From: Bacteroidales bacterium
GTDB taxonomy: Bacteria; Bacteroidota; Bacteroidia; Bacteroidales; DTU049
Reading direction: 5' to 3'
Assembly (NCBI GenBank): GCA_026418905.1
Contig: JAOAAK010000046.1
Span: 1 to 63,442 of the forward strand
DNA length: 63,442 nucleotides
In this document: positions 1 through 63,442 of the stretch, piece after piece
Layout: the number at the start of each line of letters is the position of its first letter
Numbering within the stretch: position 1 is the stretch's first letter
Made by a program: the position numbers and the translations under genes
The notes under the pieces: model-generated
Database searches by the model: none
Told to the model about the DNA's origin: nothing
The model's input: the letters and a program-made list of their open reading frames with translations, nothing else

Positions 1-1379
1 GAACGAACAAACGATGGTTTCGACCATCCATTGATTGTTCCATGACCTCGATACAGCAATAACGAGGTTCCTTGATTGATTGCCGTACGAATCTGATAAT
101 AATTCCCGTTCCAGGGAAAGAAGGGCTTTCGAAGATGAGAAGGTACGGGTTCGCCGGCACTGAAATAATCGTTGTTCCAATAACGAGGATCATCCGTAGC
201 ATCAGCATAATAAATGCGATTGATCCCTTTACCTAAAAATTCAAGATATGAAGCTATTTCTTCGATGGTTTGAGAAAAACGTCTGTCTTCATAGGTGTCG
301 TTGTTGTCGTCCTGAAAGTGAGATACAAGTGTGATTTTTTGATAGTAAGATGACTGCAAAGGTGGATTCTGCTCATAACGCATCACCTTACGTATCATAC
401 TCCTGGCTTCAGCTACAGTGCTTGCAGGCATTCTGCCAATAAAAACTTCAGGAAAATAGTCATCTCCTTCTAACAAAGTATAGGGAAAATCAGAATAATA
501 ATAACCTTGATTATCTTGCACATACACAGCTGGGATTACTTCAACATCACCTAAAAGTAAAACACAGGATAAAGAAAAATCCTTTTTAAAATAATAAGCA
601 AGAATACTATCTTTAACCGAACCAGCAGTCCATCCCGGACATGAAACAACCCTTACATCATATCCCAAAAGAGTTTTCCACATTGCAAAGCTATCGGCCA
701 AAAATTTAAATGTTGGTCGAGTCAGAATAAGATAACCTTCTATCTGCGTATGAGAACTTTTATTGATCATAAACGGATTTAGTACAATATTTCTAAGAAG
801 GACAGAAGGCAATTCTTGCTTTAATTTAATTGATCTATTGGCAATGCGAAACACTATTTTTTGATGGAAAATCCATTTTTGATTAACAAAATCATATTGG
901 AAAGGATAAATTCCAAGCTGAACGAGATTTTGCCCAAAAGCTCTCGTGCGGCGTTCGATTTTTACGATATCAGACGGATAAAGTGAATCAGAACTTTTGA
1001 AAGTATCTTTAATAGATACTATACTTGCAACTTCATAATCAGTCAAGTATTTTTTTTCTGCAGGTAAAAAACCACCATAGAAGAAGGTATCAGTAACGGA
1101 TATGAGCCTTATTTGTGGAAAGGCTTCGTCCCAAATTAACCAAGGATGAAATGAAGAAAGAGAGGGCCTGCCTGAGTCAAGGATGGTAGAAAAATGAGGA
1201 AAACGTGGAACTATGCATAATTTTCCGTTGCGATAAATGCTATCGAGCACCCATGACTTAAATTCAAGCTGAATGTCTACTGAATCATTTTTCTGAATAA
1301 AGTATGTAACCTTTATAGCTTGAGAGAAAAACATATGAGCTAAAGAAACGAGGCATAAAAAAAGAAAGGTTCTTCTCAT
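1..1379 (-). CDS. Gingipain-like C25 cysteine peptidase, 3' end beyond the window
   Basis: I translated this strand by hand. The frame opens with ATG at 1379 and runs through base 1 without a stop, so 459 residues are visible. A signal peptide (MRRTFLFLCLVSLA...FFSQA) is followed by a long beta-rich prodomain-like region. A C25 core then begins around residue 270, with LLGDVEVIP, SDFPY and EVFIGRMPA. The motif LLYRGHGT carries the likely catalytic histidine at residue 446; the catalytic cysteine would lie outside the window. C25 peptidases are usually exported by T9SS and cut after Arg or Lys; specificity cannot be read here. The gene starts one base after the stop of the upstream type B cargo, which suggests cotranscription. 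The compact prodomain and gingipain-type GRMPA context argue against the sortase PorU, but the missing C-terminus leaves this open. Confidence 0.85.
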   Translation of the reverse strand, partial: MRRTFLFLCLVSLAHMFFSQAIKVTYFIQKNDSVDIQLEFKSWVLDSIYRNGKLCIVPRFPHFSTILDSGRPSLSSFHPWLIWDEAFPQIRLISVTDTFFYGGFLPAEKKYLTDYEVASIVSIKDTFKSSDSLYPSDIVKIERRTRAFGQNLVQLGIYPFQYDFVNQKWIFHQKIVFRIANRSIKLKQELPSVLLRNIVLNPFMINKSSHTQIEGYLILTRPTFKFLADSFAMWKTLLGYDVRVVSCPGWTAGSVKDSILAYYFKKDFSLSCVLLLGDVEVIPAVYVQDNQGYYYSDFPYTLLEGDDYFPEVFIGRMPASTVAEARSMIRKVMRYEQNPPLQSSYYQKITLVSHFQDDNNDTYEDRRFSQTIEEIASYLEFLGKGINRIYYADATDDPRYWNNDYFSAGEPVPSHLRKPFFPWNGNYYQIRTAINQGTSLLLYRGHGTINGWSKPSFVR

Positions 1380-1380
1380 C

Positions 1381-4300
1381 TCATCTATACAAATGAATTA
1401 CTCCTCTTAAAGTTCTTTTTCGTAAGCCATCTAATGTTTTTTCATATACATCACAAACATAAAAATAGACCCCTTCAGGACTTAGTTGATGAGTGTACAT
1501 GTTTTTTCCATCCCACAGTATCATAGGGTTTTGAGTTTTAAAGACTTCCTTACCCCAACGATTAAAAATGTGGAGGTCAATACGTTCAACAAAATCAAAC
1601 GGGAATGGACAAAACAGATCATTCCATCCATCACCATTGGGCGTAAAAATATTAGGTAAACTATAGAGATCACACAGATCGATGTCGACACATATTTCGG
1701 GAGAAAATGTACTTTCGTTTCCTGAAGAATCAATAGAAGTTAGTTGATAACAACCGGCTACTGTATTTTGGAGTTGATGATAATAATTCGATACATTAAA
1801 AGTATCTACTGGTTGCCATTCATCTAATAAGAGAGTCGGCTTGTAATAAAGAACAAAACCATACCAATCTTCTTCGTTACAATTAGGATTGCGGTAAGCT
1901 GTAATTTGATTTTGTATCTCAGAACAAAGCGTTTTTACTTCAAGTGTTGGGGGACAAGGAGGTTCAAGATCTTTAGGCATGAGACAAACTTCTTGAGAGA
2001 AATTCCGCAGAGGAACTGGTAATCCACTCATGGTATATCTCCCAACTGTTTCAACAACATAACAATATGTTTTATTGTTAAGTAGACCCGTATCTAGAAA
2101 AAAATTAGTCAAACTCTGGCCAATGGAGTCAAATTGCTGAGTTTGATTATTTTTTCGATAAATTACCGTATAATCGATCAACCAAGGAACTTGAGTTTCC
2201 CAACTCAAGAAGATAGCTTTGTTCAAAGAAGTTGGCTTAAGAAAAACTGACCAAGCAGGATAAGAAATTCCAACGTCAACAAAATTGCTTGTTCCGTTTC
2301 CTGACTGAAAATGAATTTTATATCGATACTTTTTATCCGTTGTATTTAAATTACTGTCTATAAAAGCACCCGCATTTAAACCTTCTATAGAAGATATGGG
2401 AATCTCATTTCCATCCTGCACCATTCTATATAATACATAACGATAAGGTGGCTGAAAGGCTGTTGAATCCCATTTGAGAGGTGGTATCCATTTAATTTGA
2501 ATTTTTCCATCAAGTACACTAGTTCTAGTAACACTCACATGTGTGATTAATGGCACATCTGGCTCAATTTGAGCACAAGCCTCTAAAGAAGCTTTGCTTA
2601 AAGCACCATCAGCAAACCAATATATTATCCTATAACAATATTCGTTACCAGCAGGTAATTCCATGCCTCCATTATTGTCTAAATAACTTGTCTGAGAGAT
2701 ATCATAAATAGTGTCTATGCAAACATAACCTAGATAGGAAGGAAGTCCAGTCTCACATTGAGCTGGATTAAATGAACTTGGTCCGATTTTTCTATAAACA
2801 TAATATCCTATCGCATTCGAACATGATGCAGGATCCCACGACACCAGCACATTGTGCCCTTGCGCCTGAGCTGTTACATTCTGCACAGGTGGTGCAATAA
2901 CCTCCAAAAATCGAGTTTCTTCAATTGTTTTATATGGACTAACACGTAAAAGCCTAACATTGTCAATACCCCAATGATCATAATCTTTGTCCGTACACTC
3001 AAACTGAATCCAACGAACTCTAACATTTGACGATAAAAAAGTAGGTGGTATGGGAATAGAAAAATTATTCCACTTAATCAGATATGATGCATGGCCAGGA
3101 CTATCAACCGGAAAAGCAGGATTGAAATAAGCTAGCGTAACCCAATTTTGTCCATTTACACTACATTGAACGTATACACCTTCGTCGGGTTCATCGGGTC
3201 CTTCACAGTCGGTGTTAGGGACACCTGTATGAGTAGAAAAAAGCATATCAAACACAAGAACATAATCCCCATTTGAGAGATCGAGAACGGGTGAAAGTAA
3301 AAATCTTGGAGTGGTCGAATCCTTTCCAAACCACAGATATGTCGTAGAATCCCATCCTTCTCCGCATGTTTTTCCGATTAAACCAGAACTTGAATGCGTG
3401 AATGGACCAGAACTTCCATTAAAACTGCTTAACATTTTCCAGCTTCCACTATCTGAAAAAGCTTTTACCTGGAAAGTTAATTCATAGGGATCTTTCCTAA
3501 CCTCATGACAAGTGGGTAACCACGAGAAATTTGAAACAACTTCATGTTGGTCACATAATGATAAAAATTGCGGGGGATTACCGATTGAAAAAACATCCGA
3601 AAAAACCGTCAAACATACGCTATCATTACCTGTTAGAGATGCCCTCACTTGTTCAGAGAAATTTTGTCCGGCTATGACACAGGTATCAGAAAAAACATCA
3701 AGTTGTGGTTGATTAGGCTGACAACTTACCACTTGAACAAGAGATGTCCTAGCAATAGTACCCACAAGAACACCTTGCCAGTATTTTTCTACGCGAACAG
3801 AATACGCCCAAAAACCATTCATAGTAGGAACAAAAGTTACCTTGCCAGTATTTTGATCGATCTGAAATCCATTCGAAGACGAAGGAAACACATAACCAGA
3901 AGCTATCTGATTGCTACTGCTACGACATGGTTGAAGAAAGTATTTGAGCTCGTCATGATCATTTCCAGGAATAGCCTTTAGATCTAAGGTAGATGTTTGA
4001 TTTATACATGCACTTTCGTTGGGTGGCAGCAGAAAAGTTGGAGAGTTAATATAAGTTAACATGGTTGTAACGAAAATCTTTGCTTCTATATAAAGAGGCT
4101 CTTGATGCGAAAGAGTAATATTTGAAACAGATGTGGGATAATTTTCATATAAAACAGAAACAGTGTAGAGTCCTGATCCAGCATATGTATGGGTTCCTCG
4201 ATACACCACTTTCGTTAATCTTCCTGGTAAGTCTTGGTGAAACATATACTGGACAAAACCCTGCGTATTATCCCCCCATTGGATAGGAATTTTTTGGTCG

Positions 4301-4449
4301 ACTGGCGTATGATCTAAAGTATAAATGATAACATCAACACGATACGTTAATGCATTGCTTTTTTCCCATATTAGTTCGATGGACCAGATATTCATGGCTT
4401 CGGACAAAAGCGAAAATAAGGAAACGAAAGCCACTAAAAAATGTCTCAC
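1381..4449 (-). CDS. Large secreted multidomain protein with T9SS type B sorting domain
   Basis: The 1022-residue product starts with a signal peptide (MRHFLVAFVSLFSLL). A PKD-like stretch (IQWGDNT, THTY) lies near residues 45-110. A reelin/MAM-like beta-sandwich near 340-520 ends in HWGIDNVRLL. Several fibronectin type III-like modules follow between about 540 and 920. The last 90 residues form the gliding-motility-associated C-terminal domain (NIFTPNGDGWND, IFNRWGKEVF, WDG, GVYFY), the type B signal for T9SS export. These features predict an exported or cell-surface protein, probably adhesive or a scaffold; no catalytic motif is visible. It lies 31 bases after the SRPBCC gene and one base before the C25 peptidase gene, so the two secreted products are probably made together. 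Its substrate or partner is unknown. Confidence 0.85.
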   Translation of the reverse strand: MRHFLVAFVSLFSLLSEAMNIWSIELIWEKSNALTYRVDVIIYTLDHTPVDQKIPIQWGDNTQGFVQYMFHQDLPGRLTKVVYRGTHTYAGSGLYTVSVLYENYPTSVSNITLSHQEPLYIEAKIFVTTMLTYINSPTFLLPPNESACINQTSTLDLKAIPGNDHDELKYFLQPCRSSSNQIASGYVFPSSSNGFQIDQNTGKVTFVPTMNGFWAYSVRVEKYWQGVLVGTIARTSLVQVVSCQPNQPQLDVFSDTCVIAGQNFSEQVRASLTGNDSVCLTVFSDVFSIGNPPQFLSLCDQHEVVSNFSWLPTCHEVRKDPYELTFQVKAFSDSGSWKMLSSFNGSSGPFTHSSSGLIGKTCGEGWDSTTYLWFGKDSTTPRFLLSPVLDLSNGDYVLVFDMLFSTHTGVPNTDCEGPDEPDEGVYVQCSVNGQNWVTLAYFNPAFPVDSPGHASYLIKWNNFSIPIPPTFLSSNVRVRWIQFECTDKDYDHWGIDNVRLLRVSPYKTIEETRFLEVIAPPVQNVTAQAQGHNVLVSWDPASCSNAIGYYVYRKIGPSSFNPAQCETGLPSYLGYVCIDTIYDISQTSYLDNNGGMELPAGNEYCYRIIYWFADGALSKASLEACAQIEPDVPLITHVSVTRTSVLDGKIQIKWIPPLKWDSTAFQPPYRYVLYRMVQDGNEIPISSIEGLNAGAFIDSNLNTTDKKYRYKIHFQSGNGTSNFVDVGISYPAWSVFLKPTSLNKAIFLSWETQVPWLIDYTVIYRKNNQTQQFDSIGQSLTNFFLDTGLLNNKTYCYVVETVGRYTMSGLPVPLRNFSQEVCLMPKDLEPPCPPTLEVKTLCSEIQNQITAYRNPNCNEEDWYGFVLYYKPTLLLDEWQPVDTFNVSNYYHQLQNTVAGCYQLTSIDSSGNESTFSPEICVDIDLCDLYSLPNIFTPNGDGWNDLFCPFPFDFVERIDLHIFNRWGKEVFKTQNPMILWDGKNMYTHQLSPEGVYFYVCDVYEKTLDGLRKRTLRGVIHLYR

Positions 4450-4480
4450 ACGTAACTTTTTCCAAAGATAAATAAAAAAA

Positions 4481-4882
4481 TCATTCCTTGTTTAGCTGCT
4501 CGAAGAATCTACTAAATATTTCTTTCAACGTTATTTTAAGTATTGGCACGAAGAAAAAAGGCACATCATGCTCAAAAGTCATGGATATCAATGTTTTATC
4601 GGTATGAATCATGGAAAGCGAAACATTTAAAGCAAAAGACCTATCAGGCATAGATGGAATTTCAGGTTTCAAACGAAAGGAATTATCTGAGATTTCTTCA
4701 ATTTTTATTTTTATAATCCCAAGTGCTTCGTCAAAAACTTCTACTTCATTATCCATAAAATTAACTTTCTTGTCGGGTGGGATTTGAATCACATCTTTTA
4801 GCAAGTAAGGTTCTCTGAAAATTTTTCTGATTTCATCGATGTTTTTATTCACCGTATAGGTAGGGAAATCCATTTCCTTCAT
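4481..4882 (-). CDS. Small SRPBCC-like (START/COQ10 fold) protein
   Basis: I place the start at the ATG ending at 4882, because it overlaps the pyrE stop in an ATGA and gives a 133-residue protein. An alternative ATG four codons upstream gives 137. Alternating strands, a helix near the N-terminus (IDEIRKIFREPY) and a long C-terminal helix (ILKITLKEIFSRFFEQLNKE) suit the SRPBCC ligand-binding fold. A small protein of this type behind pyrE is, from memory, a recurrent arrangement in Bacteroidota. No catalytic residue can be identified and there is no signal peptide, so it should be cytosolic. The coupling suggests a role linked to orotate phosphoribosyltransferase, which is inference. The family assignment rests on length, pattern and neighbourhood. 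Confidence 0.7.
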   Translation of the reverse strand: MKEMDFPTYTVNKNIDEIRKIFREPYLLKDVIQIPPDKKVNFMDNEVEVFDEALGIIKIKIEEISDNSFRLKPEIPSMPDRSFALNVSLSMIHTDKTLISMTFEHDVPFFFVPILKITLKEIFSRFFEQLNKE

Positions 4883-5523
4883 TGGGCATTCCATTTATCT
4901 GGTGCAATACGCCATGCTTCTAAAGTTTGAAGCATGTCTTCATGTATATAACCTGAGATTATCGCTTTTTTCAAAAGGGAAGGATAATCTGAAAGTGTAA
5001 CTAACTTACATCTCATCTTTTCGAACGATTCTTCTGTCGATGGAAATGCGTAACTAAAGTTTGCCATCATTCCAAGAACTTCGACATGATTTGCTCGAAG
5101 AATATCAAGCACTTGCAAGCTGCTTTTTCCTGTCGAAACAAGATCTTCGACAATCACAACCTTACTTTCTGCCTTAAGATCTCCTTCTATTTGGTGTTGA
5201 AGTCCATGATCTTTAGGATTAGATCTTACGTAAACAAGAGGCAACTTCATTCTGTCAGCAACCATGCTCGCCCAAGGAATACCTGCTGTTGCAACTCCAG
5301 CAATAACTTGAGCTTCTTTAAAGTAAGTATCCAAAATCTTTATCATACCTTCTAAAATGACCTCTCTTGCATCTGGATATGAAAGAAGCCTTCTGTTATC
5401 ACAATATATGGGAGATTTCCAACCACTTGCCCACGTAAAAAAAGAATCTACAGATAACAAAATTGCTTTCTTTTGCAATAAAATTTCTGCTATCTTTGCT
5501 GAAAATTCTTCACTGAACAACAT
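4879..5523 (-). CDS. pyrE: Orotate phosphoribosyltransferase
   Basis: This cytosolic enzyme joins orotate to PRPP to make orotidine 5'-phosphate in pyrimidine synthesis. The 214-residue protein has the family N-terminus (AEILLQKKAILLS), FTWASGWKSPIYCDNR and the PRPP-binding loop VVIVEDLVSTGKSS. The open frame extends 36 codons further upstream, but those codons run antisense to the Nudix gene, and family members begin near MLFSEEFSAK, so I chose the ATG at 5523. That start codon overlaps the divergent Nudix start within one CATG. A -7 match lies at 5554-5561. The gene is coupled through ATGA to the SRPBCC-like gene. Dihydroorotase, the preceding-but-one step, is encoded elsewhere in the window at 23692. 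Confidence 0.95.
   Translation of the reverse strand: MLFSEEFSAKIAEILLQKKAILLSVDSFFTWASGWKSPIYCDNRRLLSYPDAREVILEGMIKILDTYFKEAQVIAGVATAGIPWASMVADRMKLPLVYVRSNPKDHGLQHQIEGDLKAESKVVIVEDLVSTGKSSLQVLDILRANHVEVLGMMANFSYAFPSTEESFEKMRCKLVTLSDYPSLLKKAIISGYIHEDMLQTLEAWRIAPDKWNAQ
5491..5498 (+). promoter_or_regulatory. Candidate -7 element for the Nudix gene
   Basis: TATCTTTG matches TAnnTTTG exactly and lies 23 bases before the Nudix ATG, inside pyrE codons on the other strand. A TTG at 5473-5475 could serve as the -33 element, although its spacing of 15 bases is short. Confidence 0.45.
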
Positions 5524-6151
5524 GCAACAAATATATAAAGTTTTTACATCTTCCAAAGTTATAGTATTTTCAAATTCAGCACCATCGGATGAACATATTC
5601 TAGTTTTAGATGCTAGTGCTTTGGTTAACATTCATGGAATTTTGAAAAACTTTGAACAAAACCCTTCCGTTCAGATTTGCTATTTTGTAGATGCTGAAGT
5701 GGAAAAATTATTTTCTAATTTTTACTCTCACATGCGAGTTATTCCAGCTGCTGGTGGAATCGTATATAGCCCACAGAAAAAAGTTCTTATCATCTATCGT
5801 CTTAAAAGTTGGGATTTTCCCAAGGGTAAAATTGATTGGGGAGAAACTGACGAAATGGCAGCCTTGAGAGAAGTTTCAGAAGAAACAGGTATACAAGATT
5901 TGACTATCGTCAGGCGACTTCAACCTACTTTTCATCTATACAATGCTGGGGATAGTTACATACTTAAAGAAACTCATTGGTTTTTAATGAAATGCTCGAC
6001 ATCTCCCTTGCTTAAACCTCAATTTGAAGAAAACATCACCCAAGTCAAATGGGTTGATTTGGATGAACTTGAAAAATACAAACCCCTGATGTACCCATCA
6101 CTTCATCAACTTATTGATGAAGTGCGTCACATCCTCTTTCAAACGGTATAA
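5522..6151 (+). CDS. Nudix hydrolase
   Basis: The protein has 209 residues from the ATG at 5522. The frame is open upstream to 5357, but that part is antisense to pyrE and does not look like this family. A complete Nudix box spans residues 102-124 (GKIDWGE...REVSEETGI, fitting GX5EX7REUXEEXGU). It is preceded by an N-terminal alpha/beta region of about 70 residues that is typical of the Bacteroidota version of this protein. Such enzymes hydrolyse nucleoside diphosphate derivatives with Mg2+; the exact substrate cannot be predicted. It is divergent from pyrE, with overlapping start codons, and is followed by htpX on the same strand. There is no signal peptide, so it should be cytosolic. Confidence 0.9.
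   Translation: MQQIYKVFTSSKVIVFSNSAPSDEHILVLDASALVNIHGILKNFEQNPSVQICYFVDAEVEKLFSNFYSHMRVIPAAGGIVYSPQKKVLIIYRLKSWDFPKGKIDWGETDEMAALREVSEETGIQDLTIVRRLQPTFHLYNAGDSYILKETHWFLMKCSTSPLLKPQFEENITQVKWVDLDELEKYKPLMYPSLHQLIDEVRHILFQTV
5554..5561 (-). promoter_or_regulatory. Candidate -7 element for pyrE
   Basis: On the minus strand these bases read TAACTTTG, an exact match to the Bacteroidota TAnnTTTG element. It lies inside the Nudix coding sequence and would give a leader of about 20-25 bases. A second match (TATATTTG, 5528-5535) sits so close to the ATG that it would give an almost leaderless mRNA. No good -33 TTG is seen at normal spacing. Confidence 0.4.
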
Positions 6152-6185
6152 TTTTTGTAAGTAAGCGAAACAAAAAAATAAACGT

Positions 6186-7031
6186 ATGAATGCCATCAAA
6201 ACCTTTTTCATTTTATTGTTAATGTTTGGTCTATTTCTTCTTGTTGGTTATGCAGTTGCTGGTGAAGAAGGTATGTGGATAGCCCTCATGTTAGCTACAA
6301 TTTTTAACGGATTGTCCTTTATTTTATCTGACAAAATTGCTTTGATGATGTATCGTGCTCGAAAAGTCAGCCCCGAAGAAGCTCCCGAATTACACAGAAT
6401 GGTTGAAGAGTTGGCAGATGAGGCAGGTATACCCAAGCCGGGTGTCTACATTTCTGAGATGGAGATTCCTAACGCTTTTGCCACCGGACGAAGTCCTAGA
6501 CGTTCAGCTGTGGCTGTAACACGTGGTTTGTTAAAATATCTCGACAAAAACGAATTAAAAGGAGTTCTTGCTCATGAAATTGCACACATCGAACATCGGG
6601 ATATCCTGACTGGAACTATTGCTGCAGTCATTGCAAGTGCCATATCATTCATAGCTCAAATGGCCTATTATGCAGGTTTTTTCTTAGGAAGAGATAGGAA
6701 CAATGGCGTAGGTAGTTTGTTATATTTGCTTGTATTAGCTATTCTTACACCTCTTATAGCTAGCATGCTTCAAATGGCCTTATCTCGCACAAGGGAATAT
6801 GCTGCCGATGAGCGAGGAGCAAGATTGGTAGGAAATCCACTTTACCTTGCCAATGCTTTGAGAAAGTTAGGGCTTTATACAGCCCATCGTCCAGCTTCAA
6901 CCAGCGAAATCAATCCCGCAACTTCACATATGCTCATTGTCAATCCCTTTAAGGGCGGTCTCGCTAATTTATTCAGTACTCACCCACCTATTGAAAAGCG
7001 CATTGCAAGACTCGAAAGTATGATCATTTAA
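6186..7031 (+). CDS. htpX: Membrane zinc metalloprotease HtpX
   Basis: The 281-residue protein has two N-terminal membrane segments (about 5-24 and 29-48), the zinc site HEIAH at 130-134, two more hydrophobic segments (about 143-167 and 178-199) and a downstream glutamate at about 204 in SRTREYAADERGA as third ligand. This matches family length and layout. HtpX is an inner-membrane M48 protease that degrades misfolded membrane proteins with its active site facing the cytosol. It lies 34 bases after the Nudix gene and probably shares its transcript. A strong intrinsic terminator follows at 7051-7087, inside the 3' end of the opposing AsmA-like gene. Confidence 0.95.
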   Translation: MNAIKTFFILLLMFGLFLLVGYAVAGEEGMWIALMLATIFNGLSFILSDKIALMMYRARKVSPEEAPELHRMVEELADEAGIPKPGVYISEMEIPNAFATGRSPRRSAVAVTRGLLKYLDKNELKGVLAHEIAHIEHRDILTGTIAAVIASAISFIAQMAYYAGFFLGRDRNNGVGSLLYLLVLAILTPLIASMLQMALSRTREYAADERGARLVGNPLYLANALRKLGLYTAHRPASTSEINPATSHMLIVNPFKGGLANLFSTHPPIEKRIARLESMII

Positions 7032-7039
7032 AATAACTT

Positions 7040-9571
7040 TTATTCGTCCTCCCATTCAACCTTAAATATAGGTTGAATGGGTTTTTTGTTTTGATTTTCA
7101 TGAATGGTATCTCTTTTCTTAAATAGAAATTCCTTCTGAAACGCTTCTTTCAGTTCTGAGCGTTGCCGTTCAATGTTCTCTTTCACTATTTCTTTGATGG
7201 TTAATCCGCTCACTTCAAATTTTGGGTTATCGACCGTACCAGTGACTCCTATGTAAATGGAAGGGTCATTAATACGACTTCTAACTACCTCCCCGTATTC
7301 ACTTTCTGGAGCTGATTTAATTTTTTTACGTTTGAGTTCACTGTATTTTATCTCAACTTGATATTCTACCTTCCCATCAAAGGTTTGCATACCTTCGATC
7401 CATAAATTACCCACACTGGATTTGATGAGCATTCTGTCGAGATAAACTGTCTGATCAGCAACGACAACCCGACCGTTTAATTTCTCGAACCGTACGTGTT
7501 CGAAATCTCTATCTTTTAAGTACTTTTTTAAATCATTTAAAGGGGCATAGCCAATCAATTCTCCATTTTCCATGCTAATGATGAAATCAAGTCCTATGGT
7601 CGAATCGATGACTTCACCTTTTTTCGATACGTCAAAAGCAACATTTCCCTTTACATTAGCTTTTCCCCTAATATGATTATAAGTAATGGTCGTTTGATCG
7701 AAATTGTTAAATTCGTAAAATAATTCCCTTACATCAATAGAGGATACATCAACATTAATGTTGTATAGATCTTGATCTTTATGAGATTGAACAATAGCAT
7801 CAATTTTACCTTTACCACCTAAGGACTGAAAAGTAAAATTCTCAGCAATAATTTTATCTGAATAAACATATATTCTTCCTTTAATGTTTTTCACGGAAAG
7901 GTTGCCATAAAGAAATTCATCTACCCGCAATTTCAATGAACCAGTCAATAGAGGCAAGCCAGTTGAATGATGAGAACCATCGGATGAAGTGGATATAAAG
8001 ACCGTATCGATGTCTTTATAAAGTATCCGTTGAGAATAAATTTGCCCATCTACAATAACTTCTTCAGAGCTAAAGAGATGAATCCACGGACTGATGGTCA
8101 TTTTTCCACTTACATCTGAATTTCCGAAAACACATGATAAACTGTCCACGAAAAGCTTGTTTTCGTTGATGTTAAGTCGAGCTTGTAGATGCTCAATAGG
8201 CATGGGCATATCTGTGTATTGTATGGTTACGTTATGAAGTTTTATATCAGTCCATATTTTTTTCCGGTCCCAATGATCATCGAACATTTGATGAAAAGAA
8301 TCAAACTTATCATCCAGTCGAAGTAAAACCCGAGCTTCCCCCTCAAACACTTTAAAATCATTCAATTTAAACCATTTTTGCAAAGATGATAAATTCATTT
8401 CTCCTTCCATTTCAAATTTAATGGATGGTTGAAGGAAATTGCGAATCTTCAATCTGCTTTTCCAATTTCGTTCATCCAGTTTGTAACTTAAATCGTTGAT
8501 CTCCAAAACATAAGTTCTCAAATCATTTGATTTTTGAGCCTTAAGTTGCATACTGAATTGCATATCATGTAATGAAACTCGTGAATCCGGATCCATCACA
8601 TGTCCTTTCATCACCCGAATGTTTGAACTAATAGCAGGAAACGATGTTTTTGAGAACTTCCCCGAAATACTGAAGTCTAAGGAAACATTACCTTTTATTT
8701 CATATTTTTTGATTTCTTCCAGCCATTGATGAGGCAGCAACGAAAACAAATCTTTAAAAGTAGTTTGGTTAAGTGTTGCTTGTGCATTGATATGTCCGTT
8801 TTCCCAATGATAATGACCCTGGGTTTTTAGCCTTACATTCTCCAAACGCAGATCTGCATTGCTCCACATGATCATGAATTTGTCTGTGTTTACTTGGAAT
8901 TTTCCTTGGGCCTTCACTTTTTTATTCTTACATATTTCATATGAATCAAGTTCGAGGGTAAAACGATCGAATTCGGCATCCTGTTTTACATCAAAAACGT
9001 TTTCATAAAAATTTCCTTGAGCTTTCATTTGATTAACAAGGCACTTGATCATCAGCCTATTGTAGTTGTCCTTGTATGTGAATGCAACATTTTTTATCTG
9101 AATTTGCTTAAGTTCTATTATAAAATCCCGAGAACGAGTGTTACCTGTCGTATCTGTTTTCCATATTTCATAGTTTGCCACCCCTTTATTAGTTACTTGC
9201 ATGTTTAGAAAACCATCCATTACGTTAATTTGGTTGAGTACGTAATTTTTTTTCAATAAATCCCATAAATTAAAGCTAAATCCTATGGTTTTAACTTGTA
9301 AAAGAACTGAATCTTTTGTTTTGAAATTTACACATCGAACCCCGTGAAGAACTATTGTCAAATCAGGAAAATTCTGAAATACGGTGTAATCTATTTTTTC
9401 AATGTAAATACGCGCATCTATGTGCTGGTTCAGAAGCTCTATGACATATTTCTCAATCTGAGTCCGATGAAGCCATGCCCAAAAAATAACTCCTGACATA
9501 AGCAAAAACAAAACCAAAAAGGAAATCAGAAAAATTTTGATTACTTTTTTCCATGCAACTCTTCGTTTCAT
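7040..9571 (-). CDS. AsmA-family membrane-anchored protein
   Basis: The start is taken at the ATG ending at 9571, seven bases after thiL, giving 843 residues; an ATG ten codons upstream overlaps thiL. A basic start (MKRRVAWKKVIK) and one membrane segment precede the family N-terminal motif (IEKIDYTVFQNFPDLTI). A long beta-rich periplasmic region follows, with the AsmA C-terminal section near residues 690-790. AsmA-like proteins are thought to form hydrophobic grooves that carry phospholipids between inner and outer membranes; the role of this member is inferred. The C-terminal tail is charged and carries the opposing htpX terminator in its coding bases. Placement behind thiL suggests one transcript. 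Confidence 0.85.
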   Translation of the reverse strand: MKRRVAWKKVIKIFLISFLVLFLLMSGVIFWAWLHRTQIEKYVIELLNQHIDARIYIEKIDYTVFQNFPDLTIVLHGVRCVNFKTKDSVLLQVKTIGFSFNLWDLLKKNYVLNQINVMDGFLNMQVTNKGVANYEIWKTDTTGNTRSRDFIIELKQIQIKNVAFTYKDNYNRLMIKCLVNQMKAQGNFYENVFDVKQDAEFDRFTLELDSYEICKNKKVKAQGKFQVNTDKFMIMWSNADLRLENVRLKTQGHYHWENGHINAQATLNQTTFKDLFSLLPHQWLEEIKKYEIKGNVSLDFSISGKFSKTSFPAISSNIRVMKGHVMDPDSRVSLHDMQFSMQLKAQKSNDLRTYVLEINDLSYKLDERNWKSRLKIRNFLQPSIKFEMEGEMNLSSLQKWFKLNDFKVFEGEARVLLRLDDKFDSFHQMFDDHWDRKKIWTDIKLHNVTIQYTDMPMPIEHLQARLNINENKLFVDSLSCVFGNSDVSGKMTISPWIHLFSSEEVIVDGQIYSQRILYKDIDTVFISTSSDGSHHSTGLPLLTGSLKLRVDEFLYGNLSVKNIKGRIYVYSDKIIAENFTFQSLGGKGKIDAIVQSHKDQDLYNINVDVSSIDVRELFYEFNNFDQTTITYNHIRGKANVKGNVAFDVSKKGEVIDSTIGLDFIISMENGELIGYAPLNDLKKYLKDRDFEHVRFEKLNGRVVVADQTVYLDRMLIKSSVGNLWIEGMQTFDGKVEYQVEIKYSELKRKKIKSAPESEYGEVVRSRINDPSIYIGVTGTVDNPKFEVSGLTIKEIVKENIERQRSELKEAFQKEFLFKKRDTIHENQNKKPIQPIFKVEWEDE
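7051..7087 (+). terminator. Intrinsic terminator of htpX, embedded in the opposing gene
   Basis: An 11-base perfect stem (CCCATTCAACC at 7051-7061 with GGTTGAATGGG at 7071-7081) and a nine-base loop are followed by TTTTTT. It begins 20 bases after the htpX stop. The same bases encode the last residues (around PIQPIFKVEW) of the AsmA-like protein on the minus strand, where no T-tract follows the stem. It should therefore stop only plus-strand transcripts. Confidence 0.9.
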
Positions 9572-9578
9572 CTTTCGT

Positions 9579-10634
9579 TCATGGTTTATTGCCAAAAGCA
9601 TTCCACCCTCGGGCCTTAAGTTCTATTTCCTGTTCGGCTTTGTTGATAAGATATCTTCCGGATTCAGGTGAAGTAATGTACCCGATTATTGCTATATCGT
9701 CTCTGTTCTTTATTTTGTCATAATCATAAACTGATATAGTAAACAACAATTCATAATCCTCTCCCCCATTAAGTGCCATGGTTAATTCTGGAATGTTAAA
9801 CTCATCTGCCACTTTCTGAGTTTGAATATCAATGGGAATTTTCTCCTCAAAAATTTTGCACCCGACATGAGATTGCGAGCAAATGTGAAGTAATTCAGAT
9901 GACAGCCCGTCCGAAATATCAATCATACTGGAAGGTTTGATTCCAAAACTTTTAAACTTCTCCAAAATATCGAGACGTGCTTCGGGTTTAATTTGCCTTT
10001 CTATTACATACTCATATCCCTGCAGATCAGGTTGAATATTAGGATTGGCTTCGAAAGTGACTTTTTCTCTCTGAAGTACTAGTAATCCGGCATAAGCCGC
10101 TCCCAGATCACCTGTAACGCAGATTAAATCATTGACCTGTGCACCTTTTCGATAAGTAATAGCGTGTTTTTCTGCCATACCAACAGCAGTTACAGATAAA
10201 ATAAGACCTTTTTCGGACGAACTCGTATCTCCTCCCACTAGATCAACATTGTATTTGCTACATGCAAACTCAATTCCTTCATAAATTTGTTGTACAGCTT
10301 CGAGTGAAAAACGATTCGAAACAGCTATTGTTACTAATATTTGGGTAGGTGTAGCATTCATGGCTACAACATCGCTTAAATTAGCAATGACTGCTTTATA
10401 TCCTAGGTGTTTCAGTGGCATCCATGTTAAATCAAAATGTACATGCTCAATAAGTATATCTGTTGTTGCCACCAATACCTTATCATCACTTATTTCAATT
10501 ACCGCTGCATCGTCTCCTACTCCAAGCAAAGATGAAGGTTGCTTAAGTTGAAATTTTTCAGTTAGAATTTTGATCAACTCAAACTCACCTATTTTATCTA
10601 GTGGTGTAAAAACTACGTTCTTATCTTCCAGCAT
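9579..10634 (-). CDS. thiL: Thiamine-monophosphate kinase
   Basis: The enzyme phosphorylates thiamine monophosphate with ATP to thiamine diphosphate in the cytosol. The 351-residue protein shows the family motifs in order: GVGDDAAVIE near residue 40, the GGDTSSS metal/ATP site near 135, DISDGLSSEL near 240 and the NGGEDYELLFT substrate loop near 290. Its length is typical. It is the first gene of a minus-strand pair with the AsmA-like gene and is divergent from the M1 aminopeptidase across a 146-base gap. A -7 match at 10643-10650 lies just before the start. No thiamine riboswitch was recognised in the gap. Confidence 0.95.
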   Translation of the reverse strand: MLEDKNVVFTPLDKIGEFELIKILTEKFQLKQPSSLLGVGDDAAVIEISDDKVLVATTDILIEHVHFDLTWMPLKHLGYKAVIANLSDVVAMNATPTQILVTIAVSNRFSLEAVQQIYEGIEFACSKYNVDLVGGDTSSSEKGLILSVTAVGMAEKHAITYRKGAQVNDLICVTGDLGAAYAGLLVLQREKVTFEANPNIQPDLQGYEYVIERQIKPEARLDILEKFKSFGIKPSSMIDISDGLSSELLHICSQSHVGCKIFEEKIPIDIQTQKVADEFNIPELTMALNGGEDYELLFTISVYDYDKIKNRDDIAIIGYITSPESGRYLINKAEQEIELKARGWNAFGNKP

Positions 10635-10642
10635 TTTTTTGT

Positions 10643-10650
10643 CAAAAGTA
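10643..10650 (-). promoter_or_regulatory. Candidate -7 element for thiL
   Basis: The minus strand reads TACTTTTG, an exact TAnnTTTG match, nine bases upstream of the thiL ATG. The leader would be only a few bases long. No clear -33 TTG is seen. Confidence 0.35.
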
Positions 10651-10753
10651 ATGTAAAAGGAAATAATACAGGATACTTATAGAAGCTAGTTCATTCAACA
10701 TTTATTAGCACATAATATTCATAGCACTTAATATTAAATTAATTATCGCATGT

Positions 10754-10761
10754 TATATTTG
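10754..10761 (+). promoter_or_regulatory. Candidate -7 element for the M1 aminopeptidase
   Basis: TATATTTG matches TAnnTTTG exactly, 19 bases before the ATG at 10781. The upstream sequence is AT-rich without a clear -33 TTG. Confidence 0.45.
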
Positions 10762-10780
10762 TAAAAATAAATTTTTTTCT

Positions 10781-13096
10781 ATGAAAGTTTGGTTTGCAAA
10801 TTTCGTTTTGGTTTTTTTATGCTACACAAACCTTTTTGCCCAAATTACTCAAGTCCAGTTTAAACATGTTGAAATACACATAGATTCTGTAAAAATAACT
10901 CCTCCGGTACTCTATGGATGGGCTATTGCTGACATTCAAAGTATGAATTCAGATTTTTTGATTTATTTGTGTCTGAAATTAGACAGTGCGTATGAGATTT
11001 TCAGCGGAACTTCTGTTACCATCGACAGCGTAGATGAATGTACGTGGCGTCTTACAAATATCAATCAACCAGGTGATTATAAGATAAAATTTTGGTTTCA
11101 TGGTAAACCCCCTTTAGATCCACAAGGGTTTGGAGGCGTGTATTTTATCAATCCTTATGTGTTTAATCTTGGCGTATCTCTGAATTTGCCTGTGCACAGT
11201 TTTGGACGCGCATGGTTTCCAACCACAGATGAGTTTACCGATAAAGCCACTTACAGTTTTTACATACGCACTGATACTTCTCTCATGGCTATTTGCAATG
11301 GCACGTTACAATCGGTAACCCCCGTGCCAGGTACTCCTCATCAAATTTGGCATTGGAAACTACGCGATTCTATTCCTGCTTATCTTGTTTCCTTTGCAAT
11401 TGGTCCATATAAAAAATATACTGATCAATATATAAGCATAACCAACGACACGATTCCTATTGAGATCTACGTACCACAAAACTTGCTTTCTAAAGTGGCA
11501 GGAACCTTTGCCCATCTCCACCAAGGTCTAAGTCTTTTTGAAGAAAAATTCGGACCCTATCGATGGGAGAGAATAGGTTACGTCGGTGTCCCATTTAATG
11601 CAGGCGCCATGGAACATGCTACCAGCATAGCCATACCTAATTTGATCATTACTGGAAATACTTCCTATGAAACACTTATCATACATGAATTATCCCATCA
11701 TTGGTTTGGAAATCTTGTTACGTGCAAAACTCCTCAAGAAATGTGGCTTAATGAAGGATGGGCACGATATAGCGAATATATTTTCTTAGAAAACATCTAC
11801 AATTTGCAACAAGCGAGACAGTGGTATATGGAAGAACTTGCTAGCACACTCAAAGAAGCCCACTTAGAAGATGGGGGATTTTATCCTGTTGGGAACATTC
11901 CCCTCAACATTACTTATGGCTCAACTACATACGATAAGGGTGCTTTAGTTTTGCATACACTTCGGAACTACTTAGGCGATAGTCTTTTTTTCGAAAGTGT
12001 CCGCCAATATACCCAACAATTCTCCTTTGCCAATGCTGGTAATGAAGATTTTAAACAAGTTCTTGAAAATGTTTCTCAGATGAACTTAAACGACTTCTTT
12101 GATGGCTGGGTTTACACAAAAGGTTTTCCTCATTTTGACGCACATTTACTTAGCTCATTTCCGGCCGGTAATGGATACGTAGCAAATGTTCGATTAAAAC
12201 AAAAACTTTACGGTGCCGATCATTATTGGAAAGGAAACAAAATTGAACTGGTTTTTTATGATTCTACTTTTAATCATACATCAAAAATCGCCAATTTTTC
12301 AAGTATTGATACCGTTATCCAATTTAATTTACCTTTCAAACCTGCTTTTGTTTGGCTTGATCCTGAGGAAAAAACTGCTGATGCCTGTGTCGGGGAATCT
12401 TTTCAAATTAACAATCCAGGTACTTATATTCCTTACAGTGCCTACTGCAATCTCACTATTTCAAGCATTATGAGTCCTTTCTTATTACGCATAGAACATC
12501 ACATAGCAGCACCGGATTCTGCCCTTTTAGCTGATACCATTTATCGTTTATCACCCAATCACTATTGGAAAGTAACAGGACTTGTCCCAAATGGTACCGT
12601 TGGAACTCTCCACTTTCAATACATTAGAAATCATTCTTTTCATGACAAGTCTTTGCTTATCACGTCTAACAGTGCTGATTCGCTTGTTCTTGTTTACAGA
12701 AGTAATATCAACGACCCATGGAAGATCATTCCCTTCGTAAAATCAGGCAACAATTCCATTGGATATCTTAAAACCTCACATATTGCTCCAGGTGAATACG
12801 CCTTTGCCATAGGGAAACCTTTCCAAAGCTACACCCAAGAAAGCACCCTTAATGCCAAATTTAAAATTTATCCCAATCCCGGAAAAAATTTCATCCTCGA
12901 ATGTTACGACACTGATGTGAACATAGAAAAAATAAGCATATTCAGCGTTACAGGTCAAGAATTAGATGTGATTCACCATCCAACTTTCCCATATTATTAT
13001 GCTGCACCATTTTTACCTGGGGTGTATATTATGCACTTTATAGGCAAAGATGGAAATGTAATAAGCTCCCATTTTTTTTCAATTATCAGAGATTGA
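10781..13096 (+). CDS. Secreted M1-family aminopeptidase with T9SS type A sorting domain
   Basis: The 771-residue protein has a signal peptide (cleavage near residue 20). An M1 peptidase module carries GAMEH at 275-279, the zinc motif HELSH at 302-306 and the third ligand Glu325 in NEGWARY. The catalytic part ends near 480 and a beta-rich linker follows. The last 75 residues form a T9SS type A sorting domain (KIYPNPGKN, ISIFSVTGQE, GVYIMHF). M1 enzymes remove N-terminal residues from peptides. The sorting domain predicts export across the outer membrane, so it probably works on peptides outside the cell with the C25 and S37 peptidases of this window. The 3' end overlaps the convergent YitT gene by 11 bases. 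Confidence 0.93.
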   Translation: MKVWFANFVLVFLCYTNLFAQITQVQFKHVEIHIDSVKITPPVLYGWAIADIQSMNSDFLIYLCLKLDSAYEIFSGTSVTIDSVDECTWRLTNINQPGDYKIKFWFHGKPPLDPQGFGGVYFINPYVFNLGVSLNLPVHSFGRAWFPTTDEFTDKATYSFYIRTDTSLMAICNGTLQSVTPVPGTPHQIWHWKLRDSIPAYLVSFAIGPYKKYTDQYISITNDTIPIEIYVPQNLLSKVAGTFAHLHQGLSLFEEKFGPYRWERIGYVGVPFNAGAMEHATSIAIPNLIITGNTSYETLIIHELSHHWFGNLVTCKTPQEMWLNEGWARYSEYIFLENIYNLQQARQWYMEELASTLKEAHLEDGGFYPVGNIPLNITYGSTTYDKGALVLHTLRNYLGDSLFFESVRQYTQQFSFANAGNEDFKQVLENVSQMNLNDFFDGWVYTKGFPHFDAHLLSSFPAGNGYVANVRLKQKLYGADHYWKGNKIELVFYDSTFNHTSKIANFSSIDTVIQFNLPFKPAFVWLDPEEKTADACVGESFQINNPGTYIPYSAYCNLTISSIMSPFLLRIEHHIAAPDSALLADTIYRLSPNHYWKVTGLVPNGTVGTLHFQYIRNHSFHDKSLLITSNSADSLVLVYRSNINDPWKIIPFVKSGNNSIGYLKTSHIAPGEYAFAIGKPFQSYTQESTLNAKFKIYPNPGKNFILECYDTDVNIEKISIFSVTGQELDVIHHPTFPYYYAAPFLPGVYIMHFIGKDGNVISSHFFSIIRD

Positions 13097-13973
13097 TTCT
13101 TGAGCCAAACGGACGAAAACCATTACCGAAAATTTCATTGGCATCAATCACCGTCATAAAGGCCCCACTGTCAATTTTGTAGATATAATCATGGAGTTCT
13201 GCAACTTCTTGCCTGTTAAGTACAACATAAATCATTGTTCTGTCTTCGTTGGTATATAAACCTTTGGCAGGAATAATGGTTCCACCTCTTTTCAGGTCAA
13301 AAAGAATTTTTTGTCTAACTTCTTCTGGCTTATTGGTAATAATGATACACGTTTTATCATGGTTCACTCCTTGAATGACCGTGTCGATGACACGTCCCGT
13401 AATGAAAATAACAATCCAGCTATAGAGAGGTATCTTCCAGTCATCAAAAGCGATAAGTGTCATCATTACAATACTTGCATCGACATATATGAGAGATTGT
13501 CCCACGGGTATTCCAGTAAATTTGTTGATGATCATAGCCACTATGTCGCTCCCACCTGAAGAAGCACGAGATCGAAACACAACACCCAAACCAAAACCCA
13601 AAAGAACCCCACCAAAAATTGACGAAAGTAAAGGATCATTTTCAACCAACGAATTGTAGCCCCATGTAAATTCAAGTAAGCTAACCCATGCTGAAAGAAG
13701 CGTAAAACCAAGAATCGTCTTAAAACCAAATTGCGGCCCTAAAAGATATATACCAAGCAAAGTTAAAGGTATATCTATTGAAATACCTGTAATCCCTATA
13801 GGAAAAGAAAACAAATGATGTAAAATGATTGCTATTCCATATACTCCTCCTGGAGCAAGTTTGTACGGAGAAATAAAAAAAACGAAACCTATTGCCATGA
13901 CAAACGTGCCAATTAGAATGTAAACGTACGACCGAATTTCATCCCATGTGAAGAACTTGCTGAGTTTTTTCAT
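13086..13973 (-). CDS. YitT-family inner-membrane protein
   Basis: I start at the ATG ending at 13973 (MKKLSKFFTWDEIRSY), which gives 295 residues with the usual family beginning. A 37-codon upstream extension is low-complexity and runs into the intergenic region. Five to six membrane segments lie in the first 190 residues. They are followed by the soluble C-terminal domain (DUF2179-like) with the family pattern DKTCIIITNKPEEV, GGTIIPAKGLY and IDANEIFGNGF. The transported or sensed molecule of YitT proteins is not established. The gene is divergent from the S37 peptidase and convergent with the M1 aminopeptidase. Confidence 0.88.
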   Translation of the reverse strand: MKKLSKFFTWDEIRSYVYILIGTFVMAIGFVFFISPYKLAPGGVYGIAIILHHLFSFPIGITGISIDIPLTLLGIYLLGPQFGFKTILGFTLLSAWVSLLEFTWGYNSLVENDPLLSSIFGGVLLGFGLGVVFRSRASSGGSDIVAMIINKFTGIPVGQSLIYVDASIVMMTLIAFDDWKIPLYSWIVIFITGRVIDTVIQGVNHDKTCIIITNKPEEVRQKILFDLKRGGTIIPAKGLYTNEDRTMIYVVLNRQEVAELHDYIYKIDSGAFMTVIDANEIFGNGFRPFGSRINL

Positions 13974-13983
13974 ACTTTTTTTG

Positions 13984-13991
13984 CAAAAATA
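13984..13991 (-). promoter_or_regulatory. Candidate -7 element for the YitT gene
   Basis: The minus strand reads TATTTTTG, an exact TAnnTTTG match, about ten bases upstream of the chosen ATG. This supports the shorter start. Confidence 0.35.
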
Positions 13992-14015
13992 TCGAAAACA
14001 TATCCCTAAAAATGA

Positions 14016-14023
14016 TAGCTTTG
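14016..14023 (+). promoter_or_regulatory. Candidate -7 element for the S37 peptidase
   Basis: TAGCTTTG matches TAnnTTTG exactly and ends seven bases before the ATG at 14031, so the leader would be very short. No TTG at normal -33 spacing is seen. Confidence 0.35.
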
Positions 14024-14030
14024 CGAAAAA

Positions 14031-15299
14031 ATGAAAAAATTTCAATGGTTTTTTCAGCTTTTCATAATAATTCTCTCTGGGCAAACCCTTCAGGATAAAC
14101 TTTCAAGGCTACCAGGGGTTCAAATTGAAAGCAAAAAAGAACATTCAGATTTTAAAGAGGTATGGGTTACTTTCTTTAAAATGCCTATTGATCACAACGA
14201 TAGTACCAAAGGTTTTTTTAAACAACGAGTTTTTATTTTCCATCGTGATTTTACTAAGCCAGTAGTTTGCGTAACCGAGGGTTATACGGCTAGTTATGCA
14301 CTCTCTCCCTTTTATAGCGAAGAACTTTCAACTCTTTTGGATGCGAATCTCATCATCATTGAACATCGATTTTTCGGTAAAAGCATCCCTGATGGAACAA
14401 TTTCATGGCAATATTTGACCGTACGGCAAGCAGCATGCGACCACCATGACATTATACAAAAATTGAAAAAAATTTACCCCGGTAAATGGGTAACAACTGG
14501 TGCTAGTAAAGGAGGGAGTACAGCTGTTTATCATCGTTGTTTTTATCCAAACGATGTGGATGTAACTGTTGCCTATGTTGCCCCTTTTACTACCAATCGC
14601 GAAGATCCACGTGTTATCCCATTTCTTAAGCAAGTAGGAGCTGATAGTATTCGCGCCAAAGTGCTACGATTTCAGCAAGCAGTTTTAAAGAAACGTGAGG
14701 AAATCAAAAAATACATGGAGGTTGATGCGAAGAAATATCCACTTCTAGTTTCACCCGATAGTACTTTGGACTACCTCGTACTTGAGTATGCTTTTTCTTT
14801 CTGGCAATATTGTCATGATCCTAGTAGAATCCCTAATGAAAATGCTCCTGCTAAAACTCTATGGAAACACCTTACATCCATTATTCCTCTTTCTAGCTAC
14901 TCCACCATTGACGAAGGTGGTACTAACACTTTTTACGTTCAAGCTTATTATGAGGTAGGTTATTATGGTTATGATACTGTCGGCCTTGGCAAATACCTTT
15001 CTATTCAATCTCCATATATAAGTAACATTATTTTGTGTCCCAAAGAAAAATTATTACCGTATGATTCTTCTGCTTTACATTACGTACGTCAATGTATAAA
15101 AACAACTTTAGAAAAAGTCATTTTTATTTATGGTGCCAACGATCCTTGGACAGCTTGCGCTGCAGAAATAGGAGACAATAAAAAAGTGTTGAAAATTATA
15201 GAACCCAATGCTTGCCACAACATCAACATTGCAGGACTAAACGAAAACAATAAAACACTCGTATTAAGTACACTGAAATCTTGGCTTGCCGCAAAATGA
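14031..15299 (+). CDS. Secreted S37 (PS-10) family tripeptidyl-type serine peptidase
   Basis: The 422-residue protein starts with a signal peptide (MKKFQWFFQLFIIILSG). An alpha/beta hydrolase fold follows, with VTEGYTASY, the EHRFFGKS block and the nucleophile Ser159 in GASKGG. A likely acid lies in YGANDPWTA and the histidine in the C-terminal NACHNINIAG. This order is that of the PS-10/S37 peptidases, which release tripeptides from peptide N-termini. No T9SS sorting domain or lipobox is visible, so a periplasmic location is likely. The gene stands alone on its strand, 57 bases from YitT and 135 bases from the phosphomannomutase. Confidence 0.88.
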   Translation: MKKFQWFFQLFIIILSGQTLQDKLSRLPGVQIESKKEHSDFKEVWVTFFKMPIDHNDSTKGFFKQRVFIFHRDFTKPVVCVTEGYTASYALSPFYSEELSTLLDANLIIIEHRFFGKSIPDGTISWQYLTVRQAACDHHDIIQKLKKIYPGKWVTTGASKGGSTAVYHRCFYPNDVDVTVAYVAPFTTNREDPRVIPFLKQVGADSIRAKVLRFQQAVLKKREEIKKYMEVDAKKYPLLVSPDSTLDYLVLEYAFSFWQYCHDPSRIPNENAPAKTLWKHLTSIIPLSSYSTIDEGGTNTFYVQAYYEVGYYGYDTVGLGKYLSIQSPYISNIILCPKEKLLPYDSSALHYVRQCIKTTLEKVIFIYGANDPWTACAAEIGDNKKVLKIIEPNACHNINIAGLNENNKTLVLSTLKSWLAAK

Positions 15300-15341
15300 G
15301 TTTTTTCTAATTTGAATTAAACTACACTGTTCTAAAATTCT

Positions 15342-15374
15342 ATTCCTCAAGGAATTTATGTTTGTTTATTTTTT
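15342..15374 (+). terminator. Weak terminator candidate after the S37 peptidase
   Basis: A five-base stem (ATTCC at 15342-15346 with GGAAT at 15351-15355, loop TCAA) is followed by a T-rich stretch with a run of seven T residues. The stem is short, so this is tentative. Confidence 0.3.
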
Positions 15375-15434
15375 TAGATAAAAGCTCAGGGAAAGTGTTA
15401 TAAAAATTTTATGCAAATTTGTAAAAATAATCAC

Positions 15435-16772
15435 ATGAGTGCATTTCATGCATATGACATTCGTGGTATATGGCAAGAAGATTTTAATGAAGATGACGTC
15501 TATAAAATAGGTTTTTATTTGGTACAGATTTTCAACGTAAAAAAAGTTTTAATAGGAAGAGACGTTCGGACAAGCTCGCCTATCATACATGAGCGATTGA
15601 CAGAAGGATTAATAGATGGTGGTGCCCATGTTTATGATGCTGGACTTACTACTACACCGATGATCTATTGGGGTACTGCTACGTATGACTTTGACCTTTC
15701 TGTGATGATTACAGCCAGTCATAATCCAGCTCAATACAATGGGTTGAAGGTTTCTGGTCCAAAAGCAACCCCTATTGGATATGAGAATGGCCTAAAGTTG
15801 GTCGAACAAGCTATGCAAACTCCACCTCGCCCTACCGTTCCAAAAGGAAAAGTTAGCTCTTTTAATTATAAAGGTGAATACATCAATTTTTTAAAAAAAT
15901 ATGTTAAATTTTTAGAAGTTCCATTGGTTATTGACTGTAGCAACGGAATGGCATCTATTTTAGTCAAAGATATTTTTGGAAACAAGCCTACATATTTATT
16001 TGACGAACTTGATGGTACATTTCCAAACCATGAACCCAATCCACTTGTCCCATCCAATATCGTAGCCTTGAGAGAAAAAGTTAAAGAGGTTGGTGCAGCT
16101 TTTGGGATGATATTTGATGGTGATGCTGATAGAGTTATGTTCGTTGACGAAATGGGCAATTTCATACCTCCAGATCTTCTTATAGCTTTGCTTGGACATT
16201 ACTTTTTGGAAGAAAGGGGAGAAAAAGGCAAGGTGGTAGTAGATATTCGCACGTCTAAAGCTGTAGGTGAATACCTTAAGCCTATGGGTGGCGAAGTTGT
16301 AATTTGGCGAGTTGGCAGAGCTTATGCAGCAACTAAACTCAAAGAAATCAACGGTGTTTATGGAGGAGAGCTTGCAGGCCATTACTATTTCCGCGACTTT
16401 TTTTACAGCGATTCGGGTATGCTATCAGCCATTCTCATGAGTAATCTTTTTCAAAAATTCATTCAGCAAGGAAAAAAGGTCTCAGACATCATTCAATCAA
16501 TCAAAAAATACGAGAATTCTGGAGAGATTAATTATAAAATTGACCAAAAAAAGGCACCTATTGATGCTGTGGTCCAACATTTTATACATGAGAAGAAACC
16601 CGATGTTATTCTCGATTTTGACGGGTATCGACTTGAATATCCAGATTGGTGGTTCAACATTCGTCCGTCCAATACAGAACCTTACCTTCGCTTACTATTA
16701 GAAGCTACTTCTAAGGAACTGCTACAAGAAAAACTTTCCATCATAGATAGCATCATAAAAAAATTCATATGA
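15435..16772 (+). CDS. Phosphomannomutase/phosphoglucomutase
   Basis: The start is set at the second ATG (MSAFHAYDIRG), eight codons after the first, because family members begin exactly so; this gives 445 residues. The phosphoserine loop is TASHNP with Ser95, the metal loop is DGDADRV, the sugar loop is GELAGH and the phosphate-binding C-terminus is RPSNTEPYLR. These are the four domains of the alpha-D-phosphohexomutase family, which interconverts hexose 6- and 1-phosphates for sugar nucleotide and surface polysaccharide synthesis. GELAGH does not separate mannose from glucose use. The stop overlaps the ATG of the next lipoprotein gene in an ATGA. Confidence 0.92.
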   Translation: MSAFHAYDIRGIWQEDFNEDDVYKIGFYLVQIFNVKKVLIGRDVRTSSPIIHERLTEGLIDGGAHVYDAGLTTTPMIYWGTATYDFDLSVMITASHNPAQYNGLKVSGPKATPIGYENGLKLVEQAMQTPPRPTVPKGKVSSFNYKGEYINFLKKYVKFLEVPLVIDCSNGMASILVKDIFGNKPTYLFDELDGTFPNHEPNPLVPSNIVALREKVKEVGAAFGMIFDGDADRVMFVDEMGNFIPPDLLIALLGHYFLEERGEKGKVVVDIRTSKAVGEYLKPMGGEVVIWRVGRAYAATKLKEINGVYGGELAGHYYFRDFFYSDSGMLSAILMSNLFQKFIQQGKKVSDIIQSIKKYENSGEINYKIDQKKAPIDAVVQHFIHEKKPDVILDFDGYRLEYPDWWFNIRPSNTEPYLRLLLEATSKELLQEKLSIIDSIIKKFI

Positions 16773-17863
16773 AAAAAGGTTTATGGATATTTATTTTCTT
16801 TTCACTTTTTTTATGTTGGCAATGCAAAAAAAATGATGATGAGCCACCACCTCCCCAAATAGACCTAAACGAAGGTCAAAACAATTGGACAAAACAAATC
16901 GTTGCTCAACGCCCAACAGGCGATATCCCTTCAGACCCTTATGGTTCTTTTTGTCCGGTTGAAGTTATCCCTTTGTTTTTTTCAGGTGACACAATTACCT
17001 TTTTTGTTAATTTTTACAAAACAATTCCTTACTTATCTGTTTTTATCTCATATCAAAATGCACAAAGTTTTTTTCACAAAATTACTTTTGATGGCAATAT
17101 ACTCTCTTGCGACCAAAGTGATATATTTTCTTTTTCCCTCAGAAAATGGAACAATACAACTTACATTGGAAAAGCTCTCCATTATGGAACTTCCTGGAAT
17201 TGGCAGCCTGCTACATTTAATGCTACACAAATCGTAGCTCTGACAAAGGATACTTTATTTTTACTCGACAACAATTCACTGAAAATTTCTTACAATGGCG
17301 GTCAACAATGGTCTATTATCTCATCAAATTTTTACCATAAAATTTACAAGTTTGGAAAAGAAATTTGGCTCACCAAAGATTCAAATGTCTACGTTCTAAC
17401 CAATCCATACACAACTCCACAGTGGATATCAAAACTTCCACACTTGATTACATCTTTGTACAAGCACGATACACTCCTTTTGGCAGGCACAGAAAAAGGA
17501 AAAATATACGTAAGCACCAATGGTGGAACCACATGGGAAAAAAAATTCGACGGCACATCCCAATATGGGCAAAATCAAAAAATGCGCATCGAGCAATTCA
17601 TCATGCTAGATGGGTGGAACGGATTTGCTCTATTGGTCCCAGATGGTTCTCTATATTACTCTTCGAATTACCCTTCAGTTTTAAGTCTCATTCTGAGAAC
17701 CACCGATGGAGGAACAAACTGGCAAGTTAATTACGTCACTCAACTGATTAAACTCAAATATTTTACTCGCATTGGTCAGAAGATCATAGCATGCGGTTAC
17801 CAGCCCGCTCATCCTACCATCTCTGGAATTTATTTTATCGCTACCACCACGATGGGAAACTAA
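16769..17863 (+). CDS. Lipoprotein with BNR/YCF48-like propeller repeats
   Basis: The 364-residue product has a signal peptide ending in FLCWQC, followed by KKNDDE and a proline run. The cysteine is probably lipidated, although Gln before it is unusual for a lipobox. Acidic residues after the cysteine resemble the Bacteroidota surface-export signal of lipoproteins. Two or more repeat blades are visible, with NGGQQWSII, NGGTTWEK and DGGTNWQV. These are BNR/photosystem-stability-type turns of a beta-propeller. No enzyme active site is apparent, so a binding or assembly role is likely but unproven. It is translationally coupled to the phosphomannomutase (ATGA) and followed by the TPR lipoprotein after six bases. 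Confidence 0.75.
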   Translation: MKKGLWIFIFFSLFLCWQCKKNDDEPPPPQIDLNEGQNNWTKQIVAQRPTGDIPSDPYGSFCPVEVIPLFFSGDTITFFVNFYKTIPYLSVFISYQNAQSFFHKITFDGNILSCDQSDIFSFSLRKWNNTTYIGKALHYGTSWNWQPATFNATQIVALTKDTLFLLDNNSLKISYNGGQQWSIISSNFYHKIYKFGKEIWLTKDSNVYVLTNPYTTPQWISKLPHLITSLYKHDTLLLAGTEKGKIYVSTNGGTTWEKKFDGTSQYGQNQKMRIEQFIMLDGWNGFALLVPDGSLYYSSNYPSVLSLILRTTDGGTNWQVNYVTQLIKLKYFTRIGQKIIACGYQPAHPTISGIYFIATTTMGN

Positions 17864-17869
17864 AAAGCT

Positions 17870-18280
17870 ATGATACGAACTTTTAGCGTATTAAATTTAG
17901 TTTTGATATTAGCTTTGTTATCATGCACCAAACGAAATGAAAAAGCACTACACTACAAGAAAGAAGCATATGTTCTTCTTTACGAAAGTCGCTTTTCTGA
18001 AGCAGAATCGGCAATTAAAAAGTCACTTGATCTAAATCCATCTGACCCAGAATCATGGTATATTTTGGGAAATATATACATGAACACAAAAAAAATCGAT
18101 GCAGCTATCGAAGCTTATACGAAGGCTATTGAAACAGATTCAACTTTTGGACCTGCCTATGTCAATCGCGGAAAAATTCTGAAAGAGAAAAAACTTTTTG
18201 ATGCAGCATGTCAGGATTTTCTGAAAGCAGAAAAATATGGAATGCGTTCCATTTACGAAGATGCAAAATTCTGCAAATGA
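17870..18280 (+). CDS. Small TPR lipoprotein
   Basis: The 136-residue protein has a signal peptide with a good lipobox (LALLSC, Cys19). About three tetratricopeptide repeats follow: ALHYKKEAYVLLYESRF, PESWYILGNIYMNTKKI and GPAYVNRGKILKEKKLF. TPR units form helical surfaces that bind other proteins, so this is probably an envelope-anchored adaptor. It is the last gene of a three-gene plus-strand group, and its stop is one base from the stop of the convergent methylmalonyl-CoA mutase gene. No terminator is seen between them. Its partner is unknown. Confidence 0.8.
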   Translation: MIRTFSVLNLVLILALLSCTKRNEKALHYKKEAYVLLYESRFSEAESAIKKSLDLNPSDPESWYILGNIYMNTKKIDAAIEAYTKAIETDSTFGPAYVNRGKILKEKKLFDAACQDFLKAEKYGMRSIYEDAKFCK

Positions 18281-18281
18281 A

Positions 18282-20429
18282 CTACTTCATCCGCAGGAGA
18301 ATTTCAAGAATGGTGATGGCTGCTTCGCTAACTACCGTTCCAGGGCCAAAAATGGCCACCACACCTGCATTAAAAAGAAATTCATAGTCCTGAGGTGGTA
18401 TAACACCACCAGCAGTTACAAGAATATCTTCTCTTCCAAGTTTTTTGAGTTCGTCGATAAGTTGAGGGATTAATGTTTTGTGACCGCCGGCAAGACTTGA
18501 GACACCGATAACGTGGACGTCGTTTTCCACAGCCATTTTGGCTGTTTCGGCTGGAGTTTGAAAAAGAGGACCCATATCGACATCAAAACCAATATCTGCA
18601 TAGCCAGTTGCGACTACCTTGGCTCCACGATCGTGACCATCCTGGCCCATCTTAGCAATAAGGATACGAGGACGTCGACCTTCTATGCGAGTGAACTCTT
18701 CAGCTAACTCACGAGCTTTTCGAAAAGACGGATCCTCCTGACTCTCAGAAGAGTAAATCCCTGATATGCTTCGGATGGTAGCCGAATATCTCCCAAATAC
18801 TTTTTCCATGGCATAACTTATTTCGCCAAGTGTTGCACGACGACGTGCAGCTTCAATGGCCAGCTCAAGTAAGTTCCCTTCGCCTGTCTCACATGCTCGA
18901 GTAATGGCATCCAACGACTCTTGGACAGCTTGCTGATCTCTTTTGCTTTTCACTTCTTGAATTCGCCTTATTTGAGCTTCACGTACGGCTGTGTTATCTA
19001 CTTCCAAAATAGGTATTGGATCTTCTTTATCAAGACGATATTTATTCAGCCCAACAATGATATCTTTACCTGTATCAATTCTCGCTTGTTTTCTTGCAGA
19101 AGCCTCTTCAATTCTTCTTTGAGGGACACCTGCTTCAATAGCTTTAGTCATACCTCCTAATTCTTCTACTTCCTGAATAAGTTCCCAAGCTTTTCTAGCA
19201 AGCTTATCGGTAAGGTATTCCACATAATACGAACCACCCCAGGGATCAATGGCACGACAAATGTCAGTTTCTTCCTGAAGCAAAATCTGTGTATTTCGAG
19301 CTATTCGTGCAGAAAAATCTGTCGGTAAAGCTAATGCTTCATCCAATGCATTGGTATGCAAGCTCTGAGTATGCCCAAAAGCAGCTGCCATAGCTTCAAT
19401 ACAAGTTCGTATCACGTTATTAAAAGGATCTTGAGCTGTTAGACTCCACCCAGAAGTCTGAGAATGAGTTCTTAAAGCCATGGATTTTGGGTTTTGTGGA
19501 TTAAAAGACTTAACAATCTTAGCCCAAAGTAAACGAGCAGCTCGCATCTTAGCAATTTCCATAAAATGATTCATTCCTATAGCCCAAAAGAAAGACAATC
19601 TCGGAGCAAAAGCATCCACAGGTATGCCTGCCTGAATACCTCTACGAAGGTATTCTAGACCATCAGCTAGTGTATAAGCTAGCTCCAAATCTGCAGTAGC
19701 ACCCGCTTCCTGCATATGATAACCACTTATGGATATGCTGTTAAATTTAGGCATGTGCTGTGCAGTATACTTGAAAATATCAGTAATGATCCGCATAGAA
19801 GGTTCTGGAGGATAAATATAGGTGTTTCTCACCATGAATTCTTTCAAAATGTCGTTTTGTATCGTCCCACTCAGGTCGCTTTGCTTTACTCCCTGCTCTT
19901 CAGCTGTTACAATGTAGAATGCCATAATGGGAATAACAGCACCATTCATCGTCATAGAAACAGACATCTCCCCTAATGGAATCTGATCAAAAAGAATCTT
20001 CATGTCTTCAACCGTATCAATAGCAACCCCAGCTTTCCCAACATCTCCAATAACTCGTTCGTTATCGCTATCATAACCACGATGGGTTGGTAGATCAAAC
20101 GCTACACTTAATCCTTTCTGTCCTGCGGCAATATTGCGGCGATAAAAAGCATTACTTTCCTCGGCAGTACTAAAACCCGCGTATTGTCTAATGGTCCAAG
20201 GTCTGATCACATACATGCTAGCATAAGGTCCTCTTAAAAAAGGAGGAATTCCGGCTCCAAAATGCAAATGCTCCAACCCTTCTATGTCTTGCTTGGTAAA
20301 AAAGGGCTTGATGGGTATTTGTTCAGCTGTTTGAAATGTTTCTTTAGTGATTATAGCAAAATTATCTTTCTCTTTTTGAAGATTTCGAATAACCTCTCTC
20401 AATGTTATGTTTTTAAATGATGCTCTCAT
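18282..20429 (-). CDS. mutB: Methylmalonyl-CoA mutase large (catalytic) subunit
   Basis: The 715-residue protein has the family length. The N-terminal CoA-binding barrel carries RGPYASMY and [16 protein letters not shown], and [14 protein letters not shown] lies mid-barrel. The C-terminal cobalamin domain contains the axial ligand motif DGHDRG with His at about residue 599. The enzyme converts methylmalonyl-CoA to succinyl-CoA or the reverse with adenosylcobalamin in the cytosol; this serves propionate production or use. It follows the small subunit gene after 12 bases. No MeaB-type chaperone or epimerase gene is present in this window. The alternative symbol scpA is used in E. coli. Confidence 0.96.
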
Positions 20430-20441
20430 ACTTAAAAATTT

Positions 20442-22301
20442 TTAAAGACCAAACAACATGTTTTGATATTCTGTCAATGCCTGAAGAGCATTGGTACGAA
20501 TATGAATAAAACTTTGAATTCCAGCTTGCCTAAGCAAAGCCTCATTTTCACCTGGATTTCCAGCAAGGACAATATGTAGATGAGACAACGAAGATAACAA
20601 TTGTGCTAATTTTACTCCCGTTGTTAAGTATTCTTCGTCGCTGCTACATAATACCACAAGATCAGGAGATTTAGCTTGAATTTGTTCAACTAATGTATGA
20701 TCTTCATTCTCAACAATCAATTCATCAACAGTAAATCCTGCAATCCCAAAAAAATTGGTCGAGAAAACAGCACGAGCATTACGCATAGTAAGATTACCAA
20801 ATTGAAGAAGTAAAACCAACGGACGTTTTTTACCTTGGGTTACGTACCAATCTGTTTTCATTCTAAGCTTTTCATATGGTTCAGCTCCTCTTCTTAATTC
20901 TAATGCTGGTGAAGAAACCGCATTTTTGGAAGAGATTTTTTCATAATGAAGTTTTACATTTTCTAGGTTTTCTTTGAGGTTGGGATAATTGTTGATTCCC
21001 ACGTAAGAAAACTTCCTACTTATAATGTCTTTACTACGAGCCTGATGAATCTTGTCGATTTCATTCCGTAAGAATCCACTTTCCATGGCTTTAATAAAGC
21101 CTCCCAAGTCCTCGATCTGATTAAAAAGTTTCCAAGCTTCTTCAACTATTACATCGGTCATGGTTTCGATGTAATATGAACCTGCTGCTGGATCTATAAT
21201 TTGATCAAGTCTAGCTTCCTCACGAAGAATAAGCTGAGTATTTCGAGCAATGCGGTGACCAAACTCAGTCTCCTGCCCTAACAGAAAATCATGTGGCAAA
21301 ATGGTAAGTTCGTCAATACCTCCAATCACAGCAGCCATAGCTTCCACTGTATTACGAAGCATATTGTTATAGAGATCATAATAGGTCTTATTGTATAGTG
21401 ATGAGACTGCATGCCATGAGATTTTTTGCAATTCCTTTTTTTCAGAATATGCAGACACGATAACGGTCCATAACCTACGGGCTGCTCTGAATTTAGCAAT
21501 TTCTTGAAAATAGGAAGATCCCACCGACATTGTTATTCGCATCTTTGGAATAATATCGGAAATATCCAAACCAAGGTCTTGCAAAATGACAAGATATTCA
21601 TGAGCAAGAGAAAGAGTAAATGCCAATTCTTGAATCGCAGAAGCACCAGCATTAGCAAAATACTGCCCATTAACTTGAACAATTTTTAAATAAGGAAAAT
21701 TTTTCTTACTCTCTTGCATCAAAAACTTCAGTTCATTTTTATTATCATCTAAACTGTTGTAGTATTGCCCATGAAGTAAAAAGTACGATAAAGGATCAAA
21801 ATTAAAACCACCTTTCACTTCTGTGGAGTCTATTTTTCTTAAATCACAAACCCTTTTTAATAAGTCAATCAATAAAGAATAACTATAAAACGAATGTACA
21901 TACAATAGATTATCAGTAAAATCAATGTCTTTCAATAACAAAGCCAACCACTCTACTTCGTTGATGTAATCAATCCTGAAACTTATACCATCAGCTCCCC
22001 TTTGCAAAGCATGTAAAGCAAAAGCATTGGCCTGTTGAATATCTAAAGTTTCGATTTGTTGAATAATTTTCCAACTATTTTCTTTTTCCTTATAACCCCT
22101 CTGAAAAGTCTGTACACCTGGGATATCGTCCAACAAATATTTTTCTACATCTTCACTCATGTAAAAAGGTTCGAGGATCACTCCGTCGTATAACTGCCAA
22201 CGCATTTTCTTATCGTAATCAGACCCTTTTAGTTCAGCTGTTATGGCCTCTTTCCATTGTTCTTTGCTAACAGGAGTAAATTCGAAAAACATTTTTTTCA
22301 T
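20442..22301 (-). CDS. mutA: Methylmalonyl-CoA mutase small subunit
   Basis: The 619-residue protein resembles the large subunit, with DPAAGSYYIE and GHRIARNTQLILREEARLDQ. Its C-terminal cobalamin-type domain lacks the DxHxxG motif, as expected for the structural, non-B12-binding subunit of the heterodimer. The family start FFEFTPVSKEQWKEAI is present. ATGs at 22301 and 22292 are both possible, and the first is used. It is the first gene of the mutA-mutB operon. A -7 match lies at 22318-22325 and a 13-base palindrome at 22345-22357. No cobalamin riboswitch was recognised upstream. Confidence 0.94.
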   Translation of the reverse strand: MKKMFFEFTPVSKEQWKEAITAELKGSDYDKKMRWQLYDGVILEPFYMSEDVEKYLLDDIPGVQTFQRGYKEKENSWKIIQQIETLDIQQANAFALHALQRGADGISFRIDYINEVEWLALLLKDIDFTDNLLYVHSFYSYSLLIDLLKRVCDLRKIDSTEVKGGFNFDPLSYFLLHGQYYNSLDDNKNELKFLMQESKKNFPYLKIVQVNGQYFANAGASAIQELAFTLSLAHEYLVILQDLGLDISDIIPKMRITMSVGSSYFQEIAKFRAARRLWTVIVSAYSEKKELQKISWHAVSSLYNKTYYDLYNNMLRNTVEAMAAVIGGIDELTILPHDFLLGQETEFGHRIARNTQLILREEARLDQIIDPAAGSYYIETMTDVIVEEAWKLFNQIEDLGGFIKAMESGFLRNEIDKIHQARSKDIISRKFSYVGINNYPNLKENLENVKLHYEKISSKNAVSSPALELRRGAEPYEKLRMKTDWYVTQGKKRPLVLLLQFGNLTMRNARAVFSTNFFGIAGFTVDELIVENEDHTLVEQIQAKSPDLVVLCSSDEEYLTTGVKLAQLLSSLSHLHIVLAGNPGENEALLRQAGIQSFIHIRTNALQALTEYQNMLFGL

Positions 22302-22317
22302 CTTTAAAAGATTTAAG

Positions 22318-22325
22318 CAAAAGTA
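22318..22325 (-). promoter_or_regulatory. Candidate -7 element for mutA-mutB
   Basis: The minus strand reads TACTTTTG, an exact TAnnTTTG match, 16 bases before the mutA ATG. The palindrome at 22345-22357 lies about 20 bases further upstream. Confidence 0.4.
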
Positions 22326-22344
22326 ATAATTTCTATCAATGATG

Positions 22345-22357
22345 ATCTCTGAGAGAT
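22345..22357. promoter_or_regulatory. Palindrome upstream of mutA, possible operator
   Basis: ATCTCT and AGAGAT flank a central G, a perfect 13-base palindrome. It would sit near -30 to -45 of the mutA promoter candidate, where a dimeric regulator could bind. Nothing in the sequence names the regulator. Confidence 0.3.
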
Positions 22358-22501
22358 GATAAACATAATAAATTTACTGATGCTCTTCTTTTTGAGATTT
22401 ATGACTAAAATTTAAGTTGTTGAACCACACCCCTTGATAGAACCCCCCTTGATATTCACAATCCTGAATTATATTATCTATCCGATAGTTTGACAAAGCC
22501 T

Positions 22502-22615
22502 ATGAAAACAGTAAAAATATACCACAGAGGCATGCAACTCTGAATTGAAGTGGATGAACTTGTTACTGAGCTAACCGGCATTAGATTCTCTAAAATCAAA
22601 CTACTACCCAGGTAA
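22502..22615 (+). pseudogene. Possible gene remnant with an internal stop
   Basis: ATG at 22502 encodes MKTVKIYHRGMQL, then TGA, then in the same frame IEVDELVTELTGIRFSKIK and a TAA. The composition looks protein-like, and the frame continues across the stop, as in a decayed gene. I could not assign the parent family, and chance is possible in a piece this short. Confidence 0.2.
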
Positions 22616-22832
22616 TCTATATCATCTAATCATATAGCTTGAATTAATGATTTTTTCGGTTTTTTATAAGCAAATGATAAAAGCATACCCTTTGCAAGTT
22701 TGCATTAAATCATATTCATAGCGTTCATAATATTGATGCTGAGAAGCCTATCATGTGAAATGAAATGTAATGTTAATAAAAAAATTTAACTATACTTGAT
22801 GTAATTTTACCAAAAAATAGCACTGCCTACTA

Positions 22833-23711
22833 ATGACAATAAAGAGAATTGACCTCATTTGTAAGAAAATAATAGACACAGGCGAACAGAAATACTATGT
22901 AATGGAAGATATTGTAAGCAAAAAAAATTACTTACTACCATTTGAATATTATCACAAGTATCATTTTCAAGCCGGACAGAAGATATCAGCCACGATTGAT
23001 AAAATTAATTGTAGTGGTGAAATTTTCATCGAACCCGATCACCCATACTACGAAACGGGAAAATGCTATTGGTTTAATCTTATCAGCATGAAAAAAAACG
23101 AAAAGTCCATCGAACTTATAGTTAAGGATATATTGGAAAACCAACTCTCATTATGCTTCACAGAAATACCTACAATTCATAACAATCAGGTTTTTCTGTG
23201 TGTTAAAGGTATACGTAAAGGTTTACCCATATTGTGTCTTAAGCCTGAAGACACTTTGATTTATCAAAAAGGACAATGGTATTACTTGCAAATAGAAAAC
23301 ATTGAAAAAAATAATCCTGATTCATATCTTATTCTTAGAGATGAAGAAGGTAGACATTTCCGGCTCCCTCTGCAAAATTACCACCATTATCCATTTAAAG
23401 TAAATGATACCATACGATGCTTTGTGAGCGATATAACTCCTGACGGAAAAATTCATTGGGAACCCGAACATCCATCGTATCCTCTTAATACAACTCTTCA
23501 ATTGAAATTGCATTCTAAAGAAATAAAATACCTTTCGGAACAACAAAAAAAACATCCTTCATACGTGCTCGTCAATGAAAGAAATGATAAGTTTTACTTA
23601 CCTATAGCTTTGATCGATCAGTCGACTAATTTGAATTCTTGGGAATGGTATCGAGTTTATCGTTATAGAAAGGGGAAGATCATCGTCAGACCTATTCAAA
23701 AGGACGAATAA
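22833..23711 (+). CDS. Unrecognised protein with repeated OB-like modules
   Basis: I do not recognise this 292-residue protein. It appears to contain four related modules of about 70 residues. The clearest are modules 1 and 3: LPFEYYHKYHF then IDKINCSGEIFIEPDHPYY near residues 35-73, and LPLQNYHHYPF then ITPDGKIHWEPEHPSY near 180-218. Modules 2 and 4 are weaker. The strand-rich pattern with a conserved Gly and EPxHPxY turn could be an S1/OB-type barrel, which would suggest RNA or oligosaccharide binding; this is inference. There is no signal peptide or membrane segment. It stands alone after a gene-poor gap and overlaps the convergent dihydroorotase gene by 20 bases. Confidence 0.75.
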   Translation: MTIKRIDLICKKIIDTGEQKYYVMEDIVSKKNYLLPFEYYHKYHFQAGQKISATIDKINCSGEIFIEPDHPYYETGKCYWFNLISMKKNEKSIELIVKDILENQLSLCFTEIPTIHNNQVFLCVKGIRKGLPILCLKPEDTLIYQKGQWYYLQIENIEKNNPDSYLILRDEEGRHFRLPLQNYHHYPFKVNDTIRCFVSDITPDGKIHWEPEHPSYPLNTTLQLKLHSKEIKYLSEQQKKHPSYVLVNERNDKFYLPIALIDQSTNLNSWEWYRVYRYRKGKIIVRPIQKDE

Positions 23712-25038
23712 ATTCTAATGGCTTTGCAGCTTTTATACCTAAAAACTTTCCATTTTCGTAAACAAGTTTCCCATTCAGAATTGTTGCAATTACTTTTCCG
23801 TGTAATTCTACTCCCACCCAGGGTGACCATCCACATCGATATAAAATCTCATCCGGCCAAACCTTCCACCTGCTATCCATGTCGACAAGTATTAAATCTG
23901 CATAATAACCCTCACGAATGAAACCTCTCTCGGCTATGCGAAAAATTTCACTAGGCTGATGCGACATCCATTTTACTACGTCAATAAGATGAAAATTTCC
24001 CTCATGTACCAAAGTCAACATAACAGGAAGACCATATTGTATGGAAGGAATACCTGATGGAGATCTTAAATAAGAAGTCATCTTTTCATCACATGTATGG
24101 GGTGCATGATCTGTTGAAAGAGTATTTATGACACCATCTTTTAGCGCATCACGTAAGGCATCTCGGTCATCCGTAGTTTTTATTGATGGATTACATTTGA
24201 TGAAATTCCCTAACTTTTGATAATCTTTATCCGAAAACCACAAATAATGAATACAAGTTTCAGCTGTTATATGAGGAGATTTACTTAATCTAAGAAAATT
24301 TACTTCATCAGCTGTGGAAATATGAAGCAAATGGAGACGTGTTTTAAATTGACTAGCAAGATAGACAAGATGAGAAGTTGCTGCCAAACAAGATTCTCGA
24401 CTACGAATCAATGAATGATGATATGCTTGCAAGTGGTCATCGCCTATTTGTTTCCTAAACAATTCAGTATTTTGCCTTATAATTCTCTCATCCTCAGCAT
24501 GAGCTACGATCAAGGGTAAATGTAAGGAAAAAAGTTTTTCAAGACCGTCAGGATCATTAAAAAGAATATTCCCAGTAGTCGAACCATAAAAAAGCTTAAC
24601 ACCAGCCACGTAGGGTAACATCAAGGCATGCAGTTCTTGAAGGTTTTCTAACGTGGCAGCTACATAAAAACCAAAATTTACCAGCATCTGAGATCTTGCA
24701 AGTTCATATTTATTTTCAAGCGTCTTGTAATCCACGGTTGGTGGTACAGTATTAGGCATTTCTATTACACTTGTTACACCTCCCGCTAAAGCAGCTTTAG
24801 ATTCAGTCGTCATGCTGCCTTTCCACGTCAAACCAGGTTCACGAAAATGCACATGTGTATCGATGACGCCTGGTAACAGATATTTTTGATTTGCTTCAAT
24901 TCTTTTATAATTAGATGGGGTTTTTAAACTTACCTTTTCTATTTTTTTAATTTTTTCCCCTTCGATAAGAACATCGGCTTCTATAATTTTTCCCTCATTA
25001 ACCAACTGTGCACCAGCAATATGAAGTCCTTCATACAT
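23692..25038 (-). CDS. pyrC: Dihydroorotase
   Basis: The 448-residue cytosolic amidohydrolase closes carbamoyl-aspartate to dihydroorotate in pyrimidine synthesis. The metal motif DTHVHFREPG has His62 and His64. VKLFYGSTTGN, HAEDE, HIST and the catalytic STDHAPH follow in family order. Length and motifs match the class I type rather than the short E. coli class II type; some databases call this form pyrC and others allB-like. STDHAPH and REPG support dihydroorotase over allantoinase. The start overlaps the stop of the upstream glycosyltransferase by eight bases. Its 3' end overlaps the convergent repeat-protein gene. Confidence 0.9.
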   Translation of the reverse strand: MYEGLHIAGAQLVNEGKIIEADVLIEGEKIKKIEKVSLKTPSNYKRIEANQKYLLPGVIDTHVHFREPGLTWKGSMTTESKAALAGGVTSVIEMPNTVPPTVDYKTLENKYELARSQMLVNFGFYVAATLENLQELHALMLPYVAGVKLFYGSTTGNILFNDPDGLEKLFSLHLPLIVAHAEDERIIRQNTELFRKQIGDDHLQAYHHSLIRSRESCLAATSHLVYLASQFKTRLHLLHISTADEVNFLRLSKSPHITAETCIHYLWFSDKDYQKLGNFIKCNPSIKTTDDRDALRDALKDGVINTLSTDHAPHTCDEKMTSYLRSPSGIPSIQYGLPVMLTLVHEGNFHLIDVVKWMSHQPSEIFRIAERGFIREGYYADLILVDMDSRWKVWPDEILYRCGWSPWVGVELHGKVIATILNGKLVYENGKFLGIKAAKPLEFIRPFE

Positions 25039-25771
25039 GAGACTGGTAACGTTTTTTTACATTGGTAAAACGAAGCTTAAGAACTCCCCAAAAAGCTTCT
25101 CGAATGATTTTCTTTGACATTTTAGATTGACCATATCTTCGATCAGTAAAAATAATGGGTATCTCCTTGATTTTAAAACCCAACTTATGAGCAACATATT
25201 TCATTTCTATCTGAAAAGCATAACCTACGAAAGATATCTTTTCAAGCAAGATTGACTCCAATACCCTGCGAGAATAACCAACAAATCCGGCCGTTGCATC
25301 ATGAACAGGTAAACCTAAAATAAATCTCACATATTTAGAAGCAAAATAACTTAACAAAACTCTTCCTATAGGCCAGTTTACCACATTGACACCCTGAACA
25401 TAGCGAGACCCCACAACAACATCATACCCATCATTTGAAAGAACTTCATACAATCGTACAAGATCGTCTGGATTGTGACTAAAATCAGCATCCATCTCAA
25501 AGAAATACTGATATCCATTTTCCAATCCCCAACGAAAACCTGTTATATATGCCGTGCCTAAACCTAATTTTCCATTTCTTTTTAAAAGATACAACCTTTC
25601 TTTGTATGTTTCTTGTAAGCTTTCCACAATATTTGATGTTCCATCAGGACTATTGTCATCGACGACGAGAATGTGAAAATCTACAGGAAGTGAAAAAACT
25701 TTTTTAATAATGTTAGATATATTATCTTTTTCATTGTAAGTAGGAATAATGACCAATAGCTGTTTTTTCAC
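25031..25771 (-). CDS. Polyprenol-phosphate-mannose synthase-like glycosyltransferase (GT2)
   Basis: The GTG start at 25771 gives 246 residues beginning VKKQLLVIIPTYNE, as in homologues. The frame continues 17 codons to another GTG at 25822, but that extension is low-complexity and contains a -7 promoter match (25783-25790). GT2 motifs are IIPTYNEKDN, VDDNSPDGTS and the metal-binding EMDADFSHNP. There are no C-terminal membrane segments, so it resembles bacterial dolichol-phosphate mannose synthases that load a sugar from a nucleotide donor onto a lipid carrier. The acceptor and sugar are not readable. It is coupled to pyrC by an eight-base overlap. Confidence 0.88.
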   Translation of the reverse strand: MKKQLLVIIPTYNEKDNISNIIKKVFSLPVDFHILVVDDNSPDGTSNIVESLQETYKERLYLLKRNGKLGLGTAYITGFRWGLENGYQYFFEMDADFSHNPDDLVRLYEVLSNDGYDVVVGSRYVQGVNVVNWPIGRVLLSYFASKYVRFILGLPVHDATAGFVGYSRRVLESILLEKISFVGYAFQIEMKYVAHKLGFKIKEIPIIFTDRRYGQSKMSKKIIREAFWGVLKLRFTNVKKRYQSHV

Positions 25772-25782
25772 AAAATTTTTTA

Positions 25783-25790
25783 CAAAAATA
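25783..25790 (-). promoter_or_regulatory. Candidate -7 element for the GT2-pyrC pair
   Basis: The minus strand reads TATTTTTG, an exact TAnnTTTG match, 12 bases before the GTG at 25771. It supports the shorter start for the glycosyltransferase. Confidence 0.4.
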
Positions 25791-25844
25791 GAGTTTTTTT
25801 TTAGGAAAAAATTGATTTTCACGAAAAAACTGTATTTTTACTTC

Positions 25845-26984
25845 ATGTATAAGTTATTGTTTTTTCCTTTTCAATGGTTATTCATTTTATGTTCCACCTT
25901 TCGAAAGTGTTTATATAAACTTCACATTCTAAAAAGACATACTTACAACATACCCATCATTTGTTTTGGAAATTTGAGTTCAGGAGGTACCGGTAAAACT
26001 CCCCATGTTAAACATTTTGCATATCTTCTAAATAGTGAAGGATTCCATGTTGCTATACTTCTGAGGGGTTATCGAAGAAAAACTAAAGGAATCATCCTCT
26101 GCACAGCCAATCACACTTTTCGAGAAATAGGTGATGAAGCTGTGGAATACGTTCGCTCTCTGCCACCTGATATACCGGTTGTTGTAGCTAGAAACAGACA
26201 TCGAGGAATCCAATTTATTCTCAACAATTATCCAGAAACAGATGTAATCTTAATGGATGATGGCTATCAACATCTTCGAGTAAAAGCAGATCTTTACATT
26301 TTGCTCACAGATTTTCATCAACCATATTTCAATGATCACGTTCTTCCTGTCGGATCACTAAGAGAAACAAAAGCTGCTCGAAAGCGAGCTAACTACATAG
26401 TCGTTACCAAATCTCTCAAAATTTTATCACCTATCATTAAAGATGAATTTTTGAAAAAACTTAAGCCCTATCCTGGCCAACACGTAATATTCTCAACTTT
26501 TGGAAATTATGAACTATTACCAGTTTTCCCTAAGAATAACTCAAGACCTTTGACTACTAATCCTTATGCCATTTTTCTTATTACAGGAATAAAAAATCCA
26601 TCACCCATCGAAGAAGAACTTAGATTACGATGCATGGATCTAAGATCTTATCTCTATCCCGATCATCACCCTTTTAGTGACAGCCAAATTCATAATTTCT
26701 TATTTGATTTTGATCGATATATGGTACCAAATAAGATCATTGTAACTACGGAAAAAGACTTACCAAGGTTGTTATACAAAGCTTCTGAAAAATTAAAAAA
26801 ATACCCTATTTTTGTGATAAAAACCAACATTTTATTTCATCACATTAATGGAGAAAATTTTGAACAAAAAATAGTAAGCTATGTTAAAGAAAATAGAAAA
26901 AACAAAAAAATTCATCAAAAAGAAAATCAGCAAGCAATACGAAATTGCCATTGTTCTTGGAACTGGTTTGGGTGGATTGGTTGA
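25845..26984 (+). CDS. lpxK: Tetraacyldisaccharide 4'-kinase, 3' end overlapping PNP
   Basis: The enzyme phosphorylates the lipid A disaccharide at the inner membrane. The start is set at ATG 25845 (MYKLLFFPFQWLF), which forms the N-terminal membrane helix; the upstream open frame is antisense to the glycosyltransferase. The P-loop GNLSSGGTGKTP lies near residue 47, followed by LRGYRR, DDGYQHL and the VTTEKDLPRL block. The frame yields 379 residues. The last 35 overlap the start of the purine nucleoside phosphorylase gene in another frame and do not look family-like (HCSWNWFGWIG). A lost stop or a sequencing frameshift in the A-rich stretch near 26885-26930 is likely. Confidence 0.92.
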   Translation: MYKLLFFPFQWLFILCSTFRKCLYKLHILKRHTYNIPIICFGNLSSGGTGKTPHVKHFAYLLNSEGFHVAILLRGYRRKTKGIILCTANHTFREIGDEAVEYVRSLPPDIPVVVARNRHRGIQFILNNYPETDVILMDDGYQHLRVKADLYILLTDFHQPYFNDHVLPVGSLRETKAARKRANYIVVTKSLKILSPIIKDEFLKKLKPYPGQHVIFSTFGNYELLPVFPKNNSRPLTTNPYAIFLITGIKNPSPIEEELRLRCMDLRSYLYPDHHPFSDSQIHNFLFDFDRYMVPNKIIVTTEKDLPRLLYKASEKLKKYPIFVIKTNILFHHINGENFEQKIVSYVKENRKNKKIHQKENQQAIRNCHCSWNWFGWIG

Positions 26985-27693
26985 AAAAATCAAAATTGAT
27001 CTTGTCATTCCTTATCATAAAATACCTCATTTCCCTATTTCAACTGTAAAAGGTCATGCAGGTCAACTCATCTTTGGTGAACTTGCAGGGAAAAACGTCA
27101 TTGCAATGCAAGGTCGTTTTCACTACTACGAAGGATATACAATGAAAGAAATCACTTTTCCGATTCGGGTGATGAAAGCTCTTGGTGTAGAATTATTGAT
27201 TATTTCTAATGCTGCTGGGGGAATGAACCCTACCTTTAAAGTAGGCGATATTATGGTCATTAAAGATCATATCAATCTCATGCCATCCAATCCTTTGATT
27301 GGTAAAAACTATGAAGAACTAGGTCCTCGTTTTCCCGATATGAGCGAGCCATACGACAAAGCTTTGAGACAAATAGCTTTTGAAGCAGGAAAAGAGTTAG
27401 AAATAGACCTTCATGAAGGAGTGTATGTAGCGGTCTCTGGTCCCACCTTTGAGACACCTGCAGAATACAAATACATGCGAACCATTGGTGGAGATGCCGT
27501 GGGTATGTCGACTGTTCCTGAAGTAATTGTCGCTCGTCATGCCAACATGAGAGTTTTTGCCTTATCTGTAATAACTGACCTTGGCGGCATGGACCATGTA
27601 GTTCCTGTCAGCCACGAAGAGGTACTTGAAGCTGCAAAAAACGCCGAACCCAAGATGAGTAATTTGATCATCAAAATGCTTTCAAAAATTTAA
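26881..27693 (+). CDS. Purine nucleoside phosphorylase
   Basis: The 270-residue protein is a class II (trimeric) enzyme that splits purine nucleosides with phosphate into base and ribose 1-phosphate. Motifs are VLGTGLGGLVEKI, STVKGHAGQL, QGRFHYYEGYTM, ISNAAGGMNP and the purine site GPTFETPAEYKYMRT. The N-terminal segment from ATG 26881 (MLKKIEKTKKFIKKK) matches the family beginning, so the 104-base overlap with lpxK is not a start error of this gene. The lpxK-PNP order recurs in Bacteroidota. It is followed by the radical SAM gene after two bases. The symbol would be punA or pnp, and I leave it open. Confidence 0.95.
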   Translation: MLKKIEKTKKFIKKKISKQYEIAIVLGTGLGGLVEKIKIDLVIPYHKIPHFPISTVKGHAGQLIFGELAGKNVIAMQGRFHYYEGYTMKEITFPIRVMKALGVELLIISNAAGGMNPTFKVGDIMVIKDHINLMPSNPLIGKNYEELGPRFPDMSEPYDKALRQIAFEAGKELEIDLHEGVYVAVSGPTFETPAEYKYMRTIGGDAVGMSTVPEVIVARHANMRVFALSVITDLGGMDHVVPVSHEEVLEAAKNAEPKMSNLIIKMLSKI

Positions 27694-27695
27694 CT

Positions 27696-28817
27696 ATGGA
27701 TCGGAGGCAATTTCTTCGAAGCATTGCAAGCTTTGCCTCCCTTATGGTTCTCAAAAAAATACCTCTTCATGGATTGGATAGAGTTGAAAATAGTTCTCAA
27801 ATGATCCCCTTTCACCGAGCAAAATTTTATGAAAAAATAGCAGACGGAATCATCCAATGCCTCTTATGCCCTCATCATTGCAAACTCCAAAAAGATCAAA
27901 TAGGAATTTGTCGTACACGGATTAGTGATGGCAACGATCTATACACTCTTGCTTACAACAACCCCATTGCATTGCATCTAGATCCCATTGAAAAAAAACC
28001 ACTTTATCATTTTTTTCCTACGAGTAAAATTCTATCTCTTGGTACAGCTGGTTGCAACTTTAGGTGTCTGAATTGTCAAAATTATTCAATTTCACAGGTA
28101 TCTCCCCGCGATGTTTCATCTTTAAATTATACACCTGAGCAAATTGTTAATACAGCCATTGAACTCAACGTAAAATTCATCGCTTATACATATACAGAAC
28201 CTACAGTTTTTTACGAATACATGTACGATATTGCCAAACTTGCTCACGCTCATGGTATCAAAAACGTCATGATTACCAACGGTTACATCGAAGAAGAACC
28301 TCTGAATCAACTACTTGAAAATATGGATGCTTTTAACATCGATTTGAAATCATTTAACAAACAAACTTACCGAAAATTATGTGGTGGAGATTTGGATGCA
28401 GTACTTCGTACCATCAAAAAAGTTCATCAAAGCAAAAGATGGCTTGAAATTACCAATCTCATGGTTACTGACTATACCGATAATTTAGATGAATTTAGTC
28501 AAATGATAGATTGGCTCTTAGAAAATGGTTTTGCTGAGGTGCCTTTACATATTTCTCGTTTCTTCCCTGCGTATAAATTATCACACTCTCGTCCGACTGA
28601 TATTTCCATTATTAAAAAGGCACGACAAATCGCCATCGAAAAAAAGATCTCTTATGTCTACACTGGAAACATTCCAGGAGATGAAGGACAAAACACCTAT
28701 TGTCCCTCATGTAAATCACTCTTAATTGAAAGAAATTACTATAACGTTCGATTAGTTAATATAAGCAATGGGGCCTGCCTTACTTGTGGGCAGAAAATTC
28801 CCGGTGTTTGGAAATGA
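27696..28817 (+). CDS. amrS: AmmeMemoRadiSam-type radical SAM protein (AmrS-like)
   Basis: The 373-residue protein has the radical SAM cluster motif GCNFRCLNCQN with Cys120, Cys124 and Cys127, followed by YTYTEPTVF and ISRFFPAYK of this subfamily. Two further cysteine groups are present: N-terminal Cys55/58/62/72 and C-terminal CPSC plus CLTCG, which could hold metal or extra clusters. The start DRRQFLRSIASFASL resembles a twin-arginine export signal. AmrS normally belongs to a system with AMMECR1 and Memo proteins whose function is not established; neither partner is in this window. The stop overlaps the next gene in ATGA. A folded, cluster-bearing Tat substrate is plausible but unproven. 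Confidence 0.88.
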   Translation: MDRRQFLRSIASFASLMVLKKIPLHGLDRVENSSQMIPFHRAKFYEKIADGIIQCLLCPHHCKLQKDQIGICRTRISDGNDLYTLAYNNPIALHLDPIEKKPLYHFFPTSKILSLGTAGCNFRCLNCQNYSISQVSPRDVSSLNYTPEQIVNTAIELNVKFIAYTYTEPTVFYEYMYDIAKLAHAHGIKNVMITNGYIEEEPLNQLLENMDAFNIDLKSFNKQTYRKLCGGDLDAVLRTIKKVHQSKRWLEITNLMVTDYTDNLDEFSQMIDWLLENGFAEVPLHISRFFPAYKLSHSRPTDISIIKKARQIAIEKKISYVYTGNIPGDEGQNTYCPSCKSLLIERNYYNVRLVNISNGACLTCGQKIPGVWK

Positions 28818-29314
28818 CAGTATTTCACAATATTGATCTTGTCGTTTTTGATTGGGGCAATACGCTAATGATTGATTTTCCCGATGAAGTAGGGCCTATG
28901 TATACATGGAAAAAAATTGCACTTATAGAAGGTGTCGATGAAATTTTACCATACCTTAGAAAAAAAAATTACACCCTTGCCGTAGCCACAAACGCAGGAT
29001 TATCCCATGGTAGTGATGTTCAAAAAGCTCTAAAACGTGTTCACATAGCACAATTTTTTAGTTATATTTTCACTTCCCGAGATCTGGGTTACAAAAAACC
29101 TGATCCACTTTTCTTTGAAATTATTCTTAAGATGGTTTGCATCACCCCTAATCATGCCGTCATGATAGGAGACAATTACGAAAAAGATATAGTTGGTGCC
29201 GCTCATGTTGGTATGCATACCGTTCTTTTTTTCCCCAATTATCATGAAAGCATTTCTTTCCCAAAAGCTGATTTTGTTATTCGCAACATGAAAGAGATTG
29301 CATTAATTTTATAA
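28814..29314 (+). CDS. HAD-superfamily protein with altered motif I
   Basis: Starting at the ATG that overlaps the amrS stop gives 166 residues. HAD motifs are VFDWGNTLM (residues 11-19), ATNAG, the lysine in GYKKPDP and the acidic GDNYEKD. In normal phosphatases motif I is DxD; here the second Asp is Gly15, while the nucleophile Asp13 remains. That change resembles non-phosphatase HAD branches such as phosphonatase-like enzymes, so the reaction may not be simple phosphate hydrolysis. The cap is small, which fits a subfamily I-like fold. ATGA coupling to the radical SAM gene suggests linked function. An upstream TTG start is possible but less likely. Confidence 0.85.
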   Translation: MTVFHNIDLVVFDWGNTLMIDFPDEVGPMYTWKKIALIEGVDEILPYLRKKNYTLAVATNAGLSHGSDVQKALKRVHIAQFFSYIFTSRDLGYKKPDPLFFEIILKMVCITPNHAVMIGDNYEKDIVGAAHVGMHTVLFFPNYHESISFPKADFVIRNMKEIALIL

Positions 29315-29357
29315 CTTCAATTTAGAAAAATCCATTATTTTTAAGCAAATTTTACGT

Positions 29358-30206
29358 ATGAAGTGTTGGCTGTACTCCATGTTTTTGTTTATTATTCTAT
29401 TGAGCAAAGCACAGATCACGTCTACTCAAGCTTTTTTACAAGGACAGGGAGGTGCAGGAGTAGCAGATGGAACTCATCCTTTTATTGATGCTAATCCTTC
29501 TGTTTCTGCATGGTCAGAAAACCCCACCATCATTGTTGGCTATTTCGCCCGTTTTTTTATGCACGAGCTCTCGGATAGAACTCTGACTTTCATATATCCT
29601 TTACCGGAAAGCCTTGGAACAACCTCAATCCAAATCTTTCAATCAGGTTTTCCCGCTTTGCACATGACAGGTTCGAAATTAAACTTCGCTAAAAATTTTG
29701 GAGAAAAATTTTCATTTGGCTTAAATTTCGATTATTATCAATTAGGCACTAATGTGGAATATTACGGGAAAAAACATCTTTTCATTTTGGAAGCTGGTTC
29801 GCAATTTAAAGTTAACAACAAACTTTCTTTAGGAACTTATGTCTTTAATCCTATTCAGCCCAGTATTTCACAGGTTACCCATGAAAGATTACCCGGAAAA
29901 ATCATATGTGGGACAACATATTATTTTTCGGACAAAATGCTCCTGTCGATTGATATCAGTAAGATGATCAATCAGCAACTTTCTGGTCATGTTGGTTTAC
30001 GTTTCACATTAAATTCGCGTGTGCGACTCACAACAGGTACCAGTTTTAACCCTTTTCAGTGGCATATGGGAACCATTTTTATTTTCAAAAAATTTCAAGC
30101 TATTTGGGCTATTAGTTATCACAATATTTTATCGTTTTCATCAGGCATTAATTTGATATATACTTTTGACAGAAAGGGAAAAAAAACTCAAAACGGTGAA
30201 GAATGA
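29358..30206 (+). CDS. Outer-membrane beta-barrel-like protein (PorQ/PorV-type pattern)
   Basis: The 282-residue protein has a signal peptide (MKCWLYSMFLFIILLSKAQ) followed by alternating strands such as IIVGYFARFFMH, FSFGLNFDYYQLG and VGLRFTLNSRVRL, and it ends in FSSGINLIYTF. The early segment (QGQGGAGVADGTHPFIDANPS) resembles small Bacteroidota barrels of the PorV/PorQ type, where a start of this kind precedes the barrel. The exact family is not certain. Its stop overlaps the ATG of the helix-hairpin-helix protein gene in ATGA, so the two are coupled and probably act together in the outer membrane. No lipobox is present. Confidence 0.65.
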   Translation: MKCWLYSMFLFIILLSKAQITSTQAFLQGQGGAGVADGTHPFIDANPSVSAWSENPTIIVGYFARFFMHELSDRTLTFIYPLPESLGTTSIQIFQSGFPALHMTGSKLNFAKNFGEKFSFGLNFDYYQLGTNVEYYGKKHLFILEAGSQFKVNNKLSLGTYVFNPIQPSISQVTHERLPGKIICGTTYYFSDKMLLSIDISKMINQQLSGHVGLRFTLNSRVRLTTGTSFNPFQWHMGTIFIFKKFQAIWAISYHNILSFSSGINLIYTFDRKGKKTQNGEE

Positions 30207-32281
30207 AAAAACTATTCCTTCTCAATATCTTTGTCTGTATTTATCTTCACTCTCAGGTGATTCCTGATACCACACCACGTTTTCCTTCCGATACACTTAT
30301 CATTGAAGAAAAAATTCAAGATAAAATTGAACAATTTACAGAAAATACCGAACAAGAACAAGATTTTACTGAAATTTCTGAAAATCTCCAATATTTTGCA
30401 CGTCATCCCATTAATTTAAATAACACCAACTATGAAGAATTGTCCAGATTAGGTTTGCTTTCCGATCTTCAAATAGGCAATTTACTTTTGCACATACAAA
30501 AAAATGGAAAACTTCTGTCCATTTACGAACTCCAATCCATCGAAGGATTTGATCTCCCAACCATTTACAGAATCCTGCCTTATATAAAAATTGCTAGCGA
30601 AGAAAGTAAGACAAGTTGGAGTTTTAGAAATGTAAGTAAGTTTTCAAAATCAGTTCTTATCTCACGGTATTCCCTCACACTACCTCTGGCTGTAGGATAC
30701 TCAAGAGAAGATTCGTCTGGTTACTTAGGCTCACCCTACAAGCTCTTCATAAGGTACCATTTTTCCTATTTCAATCTTCTTAGTGCTGGTTTTACTGCCG
30801 AAAAAGATCAAGGTGAAGAGCTTTTCAGGGGTTCTCAAAAAAACGGGTTTGATTTTTATAGTGCTCATGTTTTCCTTCGCAAAATAGGTCCTTTTATGGC
30901 GCTTGCTCTTGGCGACTATACGTTAGAATTCGGGCAAGGCCTAGCAATGTGGACAGGACTTAGTTTTGGAAAAACATCCGATGCTACCTATATAAAAAAG
31001 GCCGGTAGGGGTATTCTGCCTTTTAGATCAGTTAACGAATTTAATTTCTTACGTGGTTTTGCAATGCAAATGAAACTTTTTCGTTCAGTATATCTCTACG
31101 GATTTGGAAGTATCCGTATGAAAGATGGTTCCATTTTACAACAAGATAGTCTTTCTCAAGAAGAATTTACAATTACTTCCCTCAATGAATCAGGACTTCA
31201 CAATACGTATTCATCAATGAATCGAAAAAATAACGTTCAAGAAAAACTTTTAGGAGGCAGAATGGAAGTTAATTTATCCCGATTTAAACTAGGATACACT
31301 TCATATTTCCTTCACTTCAACAAGAATTTTGCCACACCTTCTGATTTGTACCAAATGTACGACTTCACCGGTAATACTCAATTAATGAACAGCTTTGATT
31401 ACAGCATTCTACTAAGAAATTTTAACATTTTCGGTGAAGTTGCTCATGATGGTTCCGGGCAACCTGCTCATTTACACGGTCTTATGATGGCAGCTAATTA
31501 TCACTATTCTGTGTCGGTTCTTTATCGCAATTTTCCTCGCGACTTTCACTCATTTTTTGGCACACCCCTATCCGAAAGCTCAAAACCAAACAACGAACGC
31601 GCCTGGTATATTGGCCAAGAAATAAAATTTTCAAGGCAATGGATTCTCAATGCCTACATGGATATGTTTCAGTTTCCATGGCTGAGATATTTAGTAGATG
31701 CACCCTCAGAAGGAACCGAAATTCTTGCCCAACTTAATTACCTGCCCAACAAGAAAACACAGTTAAGTTTGAGATATAAATACGAAGAAAAAAACAAAAA
31801 CGTAAGCCAACAATACGTTAAAAAACCTGAATCTGATCAAAGACAGTGGTTTCGCTTCCACGCTACCTATCCCATTTCTAATGCTTTTATTTTCAAAACC
31901 AGAGTGGAATTATTATTACATAAATTTGCAACTCAACCTCTTAGAACAGGTTTTCTCGGTTACCAAGATGTTTTGCTTCGGAAAAAAAACAGCCCTCTTA
32001 GCCTCACTCTTCGCATTGCTTTTTTTGATACTTATTCATACGATGAAAGAATTTACGCCTACGAAAACGATGTTCTTTATTCATATACCATTCCTGCTTA
32101 TTACTACAAAGGTTCACGGACGTATTTTATCATAAAATATACTTTTAAAAAACATCTCGACATTTGGTTACGCATTGCCCATACTTTATTTTTGGACAGA
32201 ACAACTATAGGTTCAGGTCTTGATTTAATTAATCAGCCTTCTAAAACAGAATTAAAAGTACAAATCCGTTATACTTTTTAA
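30203..32281 (+). CDS. Exported helix-hairpin-helix protein with C-terminal barrel-like region
   Basis: The 692-residue product has a signal peptide (MKKLFLLNIFVCIYLHSQ). An acidic linker to about residue 65 is followed by a ComEA-like double helix-hairpin-helix segment (NLNNTNYEELSRLG, LLSIYELQSIEGFD, YRILPYIKI, about 69-132). The long strand-rich remainder has features such as FIRYHFSYFNLLSAGF and ALALGDYTLEFGQGLAMW and ends in aromatic IRYTF, like an outer-membrane barrel. Helix-hairpin-helix units normally bind DNA without sequence preference, so an exported copy fused to a barrel suggests DNA contact at the surface or in the periplasm; this is inference. Similar proteins are widespread in Bacteroidota and, to my knowledge, uncharacterised. 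Confidence 0.75.
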   Translation: MKKLFLLNIFVCIYLHSQVIPDTTPRFPSDTLIIEEKIQDKIEQFTENTEQEQDFTEISENLQYFARHPINLNNTNYEELSRLGLLSDLQIGNLLLHIQKNGKLLSIYELQSIEGFDLPTIYRILPYIKIASEESKTSWSFRNVSKFSKSVLISRYSLTLPLAVGYSREDSSGYLGSPYKLFIRYHFSYFNLLSAGFTAEKDQGEELFRGSQKNGFDFYSAHVFLRKIGPFMALALGDYTLEFGQGLAMWTGLSFGKTSDATYIKKAGRGILPFRSVNEFNFLRGFAMQMKLFRSVYLYGFGSIRMKDGSILQQDSLSQEEFTITSLNESGLHNTYSSMNRKNNVQEKLLGGRMEVNLSRFKLGYTSYFLHFNKNFATPSDLYQMYDFTGNTQLMNSFDYSILLRNFNIFGEVAHDGSGQPAHLHGLMMAANYHYSVSVLYRNFPRDFHSFFGTPLSESSKPNNERAWYIGQEIKFSRQWILNAYMDMFQFPWLRYLVDAPSEGTEILAQLNYLPNKKTQLSLRYKYEEKNKNVSQQYVKKPESDQRQWFRFHATYPISNAFIFKTRVELLLHKFATQPLRTGFLGYQDVLLRKKNSPLSLTLRIAFFDTYSYDERIYAYENDVLYSYTIPAYYYKGSRTYFIIKYTFKKHLDIWLRIAHTLFLDRTTIGSGLDLINQPSKTELKVQIRYTF

Positions 32282-32317
32282 TAATTAGAATTTTTCAGAA
32301 ATTTGCAAAAATATTCC

Positions 32318-33067
32318 ATGTGTAAGTTATTAATCAACAAAACAGCCATCATTACAGGTGCTGCCAGAGGCATAGGCAGGTGCATTGCTCAAGTCTTTGC
32401 AGAACATGGTGCCAACGTTATAATAACCGACATCCAGTTCTCTGATGAATCTTTAAAAAGTATTGAAGAACTTAATCAGTTAGGAATAAAAGCTAGAGCC
32501 ATTCAGAGCAATGCTGCTGATTTTAACGACTGTGAAAAACTAATAAATGAGGTTAGCAAAGAATTTCCCACTATCGATATTCTAGTAAATAATGCTGGCA
32601 TCACACGAGATAATATCATGCTTCGAATGACTGAAGAAGATTGGGACAAAGTGATAACCGTCAACCTTAAAAGCGTTTTTAACATGACCAAAGCTGTTCA
32701 GCGTATTATGCTGAAGCAACGCTCAGGTTCTATTATCAATATGAGTTCCATTGTTGGCCTCGGTGGCAATGCAGGCCAAGCAAATTATGCTGCCTCGAAA
32801 GCTGGCATTATTGGTTTTACCAAAAGTATAGCTAAAGAGTTAGGAAGTAGAAACATTCGTTGTAATGCCATAGCTCCAGGATTTATTGAAACTGAAATGA
32901 CAGCTAAGCTCCCACCGGAAGTTCGTGAAAACTGGATTAAAGACATTCCCCTTGGTCGTCCAGGATCGGTATATGATGTAGCGAACCTGGCTCTTTTCTT
33001 AGCTAGTGACCTTTCTAGCTATATCACTGGTCAAACTATTACCGTTTGCGGAGGCTTGCATATTTAA
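32318..33067 (+). CDS. fabG: 3-oxoacyl-[acyl-carrier-protein] reductase
   Basis: The ATG at 32318 gives 249 residues; a TTG five codons upstream is less likely. The NADP-binding motif TGAARGIG spans 13-20, NNAG lies at 91-94, the catalytic Ser is at 143-144 and the YAASK pair has Tyr157 and Lys161. APGFIETEM and the C-terminal GQTITVCGGLHI complete the FabG pattern. It reduces 3-oxoacyl-ACP in fatty acid elongation in the cytosol. Other short-chain reductases share the motifs, but the length and ending favour FabG. It is followed after four bases by the VWA membrane protein gene. Confidence 0.88.
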   Translation: MCKLLINKTAIITGAARGIGRCIAQVFAEHGANVIITDIQFSDESLKSIEELNQLGIKARAIQSNAADFNDCEKLINEVSKEFPTIDILVNNAGITRDNIMLRMTEEDWDKVITVNLKSVFNMTKAVQRIMLKQRSGSIINMSSIVGLGGNAGQANYAASKAGIIGFTKSIAKELGSRNIRCNAIAPGFIETEMTAKLPPEVRENWIKDIPLGRPGSVYDVANLALFLASDLSSYITGQTITVCGGLHI

Positions 33068-33071
33068 CACC

Positions 33072-35144
33072 ATGTCTTTCGATTTACCTTTTCCAATCCT
33101 TTGGATTATTGGTTTTCTTATAATTGCCACGACTTTAGCTTTATGGCTTTATCTTTTTAACCAATCTTTTCGTATTCCTCAAAACAGAAAAATTTTCCTA
33201 GCAGTTCTACGCTTTTTTCTTCTATTTACCCTACTTTTTCTATTGCTTAGTCCTCTCTTTAAATTTACTAGAAAAGAAACCATCAAACCTATTTTTGCTA
33301 TTCTAGTTGATGCTTCACAGTCTATGATCAAAAACCGGGATTCTTCTTTGATTAAGAAAGAAATACCTGAATTTATCCAGGATCTTCAATCTAGTCTTAC
33401 TGATTACGACGTTAGAATTTATTCTTTCAGCGATAGCCTCAGAAACAACTTTAAGGATTTTTCAGGTAAAATCACCAACATTTCGGATGCCTTATTGCAG
33501 TTAAGACAACGCCTTCAGGATAACTGGTTGTCAGAAGTTCTCCTCATATCTGATGGAATATACAATATGGGGGCTAATCCAATACTCATGGCTAGTCAAC
33601 TTCCATTTCCAGTCCATTGCATGGCCGTAGGAGATACAACTCCTTCAATAGACCTATCCGTTTCTTTCGTCCAGATCAACAAAGAAGTTGGTTTTAACGC
33701 ATATTTTCCAATAGAAATCTCGGTCAATGCCCATGGTGCCTCAGGAAAATCCTCTGTGATCAAAGTTTTTTTAAATGATAAAAAGATTTCGGAACAAAAT
33801 TTATTTATAGCTTCCCCTGCTTATTCAAAATTTATTTCACTTCAAGAGTTAGCTACGCAAAAAGGTCTCAATAAAATTACAGTTATTTTCGATCCCTTAC
33901 CTGAAGAAAAAAACAAGAATAATAACGTAGTAACAGTATACTTTAATGTAATCGAAAAAACAAAAAACATTCTCATTTTTGCTGAAACCATCCACCCCGA
34001 CATCCGTAGCATTAAAGAAGCTCTAGAACATTATGCTCAATTTTCTGTTGATGTTTTTCGAAAAGAAGAAGTCCCTACCATCAACCTAGATAAATATAAT
34101 CTAGTCATATATTACCAGTCTCCTCAAAGTCCTACCTCCCCTCCGCTCTTCCAGGAAATTACCCAACGACAAATTCCTGTTTGGTTTATTGGAGGAATGA
34201 AATTTAACTATCATTTTCTAATGTCACAAAAAACAGGGATTAACATTAAAATCCGATCAAATAATTCGAACGAAGTTTTTCCAGCATTTAATTCAAATTT
34301 TAGTCTTTTCACCATGCCCGAAAACGAAAAATCTTTTTTCGATAATCTTCCCCCTCTAGAGTTGCCTTTTGGTGAATATTCAGCAGGAACAACTTCACAG
34401 ATTATGCTTTTTCAGAAGCATGGCAAAGTTGTAACACAACAACCTTTGCTACTATTCAATAAATGGCAAAACGTCTACTTTGCATATCTTTTAGGTGAAG
34501 GCATATGGCAGTGGAGAATTAAGGCTTTTGTTGACTATCAAAGTCATGATATTTTTGATCAGTTCATCGCTCGTATTGTTCAGTTTTTAACTGAACACAC
34601 AGAAAAATCACGGTTTCTTGTGAAATACAAAACAAATTACAGTTCGTTTGAATTGGTGCAGATGACTGCCGAACTCTATAATACCCAATATGAACTTATT
34701 AATGATATCCCTATTGTTATAAACATTAAGGATAGCAACAACCGAATTATGACCTATCAATTTGAACCTGAAGGAAACGCCTATTCTTTGAGTCTTCAGG
34801 GGCTACCTTCAGGCATTTATCAATTTACTGCTTCCGTTCAGGACAACCGCTACCCTTTCAAGCAAAGCGGACAATTTAGTATTAATGCATTTAACCCTGA
34901 ATTGCTTTCTTTGAAAGCTAATTACAACTTGCTCAAACAAATCGCAGAACTTACTGGAGGAGACTACTTTCAGATCTCTAGCAAAAAAGAGTGGTTAGCA
35001 AAAATCCAACAAAAAACTCCTTCAACACGCGAGAAAAAAATCACTCGATACGCCAGTCTCATTGAATGGCCCTACATCTTTTTCTTGCTTTTACTTTTAG
35101 CCACCATAGAATGGGGCTGGCGAAAATGGGAAGGATATTATTAA
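33072..35144 (+). CDS. Membrane protein with von Willebrand factor A domain
   Basis: The start at ATG 33072 gives 690 residues; the frame is open 22 codons further into fabG, but those do not look coding. Two N-terminal membrane segments (about 8-28 and 39-60) are followed by a VWA domain with the MIDAS motif DASQS near residue 75. A beta-sandwich follows, then an alpha/beta segment like a glutamine-amidotransferase fold (ILIFAETIHPDI, VIYYQSPQ, VWFIGGMKF), and a membrane segment at the C-terminus. This is the Bat-like VWA architecture common in Bacteroidota, of unclear function, perhaps an envelope adhesion or stress complex. Its stop shares TTAA with the convergent TPR gene. Confidence 0.8.
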   Translation: MSFDLPFPILWIIGFLIIATTLALWLYLFNQSFRIPQNRKIFLAVLRFFLLFTLLFLLLSPLFKFTRKETIKPIFAILVDASQSMIKNRDSSLIKKEIPEFIQDLQSSLTDYDVRIYSFSDSLRNNFKDFSGKITNISDALLQLRQRLQDNWLSEVLLISDGIYNMGANPILMASQLPFPVHCMAVGDTTPSIDLSVSFVQINKEVGFNAYFPIEISVNAHGASGKSSVIKVFLNDKKISEQNLFIASPAYSKFISLQELATQKGLNKITVIFDPLPEEKNKNNNVVTVYFNVIEKTKNILIFAETIHPDIRSIKEALEHYAQFSVDVFRKEEVPTINLDKYNLVIYYQSPQSPTSPPLFQEITQRQIPVWFIGGMKFNYHFLMSQKTGINIKIRSNNSNEVFPAFNSNFSLFTMPENEKSFFDNLPPLELPFGEYSAGTTSQIMLFQKHGKVVTQQPLLLFNKWQNVYFAYLLGEGIWQWRIKAFVDYQSHDIFDQFIARIVQFLTEHTEKSRFLVKYKTNYSSFELVQMTAELYNTQYELINDIPIVINIKDSNNRIMTYQFEPEGNAYSLSLQGLPSGIYQFTASVQDNRYPFKQSGQFSINAFNPELLSLKANYNLLKQIAELTGGDYFQISSKKEWLAKIQQKTPSTREKKITRYASLIEWPYIFFLLLLLATIEWGWRKWEGYY

Positions 35145-36700
35145 TTCACCTGAGGTTTAAAATACCTGCTCCCTAGGTATAAGAAACTTTCATTTTGAGG
35201 TTGCATAGCATATCCTGAAAGTAAGTAATTGTAAGCTGTTGAAGTATTTCCTTCTAATAAATAGAGGGCTGCACCTAAGAGATAGATTTTATCACTGGTT
35301 AGTGCATCTTCTTGCTTCAAAAGGTTGTCAAGAATCGCAAACGATTCTTGAGTTCTCTTTTTGAAATACAAAGCCACAGCTTTTAATAGCAAAGCATCAG
35401 TCTTTGATAAAGGTAACTGTAAATAATTTTCAATGTTTGCAAGAGCTTTATCGTATTGTTTTAATGCTATATATAACTTAGCCAATAAAAGCAAATTATC
35501 TGGATAAAATCCTATCTTCTCCTTTTTGGATTTAATGTCTTCTAATATAGCTACGGCTTTTGCCGTATCTTTTTTGGCTCTAAGATAAATATATGTTTGC
35601 AACATCTTGACATTAAACATTTTACCATGAAAATAAACTACAAAAGGTTCGAGATTTTTCTCCGTTTTTGAAAGCCAAAATAAAGATGAATCTGGCATGT
35701 TTAGCAATAAATACAACCAACTCAGAGATTCTTGGATTACGAAAGGAAAAATTGACTCAGATATTGATTTTTCAGCTTTTAATAGCTTAGATTTTAACAA
35801 CTGCAAAGAATCCTTGTCGCATGAAGACATTTTAACTTTTATTTCCTTACTTGAAAGATCGGGAAGATACCTCATCACGTAGAACAATAACTTCCCTAAT
35901 GAGCCTAAAAGCTGATATCTTATGTCGTTAGATTTTTCTAATTTGGTCAGCATTTCAATTTGTATGATTTGACTGAGGCAAAGTTTTCTATCCTGATCCA
36001 ATGTAGTTGTTAATGAATTCACAGTGTTATAGAGGGATATGATAAGTCCTGGAATATATTTGAATAAATCGATTTTTTTAAAACGTTTTATGCCAAGAAA
36101 AAACATTGAATCAACTTTTTCGTACATCGACATTCTGCTGTAAAGCAAATAAAGACCCAAGAAAGCAAGAGAGTCTAGAGAATCCTTAGCCAAAGCTTGA
36201 TTATAAAAGTAATAAGCAGAGGATATATCGTTATTACAAACCTCACTCCACTGAGCAGCCATTGCAAGTACATGAGGATCTGACGAAAGACCCTGATTAT
36301 ATGATGTTAATTCTTTGTTTAGTCTAAACGATAACACCACAGAAATTGAATCTGCTTTGGCATAATTTCCAAGAACTTTATGCAAGGTAAACAATTTCAA
36401 ATACGTATTTATACTATCTTCAAGATTCTTATAAAACTTTAATGAGTCGTTGAAGGATTCAATGTGCTTGCTTATACTAGAAAAAGAATTTTTGATGTCT
36501 CCCATCTTAAGGAAGTCGTAAGATGATATTGTGTAATTGACTGTTCCGAAAGAAAACTGATCAAAAATAAAAGCAGTTAGAAATGCTTTTTCGTGCTTGT
36601 CAACAGTTTTAATGGGTGTTTCTTGAAAGGGAAATTTCTGAGCACCAACAAAAGAAAAACCAAACAAAACACATATGATGAAACTATGTCTAAGCTTCAT
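35141..36700 (-). CDS. Exported TPR-repeat protein
   Basis: The 519-residue product has a signal peptide (MKLRHSFIICVLFGFSFVGAQ) and helical repeats through its length. Recognisable TPR-like units include AYYFYNQALAKDSLDSLAFLG, ALKQYDKALANIENYL and AALYLLEGNTSTAYNYLLSG. It is probably a periplasmic scaffold. No lipobox or catalytic motif is seen. It follows the 218-residue exported protein by six bases on the dnaN strand, so it is likely the last gene of that transcript. I do not recognise a named family. Confidence 0.7.
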   Translation of the reverse strand: MKLRHSFIICVLFGFSFVGAQKFPFQETPIKTVDKHEKAFLTAFIFDQFSFGTVNYTISSYDFLKMGDIKNSFSSISKHIESFNDSLKFYKNLEDSINTYLKLFTLHKVLGNYAKADSISVVLSFRLNKELTSYNQGLSSDPHVLAMAAQWSEVCNNDISSAYYFYNQALAKDSLDSLAFLGLYLLYSRMSMYEKVDSMFFLGIKRFKKIDLFKYIPGLIISLYNTVNSLTTTLDQDRKLCLSQIIQIEMLTKLEKSNDIRYQLLGSLGKLLFYVMRYLPDLSSKEIKVKMSSCDKDSLQLLKSKLLKAEKSISESIFPFVIQESLSWLYLLLNMPDSSLFWLSKTEKNLEPFVVYFHGKMFNVKMLQTYIYLRAKKDTAKAVAILEDIKSKKEKIGFYPDNLLLLAKLYIALKQYDKALANIENYLQLPLSKTDALLLKAVALYFKKRTQESFAILDNLLKQEDALTSDKIYLLGAALYLLEGNTSTAYNYLLSGYAMQPQNESFLYLGSRYFKPQVN

Positions 36701-36706
36701 ATAAAT

Positions 36707-37363
36707 TTATTTTTCTACCATAGGATTTTTTGCGTATTCCAGAAATAGAATATGAACTTGATTAACTTCGTGGGTTACTGAAAGTGGGTACACACACTTA
36801 TTTCCAAATGGCATTCCACTTTTTTCAAGCAAAAAAAGACTAAGTAATGATGTATTGAATTCAGGTAGTGGCTTAACATAAGAAGCAAGAATTTTTCTTT
36901 TGCTTTCATACTTACTGACGAGTTCTTTCTCTTCTCGTGTTTTAGGATTAAAAACCAAGTTAAATCTTGTAGATTTTTGTCGATCGATTAAATGTTCAAT
37001 GCCCATAGTGGTGGGTAAATTAAAAAGTACTTTTCCAAGACTATCGTTTATTAAAAACTGGGCATAATACCTATCAGGATCCCATTTGGGTTCCCATCTG
37101 AAAACAATTTTAGGATGGTAAGAAGGTAGCGACTGAAGTTTTTCAGGTTGGATGATAGAATCACATTTTCCATCCAACAACCAATACGTGGCACTGCTTT
37201 GAAATATAATTAAAGAATCATTAAAAGACATGCTCCACGATGAAGGTAATTTTGTGCGAATGGTATGCAAAATGGTGTCCTGTAAAACAAGACTTGCTTG
37301 AGAATTAATGACAAAACTTATTAAAGCAAAAACAAATACAAAAAAATATTTCATAAATTTCAT
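36707..37363 (-). CDS. Exported protein of unknown function
   Basis: I do not recognise this 218-residue protein. A signal peptide (MKFMKYFFVFVFALISFVINSQA) is followed by a soluble, beta-rich domain with SWSMSFNDSLIIFQS and KIVFRWEPKWDPDRYY; a second ATG four codons in (MKYFF) is equally possible. It has one cysteine pair candidate (GKCD and NKCVYP). It lies six bases after dnaN and six bases before the TPR gene. This suggests a three-gene unit, although a functional tie to replication is unlikely and the grouping may only be transcriptional. Confidence 0.65.
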   Translation of the reverse strand: MKFMKYFFVFVFALISFVINSQASLVLQDTILHTIRTKLPSSWSMSFNDSLIIFQSSATYWLLDGKCDSIIQPEKLQSLPSYHPKIVFRWEPKWDPDRYYAQFLINDSLGKVLFNLPTTMGIEHLIDRQKSTRFNLVFNPKTREEKELVSKYESKRKILASYVKPLPEFNTSLLSLFLLEKSGMPFGNKCVYPLSVTHEVNQVHILFLEYAKNPMVEK

Positions 37364-37369
37364 AAATTA

Positions 37370-38494
37370 TTATGTTCTTAACGTAATCGGCATTACAAGC
37401 ATTAGTAATTCTTCTTTGTTATCAGTTTCTTCCTCGGGTCGAATGATCACGGCTCTATTGGGAGATGTAAACAAGAAAAGAACATGTTCACTACTCATAT
37501 TATTGAGCAAATCGAGTAAAAACTTAGCATTGAAACCTATTCTGAAGTTATCGCCCTCGTATGAACATGTCAGACGTTCTCTAGCAGAATTGGAAAAATC
37601 GAAATCTTCAGCTACTAGCAGTAGCTCTTGACCATTGATGTTAAATACAACCTCAGGCAGAGCTTGATTGGCAAAAACCGATACTCTTTTAAGTGCAGAA
37701 ATTAACATTTCTCTATCAACCACCAAACGATATTGACTATCCTGAGGAATAATGTTTTCATAAGCAGGGTACCTCCCCTCAATCAAACGACAACTAATGA
37801 AATACTTATCAAAAGTAAATGAAACATTGGTTTCATTGAATCTTACGATTACATTTGCATCAACAGAAGACAACAAATTCTTCAACAAAGGGAGAGGTTT
37901 TTTGTGCAGAATAAAAGAAAAAGCATTATCACCCTTAACATCAAGGCGTCGATATCTTATTAATTTATGACTATCGGTGGATACAAAATTGCTATATTGT
38001 GGGGATATCTCAAAATATACACCATTCATTTGAGGTCGCATTTCATCGTAGCCCACTGCAGGCAAAGTTCTTATGATAGCTTGAGACAAAACAGAACTCT
38101 CTATGAGCAACTCGCGAGGATTCTCTAATTCTGTAAAAACAGGATAATTTTCGGCATTATATAATGACATCTTATAAATACCATTGCCTGTATTGAGTTC
38201 TCCCATCAAATTTTCCAGATCGAATGTGAATGTTACGGGTATATCGGGTAAATTTTTTAAAGTCTCTAACAATATCTTAGGAGGAACAGCTACTTTTCCT
38301 TCCCCCGAAAGCATGGTAGGACTAAGTGTTACTGTTGCCCTGGTTTCATTGTCAGTTGCTGTTACATGTAACACTTCACCATCACTTTCAAACAAATAAT
38401 TTTCAACAATGGGAACCAAGCTGTTTGTTCCGATGAGTTGGTGGATACTTTGCAAAGCCCTCTGTAAAACTTGACTTGAAATAACAAAATTCAT
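37370..38494 (-). CDS. dnaN: DNA polymerase III beta subunit (sliding clamp)
   Basis: The 374-residue protein is the ring clamp that holds the replicative polymerase on DNA. It has the three-domain clamp pattern: MNFVISSQVLQRALQ at the start, GEGKVAVPPKILLETLKNLPD, FVSTDSHKLIRYRR mid-protein, FNAKFLLDLLNNM near 320 and the C-terminal LLMLVMPITLRT, a typical clamp ending. Length is normal. It follows the DUF4340-like gene by 58 bases on the same strand. In gliding Bacteroidota gldG is commonly found near dnaN, which supports the assignment of both. The gene is not next to dnaA here. Confidence 0.96.
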   Translation of the reverse strand: MNFVISSQVLQRALQSIHQLIGTNSLVPIVENYLFESDGEVLHVTATDNETRATVTLSPTMLSGEGKVAVPPKILLETLKNLPDIPVTFTFDLENLMGELNTGNGIYKMSLYNAENYPVFTELENPRELLIESSVLSQAIIRTLPAVGYDEMRPQMNGVYFEISPQYSNFVSTDSHKLIRYRRLDVKGDNAFSFILHKKPLPLLKNLLSSVDANVIVRFNETNVSFTFDKYFISCRLIEGRYPAYENIIPQDSQYRLVVDREMLISALKRVSVFANQALPEVVFNINGQELLLVAEDFDFSNSARERLTCSYEGDNFRIGFNAKFLLDLLNNMSSEHVLFLFTSPNRAVIIRPEEETDNKEELLMLVMPITLRT

Positions 38495-38552
38495 AATATC
38501 AAATTTTTAATGCAAAATTACGATTTGTTGATTAAATTTCCTTTTCATTAAT

Positions 38553-39608
38553 TCATTTTTTTAACCTAAAGTCATCTAACCTTTTCATCAACGGCCCAAA
38601 AACAAAATATTGAGTCATGACCACTTCTCCAGAGGGTAAGACCCCCCATAAATACTCAGGATCATACTCAATAGGTTTACCCTCAATATTGGTACTTCCC
38701 TTAGGTGCTTTAATCTTAATGAGATGAATAAACTGTTCCTGATTTTGTGTGGTCTTAAGTTTTATGGTACAGAATGGAATGAGCTGGCGAATAGAATCTA
38801 ATTTATCAGGTGAAGCATCATCAATAAGTGACTCAAATCGTACATCAACAAATTGAGTTAAAAAAGCAATGATAGAAATAGTGTCAGAATCGAGTAATTC
38901 TATTCCATTTAAATTCAATAACTTAAATTTACCATTATGAGAAATAATTCTAAAAGAGTTTTCGGGAAATGCCGGATATTTGATTTCAACTTCTTTAATA
39001 TCATGAATTTGAGCTTCAAAAACTTTATGACTTCTCCAGTCTCGCTCGAATGGACTAAATCTTGAATTGATAAAACCCATAAAACCAGGTATGTGCAAAA
39101 CGTATGGATTCTCATATCCTTCCATAAGAAAAAATGAGCCAGTTTGATCTTTCGTGGCATGACCAACGTAAAATGTCCTGACCCGTTTAATGTATGGAAA
39201 CCACCTCATATTCAGCAAATTCCATCCATAAACGCGTGCATAAATTTCTACCTTAATTCCATGGCTAGCCAATTCACGTATTACATTATCCCTCATTGAA
39301 AGAGGTACAGGATTTCTAACGGTCATGTTAAATAGGGTATAAAGAAACTCTTTGATCACGTCCCGGTGGGCTTCATATTTACCATTTACCATCCAAATAT
39401 TACCTTCTTTTCTTTCGAGTAATACCCTATTTCCTTTCTTGTCGGCAATAAAAAACTTTACTACTGAAGCTGTATCAAGAAATGCAAAATCTTTCTCTCC
39501 AGGATATATATCAGAATTTAATCGGAGTTGGATAAAATTAATAACCACTGGAAATAATATAACAGCCATTAAAAGAACTAGCGTAAAAAGTATCTTTTTC
39601 TTTTTCAT
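38553..39608 (-). CDS. DUF4340-like membrane-anchored protein associated with GldFG
   Basis: The 351-residue protein has a basic start, one membrane segment (about 7-27) and a periplasmic beta-rich region with repeated layout: VKFFIADKKGNRVLLERKEG then IWMVNGKYEAHRDVIKEFL. This alternation fits DUF4340 proteins, which commonly sit behind GldG-type ABC transporter parts. It follows gldG by three bases, so it is probably a third component of that transporter. The assignment rests on pattern and neighbourhood. The C-terminal region (PEYLWGVLPSGEVVM) has no recognised motif. Confidence 0.7.
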   Translation of the reverse strand: MKKKKILFTLVLLMAVILFPVVINFIQLRLNSDIYPGEKDFAFLDTASVVKFFIADKKGNRVLLERKEGNIWMVNGKYEAHRDVIKEFLYTLFNMTVRNPVPLSMRDNVIRELASHGIKVEIYARVYGWNLLNMRWFPYIKRVRTFYVGHATKDQTGSFFLMEGYENPYVLHIPGFMGFINSRFSPFERDWRSHKVFEAQIHDIKEVEIKYPAFPENSFRIISHNGKFKLLNLNGIELLDSDTISIIAFLTQFVDVRFESLIDDASPDKLDSIRQLIPFCTIKLKTTQNQEQFIHLIKIKAPKGSTNIEGKPIEYDPEYLWGVLPSGEVVMTQYFVFGPLMKRLDDFRLKK

Positions 39609-39611
39609 AAC

Positions 39612-41306
39612 TTATCTTTTCAACCATTTTCGGAGTGAAACTCTCTTAATAATCACAAAAGTTATGCCTGAAAGCACAATGAAAAAAACGGGTAGGAAGA
39701 TGTTGAGAAATACAATAAAATTTCGATAACTTTTAACTTTAGTTTTATCAAGCAATCGAATAATGATCTCACGAGACCTTATATCCAAAATATTTTGTTC
39801 ATCAGTAAGATAACTCACACAATTTAATATAAAATCTTTGTTCCCATAAGTAATCTTCGTAAAGCGATCGTAACCTAATGGAAATGTATAAAATGAACCT
39901 TGTTGATAGATAAACTGATTTTGAGCAACGTTTCCATCAGAAACCACAATCATCTTGGTGGGCTTACTTTCAGCTTGAAAACCTATTCCCGTATCTTTCT
40001 CTATTTCTGGGGGAAGCCTGTGTTTAAAAACACTTTGAAATTGCCCTTCGAGCAACACTGCTACAGGTAAGAAAGACTTATTAAAAAATTGTTTACTAGG
40101 TTCTTCTTGCAAAACACGTAATGAAACAATAGTAGGAGTATTGAGTACACGTGAAAACTGAGAACTCGTCAGAAGAATTGTCTTCTTAACATGAGGTACT
40201 GGTATGGTATCGATAGTTGATGCGAATTCAAAACGAATGGCATTAATATTTCTAACAATCGGATGCCCCCGAGGATTAGCAATAGCAGGAAAGTAATAAA
40301 AATTGTAATAATTAAAAACAGGACGCCCACCTTCTTCTCCTGTTTTAATAGGAATTGGACAACTGTTAAGATCAAGCAAAATATTGGGGTTAACCCTTAC
40401 CCCATACTTAAAAAGCATATCTTCCAAATTTATCTCATTGGCAATAGCTGGTACTTCGGGTCGAGATCGGAGTGAGTCAATGGTCGTCCATGCCCCATCA
40501 ATTAACCACAGTACCCTTCCCCCTTTCATGATAAATTGGTCTATGATAAATTTGTCTTTTTCATCAAAAACGGAATCAGGACCAACTATGATCAACGTAC
40601 GAACTCCATCAAGGGCTTTTAACTGATGGTTTATAACCACCTTTTTCACGGTATAGTATTCTGATAAACTTCGAGCCAGGTCATCAACCAACATGGGTTC
40701 CGCCTCGCCATGTCCTTGCAAAAAAGCCACTGTATATTTTTGCGTTTTTTGCAGTCTACGTATAGCATCTACCAAATTAAATTCAATATTTTCAATCGAC
40801 TGATTGATCAAAATTTCCTTATTTACTTGCTGAAAAGCCTGAACGAAGTTGATGGGAATTTCACGGTCTTTGTAATATGCTAAAGCACAAGGCCAAATGA
40901 CTTTTCTCTCTTGAGATTCGGCTTCAAAACGATGATCTACCGTAGGATATAATCCTTTTCCCGTTAATTCCTCATATATGTCCTGAATCGTACGCTTATC
41001 TTTGCCTTCAAATGGATTGATAAAATCGTATTGAATCTTAGATTTATTATAGGCCTTGAATTCATCAAGCATGTCACGAATAGCATTCCGAAGTTTCCTA
41101 TATTCTGCTGGTAAATCACCTTCCAGATATATTTTGAAATAAACAATATCATCTAGCGATCGTAATATTTGACGCGTAGTTGACGATAGGGTATATTTTT
41201 TTTCCTGAGTTAAATCTATTCGAAAGAAAAAACGCGATGAAATTATGTTTATCAGGAAAATCAACATCAAAATACCCAGAATGTACAAGTATGATTTTCT
41301 CTTCAT
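39612..41306 (-). CDS. gldG: Gliding-motility-associated ABC transporter component GldG
   Basis: The 564-residue protein has an N-terminal membrane segment, the FRIDLTQEKKYTLS entry typical of the GldG family, a large extracytoplasmic domain with QGHGEAEP and LIIVGPDSVFDEKDKFIIDQFI, and a C-terminal membrane segment (about 535-555). It follows gldF by one base. In Flavobacterium johnsoniae GldA, GldF and GldG form an ABC transporter linked to gliding, although it is not the motor. The ATPase GldA is not in this window. Similar genes also occur in non-gliding Bacteroidota, so motility is not proven by this pair. Confidence 0.88.
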   Translation of the reverse strand: MKRKSYLYILGILMLIFLINIISSRFFFRIDLTQEKKYTLSSTTRQILRSLDDIVYFKIYLEGDLPAEYRKLRNAIRDMLDEFKAYNKSKIQYDFINPFEGKDKRTIQDIYEELTGKGLYPTVDHRFEAESQERKVIWPCALAYYKDREIPINFVQAFQQVNKEILINQSIENIEFNLVDAIRRLQKTQKYTVAFLQGHGEAEPMLVDDLARSLSEYYTVKKVVINHQLKALDGVRTLIIVGPDSVFDEKDKFIIDQFIMKGGRVLWLIDGAWTTIDSLRSRPEVPAIANEINLEDMLFKYGVRVNPNILLDLNSCPIPIKTGEEGGRPVFNYYNFYYFPAIANPRGHPIVRNINAIRFEFASTIDTIPVPHVKKTILLTSSQFSRVLNTPTIVSLRVLQEEPSKQFFNKSFLPVAVLLEGQFQSVFKHRLPPEIEKDTGIGFQAESKPTKMIVVSDGNVAQNQFIYQQGSFYTFPLGYDRFTKITYGNKDFILNCVSYLTDEQNILDIRSREIIIRLLDKTKVKSYRNFIVFLNIFLPVFFIVLSGITFVIIKRVSLRKWLKR

Positions 41307-41307
41307 C

Positions 41308-42036
41308 TCATTTTTTGTTTTTTAGGTTTAACCAGCTCAAAAAAAGGAAAAAGAAAATGACCGACAAAAAATAAACAACATCCCTACTATCAACCACACC
41401 ACGACTTAGAGACTTATAGTGTTCTTCAATACCAAGAGATTTGATGAAAAGCTCACCTTTACCAAATATACCAATATCATAAATGAATTCAAACCCCAAA
41501 TACATGAACGTAGAAAAGAACAATCCCAACACAAAAGCTACCAAGTGATTTTTGGTAAGAGAAGATGCAAACATGCCAATGCTTAAGAATGAAGCTCCCA
41601 TGAGAAACAAACCCACATAAGATCCGTTAATACCACCTATGTCAATGTTTCCCACAGGAAAAGCAAGATAATAAAGACTAGCATAATAAACCAACGTGGG
41701 TAACAAAGCAATAAGTAGAATCAGTAAGCCTGCCAAAAACTTGGCTATCACTATCTTGGCTTCTGAAATAGGTTTAGTGAGTAACAACTCAATGGTTCCA
41801 TAACTGAACTCGTCCGAAAACATTTTCATTGAAATAGCTGGTATGAGAAAAAGAAAAACAAACGGGGTAAGCAAAAAAAATCCCTCTAACGTAGCATAAC
41901 CGTAATTCAAAATATTAAAACTTCCCTGAAACAACCAAAGAAGTAAACTGGTACTGACCAAAAAAACAATAATAACAATATATCCAATAAGAGAGAATAA
42001 AAAGGATTTTACTTCCTTCCAAAACAGGTACCACAT
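41308..42036 (-). CDS. gldF: ABC transporter permease GldF
   Basis: The 242-residue protein has six membrane segments. The ABC-2 permease entry WYLFWKEVKSFLFS is followed by MKMFSDEFSYGTIELLLTKPIS, the coupling-helix region of this family. It belongs to the GldA-GldF-GldG transporter in the inner membrane. It is the first gene of gldF-gldG-DUF4340, starting 33 bases after the ilvE stop, and may share that transcript. Length is normal for GldF. Confidence 0.9.
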   Translation of the reverse strand: MWYLFWKEVKSFLFSLIGYIVIIVFLVSTSLLLWLFQGSFNILNYGYATLEGFFLLTPFVFLFLIPAISMKMFSDEFSYGTIELLLTKPISEAKIVIAKFLAGLLILLIALLPTLVYYASLYYLAFPVGNIDIGGINGSYVGLFLMGASFLSIGMFASSLTKNHLVAFVLGLFFSTFMYLGFEFIYDIGIFGKGELFIKSLGIEEHYKSLSRGVVDSRDVVYFLSVIFFFLFLSWLNLKNKK

Positions 42037-42069
42037 CTTAACAAAATTCTGGGACCAATTTACAAAAGA

Positions 42070-43089
42070 TTATTCAATGATGGAGATCCATCCAAATTTG
42101 TCTTCTTCCGTGCCAAATTGAATACCCATGAGCTTCTCGTAAAGTTGGGTTGAGTATTTACCGGGTTTTCCATCACAACAATAGAGATATTTTTGACCTG
42201 TGTCCAAATCATATATTTCACCAATGGGCGTAATGATGGCTGCTGTTCCGCATGCACCTACTTCTTCAAAAGTTGGTAATTCTTCAACCGTTACTGGCCG
42301 TACTTCTACTTTCATTCCGAGATCCGCAGCCAACACTTGAAGCGATTTATTCGTAATAGAGGGCAAAATGCTGGGACTTGATGGTGTTATGTAAGTATTT
42401 TGTTTAATTCCAAAAAAATTAGCCGCACCAATCTCATCGACAAATTTTTTAAATTTGCTATCCAAGTACATAGCAGCTGAATATCCTGCTTCATACGCAC
42501 GAATCATCCCTCGAAGACTAGCTGCATAATTTCCCCCAACTTTAATGTTACCCGTTCCTAACGGTGCAGCTCTATCACTATCATGAATGATAGCAATTTT
42601 GACCGGTTTAAAACCATCTTTAAAATAAGGACCTACTGGAGTCACGAAAACTATAAGTGCATATTCTTTCGATGGTTTGACACCTACTTCTGGTCCTATT
42701 CCTATCAATAATGGTCTGATATATAACGAAGCACCAGTTCCATAGGGTGGCAGAAATTCGATATTTTCCAGAACAGCTTTTTTGATGCATTCAAAAAATA
42801 ACTCATCCGACACTTCAGGCATGAATAAACCACGTGCACTATTTCTCAAACGGGCAGCATTTTCTTTCCATCTAAATAAGCGAATGTCTCCTTTGACTCC
42901 TCGGTAAGCTTTTAAACCTTCAAATGCTTGTTGACTATAGTGTAAGGCCGTTGCAGCAATGTGCATGTTTAAATACTCACTATCACTTAATTGAGGTTCA
43001 CTCCATTTTCCATCCTTGTAAAAGCAACGGACATTAATTTTTGTTTTATGATATCCAAACGGAAGTTTGGACCACTCTATGTTTGTCAT
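42070..43089 (-). CDS. ilvE: Branched-chain amino acid aminotransferase
   Basis: The start is set at the ATG ending at 43089 (MTNIEWSKLPFGY), which is the family beginning; 14 further upstream codons are open but unlikely. The 339-residue enzyme has HYSQQAFEGLKAYR, the catalytic lysine in NIKVGGNYAAS, YLDSKFKKFVDEIGAANFF and GACGTAAIITPIG. It transfers the amino group between glutamate and the 2-oxo acids of Leu, Ile and Val using pyridoxal phosphate in the cytosol. The length and motifs are those of the long, class II-like BCAT form. A -7 match at 43107-43114 lies 18 bases upstream. Confidence 0.94.
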   Translation of the reverse strand: MTNIEWSKLPFGYHKTKINVRCFYKDGKWSEPQLSDSEYLNMHIAATALHYSQQAFEGLKAYRGVKGDIRLFRWKENAARLRNSARGLFMPEVSDELFFECIKKAVLENIEFLPPYGTGASLYIRPLLIGIGPEVGVKPSKEYALIVFVTPVGPYFKDGFKPVKIAIIHDSDRAAPLGTGNIKVGGNYAASLRGMIRAYEAGYSAAMYLDSKFKKFVDEIGAANFFGIKQNTYITPSSPSILPSITNKSLQVLAADLGMKVEVRPVTVEELPTFEEVGACGTAAIITPIGEIYDLDTGQKYLYCCDGKPGKYSTQLYEKLMGIQFGTEEDKFGWISIIE

Positions 43090-43106
43090 AAAAATTAAAT
43101 TTTGCT

Positions 43107-43114
43107 CAAATATA
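43107..43114 (-). promoter_or_regulatory. Candidate -7 element for ilvE
   Basis: The minus strand reads TATATTTG, an exact TAnnTTTG match, 18 bases before the ATG. A TTG lies 14 bases further upstream, which is short spacing for a -33 element. Confidence 0.45.
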
Positions 43115-43239
43115 TGCTTTTTAGCAAACAAGTGTATACGTAAAAAAATTTTTTCTTTTCAATTTGATAACATAATGTACAAAAAAAATTAAAGCATACA
43201 TTTATTAATATTTATTAATTTTAAAACAAAATTTTAAAT

Positions 43240-44262
43240 ATGATTATGAGACTGTTTTATTTTATTTTGATCTTGAAATCGATTTTAGCATTTTATCCAC
43301 AAAGTGTAGGCATCAATAACTCCGGCTTATCACCAGATGTAAGTGCTGGTCTTGACATAAACTTTACCAATAAAGGATTGCTTATCCCCCGAGTAACACT
43401 CCAAGGGGAAAATGATGCAACAACCATCCCAAATCCAGCAACGTCTTTGCTCGTATATAACACAGGAACAGGTGGATTACAACCAGCAGGATTTTATTAC
43501 AATCAAGGAACTCCCGCATCTCCCTTATGGACTCGTCTTCCTAGCCACTCAGAAACCTGGAATACGACTGGAAATTCCGCTACCGATCCCAACCTCCACT
43601 TCCTAGGAACCACAGATGCCACAGATTTAATTTTTAAAACAAATCATCAAGAAAGAATGAGAATAAGTCACATCAACGGTAATATAGGTATCGGAACAAG
43701 CAATCCTACAGATAAGCTCGATATTGAAGGGAATATCAAATTTTCAGGTTTACTCAAACCCAACAACAATCCTGGCTCAACCGGAGACGTTCTGGTTTCG
43801 CAAGGTGCAAGTTCACCTCCCATATGGACCTCTGCCATCAAAGGAACGCTAGCTGGTGCATGGGAAGTTTCTCCTTTAACTGCCATCAGCACCAGCTCTT
43901 TTTCATGGGAAAACACAGATCTCACTCTTAACTTTTTCTTACCAAGAAATTGCACCGTATATATGTATTATACTATAAATGTTCAACCGAATGGTAATCC
44001 AGGAGTTGGTTACATACAAACTCGTTTGATAATCGATGGCACTCCCGATAGAACAACGGCATCCCATTATCAACCATTCTGTAGCGGTGATTGCAATGTA
44101 AACATATCTGGAGTAAAGGTAATGAGCATGAGTTCGGGTAACCACAGTGTTACTTTGCAGTGGAAAGTCACCGAAAATCCGATTATGTGGTCTAGCAATC
44201 CTAATTGGTGTGATGGATATTGCGCAGCAAGAAAACTTGTGGTTATGGCTTTTTATGAATAA
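43240..44262 (+). CDS. Exported fibre-like protein of unknown function
   Basis: The 340-residue protein has a signal peptide (MIMRLFYFILILKSILAFYPQ). The next part (VGINNSG, DINFTNKGLLIPR, LLVYNTGTGG, PAGFYYN) is a pattern common to exported Bacteroidota proteins that resemble phage-tail or adhesin stalks. The middle carries HFLGTTDATDLIFKTN and GNIGIGTSNPTDKLDIEGNIKF, short beta-turn repeats. The C-terminal 140 residues form a separate beta-rich domain with two close cysteine pairs (FCSGDC and WCDGYC), probably disulfide-bonded and ligand-binding. No T9SS sorting domain or lipobox is seen. It stands alone between ilvE and the tlpA trio. Confidence 0.65.
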   Translation: MIMRLFYFILILKSILAFYPQSVGINNSGLSPDVSAGLDINFTNKGLLIPRVTLQGENDATTIPNPATSLLVYNTGTGGLQPAGFYYNQGTPASPLWTRLPSHSETWNTTGNSATDPNLHFLGTTDATDLIFKTNHQERMRISHINGNIGIGTSNPTDKLDIEGNIKFSGLLKPNNNPGSTGDVLVSQGASSPPIWTSAIKGTLAGAWEVSPLTAISTSSFSWENTDLTLNFFLPRNCTVYMYYTINVQPNGNPGVGYIQTRLIIDGTPDRTTASHYQPFCSGDCNVNISGVKVMSMSSGNHSVTLQWKVTENPIMWSSNPNWCDGYCAARKLVVMAFYE

Positions 44263-44317
44263 ATCATCACTCAGCTCAAAATCCTATTATATATTATAAT
44301 CAAAAAACATAATGCCA

Positions 44318-44346
44318 AGGCCATCAAAGTTGGTCTCATTTTTGTT
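44318..44346 (+). terminator. Terminator candidate after the fibre-like protein gene
   Basis: A six-base stem with one G-T pair (AGGCCA at 44318-44323 with TGGTCT at 44331-44336) and a seven-base loop precedes a T-rich stretch. It is moderate at best. Confidence 0.35.
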
Positions 44347-44369
44347 TACTAAGATGAAAAAACTTCTGT

Positions 44370-44882
44370 ATGTTTGTAAAAAATTCTATGCGTTTACAGG
44401 TAGGCATTGTTATTTTATATGCAGCATTTTTTTTACATGCTCAAACAAACCCTTCTCTTCCTAAGATTGAATTGAAGACCATGGATGGAAAAATCATTTC
44501 CACTGATTCTATTCAAAACAACGGTAAGCCTATTATTATGAGCTTTTGGGCTACATGGTGCAAACCATGCATCAAGGAACTTAACATCTTTGCTGAGCAT
44601 TATGATGAATGGGTTGAAGAAACAGGTGTTAAGCTTTTTGCCATCAACGTTGATGATCAGCGAACTTTTGCCTCTGTAAAAACATTGGTGAATGGGAAAG
44701 CATGGCCTTTTATTGTTTATTGCGATCCCAACGGGGAATTTAAGCGCGCGATGAACGTCGTAAATATTCCACATACATTTATTCTCGATGGTGAACGAAA
44801 AATTGTTTGGCAACATAGTACTTTTGCAGAAGGTGCCGAAGAAGAAGTTATCGAAGTAGTTAGAAATTTGGTCAAAAAGTAA
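44370..44882 (+). CDS. TlpA-family thioredoxin-like protein
   Basis: The 170-residue product has a signal peptide (cleavage near AQTNP) and a thioredoxin fold with the redox motif WCKPC (Cys64 and Cys67) preceded by MSFWAT, and the cis-proline segment VNIPHTFILDG. It is expected in the periplasm or facing it, where TlpA-type proteins reduce disulfides of specific partners. An ATG six codons downstream is an alternative start. Five bases separate it from the DUF6029-like barrel gene, which is followed one base later by an Omp28-like lipoprotein with its own CPNC motif; the three look like a functional unit. Confidence 0.9.
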   Translation: MFVKNSMRLQVGIVILYAAFFLHAQTNPSLPKIELKTMDGKIISTDSIQNNGKPIIMSFWATWCKPCIKELNIFAEHYDEWVEETGVKLFAINVDDQRTFASVKTLVNGKAWPFIVYCDPNGEFKRAMNVVNIPHTFILDGERKIVWQHSTFAEGAEEEVIEVVRNLVKK

Positions 44883-44887
44883 ATTCA

Positions 44888-46522
44888 ATGCGTCTCATTT
44901 GTTGGGTATTATTGTTTTCGGCGTTTTTCTATCAATTGATAGCTCAACAAGATTGGCAAATCAATGGGGATGTTCAGTTGGATGCCCAATACTACTTAGA
45001 AGATTCAACAGCAGGAGCGCCAGCTGTTAAGGAACATCTTTTGTCGAACGGATATTTTAACTTGTCTGTTCGTCGAGGTGGAATTTCCATGGGCATTCGT
45101 TACGAAAATTTTGCCAATCCCATGTTGGGATTTGATCCACGACTAAAAGGTTCCGGTTTCCCCCATAGATACATTGAATATCAACATTCATATTTTTCAG
45201 TATGCGCTGGAAGCTTTTACGAGCAATTTGGATCAGGCATAACTTTACGAAGTTACGAAGAGCGAACTTTAGGGTTTGACAATGCCATTGATGGTATTCG
45301 TTTACGCGCTCAAGTTCACCCCGCACTTCAAATCAAAGCACTCATAGGTCAACAACGTCAGTTTTTTACACGATCTGAAGGGCTTATTCGAGGCATAGAT
45401 GCTGAATTTTATCTCAATGAACTTAATGACAGTTTGCGTTCTTTTCCGCTCAATATTAGATTTGGTGGCAGTGCCGTAAGTCGATATCAAGTAGATAAGG
45501 ATCCGATGTACAAACTTCCTGAAAACGTCTTAGCATGGAGCATTCGAAATGCTATCGGTTACAAAAATGCTTCCTGGAGCAATGAATTCGGGTTCAAATT
45601 CAACGATCCTAACGCTACTAATCATTACATTTATAAAGATGGCATGGTGATTCTTTCTACCTTTACATATGCTCGTAAAGGATTTGGACTTTTACTGAGT
45701 TACAAGCAAACAGATAATATGGACTTTAGGTCAGACCGAACAATCACTGGTTTAGCCAGTACGATCAACTATATTCCAGCTCTTGCACGTATACATTCAT
45801 ATTCTCTAACTGGAAAATATCCTTATACAGCTCAACCCAACGGAGAAGCAGCTGTCCAGGCACAACTAACTTTCAAGATTCCTAAAAAAAGCAAGCTTGG
45901 TGGTAAATATGGAATGGATTTAAGTATTCAATATGTTCGTTCCCAATCTATCGATAAACAACCCATCAACGATTCTACACCGCTTTATACCAGTGGAACC
46001 GATGGATACGTAAGTCGGTTTTTCCGCCTCGGAAATGAAACATACTTCGAAGACTTTGACATTGAAATTCAAAAAAAGTTTTCCTCATCCTTAAAGGGAG
46101 TGTTTTCCTATGTATATGTAGTTTATAACAGTTTAATTGCTGAGGGTCATGATTATGGCATGTTTTACGCGCATGCCACTGTTATTGATTTAACTTGGAA
46201 AATATCATCTAAGCATGCTTTACGATTCGAAGCTCAACATCTTTACAAAGAGCAATACGACAGAAATTGGGTGGCCGGACTTATTGAATACTCTCATGCG
46301 AAGGGTTGGTTCTTTTCCATAAGCGACAATTTCAATTATCAACATCCAGACCCTACAAAAAGAATACACTATTATTCATTTCATCTCACCAAAAATATTC
46401 AAGCTACTCGAGTCAGCCTAACTTACGGAAAAACATTTGAGGGTATTACTTGTGTTGGAGGAGTTTGCCGTTACATGCCAGCCACGTATGGAATTTTGTT
46501 GTCGTTCAATACATCGTTCTAA
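44888..46522 (+). CDS. Outer-membrane protein of the DUF6029 type
   Basis: The 544-residue product has a signal peptide (MRLICWVLLFSAFFYQLIAQ), then a strand-rich sequence such as NLSVRRGGISMGIRYENF, HSYFSVCAGSFYEQFGSGI and RVSLTYGKTFEGI, ending in LLSFNTSF with a terminal aromatic residue. This is the pattern of an outer-membrane beta-barrel. I recall this type as DUF6029 of Bacteroidota, found with TlpA and Omp28-like genes; its function is unknown. The C-terminal segment contains CVGGVC, a cysteine pair that might meet the neighbouring thioredoxin-like proteins. It ends one base before the Omp28-like gene. Confidence 0.72.
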   Translation: MRLICWVLLFSAFFYQLIAQQDWQINGDVQLDAQYYLEDSTAGAPAVKEHLLSNGYFNLSVRRGGISMGIRYENFANPMLGFDPRLKGSGFPHRYIEYQHSYFSVCAGSFYEQFGSGITLRSYEERTLGFDNAIDGIRLRAQVHPALQIKALIGQQRQFFTRSEGLIRGIDAEFYLNELNDSLRSFPLNIRFGGSAVSRYQVDKDPMYKLPENVLAWSIRNAIGYKNASWSNEFGFKFNDPNATNHYIYKDGMVILSTFTYARKGFGLLLSYKQTDNMDFRSDRTITGLASTINYIPALARIHSYSLTGKYPYTAQPNGEAAVQAQLTFKIPKKSKLGGKYGMDLSIQYVRSQSIDKQPINDSTPLYTSGTDGYVSRFFRLGNETYFEDFDIEIQKKFSSSLKGVFSYVYVVYNSLIAEGHDYGMFYAHATVIDLTWKISSKHALRFEAQHLYKEQYDRNWVAGLIEYSHAKGWFFSISDNFNYQHPDPTKRIHYYSFHLTKNIQATRVSLTYGKTFEGITCVGGVCRYMPATYGILLSFNTSF

Positions 46523-46523
46523 T

Positions 46524-47360
46524 ATGAAAAAAAATATAATTGTTTTTGGTTTAGCGATGATATTGATGGTTGGGTGCGATATTGTGGAACCACCTTACGT
46601 AGAGACACTTCCACCAAGTCCAACCGATTCGGTTGTTCAGAAAGTATTGCTTGAAGAATTTACCGGACATCTTTGCCCCAATTGTCCTGAAGCTGCTGAA
46701 ATTGCTCATCAACTTCAGTTGATGTATCCCAATCAAGTCATTGTCATTAGCATACATGCAGGATACTTTGCCAATCTTCAGTCCCCAAACTACATGACCG
46801 ACTATCGCACAAGTGTCGGAAACGACCTTCATAACTTTTTCGGTGTCTCATCTTATCCCATAGGAATGATCAATCGAATTGAACGAAACGGTATTAGACT
46901 TTTTGACAAAAATGCATGGGCGTCGATCATTGACTCTATGATTCACACAACACCAAAAATCAAAATTTCATATCAGAAACAATTCAATATTTCTTCGTCA
47001 ACATTGCAAGCAACCATCGAATTCAAAATTCTTTCCAACATAGATCACCCCCTAATGTGGTGCGTCTTCTTTACAGAAGATAGTCTGATAAGTTATCAAA
47101 AAAACAACAATCCTAACATAGGCCCCACTCCAGAAATACCCAATTATTCACACGATCATGTATTGAGAGGGGCTGCTTTTGGTACGTGGGGAGATACTTT
47201 AACTTCAATTCCATCTCCCAACGGAACAATCATTAATAAAAATTTAAATTACTCTTTTGCTTCTTCCAGTTGGAACTTAAATCACGTGCATCTCATCGTT
47301 TTCGTTTACAATCCGGCAAACTATCAAATACTTCAAGTGGAAAAATTCAGTTTGTTATAA
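46524..47360 (+). CDS. Omp28-related outer-membrane lipoprotein with thioredoxin-like motif
   Basis: The ATG at 46524 gives 278 residues; an open extension upstream overlaps the barrel gene and is spurious. A lipobox (LMVGC, Cys18) is followed by a short linker and the Omp28 signature VLLEEFTGHLCPNCPEAA, with Cys51 and Cys54 in a thioredoxin-like CxxC, then ISIHAGYF. A beta-rich C-terminal domain follows. The protein is probably anchored to the outer membrane. Omp28-like proteins are immunodominant in Porphyromonas, but their reaction is not established. Its place behind a periplasmic TlpA and a barrel suggests a disulfide relay or a binding complex. Confidence 0.85.
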   Translation: MKKNIIVFGLAMILMVGCDIVEPPYVETLPPSPTDSVVQKVLLEEFTGHLCPNCPEAAEIAHQLQLMYPNQVIVISIHAGYFANLQSPNYMTDYRTSVGNDLHNFFGVSSYPIGMINRIERNGIRLFDKNAWASIIDSMIHTTPKIKISYQKQFNISSSTLQATIEFKILSNIDHPLMWCVFFTEDSLISYQKNNNPNIGPTPEIPNYSHDHVLRGAAFGTWGDTLTSIPSPNGTIINKNLNYSFASSSWNLNHVHLIVFVYNPANYQILQVEKFSLL

Positions 47361-47683
47361 CTAACCTTTCATATTTGCTCGGTCGAAATTACAGAAATAA
47401 AAATAAAATGCGAAAAAAAGATCTATACAACATCTTTTTAAGCATTAACTTTAAAATTAGGAGTATGCTCCTGGAGATTTAGGTACTTATACACTGTAGG
47501 GGTTGTTTATCATTAGATAACCTATAACGCAACTAATCCTAAGTGATGAAATTTTAGCAATGTCAATTTAGGCTTTTGTGCAAAATTATCCTGTTATAGC
47601 TGTCCACTTTTCAAGGTTACTAGTTTTGAAATATATTTGCTATGAATTTAATTATAGTAAACTTACTCTAAAGGTCTTAAATT
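47361..47683. other. Intergenic stretch before the TolC-like gene
   Basis: These 323 bases are AT-rich and hold no credible gene or RNA. The imperfect hairpin near 47503-47524 (TTATC with GATAA) lacks a T-tract. A promoter match for the next gene lies at 47632-47639. Confidence 0.5.
47632..47639 (+). promoter_or_regulatory. Candidate -7 element for the TolC-like gene
   Basis: TATATTTG matches TAnnTTTG exactly, 44 bases before the ATG at 47684. No -33 TTG at normal spacing was found. Confidence 0.4.
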
Positions 47684-48883
47684 ATGAAATATCAACACAA
47701 AATTTTTTCACATACAATTATTTTCTTTTTATTTTTTTCGACAACCATCTTTTCTCAACATATGATTGATTTAAACACATCAATTAATAAGGCTTTAGTA
47801 AACTCACATCTTTTAAAATATGCTGAAAAAAACATAGAAAGCCACAAAACCCTTTTACCTACATCTTTTGCATTGGAGAAAACTGAATTATATGTCAATT
47901 ATGACGAAAACAATATAACTCATGCGGGATATCCACTTACTAACATCGGAATTCAACAAAGTTTTCAATTTCCTGGATATTACATCAATGATCGTCGCAT
48001 ACTCATGAATCAGTATGAAGCGGCTCAACTTGAATATATTTTCTTGAAGCAAAGAATTTCATTTGAAATGGCATTACTCTATATCCATATATATTTTACC
48101 ATGGAAAAAATCGCACTTTATCAAACTCTTGATAGTATTTTCAGCAAAGTATATGAATCGATCAAGCAAGGTTTCGAATCTGGTAACATTTCGCAAAAAG
48201 ATTTTTTGACCATACAACTTAAACAGATAGATTTAAAACAACTGCTATTCGAACAATATATGTTACATAAGCAACTTATGCATCGCTTTCATCTTTATGT
48301 AGGAGATACAACTTTGGCCCCTGATACCGTTTTGCCTCCTTTAGAACAAATCAAAATGGATTCCCTTGCAATTATCTATCAAGAATTTTTTCAAAATCAA
48401 ATTGAACAGCATCATCTAGAATGGAAAAGTCAAAAATATGAATCCATGCCTGATTTTTATGTGTTGTACTTCTTGGGTTCAAATCGTCACGAAACTCAAA
48501 AATACCATGGTTTCGAAGTTGGAATAAGCATTCCTCTTCTCAACCCAACCTTAACTTATAAAATCAAATCATCTAAACTTAAGTCTAAAGCATATCAACA
48601 TTTAGTGCAGAATGAACAACAGAAGATCCAAACTCAGTTGTATGAAAATTGGTTAGCATATCAAATGCTTTTATCGCTTCAAGAGTATTACCAACAACAA
48701 AACGAAATTCAAGAAAAATTTTTTCATCAACTACTTCTAAATTCGCAATCTGAGAACATTAACTTGGATGAATGGTTCCAAATTTTCGACAGTTTTATGA
48801 CATATAAATTAAAGCATTTGGATTACTTAGAAACAATGTACACAACGTATTTTAAAATCAAATACGGAATCTATGAAGAATAA
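47684..48883 (+). CDS. TolC-family outer-membrane efflux protein
   Basis: The 399-residue product has a signal peptide (cleavage near FSQ). Long amphipathic helices are interrupted by beta segments: KALVNSHLLKYAEKNIESH near residue 35, IGIQQSFQFPG near 88, GFEVGISIPLLNP near 285, with helical coiled segments between. This is the duplicated TolC layout, although the chain is somewhat short. The FPG and PLL turns resemble the CusC/CzcC branch used with metal or drug RND pumps. No pump or adaptor gene lies nearby, so it must pair with one encoded elsewhere or be a relic of a lost operon. It is flanked by gene-free stretches on both sides. Confidence 0.82.
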   Translation: MKYQHKIFSHTIIFFLFFSTTIFSQHMIDLNTSINKALVNSHLLKYAEKNIESHKTLLPTSFALEKTELYVNYDENNITHAGYPLTNIGIQQSFQFPGYYINDRRILMNQYEAAQLEYIFLKQRISFEMALLYIHIYFTMEKIALYQTLDSIFSKVYESIKQGFESGNISQKDFLTIQLKQIDLKQLLFEQYMLHKQLMHRFHLYVGDTTLAPDTVLPPLEQIKMDSLAIIYQEFFQNQIEQHHLEWKSQKYESMPDFYVLYFLGSNRHETQKYHGFEVGISIPLLNPTLTYKIKSSKLKSKAYQHLVQNEQQKIQTQLYENWLAYQMLLSLQEYYQQQNEIQEKFFHQLLLNSQSENINLDEWFQIFDSFMTYKLKHLDYLETMYTTYFKIKYGIYEE

Positions 48884-49263
48884 CTCTTAAAATTTGAAGA
48901 TAAAATATTAACAAGATTTATTCGCTTCTCAAAATGCTTACATTTTCTGCTTTGACAATGTCTATGGTTGTTATAAAAATTTTTAACCTTTCACTTTTCT
49001 TTTAAAACCATCATACATGTTAGTCTCCATCATCAAGGAGAATGAAAACTTAATTGCCATCTTAGCCAATATTTGTTTTAGTCTCAACTTTCTCGACACC
49101 ATAAACTTGGAACTAACATCATGATCGCCCATATTTTCACCTCACAAAAAATGTTTTCTTGACCAAAAAGTCTTTCACGAAGAAAGGGTTAATGCTCAAT
49201 GAATTAAACAATCTCTGAATATTTATGATAAAAGTGTCATCATAAGATGTATTTGGAATACAC
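48884..49263. other. Intergenic stretch after the TolC-like gene
   Basis: The 380 bases contain no recognised RNA or repeat. A 49-codon minus-strand frame (48983-49132, MGDHDVSSKF...) is open but has no supporting homologue that I recognise. The region may hold decayed sequence. Confidence 0.4.
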
Positions 49264-50745
49264 TTAATTTTTCACATATAAAAATATTTTTTTAGAGGCA
49301 GCTGGATTAAACGTCCAAGGAGTAAAAAAAGGAGGATTATATTCTTCCGTTTTTTTCCAATGTTTGCGGACAAAAGAGCGAATCGAATCGCTGGCATTTC
49401 CAATGAATGAAGCATTATTCTTAGGGCTTTCAAGCCATGAGGGAATGCCATTGGTTTCTAGATCATTCCAGTATGGTTCGTATAACACCGCACAATTGCA
49501 ATCGCTTCTCAAAAAGTACTTCATTTTGGGATAATCCAAAGCATAATTATAAAAAACTTTTTTACATTGATATTTCTCATACCATTCGCTCACAGACAAC
49601 AGTTTACGATGAACAAATCCAGCATCGAGCATTAGAATATGATAAGCAGGTCGCAGTATGCATATAAAAATAAACAGCGTTAATATAAGAGATTGTTTAC
49701 GGGGAAAGAATTCGACAAAGCGTTTAATTCCATAAGCAGCCAATAACACTAGCAAAGGAATCATGGGTATTTCCCAACGAGGAATGGCACCTTTTGTGAA
49801 AGAAAGATATGCGTAAAAGATCAAAACCCATCCTACCATCAAAAAAAATGATGAATTCCTGTCTACTTTAAATTCGTAAATAGAGAAACCTATCCCAATC
49901 AATGCTAACAGCAACATACCTATGTCTATTCCCATGACAGGTTTAAAAAAGAAATAACTTAGTGGTGAACCCTTGACGACAAAAGGAAATTCATTCATAT
50001 GATATAAAATTTCATCAAGAAAATCTTGCCAATAAATAACATAAGGTAGTCCAACGATCACAAGCCAAAACAAGCTGAGCAAAAAAAACCGTAATAATTG
50101 TCTAAAACGAAATCCGTTAACTAATTTCATTTGCCAAAGCATCACAATAACAGAAAACAATGCCAACAACCCACCAACATGAATCTTCGTATGAAAAGCT
50201 AATGCTATGATGAAAGACAACCAAAACAATTTCTTTTCTAGCAACATTTCTTGTAGAAGTAGATAAATTGTTACAACGACGAAAAAAGCAGTAAGACTAT
50301 CCGGAACAGCGTAGTGTGCAGCTTCAACCCAACGAAAAGCAAAAGCTGAAAACAGCAATGTTACCATTGCTATTCTTTCATCATTGTAACGCAAAGATAT
50401 TCTGTAAAGAAACCACACGGTTAAAAAAGACGGTAGAAAAGAACTAAAAAGCCTAATAAACCACAACGCTTCATTGATATCATACCCAAACCAATAGGCA
50501 TAAAGTTCATACGAGCACAACCCTACGAAAGCTAAATACTTCCCAACTGGCCCATATATGGATACAAATTGTGGATCAAGATAAATAATACCATCTGATA
50601 ACTGATAAAAAAATTTTCCCAATAAACGAGCACCTAAATACAATTGTTCCTCATCCCAGGCAAATCCTTCGAACCAAATACCGTAAAATCGAGTAATAAC
50701 GTTAAGTACGAATAGAAAGGAAACATAAAAAACTTTTCTTTTCAC
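49264..50745 (-). CDS. GT39-like membrane glycosyltransferase
   Basis: The 493-residue protein has about 11 to 12 membrane segments. The first loop carries the acidic pair WDEEQLY near residue 31, as in the ArnT/PMT (GT39, GT-C) fold, with VEAAHYAVPDSLTAFF and HTKIHVG further on. A C-terminal extracytoplasmic stretch follows. Such enzymes move sugars from a polyprenyl-phosphate donor to lipids or proteins on the outer face of the inner membrane; donor and acceptor are unknown. It is the last gene of the trmD-led run, and its start overlaps the antiporter stop in ATGA. The window also has a polyprenol-phosphate sugar loader at 25031 that could supply the donor. Confidence 0.82.
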   Translation of the reverse strand: MKRKVFYVSFLFVLNVITRFYGIWFEGFAWDEEQLYLGARLLGKFFYQLSDGIIYLDPQFVSIYGPVGKYLAFVGLCSYELYAYWFGYDINEALWFIRLFSSFLPSFLTVWFLYRISLRYNDERIAMVTLLFSAFAFRWVEAAHYAVPDSLTAFFVVVTIYLLLQEMLLEKKLFWLSFIIALAFHTKIHVGGLLALFSVIVMLWQMKLVNGFRFRQLLRFFLLSLFWLVIVGLPYVIYWQDFLDEILYHMNEFPFVVKGSPLSYFFFKPVMGIDIGMLLLALIGIGFSIYEFKVDRNSSFFLMVGWVLIFYAYLSFTKGAIPRWEIPMIPLLVLLAAYGIKRFVEFFPRKQSLILTLFIFICILRPAYHILMLDAGFVHRKLLSVSEWYEKYQCKKVFYNYALDYPKMKYFLRSDCNCAVLYEPYWNDLETNGIPSWLESPKNNASFIGNASDSIRSFVRKHWKKTEEYNPPFFTPWTFNPAASKKIFLYVKN

Positions 50746-51962
50746 CAGCGTAATCTTTTAGTAATTTCGGTGGAAAATAATCTTAACTTCTCGGGCATAG
50801 TTTTGCTATACATTGCTTGCACAAAAGCAATCCATGGTGTGGTCAACACCATCGTCATGGTGATGGTCGAGATAAGAATTTGAAATAAAAAGTCATTTAT
50901 CAAACCCAAAACGCTTGCTACCTGGGCTAGAACAAAACTAAACTCACCTATCTGCGAAAGTAATGCACCAGCATAGAAGCTCTCTGCCCAAGAGAAGCGA
51001 CGTATTTTAAAAACGACAGCATTGATTAAACTATTGACCACAAAAATAGCAAGAGTAATAAGGGCAACGAGTTGAAAATTATTAAATAAAAAAGGTAAAT
51101 CCATCCTCATCCCTATAGAAAGAAAGAAAAATGAAAGGAAAAATACACGAAAGGGAATAAGAGCTTGCTTTAAATAGACATTACATCTGTCCTTACTTAC
51201 AAGAATTCCAGCTATGAAAGCACCCAGAGCAGCTGAAAGACCCATCAGGTTTGTAAGCCAAGAAAAGCCAAAACACATGAAAAAAGCAAGCAAGACTTGC
51301 AACTCATGATCTGACTTAAGTTCATGCCGGAAAGGAATTCTAAAAAATTTGTACTTCAAAATAAGCCAAAAGAAAACAACAATCAATATAGCTCCTATCA
51401 ATGTTGGTAAAAATTCATTTAAGACAATAGAATCCTTTGAGATGAAATGAAGTGTAAGCAACATGGGTACAATCAATACATCCTGTACAAGCAAAATTCC
51501 ACCCGTAAGTATTCCAACAGGTGAATTCAAGCTGGCGTTTTGCATCAGAAACTGAAAAACTAAAGCTGTGCTACTTAAGCTTATGACAAAAGAAAAAAAC
51601 AACACAATCTTCCACGACCAACCATAATAAATGCCCACCATTGACATAAAAAGAAAACTTAGTGCTATTTGTAGTATTACTCCAACAAAAGAATGTTTGA
51701 AATTTTTTGAAAAAACCTGAAGGTCAATTTCGGCTCCTATAAAGAACAGAAGCAATATAAGCCCAAAATCTCCCAAATCGAAAATCATCCGTTCGCTCGT
51801 GACAAGATTTAAACCATTTTTTCCCAAAAGTATACCGACTAAAATATAAGCTAGGAAATAGGGTTGATGTATTTTTTTCAACAAAAAAATCAAAACAAGG
51901 GAAAAAACAACCATGACGGAAATTTGATCAACAAAGCTGCTTTGTGCAAAAAGTTCGATCAT
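50742..51962 (-). CDS. Cation/proton antiporter of the CPA2 (KefB-like) family
   Basis: The 406-residue protein has about 12 to 13 membrane segments with CPA2 signatures: AYILVGILLGKNGLNLV, FFIGAEIDLQVF and LSSTALVFQFLMQN in the core, then AALGAFIAGILVSKD and LSQIGEFSFVLAQVASVLG. There is no TrkA-N (RCK) nucleotide domain after the transport part, so it is shorter than KefB/KefC and may be ungated by NAD. It exchanges K+ or Na+ for H+ across the inner membrane. ATGA overlaps join it to xerD upstream and to the GT39-like gene downstream. Confidence 0.9.
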   Translation of the reverse strand: MIELFAQSSFVDQISVMVVFSLVLIFLLKKIHQPYFLAYILVGILLGKNGLNLVTSERMIFDLGDFGLILLLFFIGAEIDLQVFSKNFKHSFVGVILQIALSFLFMSMVGIYYGWSWKIVLFFSFVISLSSTALVFQFLMQNASLNSPVGILTGGILLVQDVLIVPMLLTLHFISKDSIVLNEFLPTLIGAILIVVFFWLILKYKFFRIPFRHELKSDHELQVLLAFFMCFGFSWLTNLMGLSAALGAFIAGILVSKDRCNVYLKQALIPFRVFFLSFFFLSIGMRMDLPFLFNNFQLVALITLAIFVVNSLINAVVFKIRRFSWAESFYAGALLSQIGEFSFVLAQVASVLGLINDFLFQILISTITMTMVLTTPWIAFVQAMYSKTMPEKLRLFSTEITKRLRW

Positions 51963-52879
51963 GACTTCCTAGCATTTTTAAACATAGGATGATAACTCTC
52001 AATAATATCCCTTAAGTGGGTCCGACTAATGTGTGTATAAATTTCTGTCGTAATAATGCTACTATGTCCGAGCAATTCCTGAACAACCCTTAAATCAGCA
52101 CCGTTTTCAACCATATGTGTAGCAAAAGTATGCCGAAAAGTATGTGGACTAATAACTTTTTTAATTCCTGCTTTTTGGGCTAAATCTTTAATAATATTAA
52201 AAACGGCCACTCGTGAAAGCTTTTTTCCTTTGAGATTCAAAAATAAATACATCTCATTATTTTTTTGAATCGGAAATTGTGGACGAGAATGATGTAAGTA
52301 TAACTCAAGCGAATTAAATGCTTCTCTTCCAATGGGTATAAATCTTTCTTTATTACCTTTACCTATTACACGAAGAAATCTTTCTTGTGGAAAGTAATTT
52401 TCAAAAGTTAAATTAACAAGTTCACTAACACGTAAACCACAGGCATAAAGAATCTCAACGATAGCCTTATTTCTATGACCTTCTTTTCTAGCTAGATCTA
52501 TACTCATGATCATACGATCGATTTCATCCAGGGAAAGAACTTCTGGAAAATAAGATGGCAGTTTTGGAGTGTCGAGAAACTCAGCAGGGTTTTTGTCTAT
52601 GATGTTTTCAATTAAGCAAAATACGAAGAAAGCTTTAATTCCAGAAACTATCCTTGCTTGAGATCTTGGATGCATCCCTATGTCGCTCAACCACTGTACA
52701 AACGAAGAGAGATCAGTTAAATCAATTTCGTTAAGTGGTTTATTTTGAGCAATTTGTTCGTTCCATCTGAAAAAAAGCAACACATCATGTTCGTAAGCTT
52801 CAATCGTAGCAGGAGACAGAGCTTTTTCAAGCTTCAAATAACTTAAAAAACTGCGAATGAAGGTATCTCTCAAATTCAT
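51959..52879 (-). CDS. xerD: Tyrosine recombinase XerD
   Basis: The 306-residue recombinase has the core-binding N-terminal domain (EAYEHDVLLFFRW) and the complete catalytic set: Arg150 in CGLRVSEL, Lys174 in GKGNKERF, His246 and Arg249 in HTFRH, His272 in LGHSS and Tyr281 in TEIYTH. It resolves chromosome dimers at dif with XerC and FtsK. Length and site spacing are those of Xer proteins rather than phage integrases, and the operon context is chromosomal. Its ends overlap its neighbours in ATGA. XerC or a single Xer is possible, since the two differ little by motif. Confidence 0.92.
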   Translation of the reverse strand: MNLRDTFIRSFLSYLKLEKALSPATIEAYEHDVLLFFRWNEQIAQNKPLNEIDLTDLSSFVQWLSDIGMHPRSQARIVSGIKAFFVFCLIENIIDKNPAEFLDTPKLPSYFPEVLSLDEIDRMIMSIDLARKEGHRNKAIVEILYACGLRVSELVNLTFENYFPQERFLRVIGKGNKERFIPIGREAFNSLELYLHHSRPQFPIQKNNEMYLFLNLKGKKLSRVAVFNIIKDLAQKAGIKKVISPHTFRHTFATHMVENGADLRVVQELLGHSSIITTEIYTHISRTHLRDIIESYHPMFKNARKS

Positions 52880-54879
52880 TTTTTGAGTACTTTTTGAAGT
52901 TTAAGAATTTCATCCCGATAAAAAGCCGCTATCATAAAATTAAGATCATTAGCTGCTTTCTCCATTTCTTGCTTGAGCCATTCTATCCGTTCTTCTATGC
53001 TCATATCATGTATTTCATTAAGTATAGGATCTAAAAAAATGGAACGATTCATAAACTTTGATGAATCTTCTTTTTGCATCACTTCATCAAACGGGGTTTT
53101 TTTAGACTTCTGAATATTTTGAGGTATAATGTTATGTTTCCGGTTATATTCTAGTTGTTTTTCTCTACGTCTTTGAGTTTCATCTATCATTTTTTGAATC
53201 GAAGAGGTGATTTTATCAGCATATAAGATAACACGACTTTCGGTATTCCTTGCAGCTCTTCCAGCAGTTTGAATGAGACTTTTTTCATCTCGTAGAAAAC
53301 CTTCCTTATCGGCATCAAGTATAGCGACCAAAGTTACTTCAGGTAAATCCAGACCCTCTCGTAGTAAATTAACACCCACCACTACATCTATGATGCCACT
53401 GCGTAATTCCTGCAAAATCTGAATTCTTTCAATGGTATCAATGTCAGCAATTAAATATTTGGCTTTAATATCCATCGACAAAAGGTAATCAGTCAGTTCC
53501 TGAGCCATTCGTCTCGTTAGGGTTGTTACAATAGTACGATGGTTTTTTTCTATTTGCTTATGAATTTCACTCAACAAGTCATCAACCTCTATTGATGCAG
53601 GTCTTACGATTACTTCTGGATCAACTATTCCTGTTGGGCGTATGAGTTGTTCTACGACTACACCTTCACATTTCATCATTTCATAATCGCCAGGTGTAGC
53701 TGAAACAAAAATTACTTGATTTAAAAGATTTTCAAATTCGTCAAACGTCAGAGGCCTATTGTCTAATGCTGCAGGCAACCTAAATCCATAATCCACTAAT
53801 ATTTGCTTTCGCGATTTATCACCACTATACATTCCCCTTACTTGTGGAATTGTTACATGGCTTTCATCGATGATCATGAGATAATCCTGAGGAAAGTAGT
53901 CCAGCAAACAATAGGGCCTGACACCAGGAGGTCTGTTATCAAAATAACGCGAATAATTTTCAATACCTGAGCAATAACCCAATTCTTCCAACATTTCAAT
54001 ATCATGACGCACACGCTCTTCTAGTCTCTTGGCTTCTAGTGTCTTGCCAATAGAAAGAAAATAGTCTACCTGTTTTTGTAAGTCAAGTTTAATTTGCTCC
54101 ACGGCAGATTTAAGTTTTTCACGTGTTGTCATGAAAATACTTGCAGGATAAATAATGTATTCGTCGAATTCTTGCAAAACGTTGAATGTTTGGGCATCGA
54201 GGCGTTGAATATGTTCTATTTGATCTTCCCAACCAATGATACGCACAGGGTGATCGGCATAGGGTGGGAAAAATTCAAGTGTGTCACCTCTTAAACGAAA
54301 AGAACCTTTCTTTAATGTCTCATCGTTTCTAACGTAGAGAGCATCCACCAGGCGAACAACAATATCCATCAGGCGCATCGGTATGTATTTACTCACCCTT
54401 ATGGTATGTTCCATAAAATCATTAGGATTTCCCAGGCCATAGATGCAAGATACAGATGATACAATGATCACATCGCGCCTGCCAGAAAGCAAAGCCGAGG
54501 TAGCTCGTAAACGAAACTGTTCAATTTTTTCATTGATAGATAGATCTTTTTCAATGTATTTATCCGTAATAGGCAAATATGCTTCTGGTTGATAATAGTC
54601 ATAATAAGAAACAAAATACTCTACTGCATTTTCTGGGAAATACGATTTCAACTCAGTATAGAGTTGAGCAGCTAAGGTTTTATTATGCGATAGCACAAGA
54701 GTGGGTTTCTGAACCCGTTCAATCACATTGGCAATAGTAAAAGTCTTACCTGAACCTGTTACACCGAGCAAAGTTTGAAAAGGGATTCCTTTTTCAATAC
54801 CTTGCACCAAAGCCTCTATAGCCTCAGGCTGATCACCAGTAGGAGTAAAAGAACTAACAAGTGAAAATTTATTTCCCAT
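52876..54879 (-). CDS. uvrB: UvrABC excinuclease subunit B
   Basis: The start is set at the ATG ending at 54879 (MGNKFSLVSSFTPTGDQPEA), giving 667 residues; an upstream ATG adds 12 unlikely residues. The protein has Walker A GVTGSGKT near residue 38, the beta-hairpin YYDYYQPEAYLP near 93, the DESH box, helicase motifs LREGLDLPEV and QTAGRAARN, and the C-terminal UVR motif (IEERIEWLKQEMEKAANDL). It loads onto damaged DNA with UvrA and positions UvrC. Its start overlaps the end of the EEP gene by 11 bases and its stop overlaps xerD in ATGA. Confidence 0.97.
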   Translation of the reverse strand: MGNKFSLVSSFTPTGDQPEAIEALVQGIEKGIPFQTLLGVTGSGKTFTIANVIERVQKPTLVLSHNKTLAAQLYTELKSYFPENAVEYFVSYYDYYQPEAYLPITDKYIEKDLSINEKIEQFRLRATSALLSGRRDVIIVSSVSCIYGLGNPNDFMEHTIRVSKYIPMRLMDIVVRLVDALYVRNDETLKKGSFRLRGDTLEFFPPYADHPVRIIGWEDQIEHIQRLDAQTFNVLQEFDEYIIYPASIFMTTREKLKSAVEQIKLDLQKQVDYFLSIGKTLEAKRLEERVRHDIEMLEELGYCSGIENYSRYFDNRPPGVRPYCLLDYFPQDYLMIIDESHVTIPQVRGMYSGDKSRKQILVDYGFRLPAALDNRPLTFDEFENLLNQVIFVSATPGDYEMMKCEGVVVEQLIRPTGIVDPEVIVRPASIEVDDLLSEIHKQIEKNHRTIVTTLTRRMAQELTDYLLSMDIKAKYLIADIDTIERIQILQELRSGIIDVVVGVNLLREGLDLPEVTLVAILDADKEGFLRDEKSLIQTAGRAARNTESRVILYADKITSSIQKMIDETQRRREKQLEYNRKHNIIPQNIQKSKKTPFDEVMQKEDSSKFMNRSIFLDPILNEIHDMSIEERIEWLKQEMEKAANDLNFMIAAFYRDEILKLQKVLKK

Positions 54880-55960
54880 TTTTAGCGAAGATACATTGAA
54901 TAGGATAATGATCATTGAGATTCTCCTTGATAACTTGATATGAAACAGGTACCCATATTTTGTTCTCTTTCATAAAAATATAATCTACACGTAATGGTAA
55001 AGCAAAATTCAGTGTTCTGAAATGATTTAAAGTACCAGTAATTTTGTAAACATCTTTAAAATACTTTGCGAATGTGATACAAATGTAAGACCAAGGTAAC
55101 TCATTAAAATCACCCATTACAATCACTTCATCAGGAAATGTAAGAGCAAATTCAAGCAATTTTTTAGCTTGCAAAGAACGATAATAAGCATTCAAACGAA
55201 ATTTACTTAAAAAATTAATAAGAATACTCTTCTGGGCAGAGTTGGCCTTTATGTCTAAAAAATCTCTTTCCTTCTGGGAAAACTGATACGATTGTAGATG
55301 AACGTTAAATACCCTCATGGTATCCTTCTCATACAATAGAAGATCAGCCCAAATGGCTATGATTTTTTTGCCTTCTGGAGTATTGTTACTGATAATTCCA
55401 TGATGTAGAATAGGGAACTTGCTGCCAATAAACATGCCTGCAAATCCTTTATCTTTTATTGCCAAATATGGGAAATAAACATAATAACTCATAGAAAGAG
55501 GTTCGAGTAAATTTTTATGAATAAAAATTTTGGAAGTGTCTGGAACAAAACACTCTTGCAAACATAAAATATGGGGATTGAGCTGCTGATATGTCTTAAT
55601 CCATTTTTCTGGAATGAAAGCTCCTTTTTCATAAAATTTAAAAATATCTACATTATGTGAAATAACCGAAAACAACGTATCATCTGATGAAAAATGATAA
55701 GTCTTTTTGTGAGGAAAAAAACTTAATGGTTTTAGAACAAAGAAACTAGATAAACTCACAATAAGCAGACCAACCAAAGCTTTGATATTATAGAAAGAAT
55801 ATACTAAAAACGCGATTAATGCTACCACGAAAATAAGTGGGAAAAAAAGAGCTAAGAAAGAAAGAACCCAGATGAATGTTGGTGGCAATAAAAGCCCCAG
55901 AAAGGACAACAGCCATAAAAAGAAGAAAAACCATACTAAAATTTTAAGCAATCTTTTCAT
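54869..55960 (-). CDS. Membrane-anchored endonuclease/exonuclease/phosphatase-family protein
   Basis: The 363-residue protein has three N-terminal membrane segments in the first 85 residues. An EEP (DNase I-like) domain follows: SHNVDIF, LQECF with the metal-binding Glu, NVHLQSY, MGDFNELPW, VDYIF and the final histidine in NDHYPI. All core catalytic motifs are present, so it should hydrolyse a phosphodiester or phosphomonoester. The domain follows the membrane segments, probably facing the periplasm. The substrate is unknown; DNA, lipid or nucleotide are all possible in this family. It lies one base after trmD and overlaps uvrB by 11 bases. Confidence 0.87.
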   Translation of the reverse strand: MKRLLKILVWFFFFLWLLSFLGLLLPPTFIWVLSFLALFFPLIFVVALIAFLVYSFYNIKALVGLLIVSLSSFFVLKPLSFFPHKKTYHFSSDDTLFSVISHNVDIFKFYEKGAFIPEKWIKTYQQLNPHILCLQECFVPDTSKIFIHKNLLEPLSMSYYVYFPYLAIKDKGFAGMFIGSKFPILHHGIISNNTPEGKKIIAIWADLLLYEKDTMRVFNVHLQSYQFSQKERDFLDIKANSAQKSILINFLSKFRLNAYYRSLQAKKLLEFALTFPDEVIVMGDFNELPWSYICITFAKYFKDVYKITGTLNHFRTLNFALPLRVDYIFMKENKIWVPVSYQVIKENLNDHYPIQCIFAKNGK

Positions 55961-55961
55961 C

Positions 55962-56642
55962 TTAGTATTTCTTCAACAAATCGGGGCGAAGCTTTAAAGT
56001 TTTTTTATAAGCTTGTTCATATCTCCATTCTTCAATTTTTTTACTATCACCAGAAAGCAATATGTCAGGAACCTTCCACCCTTTATATTCAGAAGGCCTA
56101 GTATAAACAGGCTCAGATAAAAGACCCGCCTGGAAGGAATCATGTAAAGCTGAAGTCTCGTCATGCAAAACACCAGGGATTAATCTAGTTACTGCATCTA
56201 TGACCACAGCTGCTGGCAATTCACCCCCTGTCAAAACATAATCCCCAATGGATATTTCCATTGTTACTAGGTTATCTCTAACTCGCTGATCAACGCCTTT
56301 GTAATGCCCGCATAGCAAAAGAAGATTACGTTGCAAGCTTAAACGATTGGCTATTGATTGAGTAAAAGGAATTCCATCAGGGGTCATAAAAATAATTTCA
56401 TCGTAAGAAATTTTTTGTTTTAAATCAGAAATAGCTCTATCGATAGGTTCTATCATCATAACCATCCCAGGACCTCCTCCATAAGGATAATCATCTACTC
56501 GTTTATGTTTATCTGTAGAATAGTTTCTAATATCGTGTACATAAATTTCTACTAATTTTTTTTCTCTTGCACGTTTTAAAATAGAATGATTTAAAAAACC
56601 TGAAAACATCTCTGGAAAAATCGTTAGAACATCAAATCGCAT
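55962..56642 (-). CDS. trmD: tRNA (guanine37-N1)-methyltransferase
   Basis: The 226-residue enzyme methylates G37 next to the anticodon with S-adenosylmethionine, which prevents frameshifting. Motifs are [11 protein letters not shown] at the start, [13 protein letters not shown] near 50-62, the trefoil-knot cofactor site [13 protein letters not shown] near 132 and the ending [18 protein letters not shown]. It is the first gene of the six-gene run down to 49264, preceded by a -7 match and the terminator of the giant cargo gene. It is not linked to rpsP or rimM here, unlike in many bacteria. Confidence 0.97.
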
Positions 56643-56655
56643 GATCTTGTTTTGA

Positions 56656-56663
56656 CAAAATTA
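56656..56663 (-). promoter_or_regulatory. Candidate -7 element for the trmD-led run
   Basis: The minus strand reads TAATTTTG, an exact TAnnTTTG match, 13 bases before the trmD ATG and just after the terminator of the upstream gene. Its position between terminator and gene supports a fresh start of transcription. Confidence 0.5.
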
Positions 56664-56671
56664 CATAAAAT

Positions 56672-56703
56672 AAAAAACCCCTGGAAAGGGGGAAAACCAG
56701 GGG
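56672..56703 (-). terminator. Intrinsic terminator of the giant T9SS cargo gene
   Basis: Read on the minus strand, CCCCTGG (56703-56697) pairs with CCAGGGG (56684-56678) around a 12-base loop and is followed by TTTTTT and more T/A-rich sequence. It lies 33 bases after the cargo stop and separates it from trmD. Confidence 0.88.
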
Positions 56704-56735
56704 CTAAAGTGACATGTGGTATATGTTATAGGGGG

Positions 56736-59700
56736 CTATTTAACTACTTCAAAAGGTATCACTATCATCTTATCTTGATATTGAACAATTAAATGATACA
56801 TTGCTGGTTGCAAATTTACAACAGGAATTTCAATAATGTTTACACCTTTTTTGATCAAATTTATGAATTGATACAACTTGTTTCCATAAAAATCGACAAC
56901 AAAAAGGTTAACATTTAAATCATATAATGAGCTGATAATCAATCTTATATTAGAATTACAATAGGCAGGATTAGGATATAGCCTTGCAAACAATATATCA
57001 TTGTTTGTATAAGATAAATCATCTTTCGTCAAATAAACAACATCACTCATAGTAAAATTACCATCATAATCAATCTGTTTTAATCTGTAAATAAATATAT
57101 CATTGGGTTGGTAAGCAAGATCATAATCAAACCATTGATATACTCTTTGTCCTACATGTGTTCCACTTCCAGGCACAAATCCCACTTCTGTAAACCAATT
57201 GTTAACCAGTTTTTCCACGATAAAACCTGCGTTATTTGTTTCAGTAGCTGTAACCCATTCAAGAACTCCATCTGCTCCCTGCCAAAATGCTTTTAAAGAC
57301 AAGTATTCAACAGGTAAAGGACTACATCCTGAAAAAGAATAAAATGAAGCTCCATCATAAAATCCTCCTTTATAAACAGGTGCTATGGGGCAATTAGCAG
57401 GTAATAATATATGATCAGATCCATCATAATTGCCACCACGCCACAAGCTATTAGGAGGACAATTTGCCACAGCTAAAACCACATCCGAACCATCATAGGG
57501 TCCACCACGCCATACACTGTTTGGAACGCATGTCGCTGCGAGAAAAAACCTATCTGTTCCATCATATGGACCACCTAACCATACACTATTTGGAATGCAA
57601 TTCGCTGCAAGAAAAACCCTATCTGTTCCATCGTATGGACCACCACGCCATAAAGGATTAGGATTGCAAATTGCATTCGCTATAATCACATCAGAACCAT
57701 CATAAGGACCACCTCTCCAAATAGCATTCATGGGGCATGAAGCATTTAAAACAAAGTGATCAGAGCCATCATAAAATCCTCCAACATAAATAGATTCCAA
57801 GCGAACATATAAGGAATCTTTTACCACTAAAGTACAAGATCCGTTGATCACATATAAGGTTACAACATTAAGACCTTCATCGTTAGGACCATAAATAATA
57901 CCAGTAGGATTTGGTTGATTGGAAGTAATCCCATTATCAAAATCCCAAAACCAGATAGTTGGTGGTGCTGAAATCACATTGCTTGTATTGCTGAAAAAAT
58001 TAATTGGAACATTACCACTAACGTAAAATCCATTCTGTGGAGGTTGTCTAGTAATAAAAGCAGAAGGCAAAGGATAGACGGGCACAGGTATGATCACCGT
58101 ATCACTTAAGCCGCTTACAAGATTAGTAACAATTAACATGACATTGTATTGTACTGTATCGGGAGTTGAAGGTATAGGATATAACCAACAAGGATTCACA
58201 GCATGAGATGTATCAGCTTGAGTGAAGGGGTCTCCAAAATCCCAGAAATATCTAATACTATCTCCTTGAGTTGATTGATTGACAAAACATATGCTATCTC
58301 CTGCACATCCATTAATAACCGTAAAATTTGCTACAGGACGAAAAGGATTGAATGGTTGGCAGCTTTGATTAGGAGTAGAATCAGCACGTACTGTTAATGA
58401 TAAAGAACCTGTAGCATTGATGGGTGTTACAACCTGAACGTAATAACTCATCCCATTGGTTTCCATGCAATGTAAGGTAAATTCAGTTAAAGCATCACTA
58501 TTGCATGGTCCCGCAGTCATAGCATTGCAGGAGCCATATAATATACGATAACGAATCTGGTTTGGTAAAGCTGTGGTATTTTCAGAGAGTTGAAATGACA
58601 AATTCACCTTAATGTTAAAGTTCAAATCCACTTTAAACCATGTAGATTTATACCCTGAAGGTCCAAATAAACATCCCATGGACGAACCATTTTCACCAAA
58701 GGATTCCCCTATCGAATGACAGTCAATTACCACACTACTAGAAACACTTCCGGGACCGTTTAAAACCATTGAAATGGGATCAATACACATATCGCCCGAC
58801 TGCCCAATAAGCCAAATTTTTGGAACAACATTTTCAATGGTATAACTACAACCTGTTAACATGATATAGTACGTTGCTGGATTTAAACATCCCTCTCCCC
58901 ATAAAGTTCCTCCCACGTTAATACTCGTTAGAGGCACCTGTTGCAATCCGGCTGAAGTACTATCGTTGGGAATAATTTCTTTAAACAACATCACATCCTG
59001 AGGATTGAAAGTTGTAGTTATTCCATCGATTGTATAATTAATTCGTATCTTCCCAGAGATAGAAGAAGTAAATTTATACCATAAAGTCCGAGTTCCACAA
59101 GTATTCTGATCAGTTGGAGCTTTTGTAGCACAAGCAAAATATCCCGTATCACCACGAAATTGGCCAGCTCCCAAAGCAACAGGTGTGTAGGGCGGCATCA
59201 CCTGATTAAGACCGTTGATTACATTGGCATCCACAAATTTATCATAACGCAAAGGTACAATAGGAACTCGATCAAACTTCACACTTACATCCACTTGATT
59301 AGAAACCATCATACCAGCATGTTCGTCGACTACAATAAAATACCGTCTCTTCCTTAGTGGCTCACATGGACTGATGGTAAAATTCACAGTTTCAAGATTT
59401 CCTGCACAACCATACCAGTCAAAAGTAGAATTGTTGATCACATACGTCAAACCTTGAGCATAAGTGCTATCTAACATTCCCATGCTTGCCAATGATGAAA
59501 ATGGAATGTTTCCATCCACATCGCTAAGGTATACCGTAAATGGTAATACAGGATTACTTTTATTAGGGGTTCGATTTCTTACCCTCACATAAACTCTACC
59601 CGGACCATTTACAACAAACGTATACCACAAATTCCTTCGAATAGGCACGTTGGTTGTTGAAAGTCCGTAATAAGCAGCTTCGTTCTGATCGATGGGATAC

Positions 59701-62700
59701 AAAATTGATGGCGAGTTATTTCCATAAGGATATAGACCATTCCAACATAAATTTTGAGGATCACTCAATCCAGGATCACTTGATGCTGCACCAGTTAAAC
59801 ACGATATAAAATCATCAGAAGGGGAACGGGCAGGATTTAATGGATTGACATCCCCTATTTTCCCAAAATACCAAACACTATCACCTGGAATTAGATCAAA
59901 ATCATATGCACGCAATGCACGATCGAAACGAGATTCATAAATTGAATCTACATAAATTCGTGGCGTAAAACTTGTACCTATGTGACTGTTGTTCCCAAAT
60001 ACTACCAATGTATAATAACCTGGCTGTAAACGACAAAAATCAACTTTCCCATACCAGGTCCACCATGTTCTCTCATAATGATCAATGTTTGTTCTATATA
60101 TGCATGGCTGAATAGGTGGTGATGTAGGCATGAGTTGACTATCTACCCTTACATCAAGTGAATATAGTCGTAATGGCATGGATGAAGGCACATCCATAAT
60201 ACTTACAAAAGATTCTTTTGTTAACCTAAAAACAAAATATGCCACGCGATTAAAACCTGTTGGACATGGATCGATGGGATGTGTTGAAAAAGGAGTGTCT
60301 GCTCTGCAGTTCATCCATTCAGTACCAAACGTATATACTCGTGACATATTTGGATAAGTAGGTGTACCACTGTTAGGTCCATAATCTGTGATTCCTGCGT
60401 AATAAGCCTTATTTGGCCTGTTATATTTTGGGTTTGGTAAATTAGTCAACCATAAACTTATATTATTGGTAGCACCAATTAATCCGCCACTGTAAGTAGG
60501 ACCTGTATAGGAACCTCCATATCCATAACTTACCACAGTATACCATCCTGGTGGAAAAAAAGTACACTGATTATTAAAAGAAGAGCGACATCCTAAATCC
60601 CCTACTCCGGGTATGTTAGCACTTACAGGACCACCTGTTGATAATCTCCCATAAAATAAACGAAACAATCCACTTGTTGTTGAAATATTCAACAACATTG
60701 GTTCATTTATATAAAACTCCCTATATATTTGTTTTGCATCCGTATAACAAGGATTTCGCCCATCGATAGTCATAGGATTATTAATGCATGAAAAATAATC
60801 CACTGTTCCAATTACAGTACCATTTTGTAAAGAAGAGGTAATATCTCCCAAATTGTTAGGTGAAGAAGGGTTTGAAAATTGAGTAACAACTTCTCTGAAC
60901 ATGACCCACGGTCTAGATGAACGACCTACATCAGTACTGTCACCAAAAGTGACCAATGTATAAACTCCAGGTTCCACACAAACTGAGACACTATAGTAAA
61001 AATCTGTACACCCAAACATTTCTACCAAGCCATTGATATATTCTCCATAAGAAAAAGCACCCTGTGCTGTAGCTAATGCAGAAGCATCTCCTCGATACAA
61101 TTTATGCAATAAGTATGGAGTATATCCACCAATAGTCAATATCCCATATCTGTCGATATAAATTGTCCTATAAACTGCCTTTTTACTTGTTAAATTCCAA
61201 TTATGACAAACTCCATTTGCAGGTAGGACTGTATTTTGGCAGCTAAAATATGCTTCTGTACTATAGACGTAAACATTATTTGGCAAAGGGTTCCAATGAT
61301 TCACTGAATCTACTTCTCCTGTATCCGTCAGCTGAAACTGCGTATATATGTCCACCTCATAAACACCTATACTAACATTAGCTGACATACCTAAATTATT
61401 ATAATAGTAACTAGTTACATTTGAAACTGTGTCTAACTTTCCCAATATTTGCAATGAATATGTACCAGCCGGCAAACAGTTATATGTAACATCTCCTCCC
61501 GTGAATTGCCAAAATGGACTTAAATTACAATTTAACTCTACATCACCTTGATACAATATTTTGCCCAAATTACCATCTATGACAAATCGTACATTAGCAT
61601 CTTCAAGTATAGTAAACTTATACCATGTACTTAAAACATATGTTTGTCCCCCCCAACTTATTTGTCCACTTGGTGGATTCACAGTTCCACAAACATTGTC
61701 CCTAATAAATGCATTACAGGCAAGGACATCTGTACCATAAGTCCAACTTCCACCAGGAGATCCAGGTAAAATTCCTAGTTCATTGGTGGGGTGAATATTT
61801 GAAGGATTAGGTGACTTGGTCATTCCACTGCCTCTTTCATACAACCGTATTCGGACTGTGTTTGAGTAATCTTTATGGTAAAAAATCTGAATAGAATATG
61901 TTGTATTGGGCTCTAGCTCGCACAACCAACTGACACCAGCATAATATGGATCGCCATAATATTGACCAGTTGGTTGTAATACCTTGCAGCCATCAATTAA
62001 AACTAAAGAAGACATAGGTGTTGTTCGGACGTCACCTTTGTAAAGATTAATACCCACTTTTAAATTTCCTGTATACTTCCCATATGCTTCGCTAATCTCA
62101 AATCGGATCAAGTCTACGAAATTATCTGTGGTAAATACATGCCACGTAGTTTGTTTATAGTCTAAATAATTTGATCCCAACGCCGGACAAACCTCTCCAT
62201 TATTTTCTATGGTTTGGCAACCTACGTCAAAGGTGTATGTGTGCCATCCTCCAGAAATAGTTCCCAGGTTCTGTGCAGTTGATGGCCGATCGAACTGATT
62301 GAGAACTTGAGGATAATCTAAGGTTAATTTCAAGAAAATAGAATCATTAGCATTCAATTTACTACTGACCTGCACAAGATAATGACCTGGTAAAAGACAA
62401 GGATTATAGGTTGATCCAAATTTATTCAAGGGAGTAAGTTTTGCTGGAGGAATTTGCGCAGCCCCAGGTAAACACGAAGAAGCATAGTATACGGTAAAAC
62501 CAACAGCATCTTCGGGCAAATCGTTTCTAGGTTGCATAAGTTTTAGGTCCACAGCTCGTGCTGTGGGCAAATAAAAGGAATACCATACGGATTTTTTATC
62601 TGTACCTGCTGAAATATGAACCGGGTGAAAGTATTCACCTGTTTGAATGGTTGCACCTGTTAAATTAATTGTATCGGAATAGAAAATACCTAGTGAAAAA

Positions 62701-62828
62701 CCAGAAGAAGGTATATCAATTGGTAAATGATTAACACATTGATCATTAATGGGTTGAGAATATAACTTAATTATTCCCATCCATAATACAAGTAAACAAT
62801 AAAAATAAAAAGAAATTTTATTTAACAT
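56736..62828 (-). CDS. Giant surface protein with repeats, PKD domains and T9SS type A sorting domain
   Basis: The 2030-residue product has a signal peptide (MLNKISFYFYCLLVLWMGIIKLYSQ). About seven or eight jelly-roll modules resembling bacterial pre-peptidase C-terminal domains follow, each with a Cys-containing DYFSC-type segment and WYKF or equivalent, up to about residue 1490. Two PKD-like modules (YFWDFGD, IWFWDFDNG) lie near 1500-1670. Seven 23-residue GGxYDG repeats span 1681-1841. A common pre-sorting domain (LEWVTATETNNAGFIVEKL) and a type A sorting domain (LYPNPAYCNSN) end the chain. It should be exported by T9SS and anchored on the surface; adhesion is the likeliest role. No peptidase or glycosidase motif is visible. 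Confidence 0.85.
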   Translation of the reverse strand: MLNKISFYFYCLLVLWMGIIKLYSQPINDQCVNHLPIDIPSSGFSLGIFYSDTINLTGATIQTGEYFHPVHISAGTDKKSVWYSFYLPTARAVDLKLMQPRNDLPEDAVGFTVYYASSCLPGAAQIPPAKLTPLNKFGSTYNPCLLPGHYLVQVSSKLNANDSIFLKLTLDYPQVLNQFDRPSTAQNLGTISGGWHTYTFDVGCQTIENNGEVCPALGSNYLDYKQTTWHVFTTDNFVDLIRFEISEAYGKYTGNLKVGINLYKGDVRTTPMSSLVLIDGCKVLQPTGQYYGDPYYAGVSWLCELEPNTTYSIQIFYHKDYSNTVRIRLYERGSGMTKSPNPSNIHPTNELGILPGSPGGSWTYGTDVLACNAFIRDNVCGTVNPPSGQISWGGQTYVLSTWYKFTILEDANVRFVIDGNLGKILYQGDVELNCNLSPFWQFTGGDVTYNCLPAGTYSLQILGKLDTVSNVTSYYYNNLGMSANVSIGVYEVDIYTQFQLTDTGEVDSVNHWNPLPNNVYVYSTEAYFSCQNTVLPANGVCHNWNLTSKKAVYRTIYIDRYGILTIGGYTPYLLHKLYRGDASALATAQGAFSYGEYINGLVEMFGCTDFYYSVSVCVEPGVYTLVTFGDSTDVGRSSRPWVMFREVVTQFSNPSSPNNLGDITSSLQNGTVIGTVDYFSCINNPMTIDGRNPCYTDAKQIYREFYINEPMLLNISTTSGLFRLFYGRLSTGGPVSANIPGVGDLGCRSSFNNQCTFFPPGWYTVVSYGYGGSYTGPTYSGGLIGATNNISLWLTNLPNPKYNRPNKAYYAGITDYGPNSGTPTYPNMSRVYTFGTEWMNCRADTPFSTHPIDPCPTGFNRVAYFVFRLTKESFVSIMDVPSSMPLRLYSLDVRVDSQLMPTSPPIQPCIYRTNIDHYERTWWTWYGKVDFCRLQPGYYTLVVFGNNSHIGTSFTPRIYVDSIYESRFDRALRAYDFDLIPGDSVWYFGKIGDVNPLNPARSPSDDFISCLTGAASSDPGLSDPQNLCWNGLYPYGNNSPSILYPIDQNEAAYYGLSTTNVPIRRNLWYTFVVNGPGRVYVRVRNRTPNKSNPVLPFTVYLSDVDGNIPFSSLASMGMLDSTYAQGLTYVINNSTFDWYGCAGNLETVNFTISPCEPLRKRRYFIVVDEHAGMMVSNQVDVSVKFDRVPIVPLRYDKFVDANVINGLNQVMPPYTPVALGAGQFRGDTGYFACATKAPTDQNTCGTRTLWYKFTSSISGKIRINYTIDGITTTFNPQDVMLFKEIIPNDSTSAGLQQVPLTSINVGGTLWGEGCLNPATYYIMLTGCSYTIENVVPKIWLIGQSGDMCIDPISMVLNGPGSVSSSVVIDCHSIGESFGENGSSMGCLFGPSGYKSTWFKVDLNFNIKVNLSFQLSENTTALPNQIRYRILYGSCNAMTAGPCNSDALTEFTLHCMETNGMSYYVQVVTPINATGSLSLTVRADSTPNQSCQPFNPFRPVANFTVINGCAGDSICFVNQSTQGDSIRYFWDFGDPFTQADTSHAVNPCWLYPIPSTPDTVQYNVMLIVTNLVSGLSDTVIIPVPVYPLPSAFITRQPPQNGFYVSGNVPINFFSNTSNVISAPPTIWFWDFDNGITSNQPNPTGIIYGPNDEGLNVVTLYVINGSCTLVVKDSLYVRLESIYVGGFYDGSDHFVLNASCPMNAIWRGGPYDGSDVIIANAICNPNPLWRGGPYDGTDRVFLAANCIPNSVWLGGPYDGTDRFFLAATCVPNSVWRGGPYDGSDVVLAVANCPPNSLWRGGNYDGSDHILLPANCPIAPVYKGGFYDGASFYSFSGCSPLPVEYLSLKAFWQGADGVLEWVTATETNNAGFIVEKLVNNWFTEVGFVPGSGTHVGQRVYQWFDYDLAYQPNDIFIYRLKQIDYDGNFTMSDVVYLTKDDLSYTNNDILFARLYPNPAYCNSNIRLIISSLYDLNVNLFVVDFYGNKLYQFINLIKKGVNIIEIPVVNLQPAMYHLIVQYQDKMIVIPFEVVK
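57306..57788 (-). repeat. Seven tandem 69-base in-frame repeats (GGxYDG)
   Basis: Units begin at 57788, 57719, 57650, 57581, 57512, 57443 and 57374, each 69 bases. They encode 23 residues with the core WxGGxYDG(S/T)D, one central cysteine and PNS or a similar turn. The four middle units are closest to one another and the terminal ones diverge, which fits expansion from the centre. The phase is preserved throughout. Confidence 0.9.
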
Positions 62829-62844
62829 ACTTTATTTAACATAC
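62817..62844. repeat. 14-base tandem duplication over the giant gene's start
   Basis: TTTATTTAACATAC occurs twice in direct succession (62817-62830 and 62831-62844). The minus strand of each copy carries an ATG followed by TTAAATAAA. The inner ATG (62828) starts the long frame; the outer one (62842) opens a six-codon frame that stops at 62822, past the real start. Confidence 0.85.
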
Positions 62845-62849
62845 TTTTA

Positions 62850-63442
62850 TTAACGAACCCCTCTTCCGCCACGACTTTCATATCGAGTATTGTAATCGGT
62901 ATTATTTATTTGAGATCTATCAGAAACTCTACAATTATTTTGACTACTAAAAAACCACCCTCCACGAACCACAAAATTTCTATTAACTGGCCAGGTAGGT
63001 TGATTATAAGAACCTATAGCATCAAGAATTCCATCTCCCCAAATGCCCACATAACTCGAAGGGGTTGCAGGATTAGATTGATTTTCATTAATTTGAATAC
63101 ATTGTTCTCCAGCATTACCACTCAGTTCCATAACGCCATAATAAGAACCGCCTGTTTGTTCTCTTGAAAGAGTACGATCGCGTGCAAATATTCCCACCTC
63201 CAGCACAGCTCCATATGTAGAAGAACCATAGCTTCCACCACGAATATACCAATCGCTTCCGCCAAAATTTAAATTTGCTCCAACATTGGTACATGTATCT
63301 GTACCTGGACCAGCAGGTGTTGAAATGTTAATTGCTTCAACAAAGGATGTAGTTCCCCATGCATATTCATTGGGTATGAAGTCTTTAGGACCACGACAGA
63401 CCTTTTCATATTCTAATTCCGTCATTGGTCTAAGACATGCCC
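62850..63442 (-). CDS. FGE/SUMF1-fold protein, 5' end beyond the window
   Basis: The reading frame stays open to base 63442, with CLRPMTELEYEK joining the visible start, so at least 197 residues belong to a longer protein. The pattern is that of the formylglycine-generating enzyme fold: RPMTELEYEKVCRG, VMELSGNAGEQC, then VVRGGWFF and NCRVSDR, ending GGRGVR. Aerobic FGE uses two cysteines in its C-terminal part; only one (in NCRVS) is visible at the usual place. The catalytic function is doubtful, and it may be a binding domain as in related C-type-lectin-like proteins. It lies 21 bases before the giant T9SS cargo gene and probably shares its transcript. Confidence 0.8.
   Translation of the reverse strand, partial: ACLRPMTELEYEKVCRGPKDFIPNEYAWGTTSFVEAINISTPAGPGTDTCTNVGANLNFGGSDWYIRGGSYGSSTYGAVLEVGIFARDRTLSREQTGGSYYGVMELSGNAGEQCIQINENQSNPATPSSYVGIWGDGILDAIGSYNQPTWPVNRNFVVRGGWFFSSQNNCRVSDRSQINNTDYNTRYESRGGRGVR

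Follow-up and report, generated by a model that had tools for sequence, protein, structure and literature searches.

GG-motif array in a predicted giant surface protein of a Bacteroidales bacterium, its genetic linkage to FGE-fold genes and its candidate role as a docking strip

FGE enzymes act on a CxPxR (C-x-P/A-x-R) site in sulfatases by means of a cysteine pair near the C-terminus, and the usual annotation of FGE-fold proteins without this catalytic pair is as formylglycine-generating or SUMF1 enzymes. Cohesin–dockerin cellulosome scaffolds, on the cell surface, bind a dedicated partner at sites that recur along the chain. The FGE-like fold without the catalytic cysteine pair is also found in proteins tied to the type IX secretion system (T9SS), where it is used for protein contacts (PorK, GldK and GldJ), PorK being described as a docking hub (PMC12421860). 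Variable proteins of diversity-generating retroelements (DGRs) have a C-type-lectin/FGE fold with a hypervariable C-terminus (PMC8144416); Treponema variable protein 1 (PDB 2y3c) is one of them.

The locus described here lies in a stretch of 63,442 nt (‘the window’) from a Bacteroidales bacterium, contig JAOAAK010000046.1 (GCA_026418905.1), and pairs an array of GG motifs with FGE-like genes just upstream (‘partners’). Partners resemble PorK, GldK and GldJ in the features given above, but have an extra N-terminal beta domain, rarely show a lipobox-like start (2/120 FGE-like ORFs) and stand beside one cargo gene. With DGR variable proteins they share an FGE-type fold and a hypervariable C-terminus, and at one locus (L081) a TR–VR–Avd–RT cassette with adenine-specific mismatches; in contrast to DGR systems, the 78 other scanned loci have no cassette and the partner is coupled to a T9SS-type motif protein. 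PDB 2y3c was matched only by a PorK/GldK-like query, not by partner queries. As in the T9SS type A and type B cargo families, a sorting domain was found over the cut-off, though in only 9/19 motif proteins scanned (eight Por_Secre_tail, one CHU_C), and no Pfam or NCBIfam model covered the GG motif in scanned proteins, save for a sub-cut-off stretch in L174 (beta-solenoid match PF24078, 27.8 bits). The working plan proposed below is like that of cohesin and dockerin, although in this case it is a short peptide that recurs, and the variable face would be on the partner; we know of no sequence relation between the two pairs. No description of the FGE-like/motif gene pair was found in titles and abstract openings of the open-access literature, which is weak evidence, subscription papers and preprints lying outside that scope; for type IX secretion together with DGRs the same literature yielded a rumen-virus review only, and a word search of a DGR survey (PMC8144416) found neither ‘type IX’ nor ‘sorting’.

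The features of the window and of its genome (G000) are as follows.

56736..62828, minus strand: ORF of the 2030-aa array protein, with orthologues in G008 and G001
58176..58340, minus strand: PKD-like region, residues 1497–1551 (PKD_4, E 1.2e-4, 22.5 bits, below the curated cut-off of 27)
57306..57788, minus strand: array of seven 23-residue GG-motif units, residues 1681–1841, the seventh divergent
57788–57720, 57719–57651, 57650–57582, 57581–57513, 57512–57444, 57443–57375 and 57374–57306, minus strand: the array units
57009..57305, minus strand: beta-strand domain after the array, residues 1842–1940 (AlphaFold2 pLDDT 64–85, in blocks of ten)
56769..56981, minus strand: weak T9SS type A sorting domain, residues 1950–2020 (Por_Secre_tail, E 0.23)
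62850..63440, minus strand: second FGE-fold (SUMF1-like) gene, 3′ part only, lying upstream of the array ORF across a 21-nt gap and truncated at the contig end
G000:C3:3–464, minus strand: another part of the second FGE-fold gene, covering positions 12–163 of profile A5 (window part, 297–491)
G000:C3:486–1946, minus strand: first FGE-fold gene of the window genome, on a contig other than the window

The array protein has a signal-peptide-like start (by eye), a cysteine-containing stretch of some 1480 aa, the PKD-like region, the array, the beta domain and a T9SS-type end. The first-pass annotation had placed the array before the sorting domain; the order is right, but a beta stretch of about 100 residues intervenes and the sorting-domain match is weak (12.2 bits against a cut-off of 27). 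At the matching place the L019 orthologue comes just below the cut-off (E 2.6e-5, 24.9 bits), and in the more distant L070 protein, of comparable size and with an array, the domain reaches 43.1 bits. A T9SS core gene is present in the window genome, in the form of a PorK/GldK-like gene on contig C32 (phmmer to PorK, E 1.3e-106).

Starts of [FYW]xGGxxxG within the ORF fall at residues 1681, 1704, 1727, 1750, 1773, 1796 and 1819, every one of the six intervals being 23 residues (69 nt), which confirms the annotated span and its exact 69-base period across seven units; 1000 shuffles of the whole protein's composition gave a mean of 0.18 motifs and a maximum of 3. One cysteine per unit, likewise proposed, is borne out (residues 1698 to 1813 at 23-residue steps, then 1835, one residue early). 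The suggested consensus, WxGGxYDG(S/T)D, describes most units, with W in 5/7 (Y in units 1 and 7) and (S/T)D in 6/7 (GAS in unit 7), and the close identity ascribed to the middle units holds for units 3 and 4 (84% of DNA letters) but not for the other pairs among units 1–6 (46–71%). Tandem Repeats Finder reported 2.4 copies. Neither Pfam nor NCBIfam has a model covering the array, two NCBIfam matches far below cut-off (E 0.012 and 0.26) being taken as chance, and phmmer of the array against the PDB gave no chain better than E 0.26. AlphaFold2 modelled the array at pLDDT 26–43 (in blocks), with three-residue strands only, at low confidence.

Conservation among array relatives is confined to the GG, the DG, the cysteine and an aromatic residue. 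The second Asp of D-x-(S/T)-D, present in 6/6 full window units, is found in 1/6 units of G008, 3/6 of G001, 0/8 of G002:C56 and 12/14 of L033, and across the wider family the first is frequently replaced by S, N, R, G or P. The proposal that these acidic positions bind Ca2+ is therefore not supported, the second Asp not being kept in three family relatives. Cysteine is nearly all-or-none per array and, where present, almost always kept: among 20 partner arrays of at least three units, nine have one cysteine in ≥80% of inter-motif segments, ten have none and one is mixed. Since half of these arrays are cysteine-free, cysteine does not belong to the common, core function; cross-linking of neighbouring units, also proposed, is possible within the window array but would not be a shared function, and as seven is odd at least one cysteine would be left unpaired were pairing confined to the array. 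A Ca2+-binding, cysteine-cross-linked variator of surface length, as the first-pass annotation had it, would suit the D-x-(S/T)-D in 6/7 units and the cysteine in each, but, given the fate of both Asp positions in relatives and the equal copy number of two full orthologues, we consider it highly improbable.

Searching 59 relatives and scanning named genomes recovered full-length orthologues in G008 (60% identity) and G001 (58%), over about 2040 aa; their arrays are those of L031 (PHDB01000010.1, HGW-Bacteroidetes-6) and L032 (JAFGWG010000101.1, a Bacteroidales MAG), respectively. Each of these arrays has seven units, as does the window. Nine were found in G002:C56, with units 4–7 alike, and 14, mostly 22 residues apart, in a 3194-aa ORF of L033 (JAUIKE010000041.1, a Bacteroidia MAG). 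Copy number thus varies across genera, yet is seven in three of them. The earlier view of a T9SS-type cargo with a repeat array of differing copy number is supported by these relatives (7, 7, 7, 9 and 14 units); ongoing copy-number change in this lineage, as it was put, is not, the two full orthologues also having seven. Mean amino acid identity is 0.565 within the window array, against 0.449 and 0.406 to same-position units of relatives, which suggests that the window units have been homogenised or re-expanded.

Array profile A3, searched against 395 phylum genomes, matched the window genome alone, and the L089 array as query did not match the window genome. Arrays have thus diverged beyond the reach of profile searches, and it was by way of the partner gene that the wider family was reached. 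A match in G003:C34 (E 1.7e-5) was dropped, its ORFs showing no motif array on reading. Two further array proteins of G002, with other periods, were noted by eye beside FGE-like genes: one (L026 2014–3525) consists largely of IFxGGxxSGxDxxCYxQAD units plus a sorting domain, and the other (L196 1–1683) has YxGGxxDGY...C units ahead of PKD-like sequence.

Two FGE-like genes followed by the array gene, nearly touching, were seen in L019, L020, L022 and L033; the window genome has the same order, split over two contigs. In G008, G001, G002:C4 and L033 a pair of FGE-fold genes immediately precedes the array gene on its own strand, and FGE-like and array genes, taken as stop-to-stop ORFs, adjoin or overlap. 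These upstream genes give the best clue to what the array does, and they did not figure in the first-pass finding. PF03781 was over cut-off in the five full-length partners scanned (E 6.3e-8 to 1.2e-13); the window fragment alone gave no Pfam match. The partners are distinct from the PorK/GldK-like gene and from a second FGE-like gene, both on contig C32 of the window genome. A model of an FGE-like protein had a mean pLDDT of 42, with an N-terminal beta domain mostly at 62–83 (two blocks at 33 and 46), and a fold search returned nothing at E ≤ 0.001; owing to this low confidence and the empty search, no fold is claimed from models. A PDB search with the L026 partner gave nothing at a useful E.

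In the window genome the first FGE-like gene has on its upstream side an ORF (L197 2080–3258) resembling, by eye, a membrane-bound AraC-type regulator. On the 3′ side of the array gene, relatives have a gene for a 404–418-aa protein (L019 9478–10731, L020 3748–4977, L021 2766–3977, L024 3336–4586), the L019 copy of which carries a T9SS sorting domain; in its place the window has a trmD-like gene (55962–56642), separated from the array gene by a G+C-rich inverted repeat (56670–56706) that appears by eye to be a terminator.

Linkage was measured with profile A5 of the FGE-like family, which matched 53/393 genomes of the order, the window's included; with at most 3–4 candidates scored per genome, family counts are lower bounds. 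The order sample comprised 79 loci, these being the surroundings of all matches except those of the window genome and two already examined; the window's own family supplied four (L087 and L124 from G004, L159 and L160 from G002). The strict motif, [FYW]xGGxxxG, was set after reading 40 loci and then counted on all 79. It occurred in 47/69 same-strand downstream neighbours, compared with 5/50 upstream neighbours and 13/462 other ORFs, and composition shuffles of the downstream proteins gave a mean of 4.0/69 and a maximum of 10/69. The downstream count divides into 30/37 in the 40 loci read beforehand and 17/32 in the other 39. As the motif was drawn from the former, the fair tests are the latter (17/32) and a phylum sample with the motif fixed, in which 27/395 genomes matched, the window's included, giving 35 regions, all from genomes other than the window's and from outside the order. 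Here 22/31 downstream neighbours carried the motif, against 0/23 upstream neighbours and 3/243 other ORFs (shuffles: mean 1.4/31, maximum 5/31). We are therefore highly confident that the GG motif is genetically linked to an FGE-fold gene in many Bacteroidota, and the window array is an expanded form of this widespread motif.

No downstream ORF was assigned by rule in 12/81 clusters of the order (8 within 220 nt of the locus end) and 4/35 of the phylum sample (2 at the locus end); counting those not at a contig end (4 and 2) as misses gives 47/73 and 22/33. Misses were retained despite a visible relaxed motif (L080, L084, L088, L132, L148), where the overlap filter picked another ORF (L103, array ORF at 8391–9068) and where the contig ends within the gene (L159). 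The array gene is upstream in L079 (second cluster) and L085, the latter among the five upstream positives, and several of the 13 background ORFs are further array-like ORFs of the same clusters (L081, L092, L132, L136, L145). Some 30% of downstream neighbours have no strict motif; in distant members the neighbour can be housekeeping-looking (L171, L183–L185) or PorP/SprF-like (L147).

The converse search began from arrays. With the L089 array as query, 247 order genomes yielded 11 places in 10 genomes (G002:C99, G643:C69, G468:C16, G575:C699, G023:C472, G595:C1, G564:C335, G564:C378, G459:C61, G592:C3 and G517:C45), and FGE-like genes lay in the same cluster at 11/11. They also lie beside the arrays of G008, G001, G002:C4, G002:C35 and L033, which were likewise reached from the array side. 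In G002:C56, G002:C46 and G006:C247 the sequence ends 5′ of the array, and these places stand outside the array-first judgement.

By a slightly relaxed pattern, the 69 motif-bearing neighbours hold one motif in 41 cases, two in 8 and three or more in 20, with spacings in partner arrays from 18 to 36. Many single motifs come directly after the signal peptide (by eye), for example AQYTGGSGRGD. An LPVEL-type domain start often follows the motif in short motif proteins, as it does the window array.

Motif variants follow partner phylogeny. On a quick tree of 66 FGE-like proteins, motif class (GxGD, xxDG, xxSG or other) changed 20 times, compared with a shuffled mean of 33.3 (0/200 as low), and the GxGD class five times, compared with 15.9 (0/500 as low). 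One group with 99% SH-aLRT holds 14/18 GxGD members and spans five families of the order and three elsewhere in the phylum. Clustering was weaker for xxDG (16 vs 21.2) and xxSG (9 vs 12.0) and absent for ‘other’. This agreement shows joint evolution of motif and partner, not contact; together with the linkage, it could have arisen if two proteins that cooperate but never touch were inherited together.

The C-terminal region of the partner is hypervariable. Region 4833–10093 of L081 (G023:C472:9000–19336) is a diversity-generating retroelement targeting an FGE-fold gene.

6186–6328: variable repeat (VR)
6508–6915: Avd-like gene
6933–7994: reverse transcriptase (RT)
8151–8293: template repeat (TR)

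The last 132 coding bases of the L081 partner are variable repeat, and the 143-nt copy starts 1965 nt downstream; 23/23 mismatches between the two fall at template adenines. The RT matches RVT_1 at 75 bits, and Avd reaches 75.7 bits against a cut-off of 80. Just behind the cassette is a motif protein of three units with a sorting domain. With the template as reference, codons carrying A in either of their first two bases are those at which the family varies: mean entropy at template-A codons was 1.96, compared with 0.85 elsewhere, in 12 sequences of the window family, and 3.49 compared with 1.96 in 86 other sequences (three rows, two from L033 and one from G002:C99, fall outside both groups and were excluded). 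C-terminal variability of this kind fits a variable binding face, although part of it could come from exposed loops alone. A search for template repeats beside FGE-like genes at the 79 order loci found a cassette in 1/79, and the window genome (97% complete) gave no RVT_1 match; for these reasons variability outside L081 may be that of exposed loops. An RT at G002:C28 was rejected as a partner retroelement, as it stands beside ORFs that look CRISPR-associated (by eye) and not beside an FGE-like gene.

Among 100 FGE-like ORFs reaching the end of the model, 82 terminate no more than 20 residues from that point, and none of eight extended ORFs has a sorting domain, which makes a surface location for the partner a guess. 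A partner without its own surface signal, encoded beside a cargo with one, may be held or carried by that cargo.

The reading we prefer, on which we are evenly poised, is that the array is a multivalent docking strip for non-enzymatic FGE-fold binders. The array would amount to a row of seven docking peptides within a giant surface protein exported by the T9SS, and the core, aromatic-x-G-G-x-x-x-G, would be a widespread module working with a dedicated FGE-fold partner encoded by the gene or genes just upstream. That partner would be a C-type-lectin/FGE-type binding protein, not an enzyme, with a hypervariable C-terminal face that a retroelement appears to diversify in one of the genomes. Its sorting domain would take the scaffold across the outer membrane, the GG motifs of the scaffold holding or carrying out copies of the partner, and more motifs would mean more partner copies per scaffold. 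The repeat, the gene order, the linkage, the match of motif class to the partner tree, the lack of the cysteine pair and one retroelement with adenine-specific mismatches are observed, and PorK offers a precedent for docking by such a fold; motif–partner binding, multivalency and the cell-surface end point are inferred. A broader extension is put forward tentatively, with doubt outweighing belief: a two-gene display of Bacteroidota in which a T9SS scaffold with 1 to at least 15 GG docking peptides presents an FGE-fold binder without its own sorting signal, its face diversified by retroelements or by fast evolution, as a multivalent, variable surface receptor or adhesin on a cohesin–dockerin-like plan.

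The array may instead be a structural stalk or solenoid, perhaps stapled by cysteines of neighbouring units, acting as a spacer for the giant protein's head, FGE-like proteins belonging to the same surface structure without binding the motif. The fixed 23-residue period, a cysteine in each of the seven units, the nine of 20 arrays with one in nearly every unit and the differing unit numbers among relatives would all accord with this, but the 41/69 motif-bearing neighbours with just one motif, which in many lies close behind the signal peptide, cannot be stalks, ten of the 20 arrays are cysteine-free and the model offers only three-residue strands of low confidence; such a role is rather unlikely. 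More doubtful again is that the FGE-like protein is an enzyme modifying a residue of the GG motif, with the array as a multi-site substrate. An FGE fold beside a short linear motif invites the idea, and C-x-P, found in several window units and most orthologue units, resembles the start of the FGE site. In PDB 6s07, an FGE, C-x4-C follows just after GG-S-[FY] (GG-S-F), yet it is found in 0/101 and 0/33 partner tails of 75 aa (0/134), and profile A5 has no invariant cysteine. The cysteine contexts of the window units (CPMNA, CNPNP, CIPNS, CVPNS, CPPNS, CPIAP and CSPLP) have no Arg at the fifth place, many motifs have no cysteine nearby, and a C-terminal region that is hypervariable, and once retroelement-diversified, is unlike an active site. 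Formylglycine formation on the array cysteines, first suggested by C-x-P near an FGE gene, was rejected on the missing cysteine pair, the missing substrate Arg and the frequent lack of cysteine.

Least probable of these three is that the GG motif, at a mature N-terminus or before C-terminal domains, serves a different factor as a signal for processing, anchoring or sorting, with no more than co-regulation of the FGE-like gene: the position near the signal-peptide end in many single-motif proteins (by eye) speaks for it, whereas the motif is tied to its FGE-like neighbour and rare in surrounding ORFs (13/462 and 3/243), its variants track the FGE-like tree, and long internal arrays are ill-suited to a terminal signal. 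Docking, by comparison, would give a testable function both to a motif that has no family model and occurs in surface proteins across many Bacteroidota, and to an FGE-fold family lacking the catalytic pair. If it is true, FGE-like proteins without a sorting signal would have a route to the surface, and T9SS display would be tied to retroelement-made diversity.

FGE-like ORFs of L162 (495–2714), L163 (7230–9533) and L173 (1013–3397), 740–795 aa in length, have two PF03781 stretches per chain and single-motif partners. Those of L126 (4955–7855), L133, L137 and L144 (G749) have 933–985 aa; the L126 ORF, the sole one scanned, carries a fused ALK_LTK_GRD domain, which is rich in glycine (E 7.1e-36).
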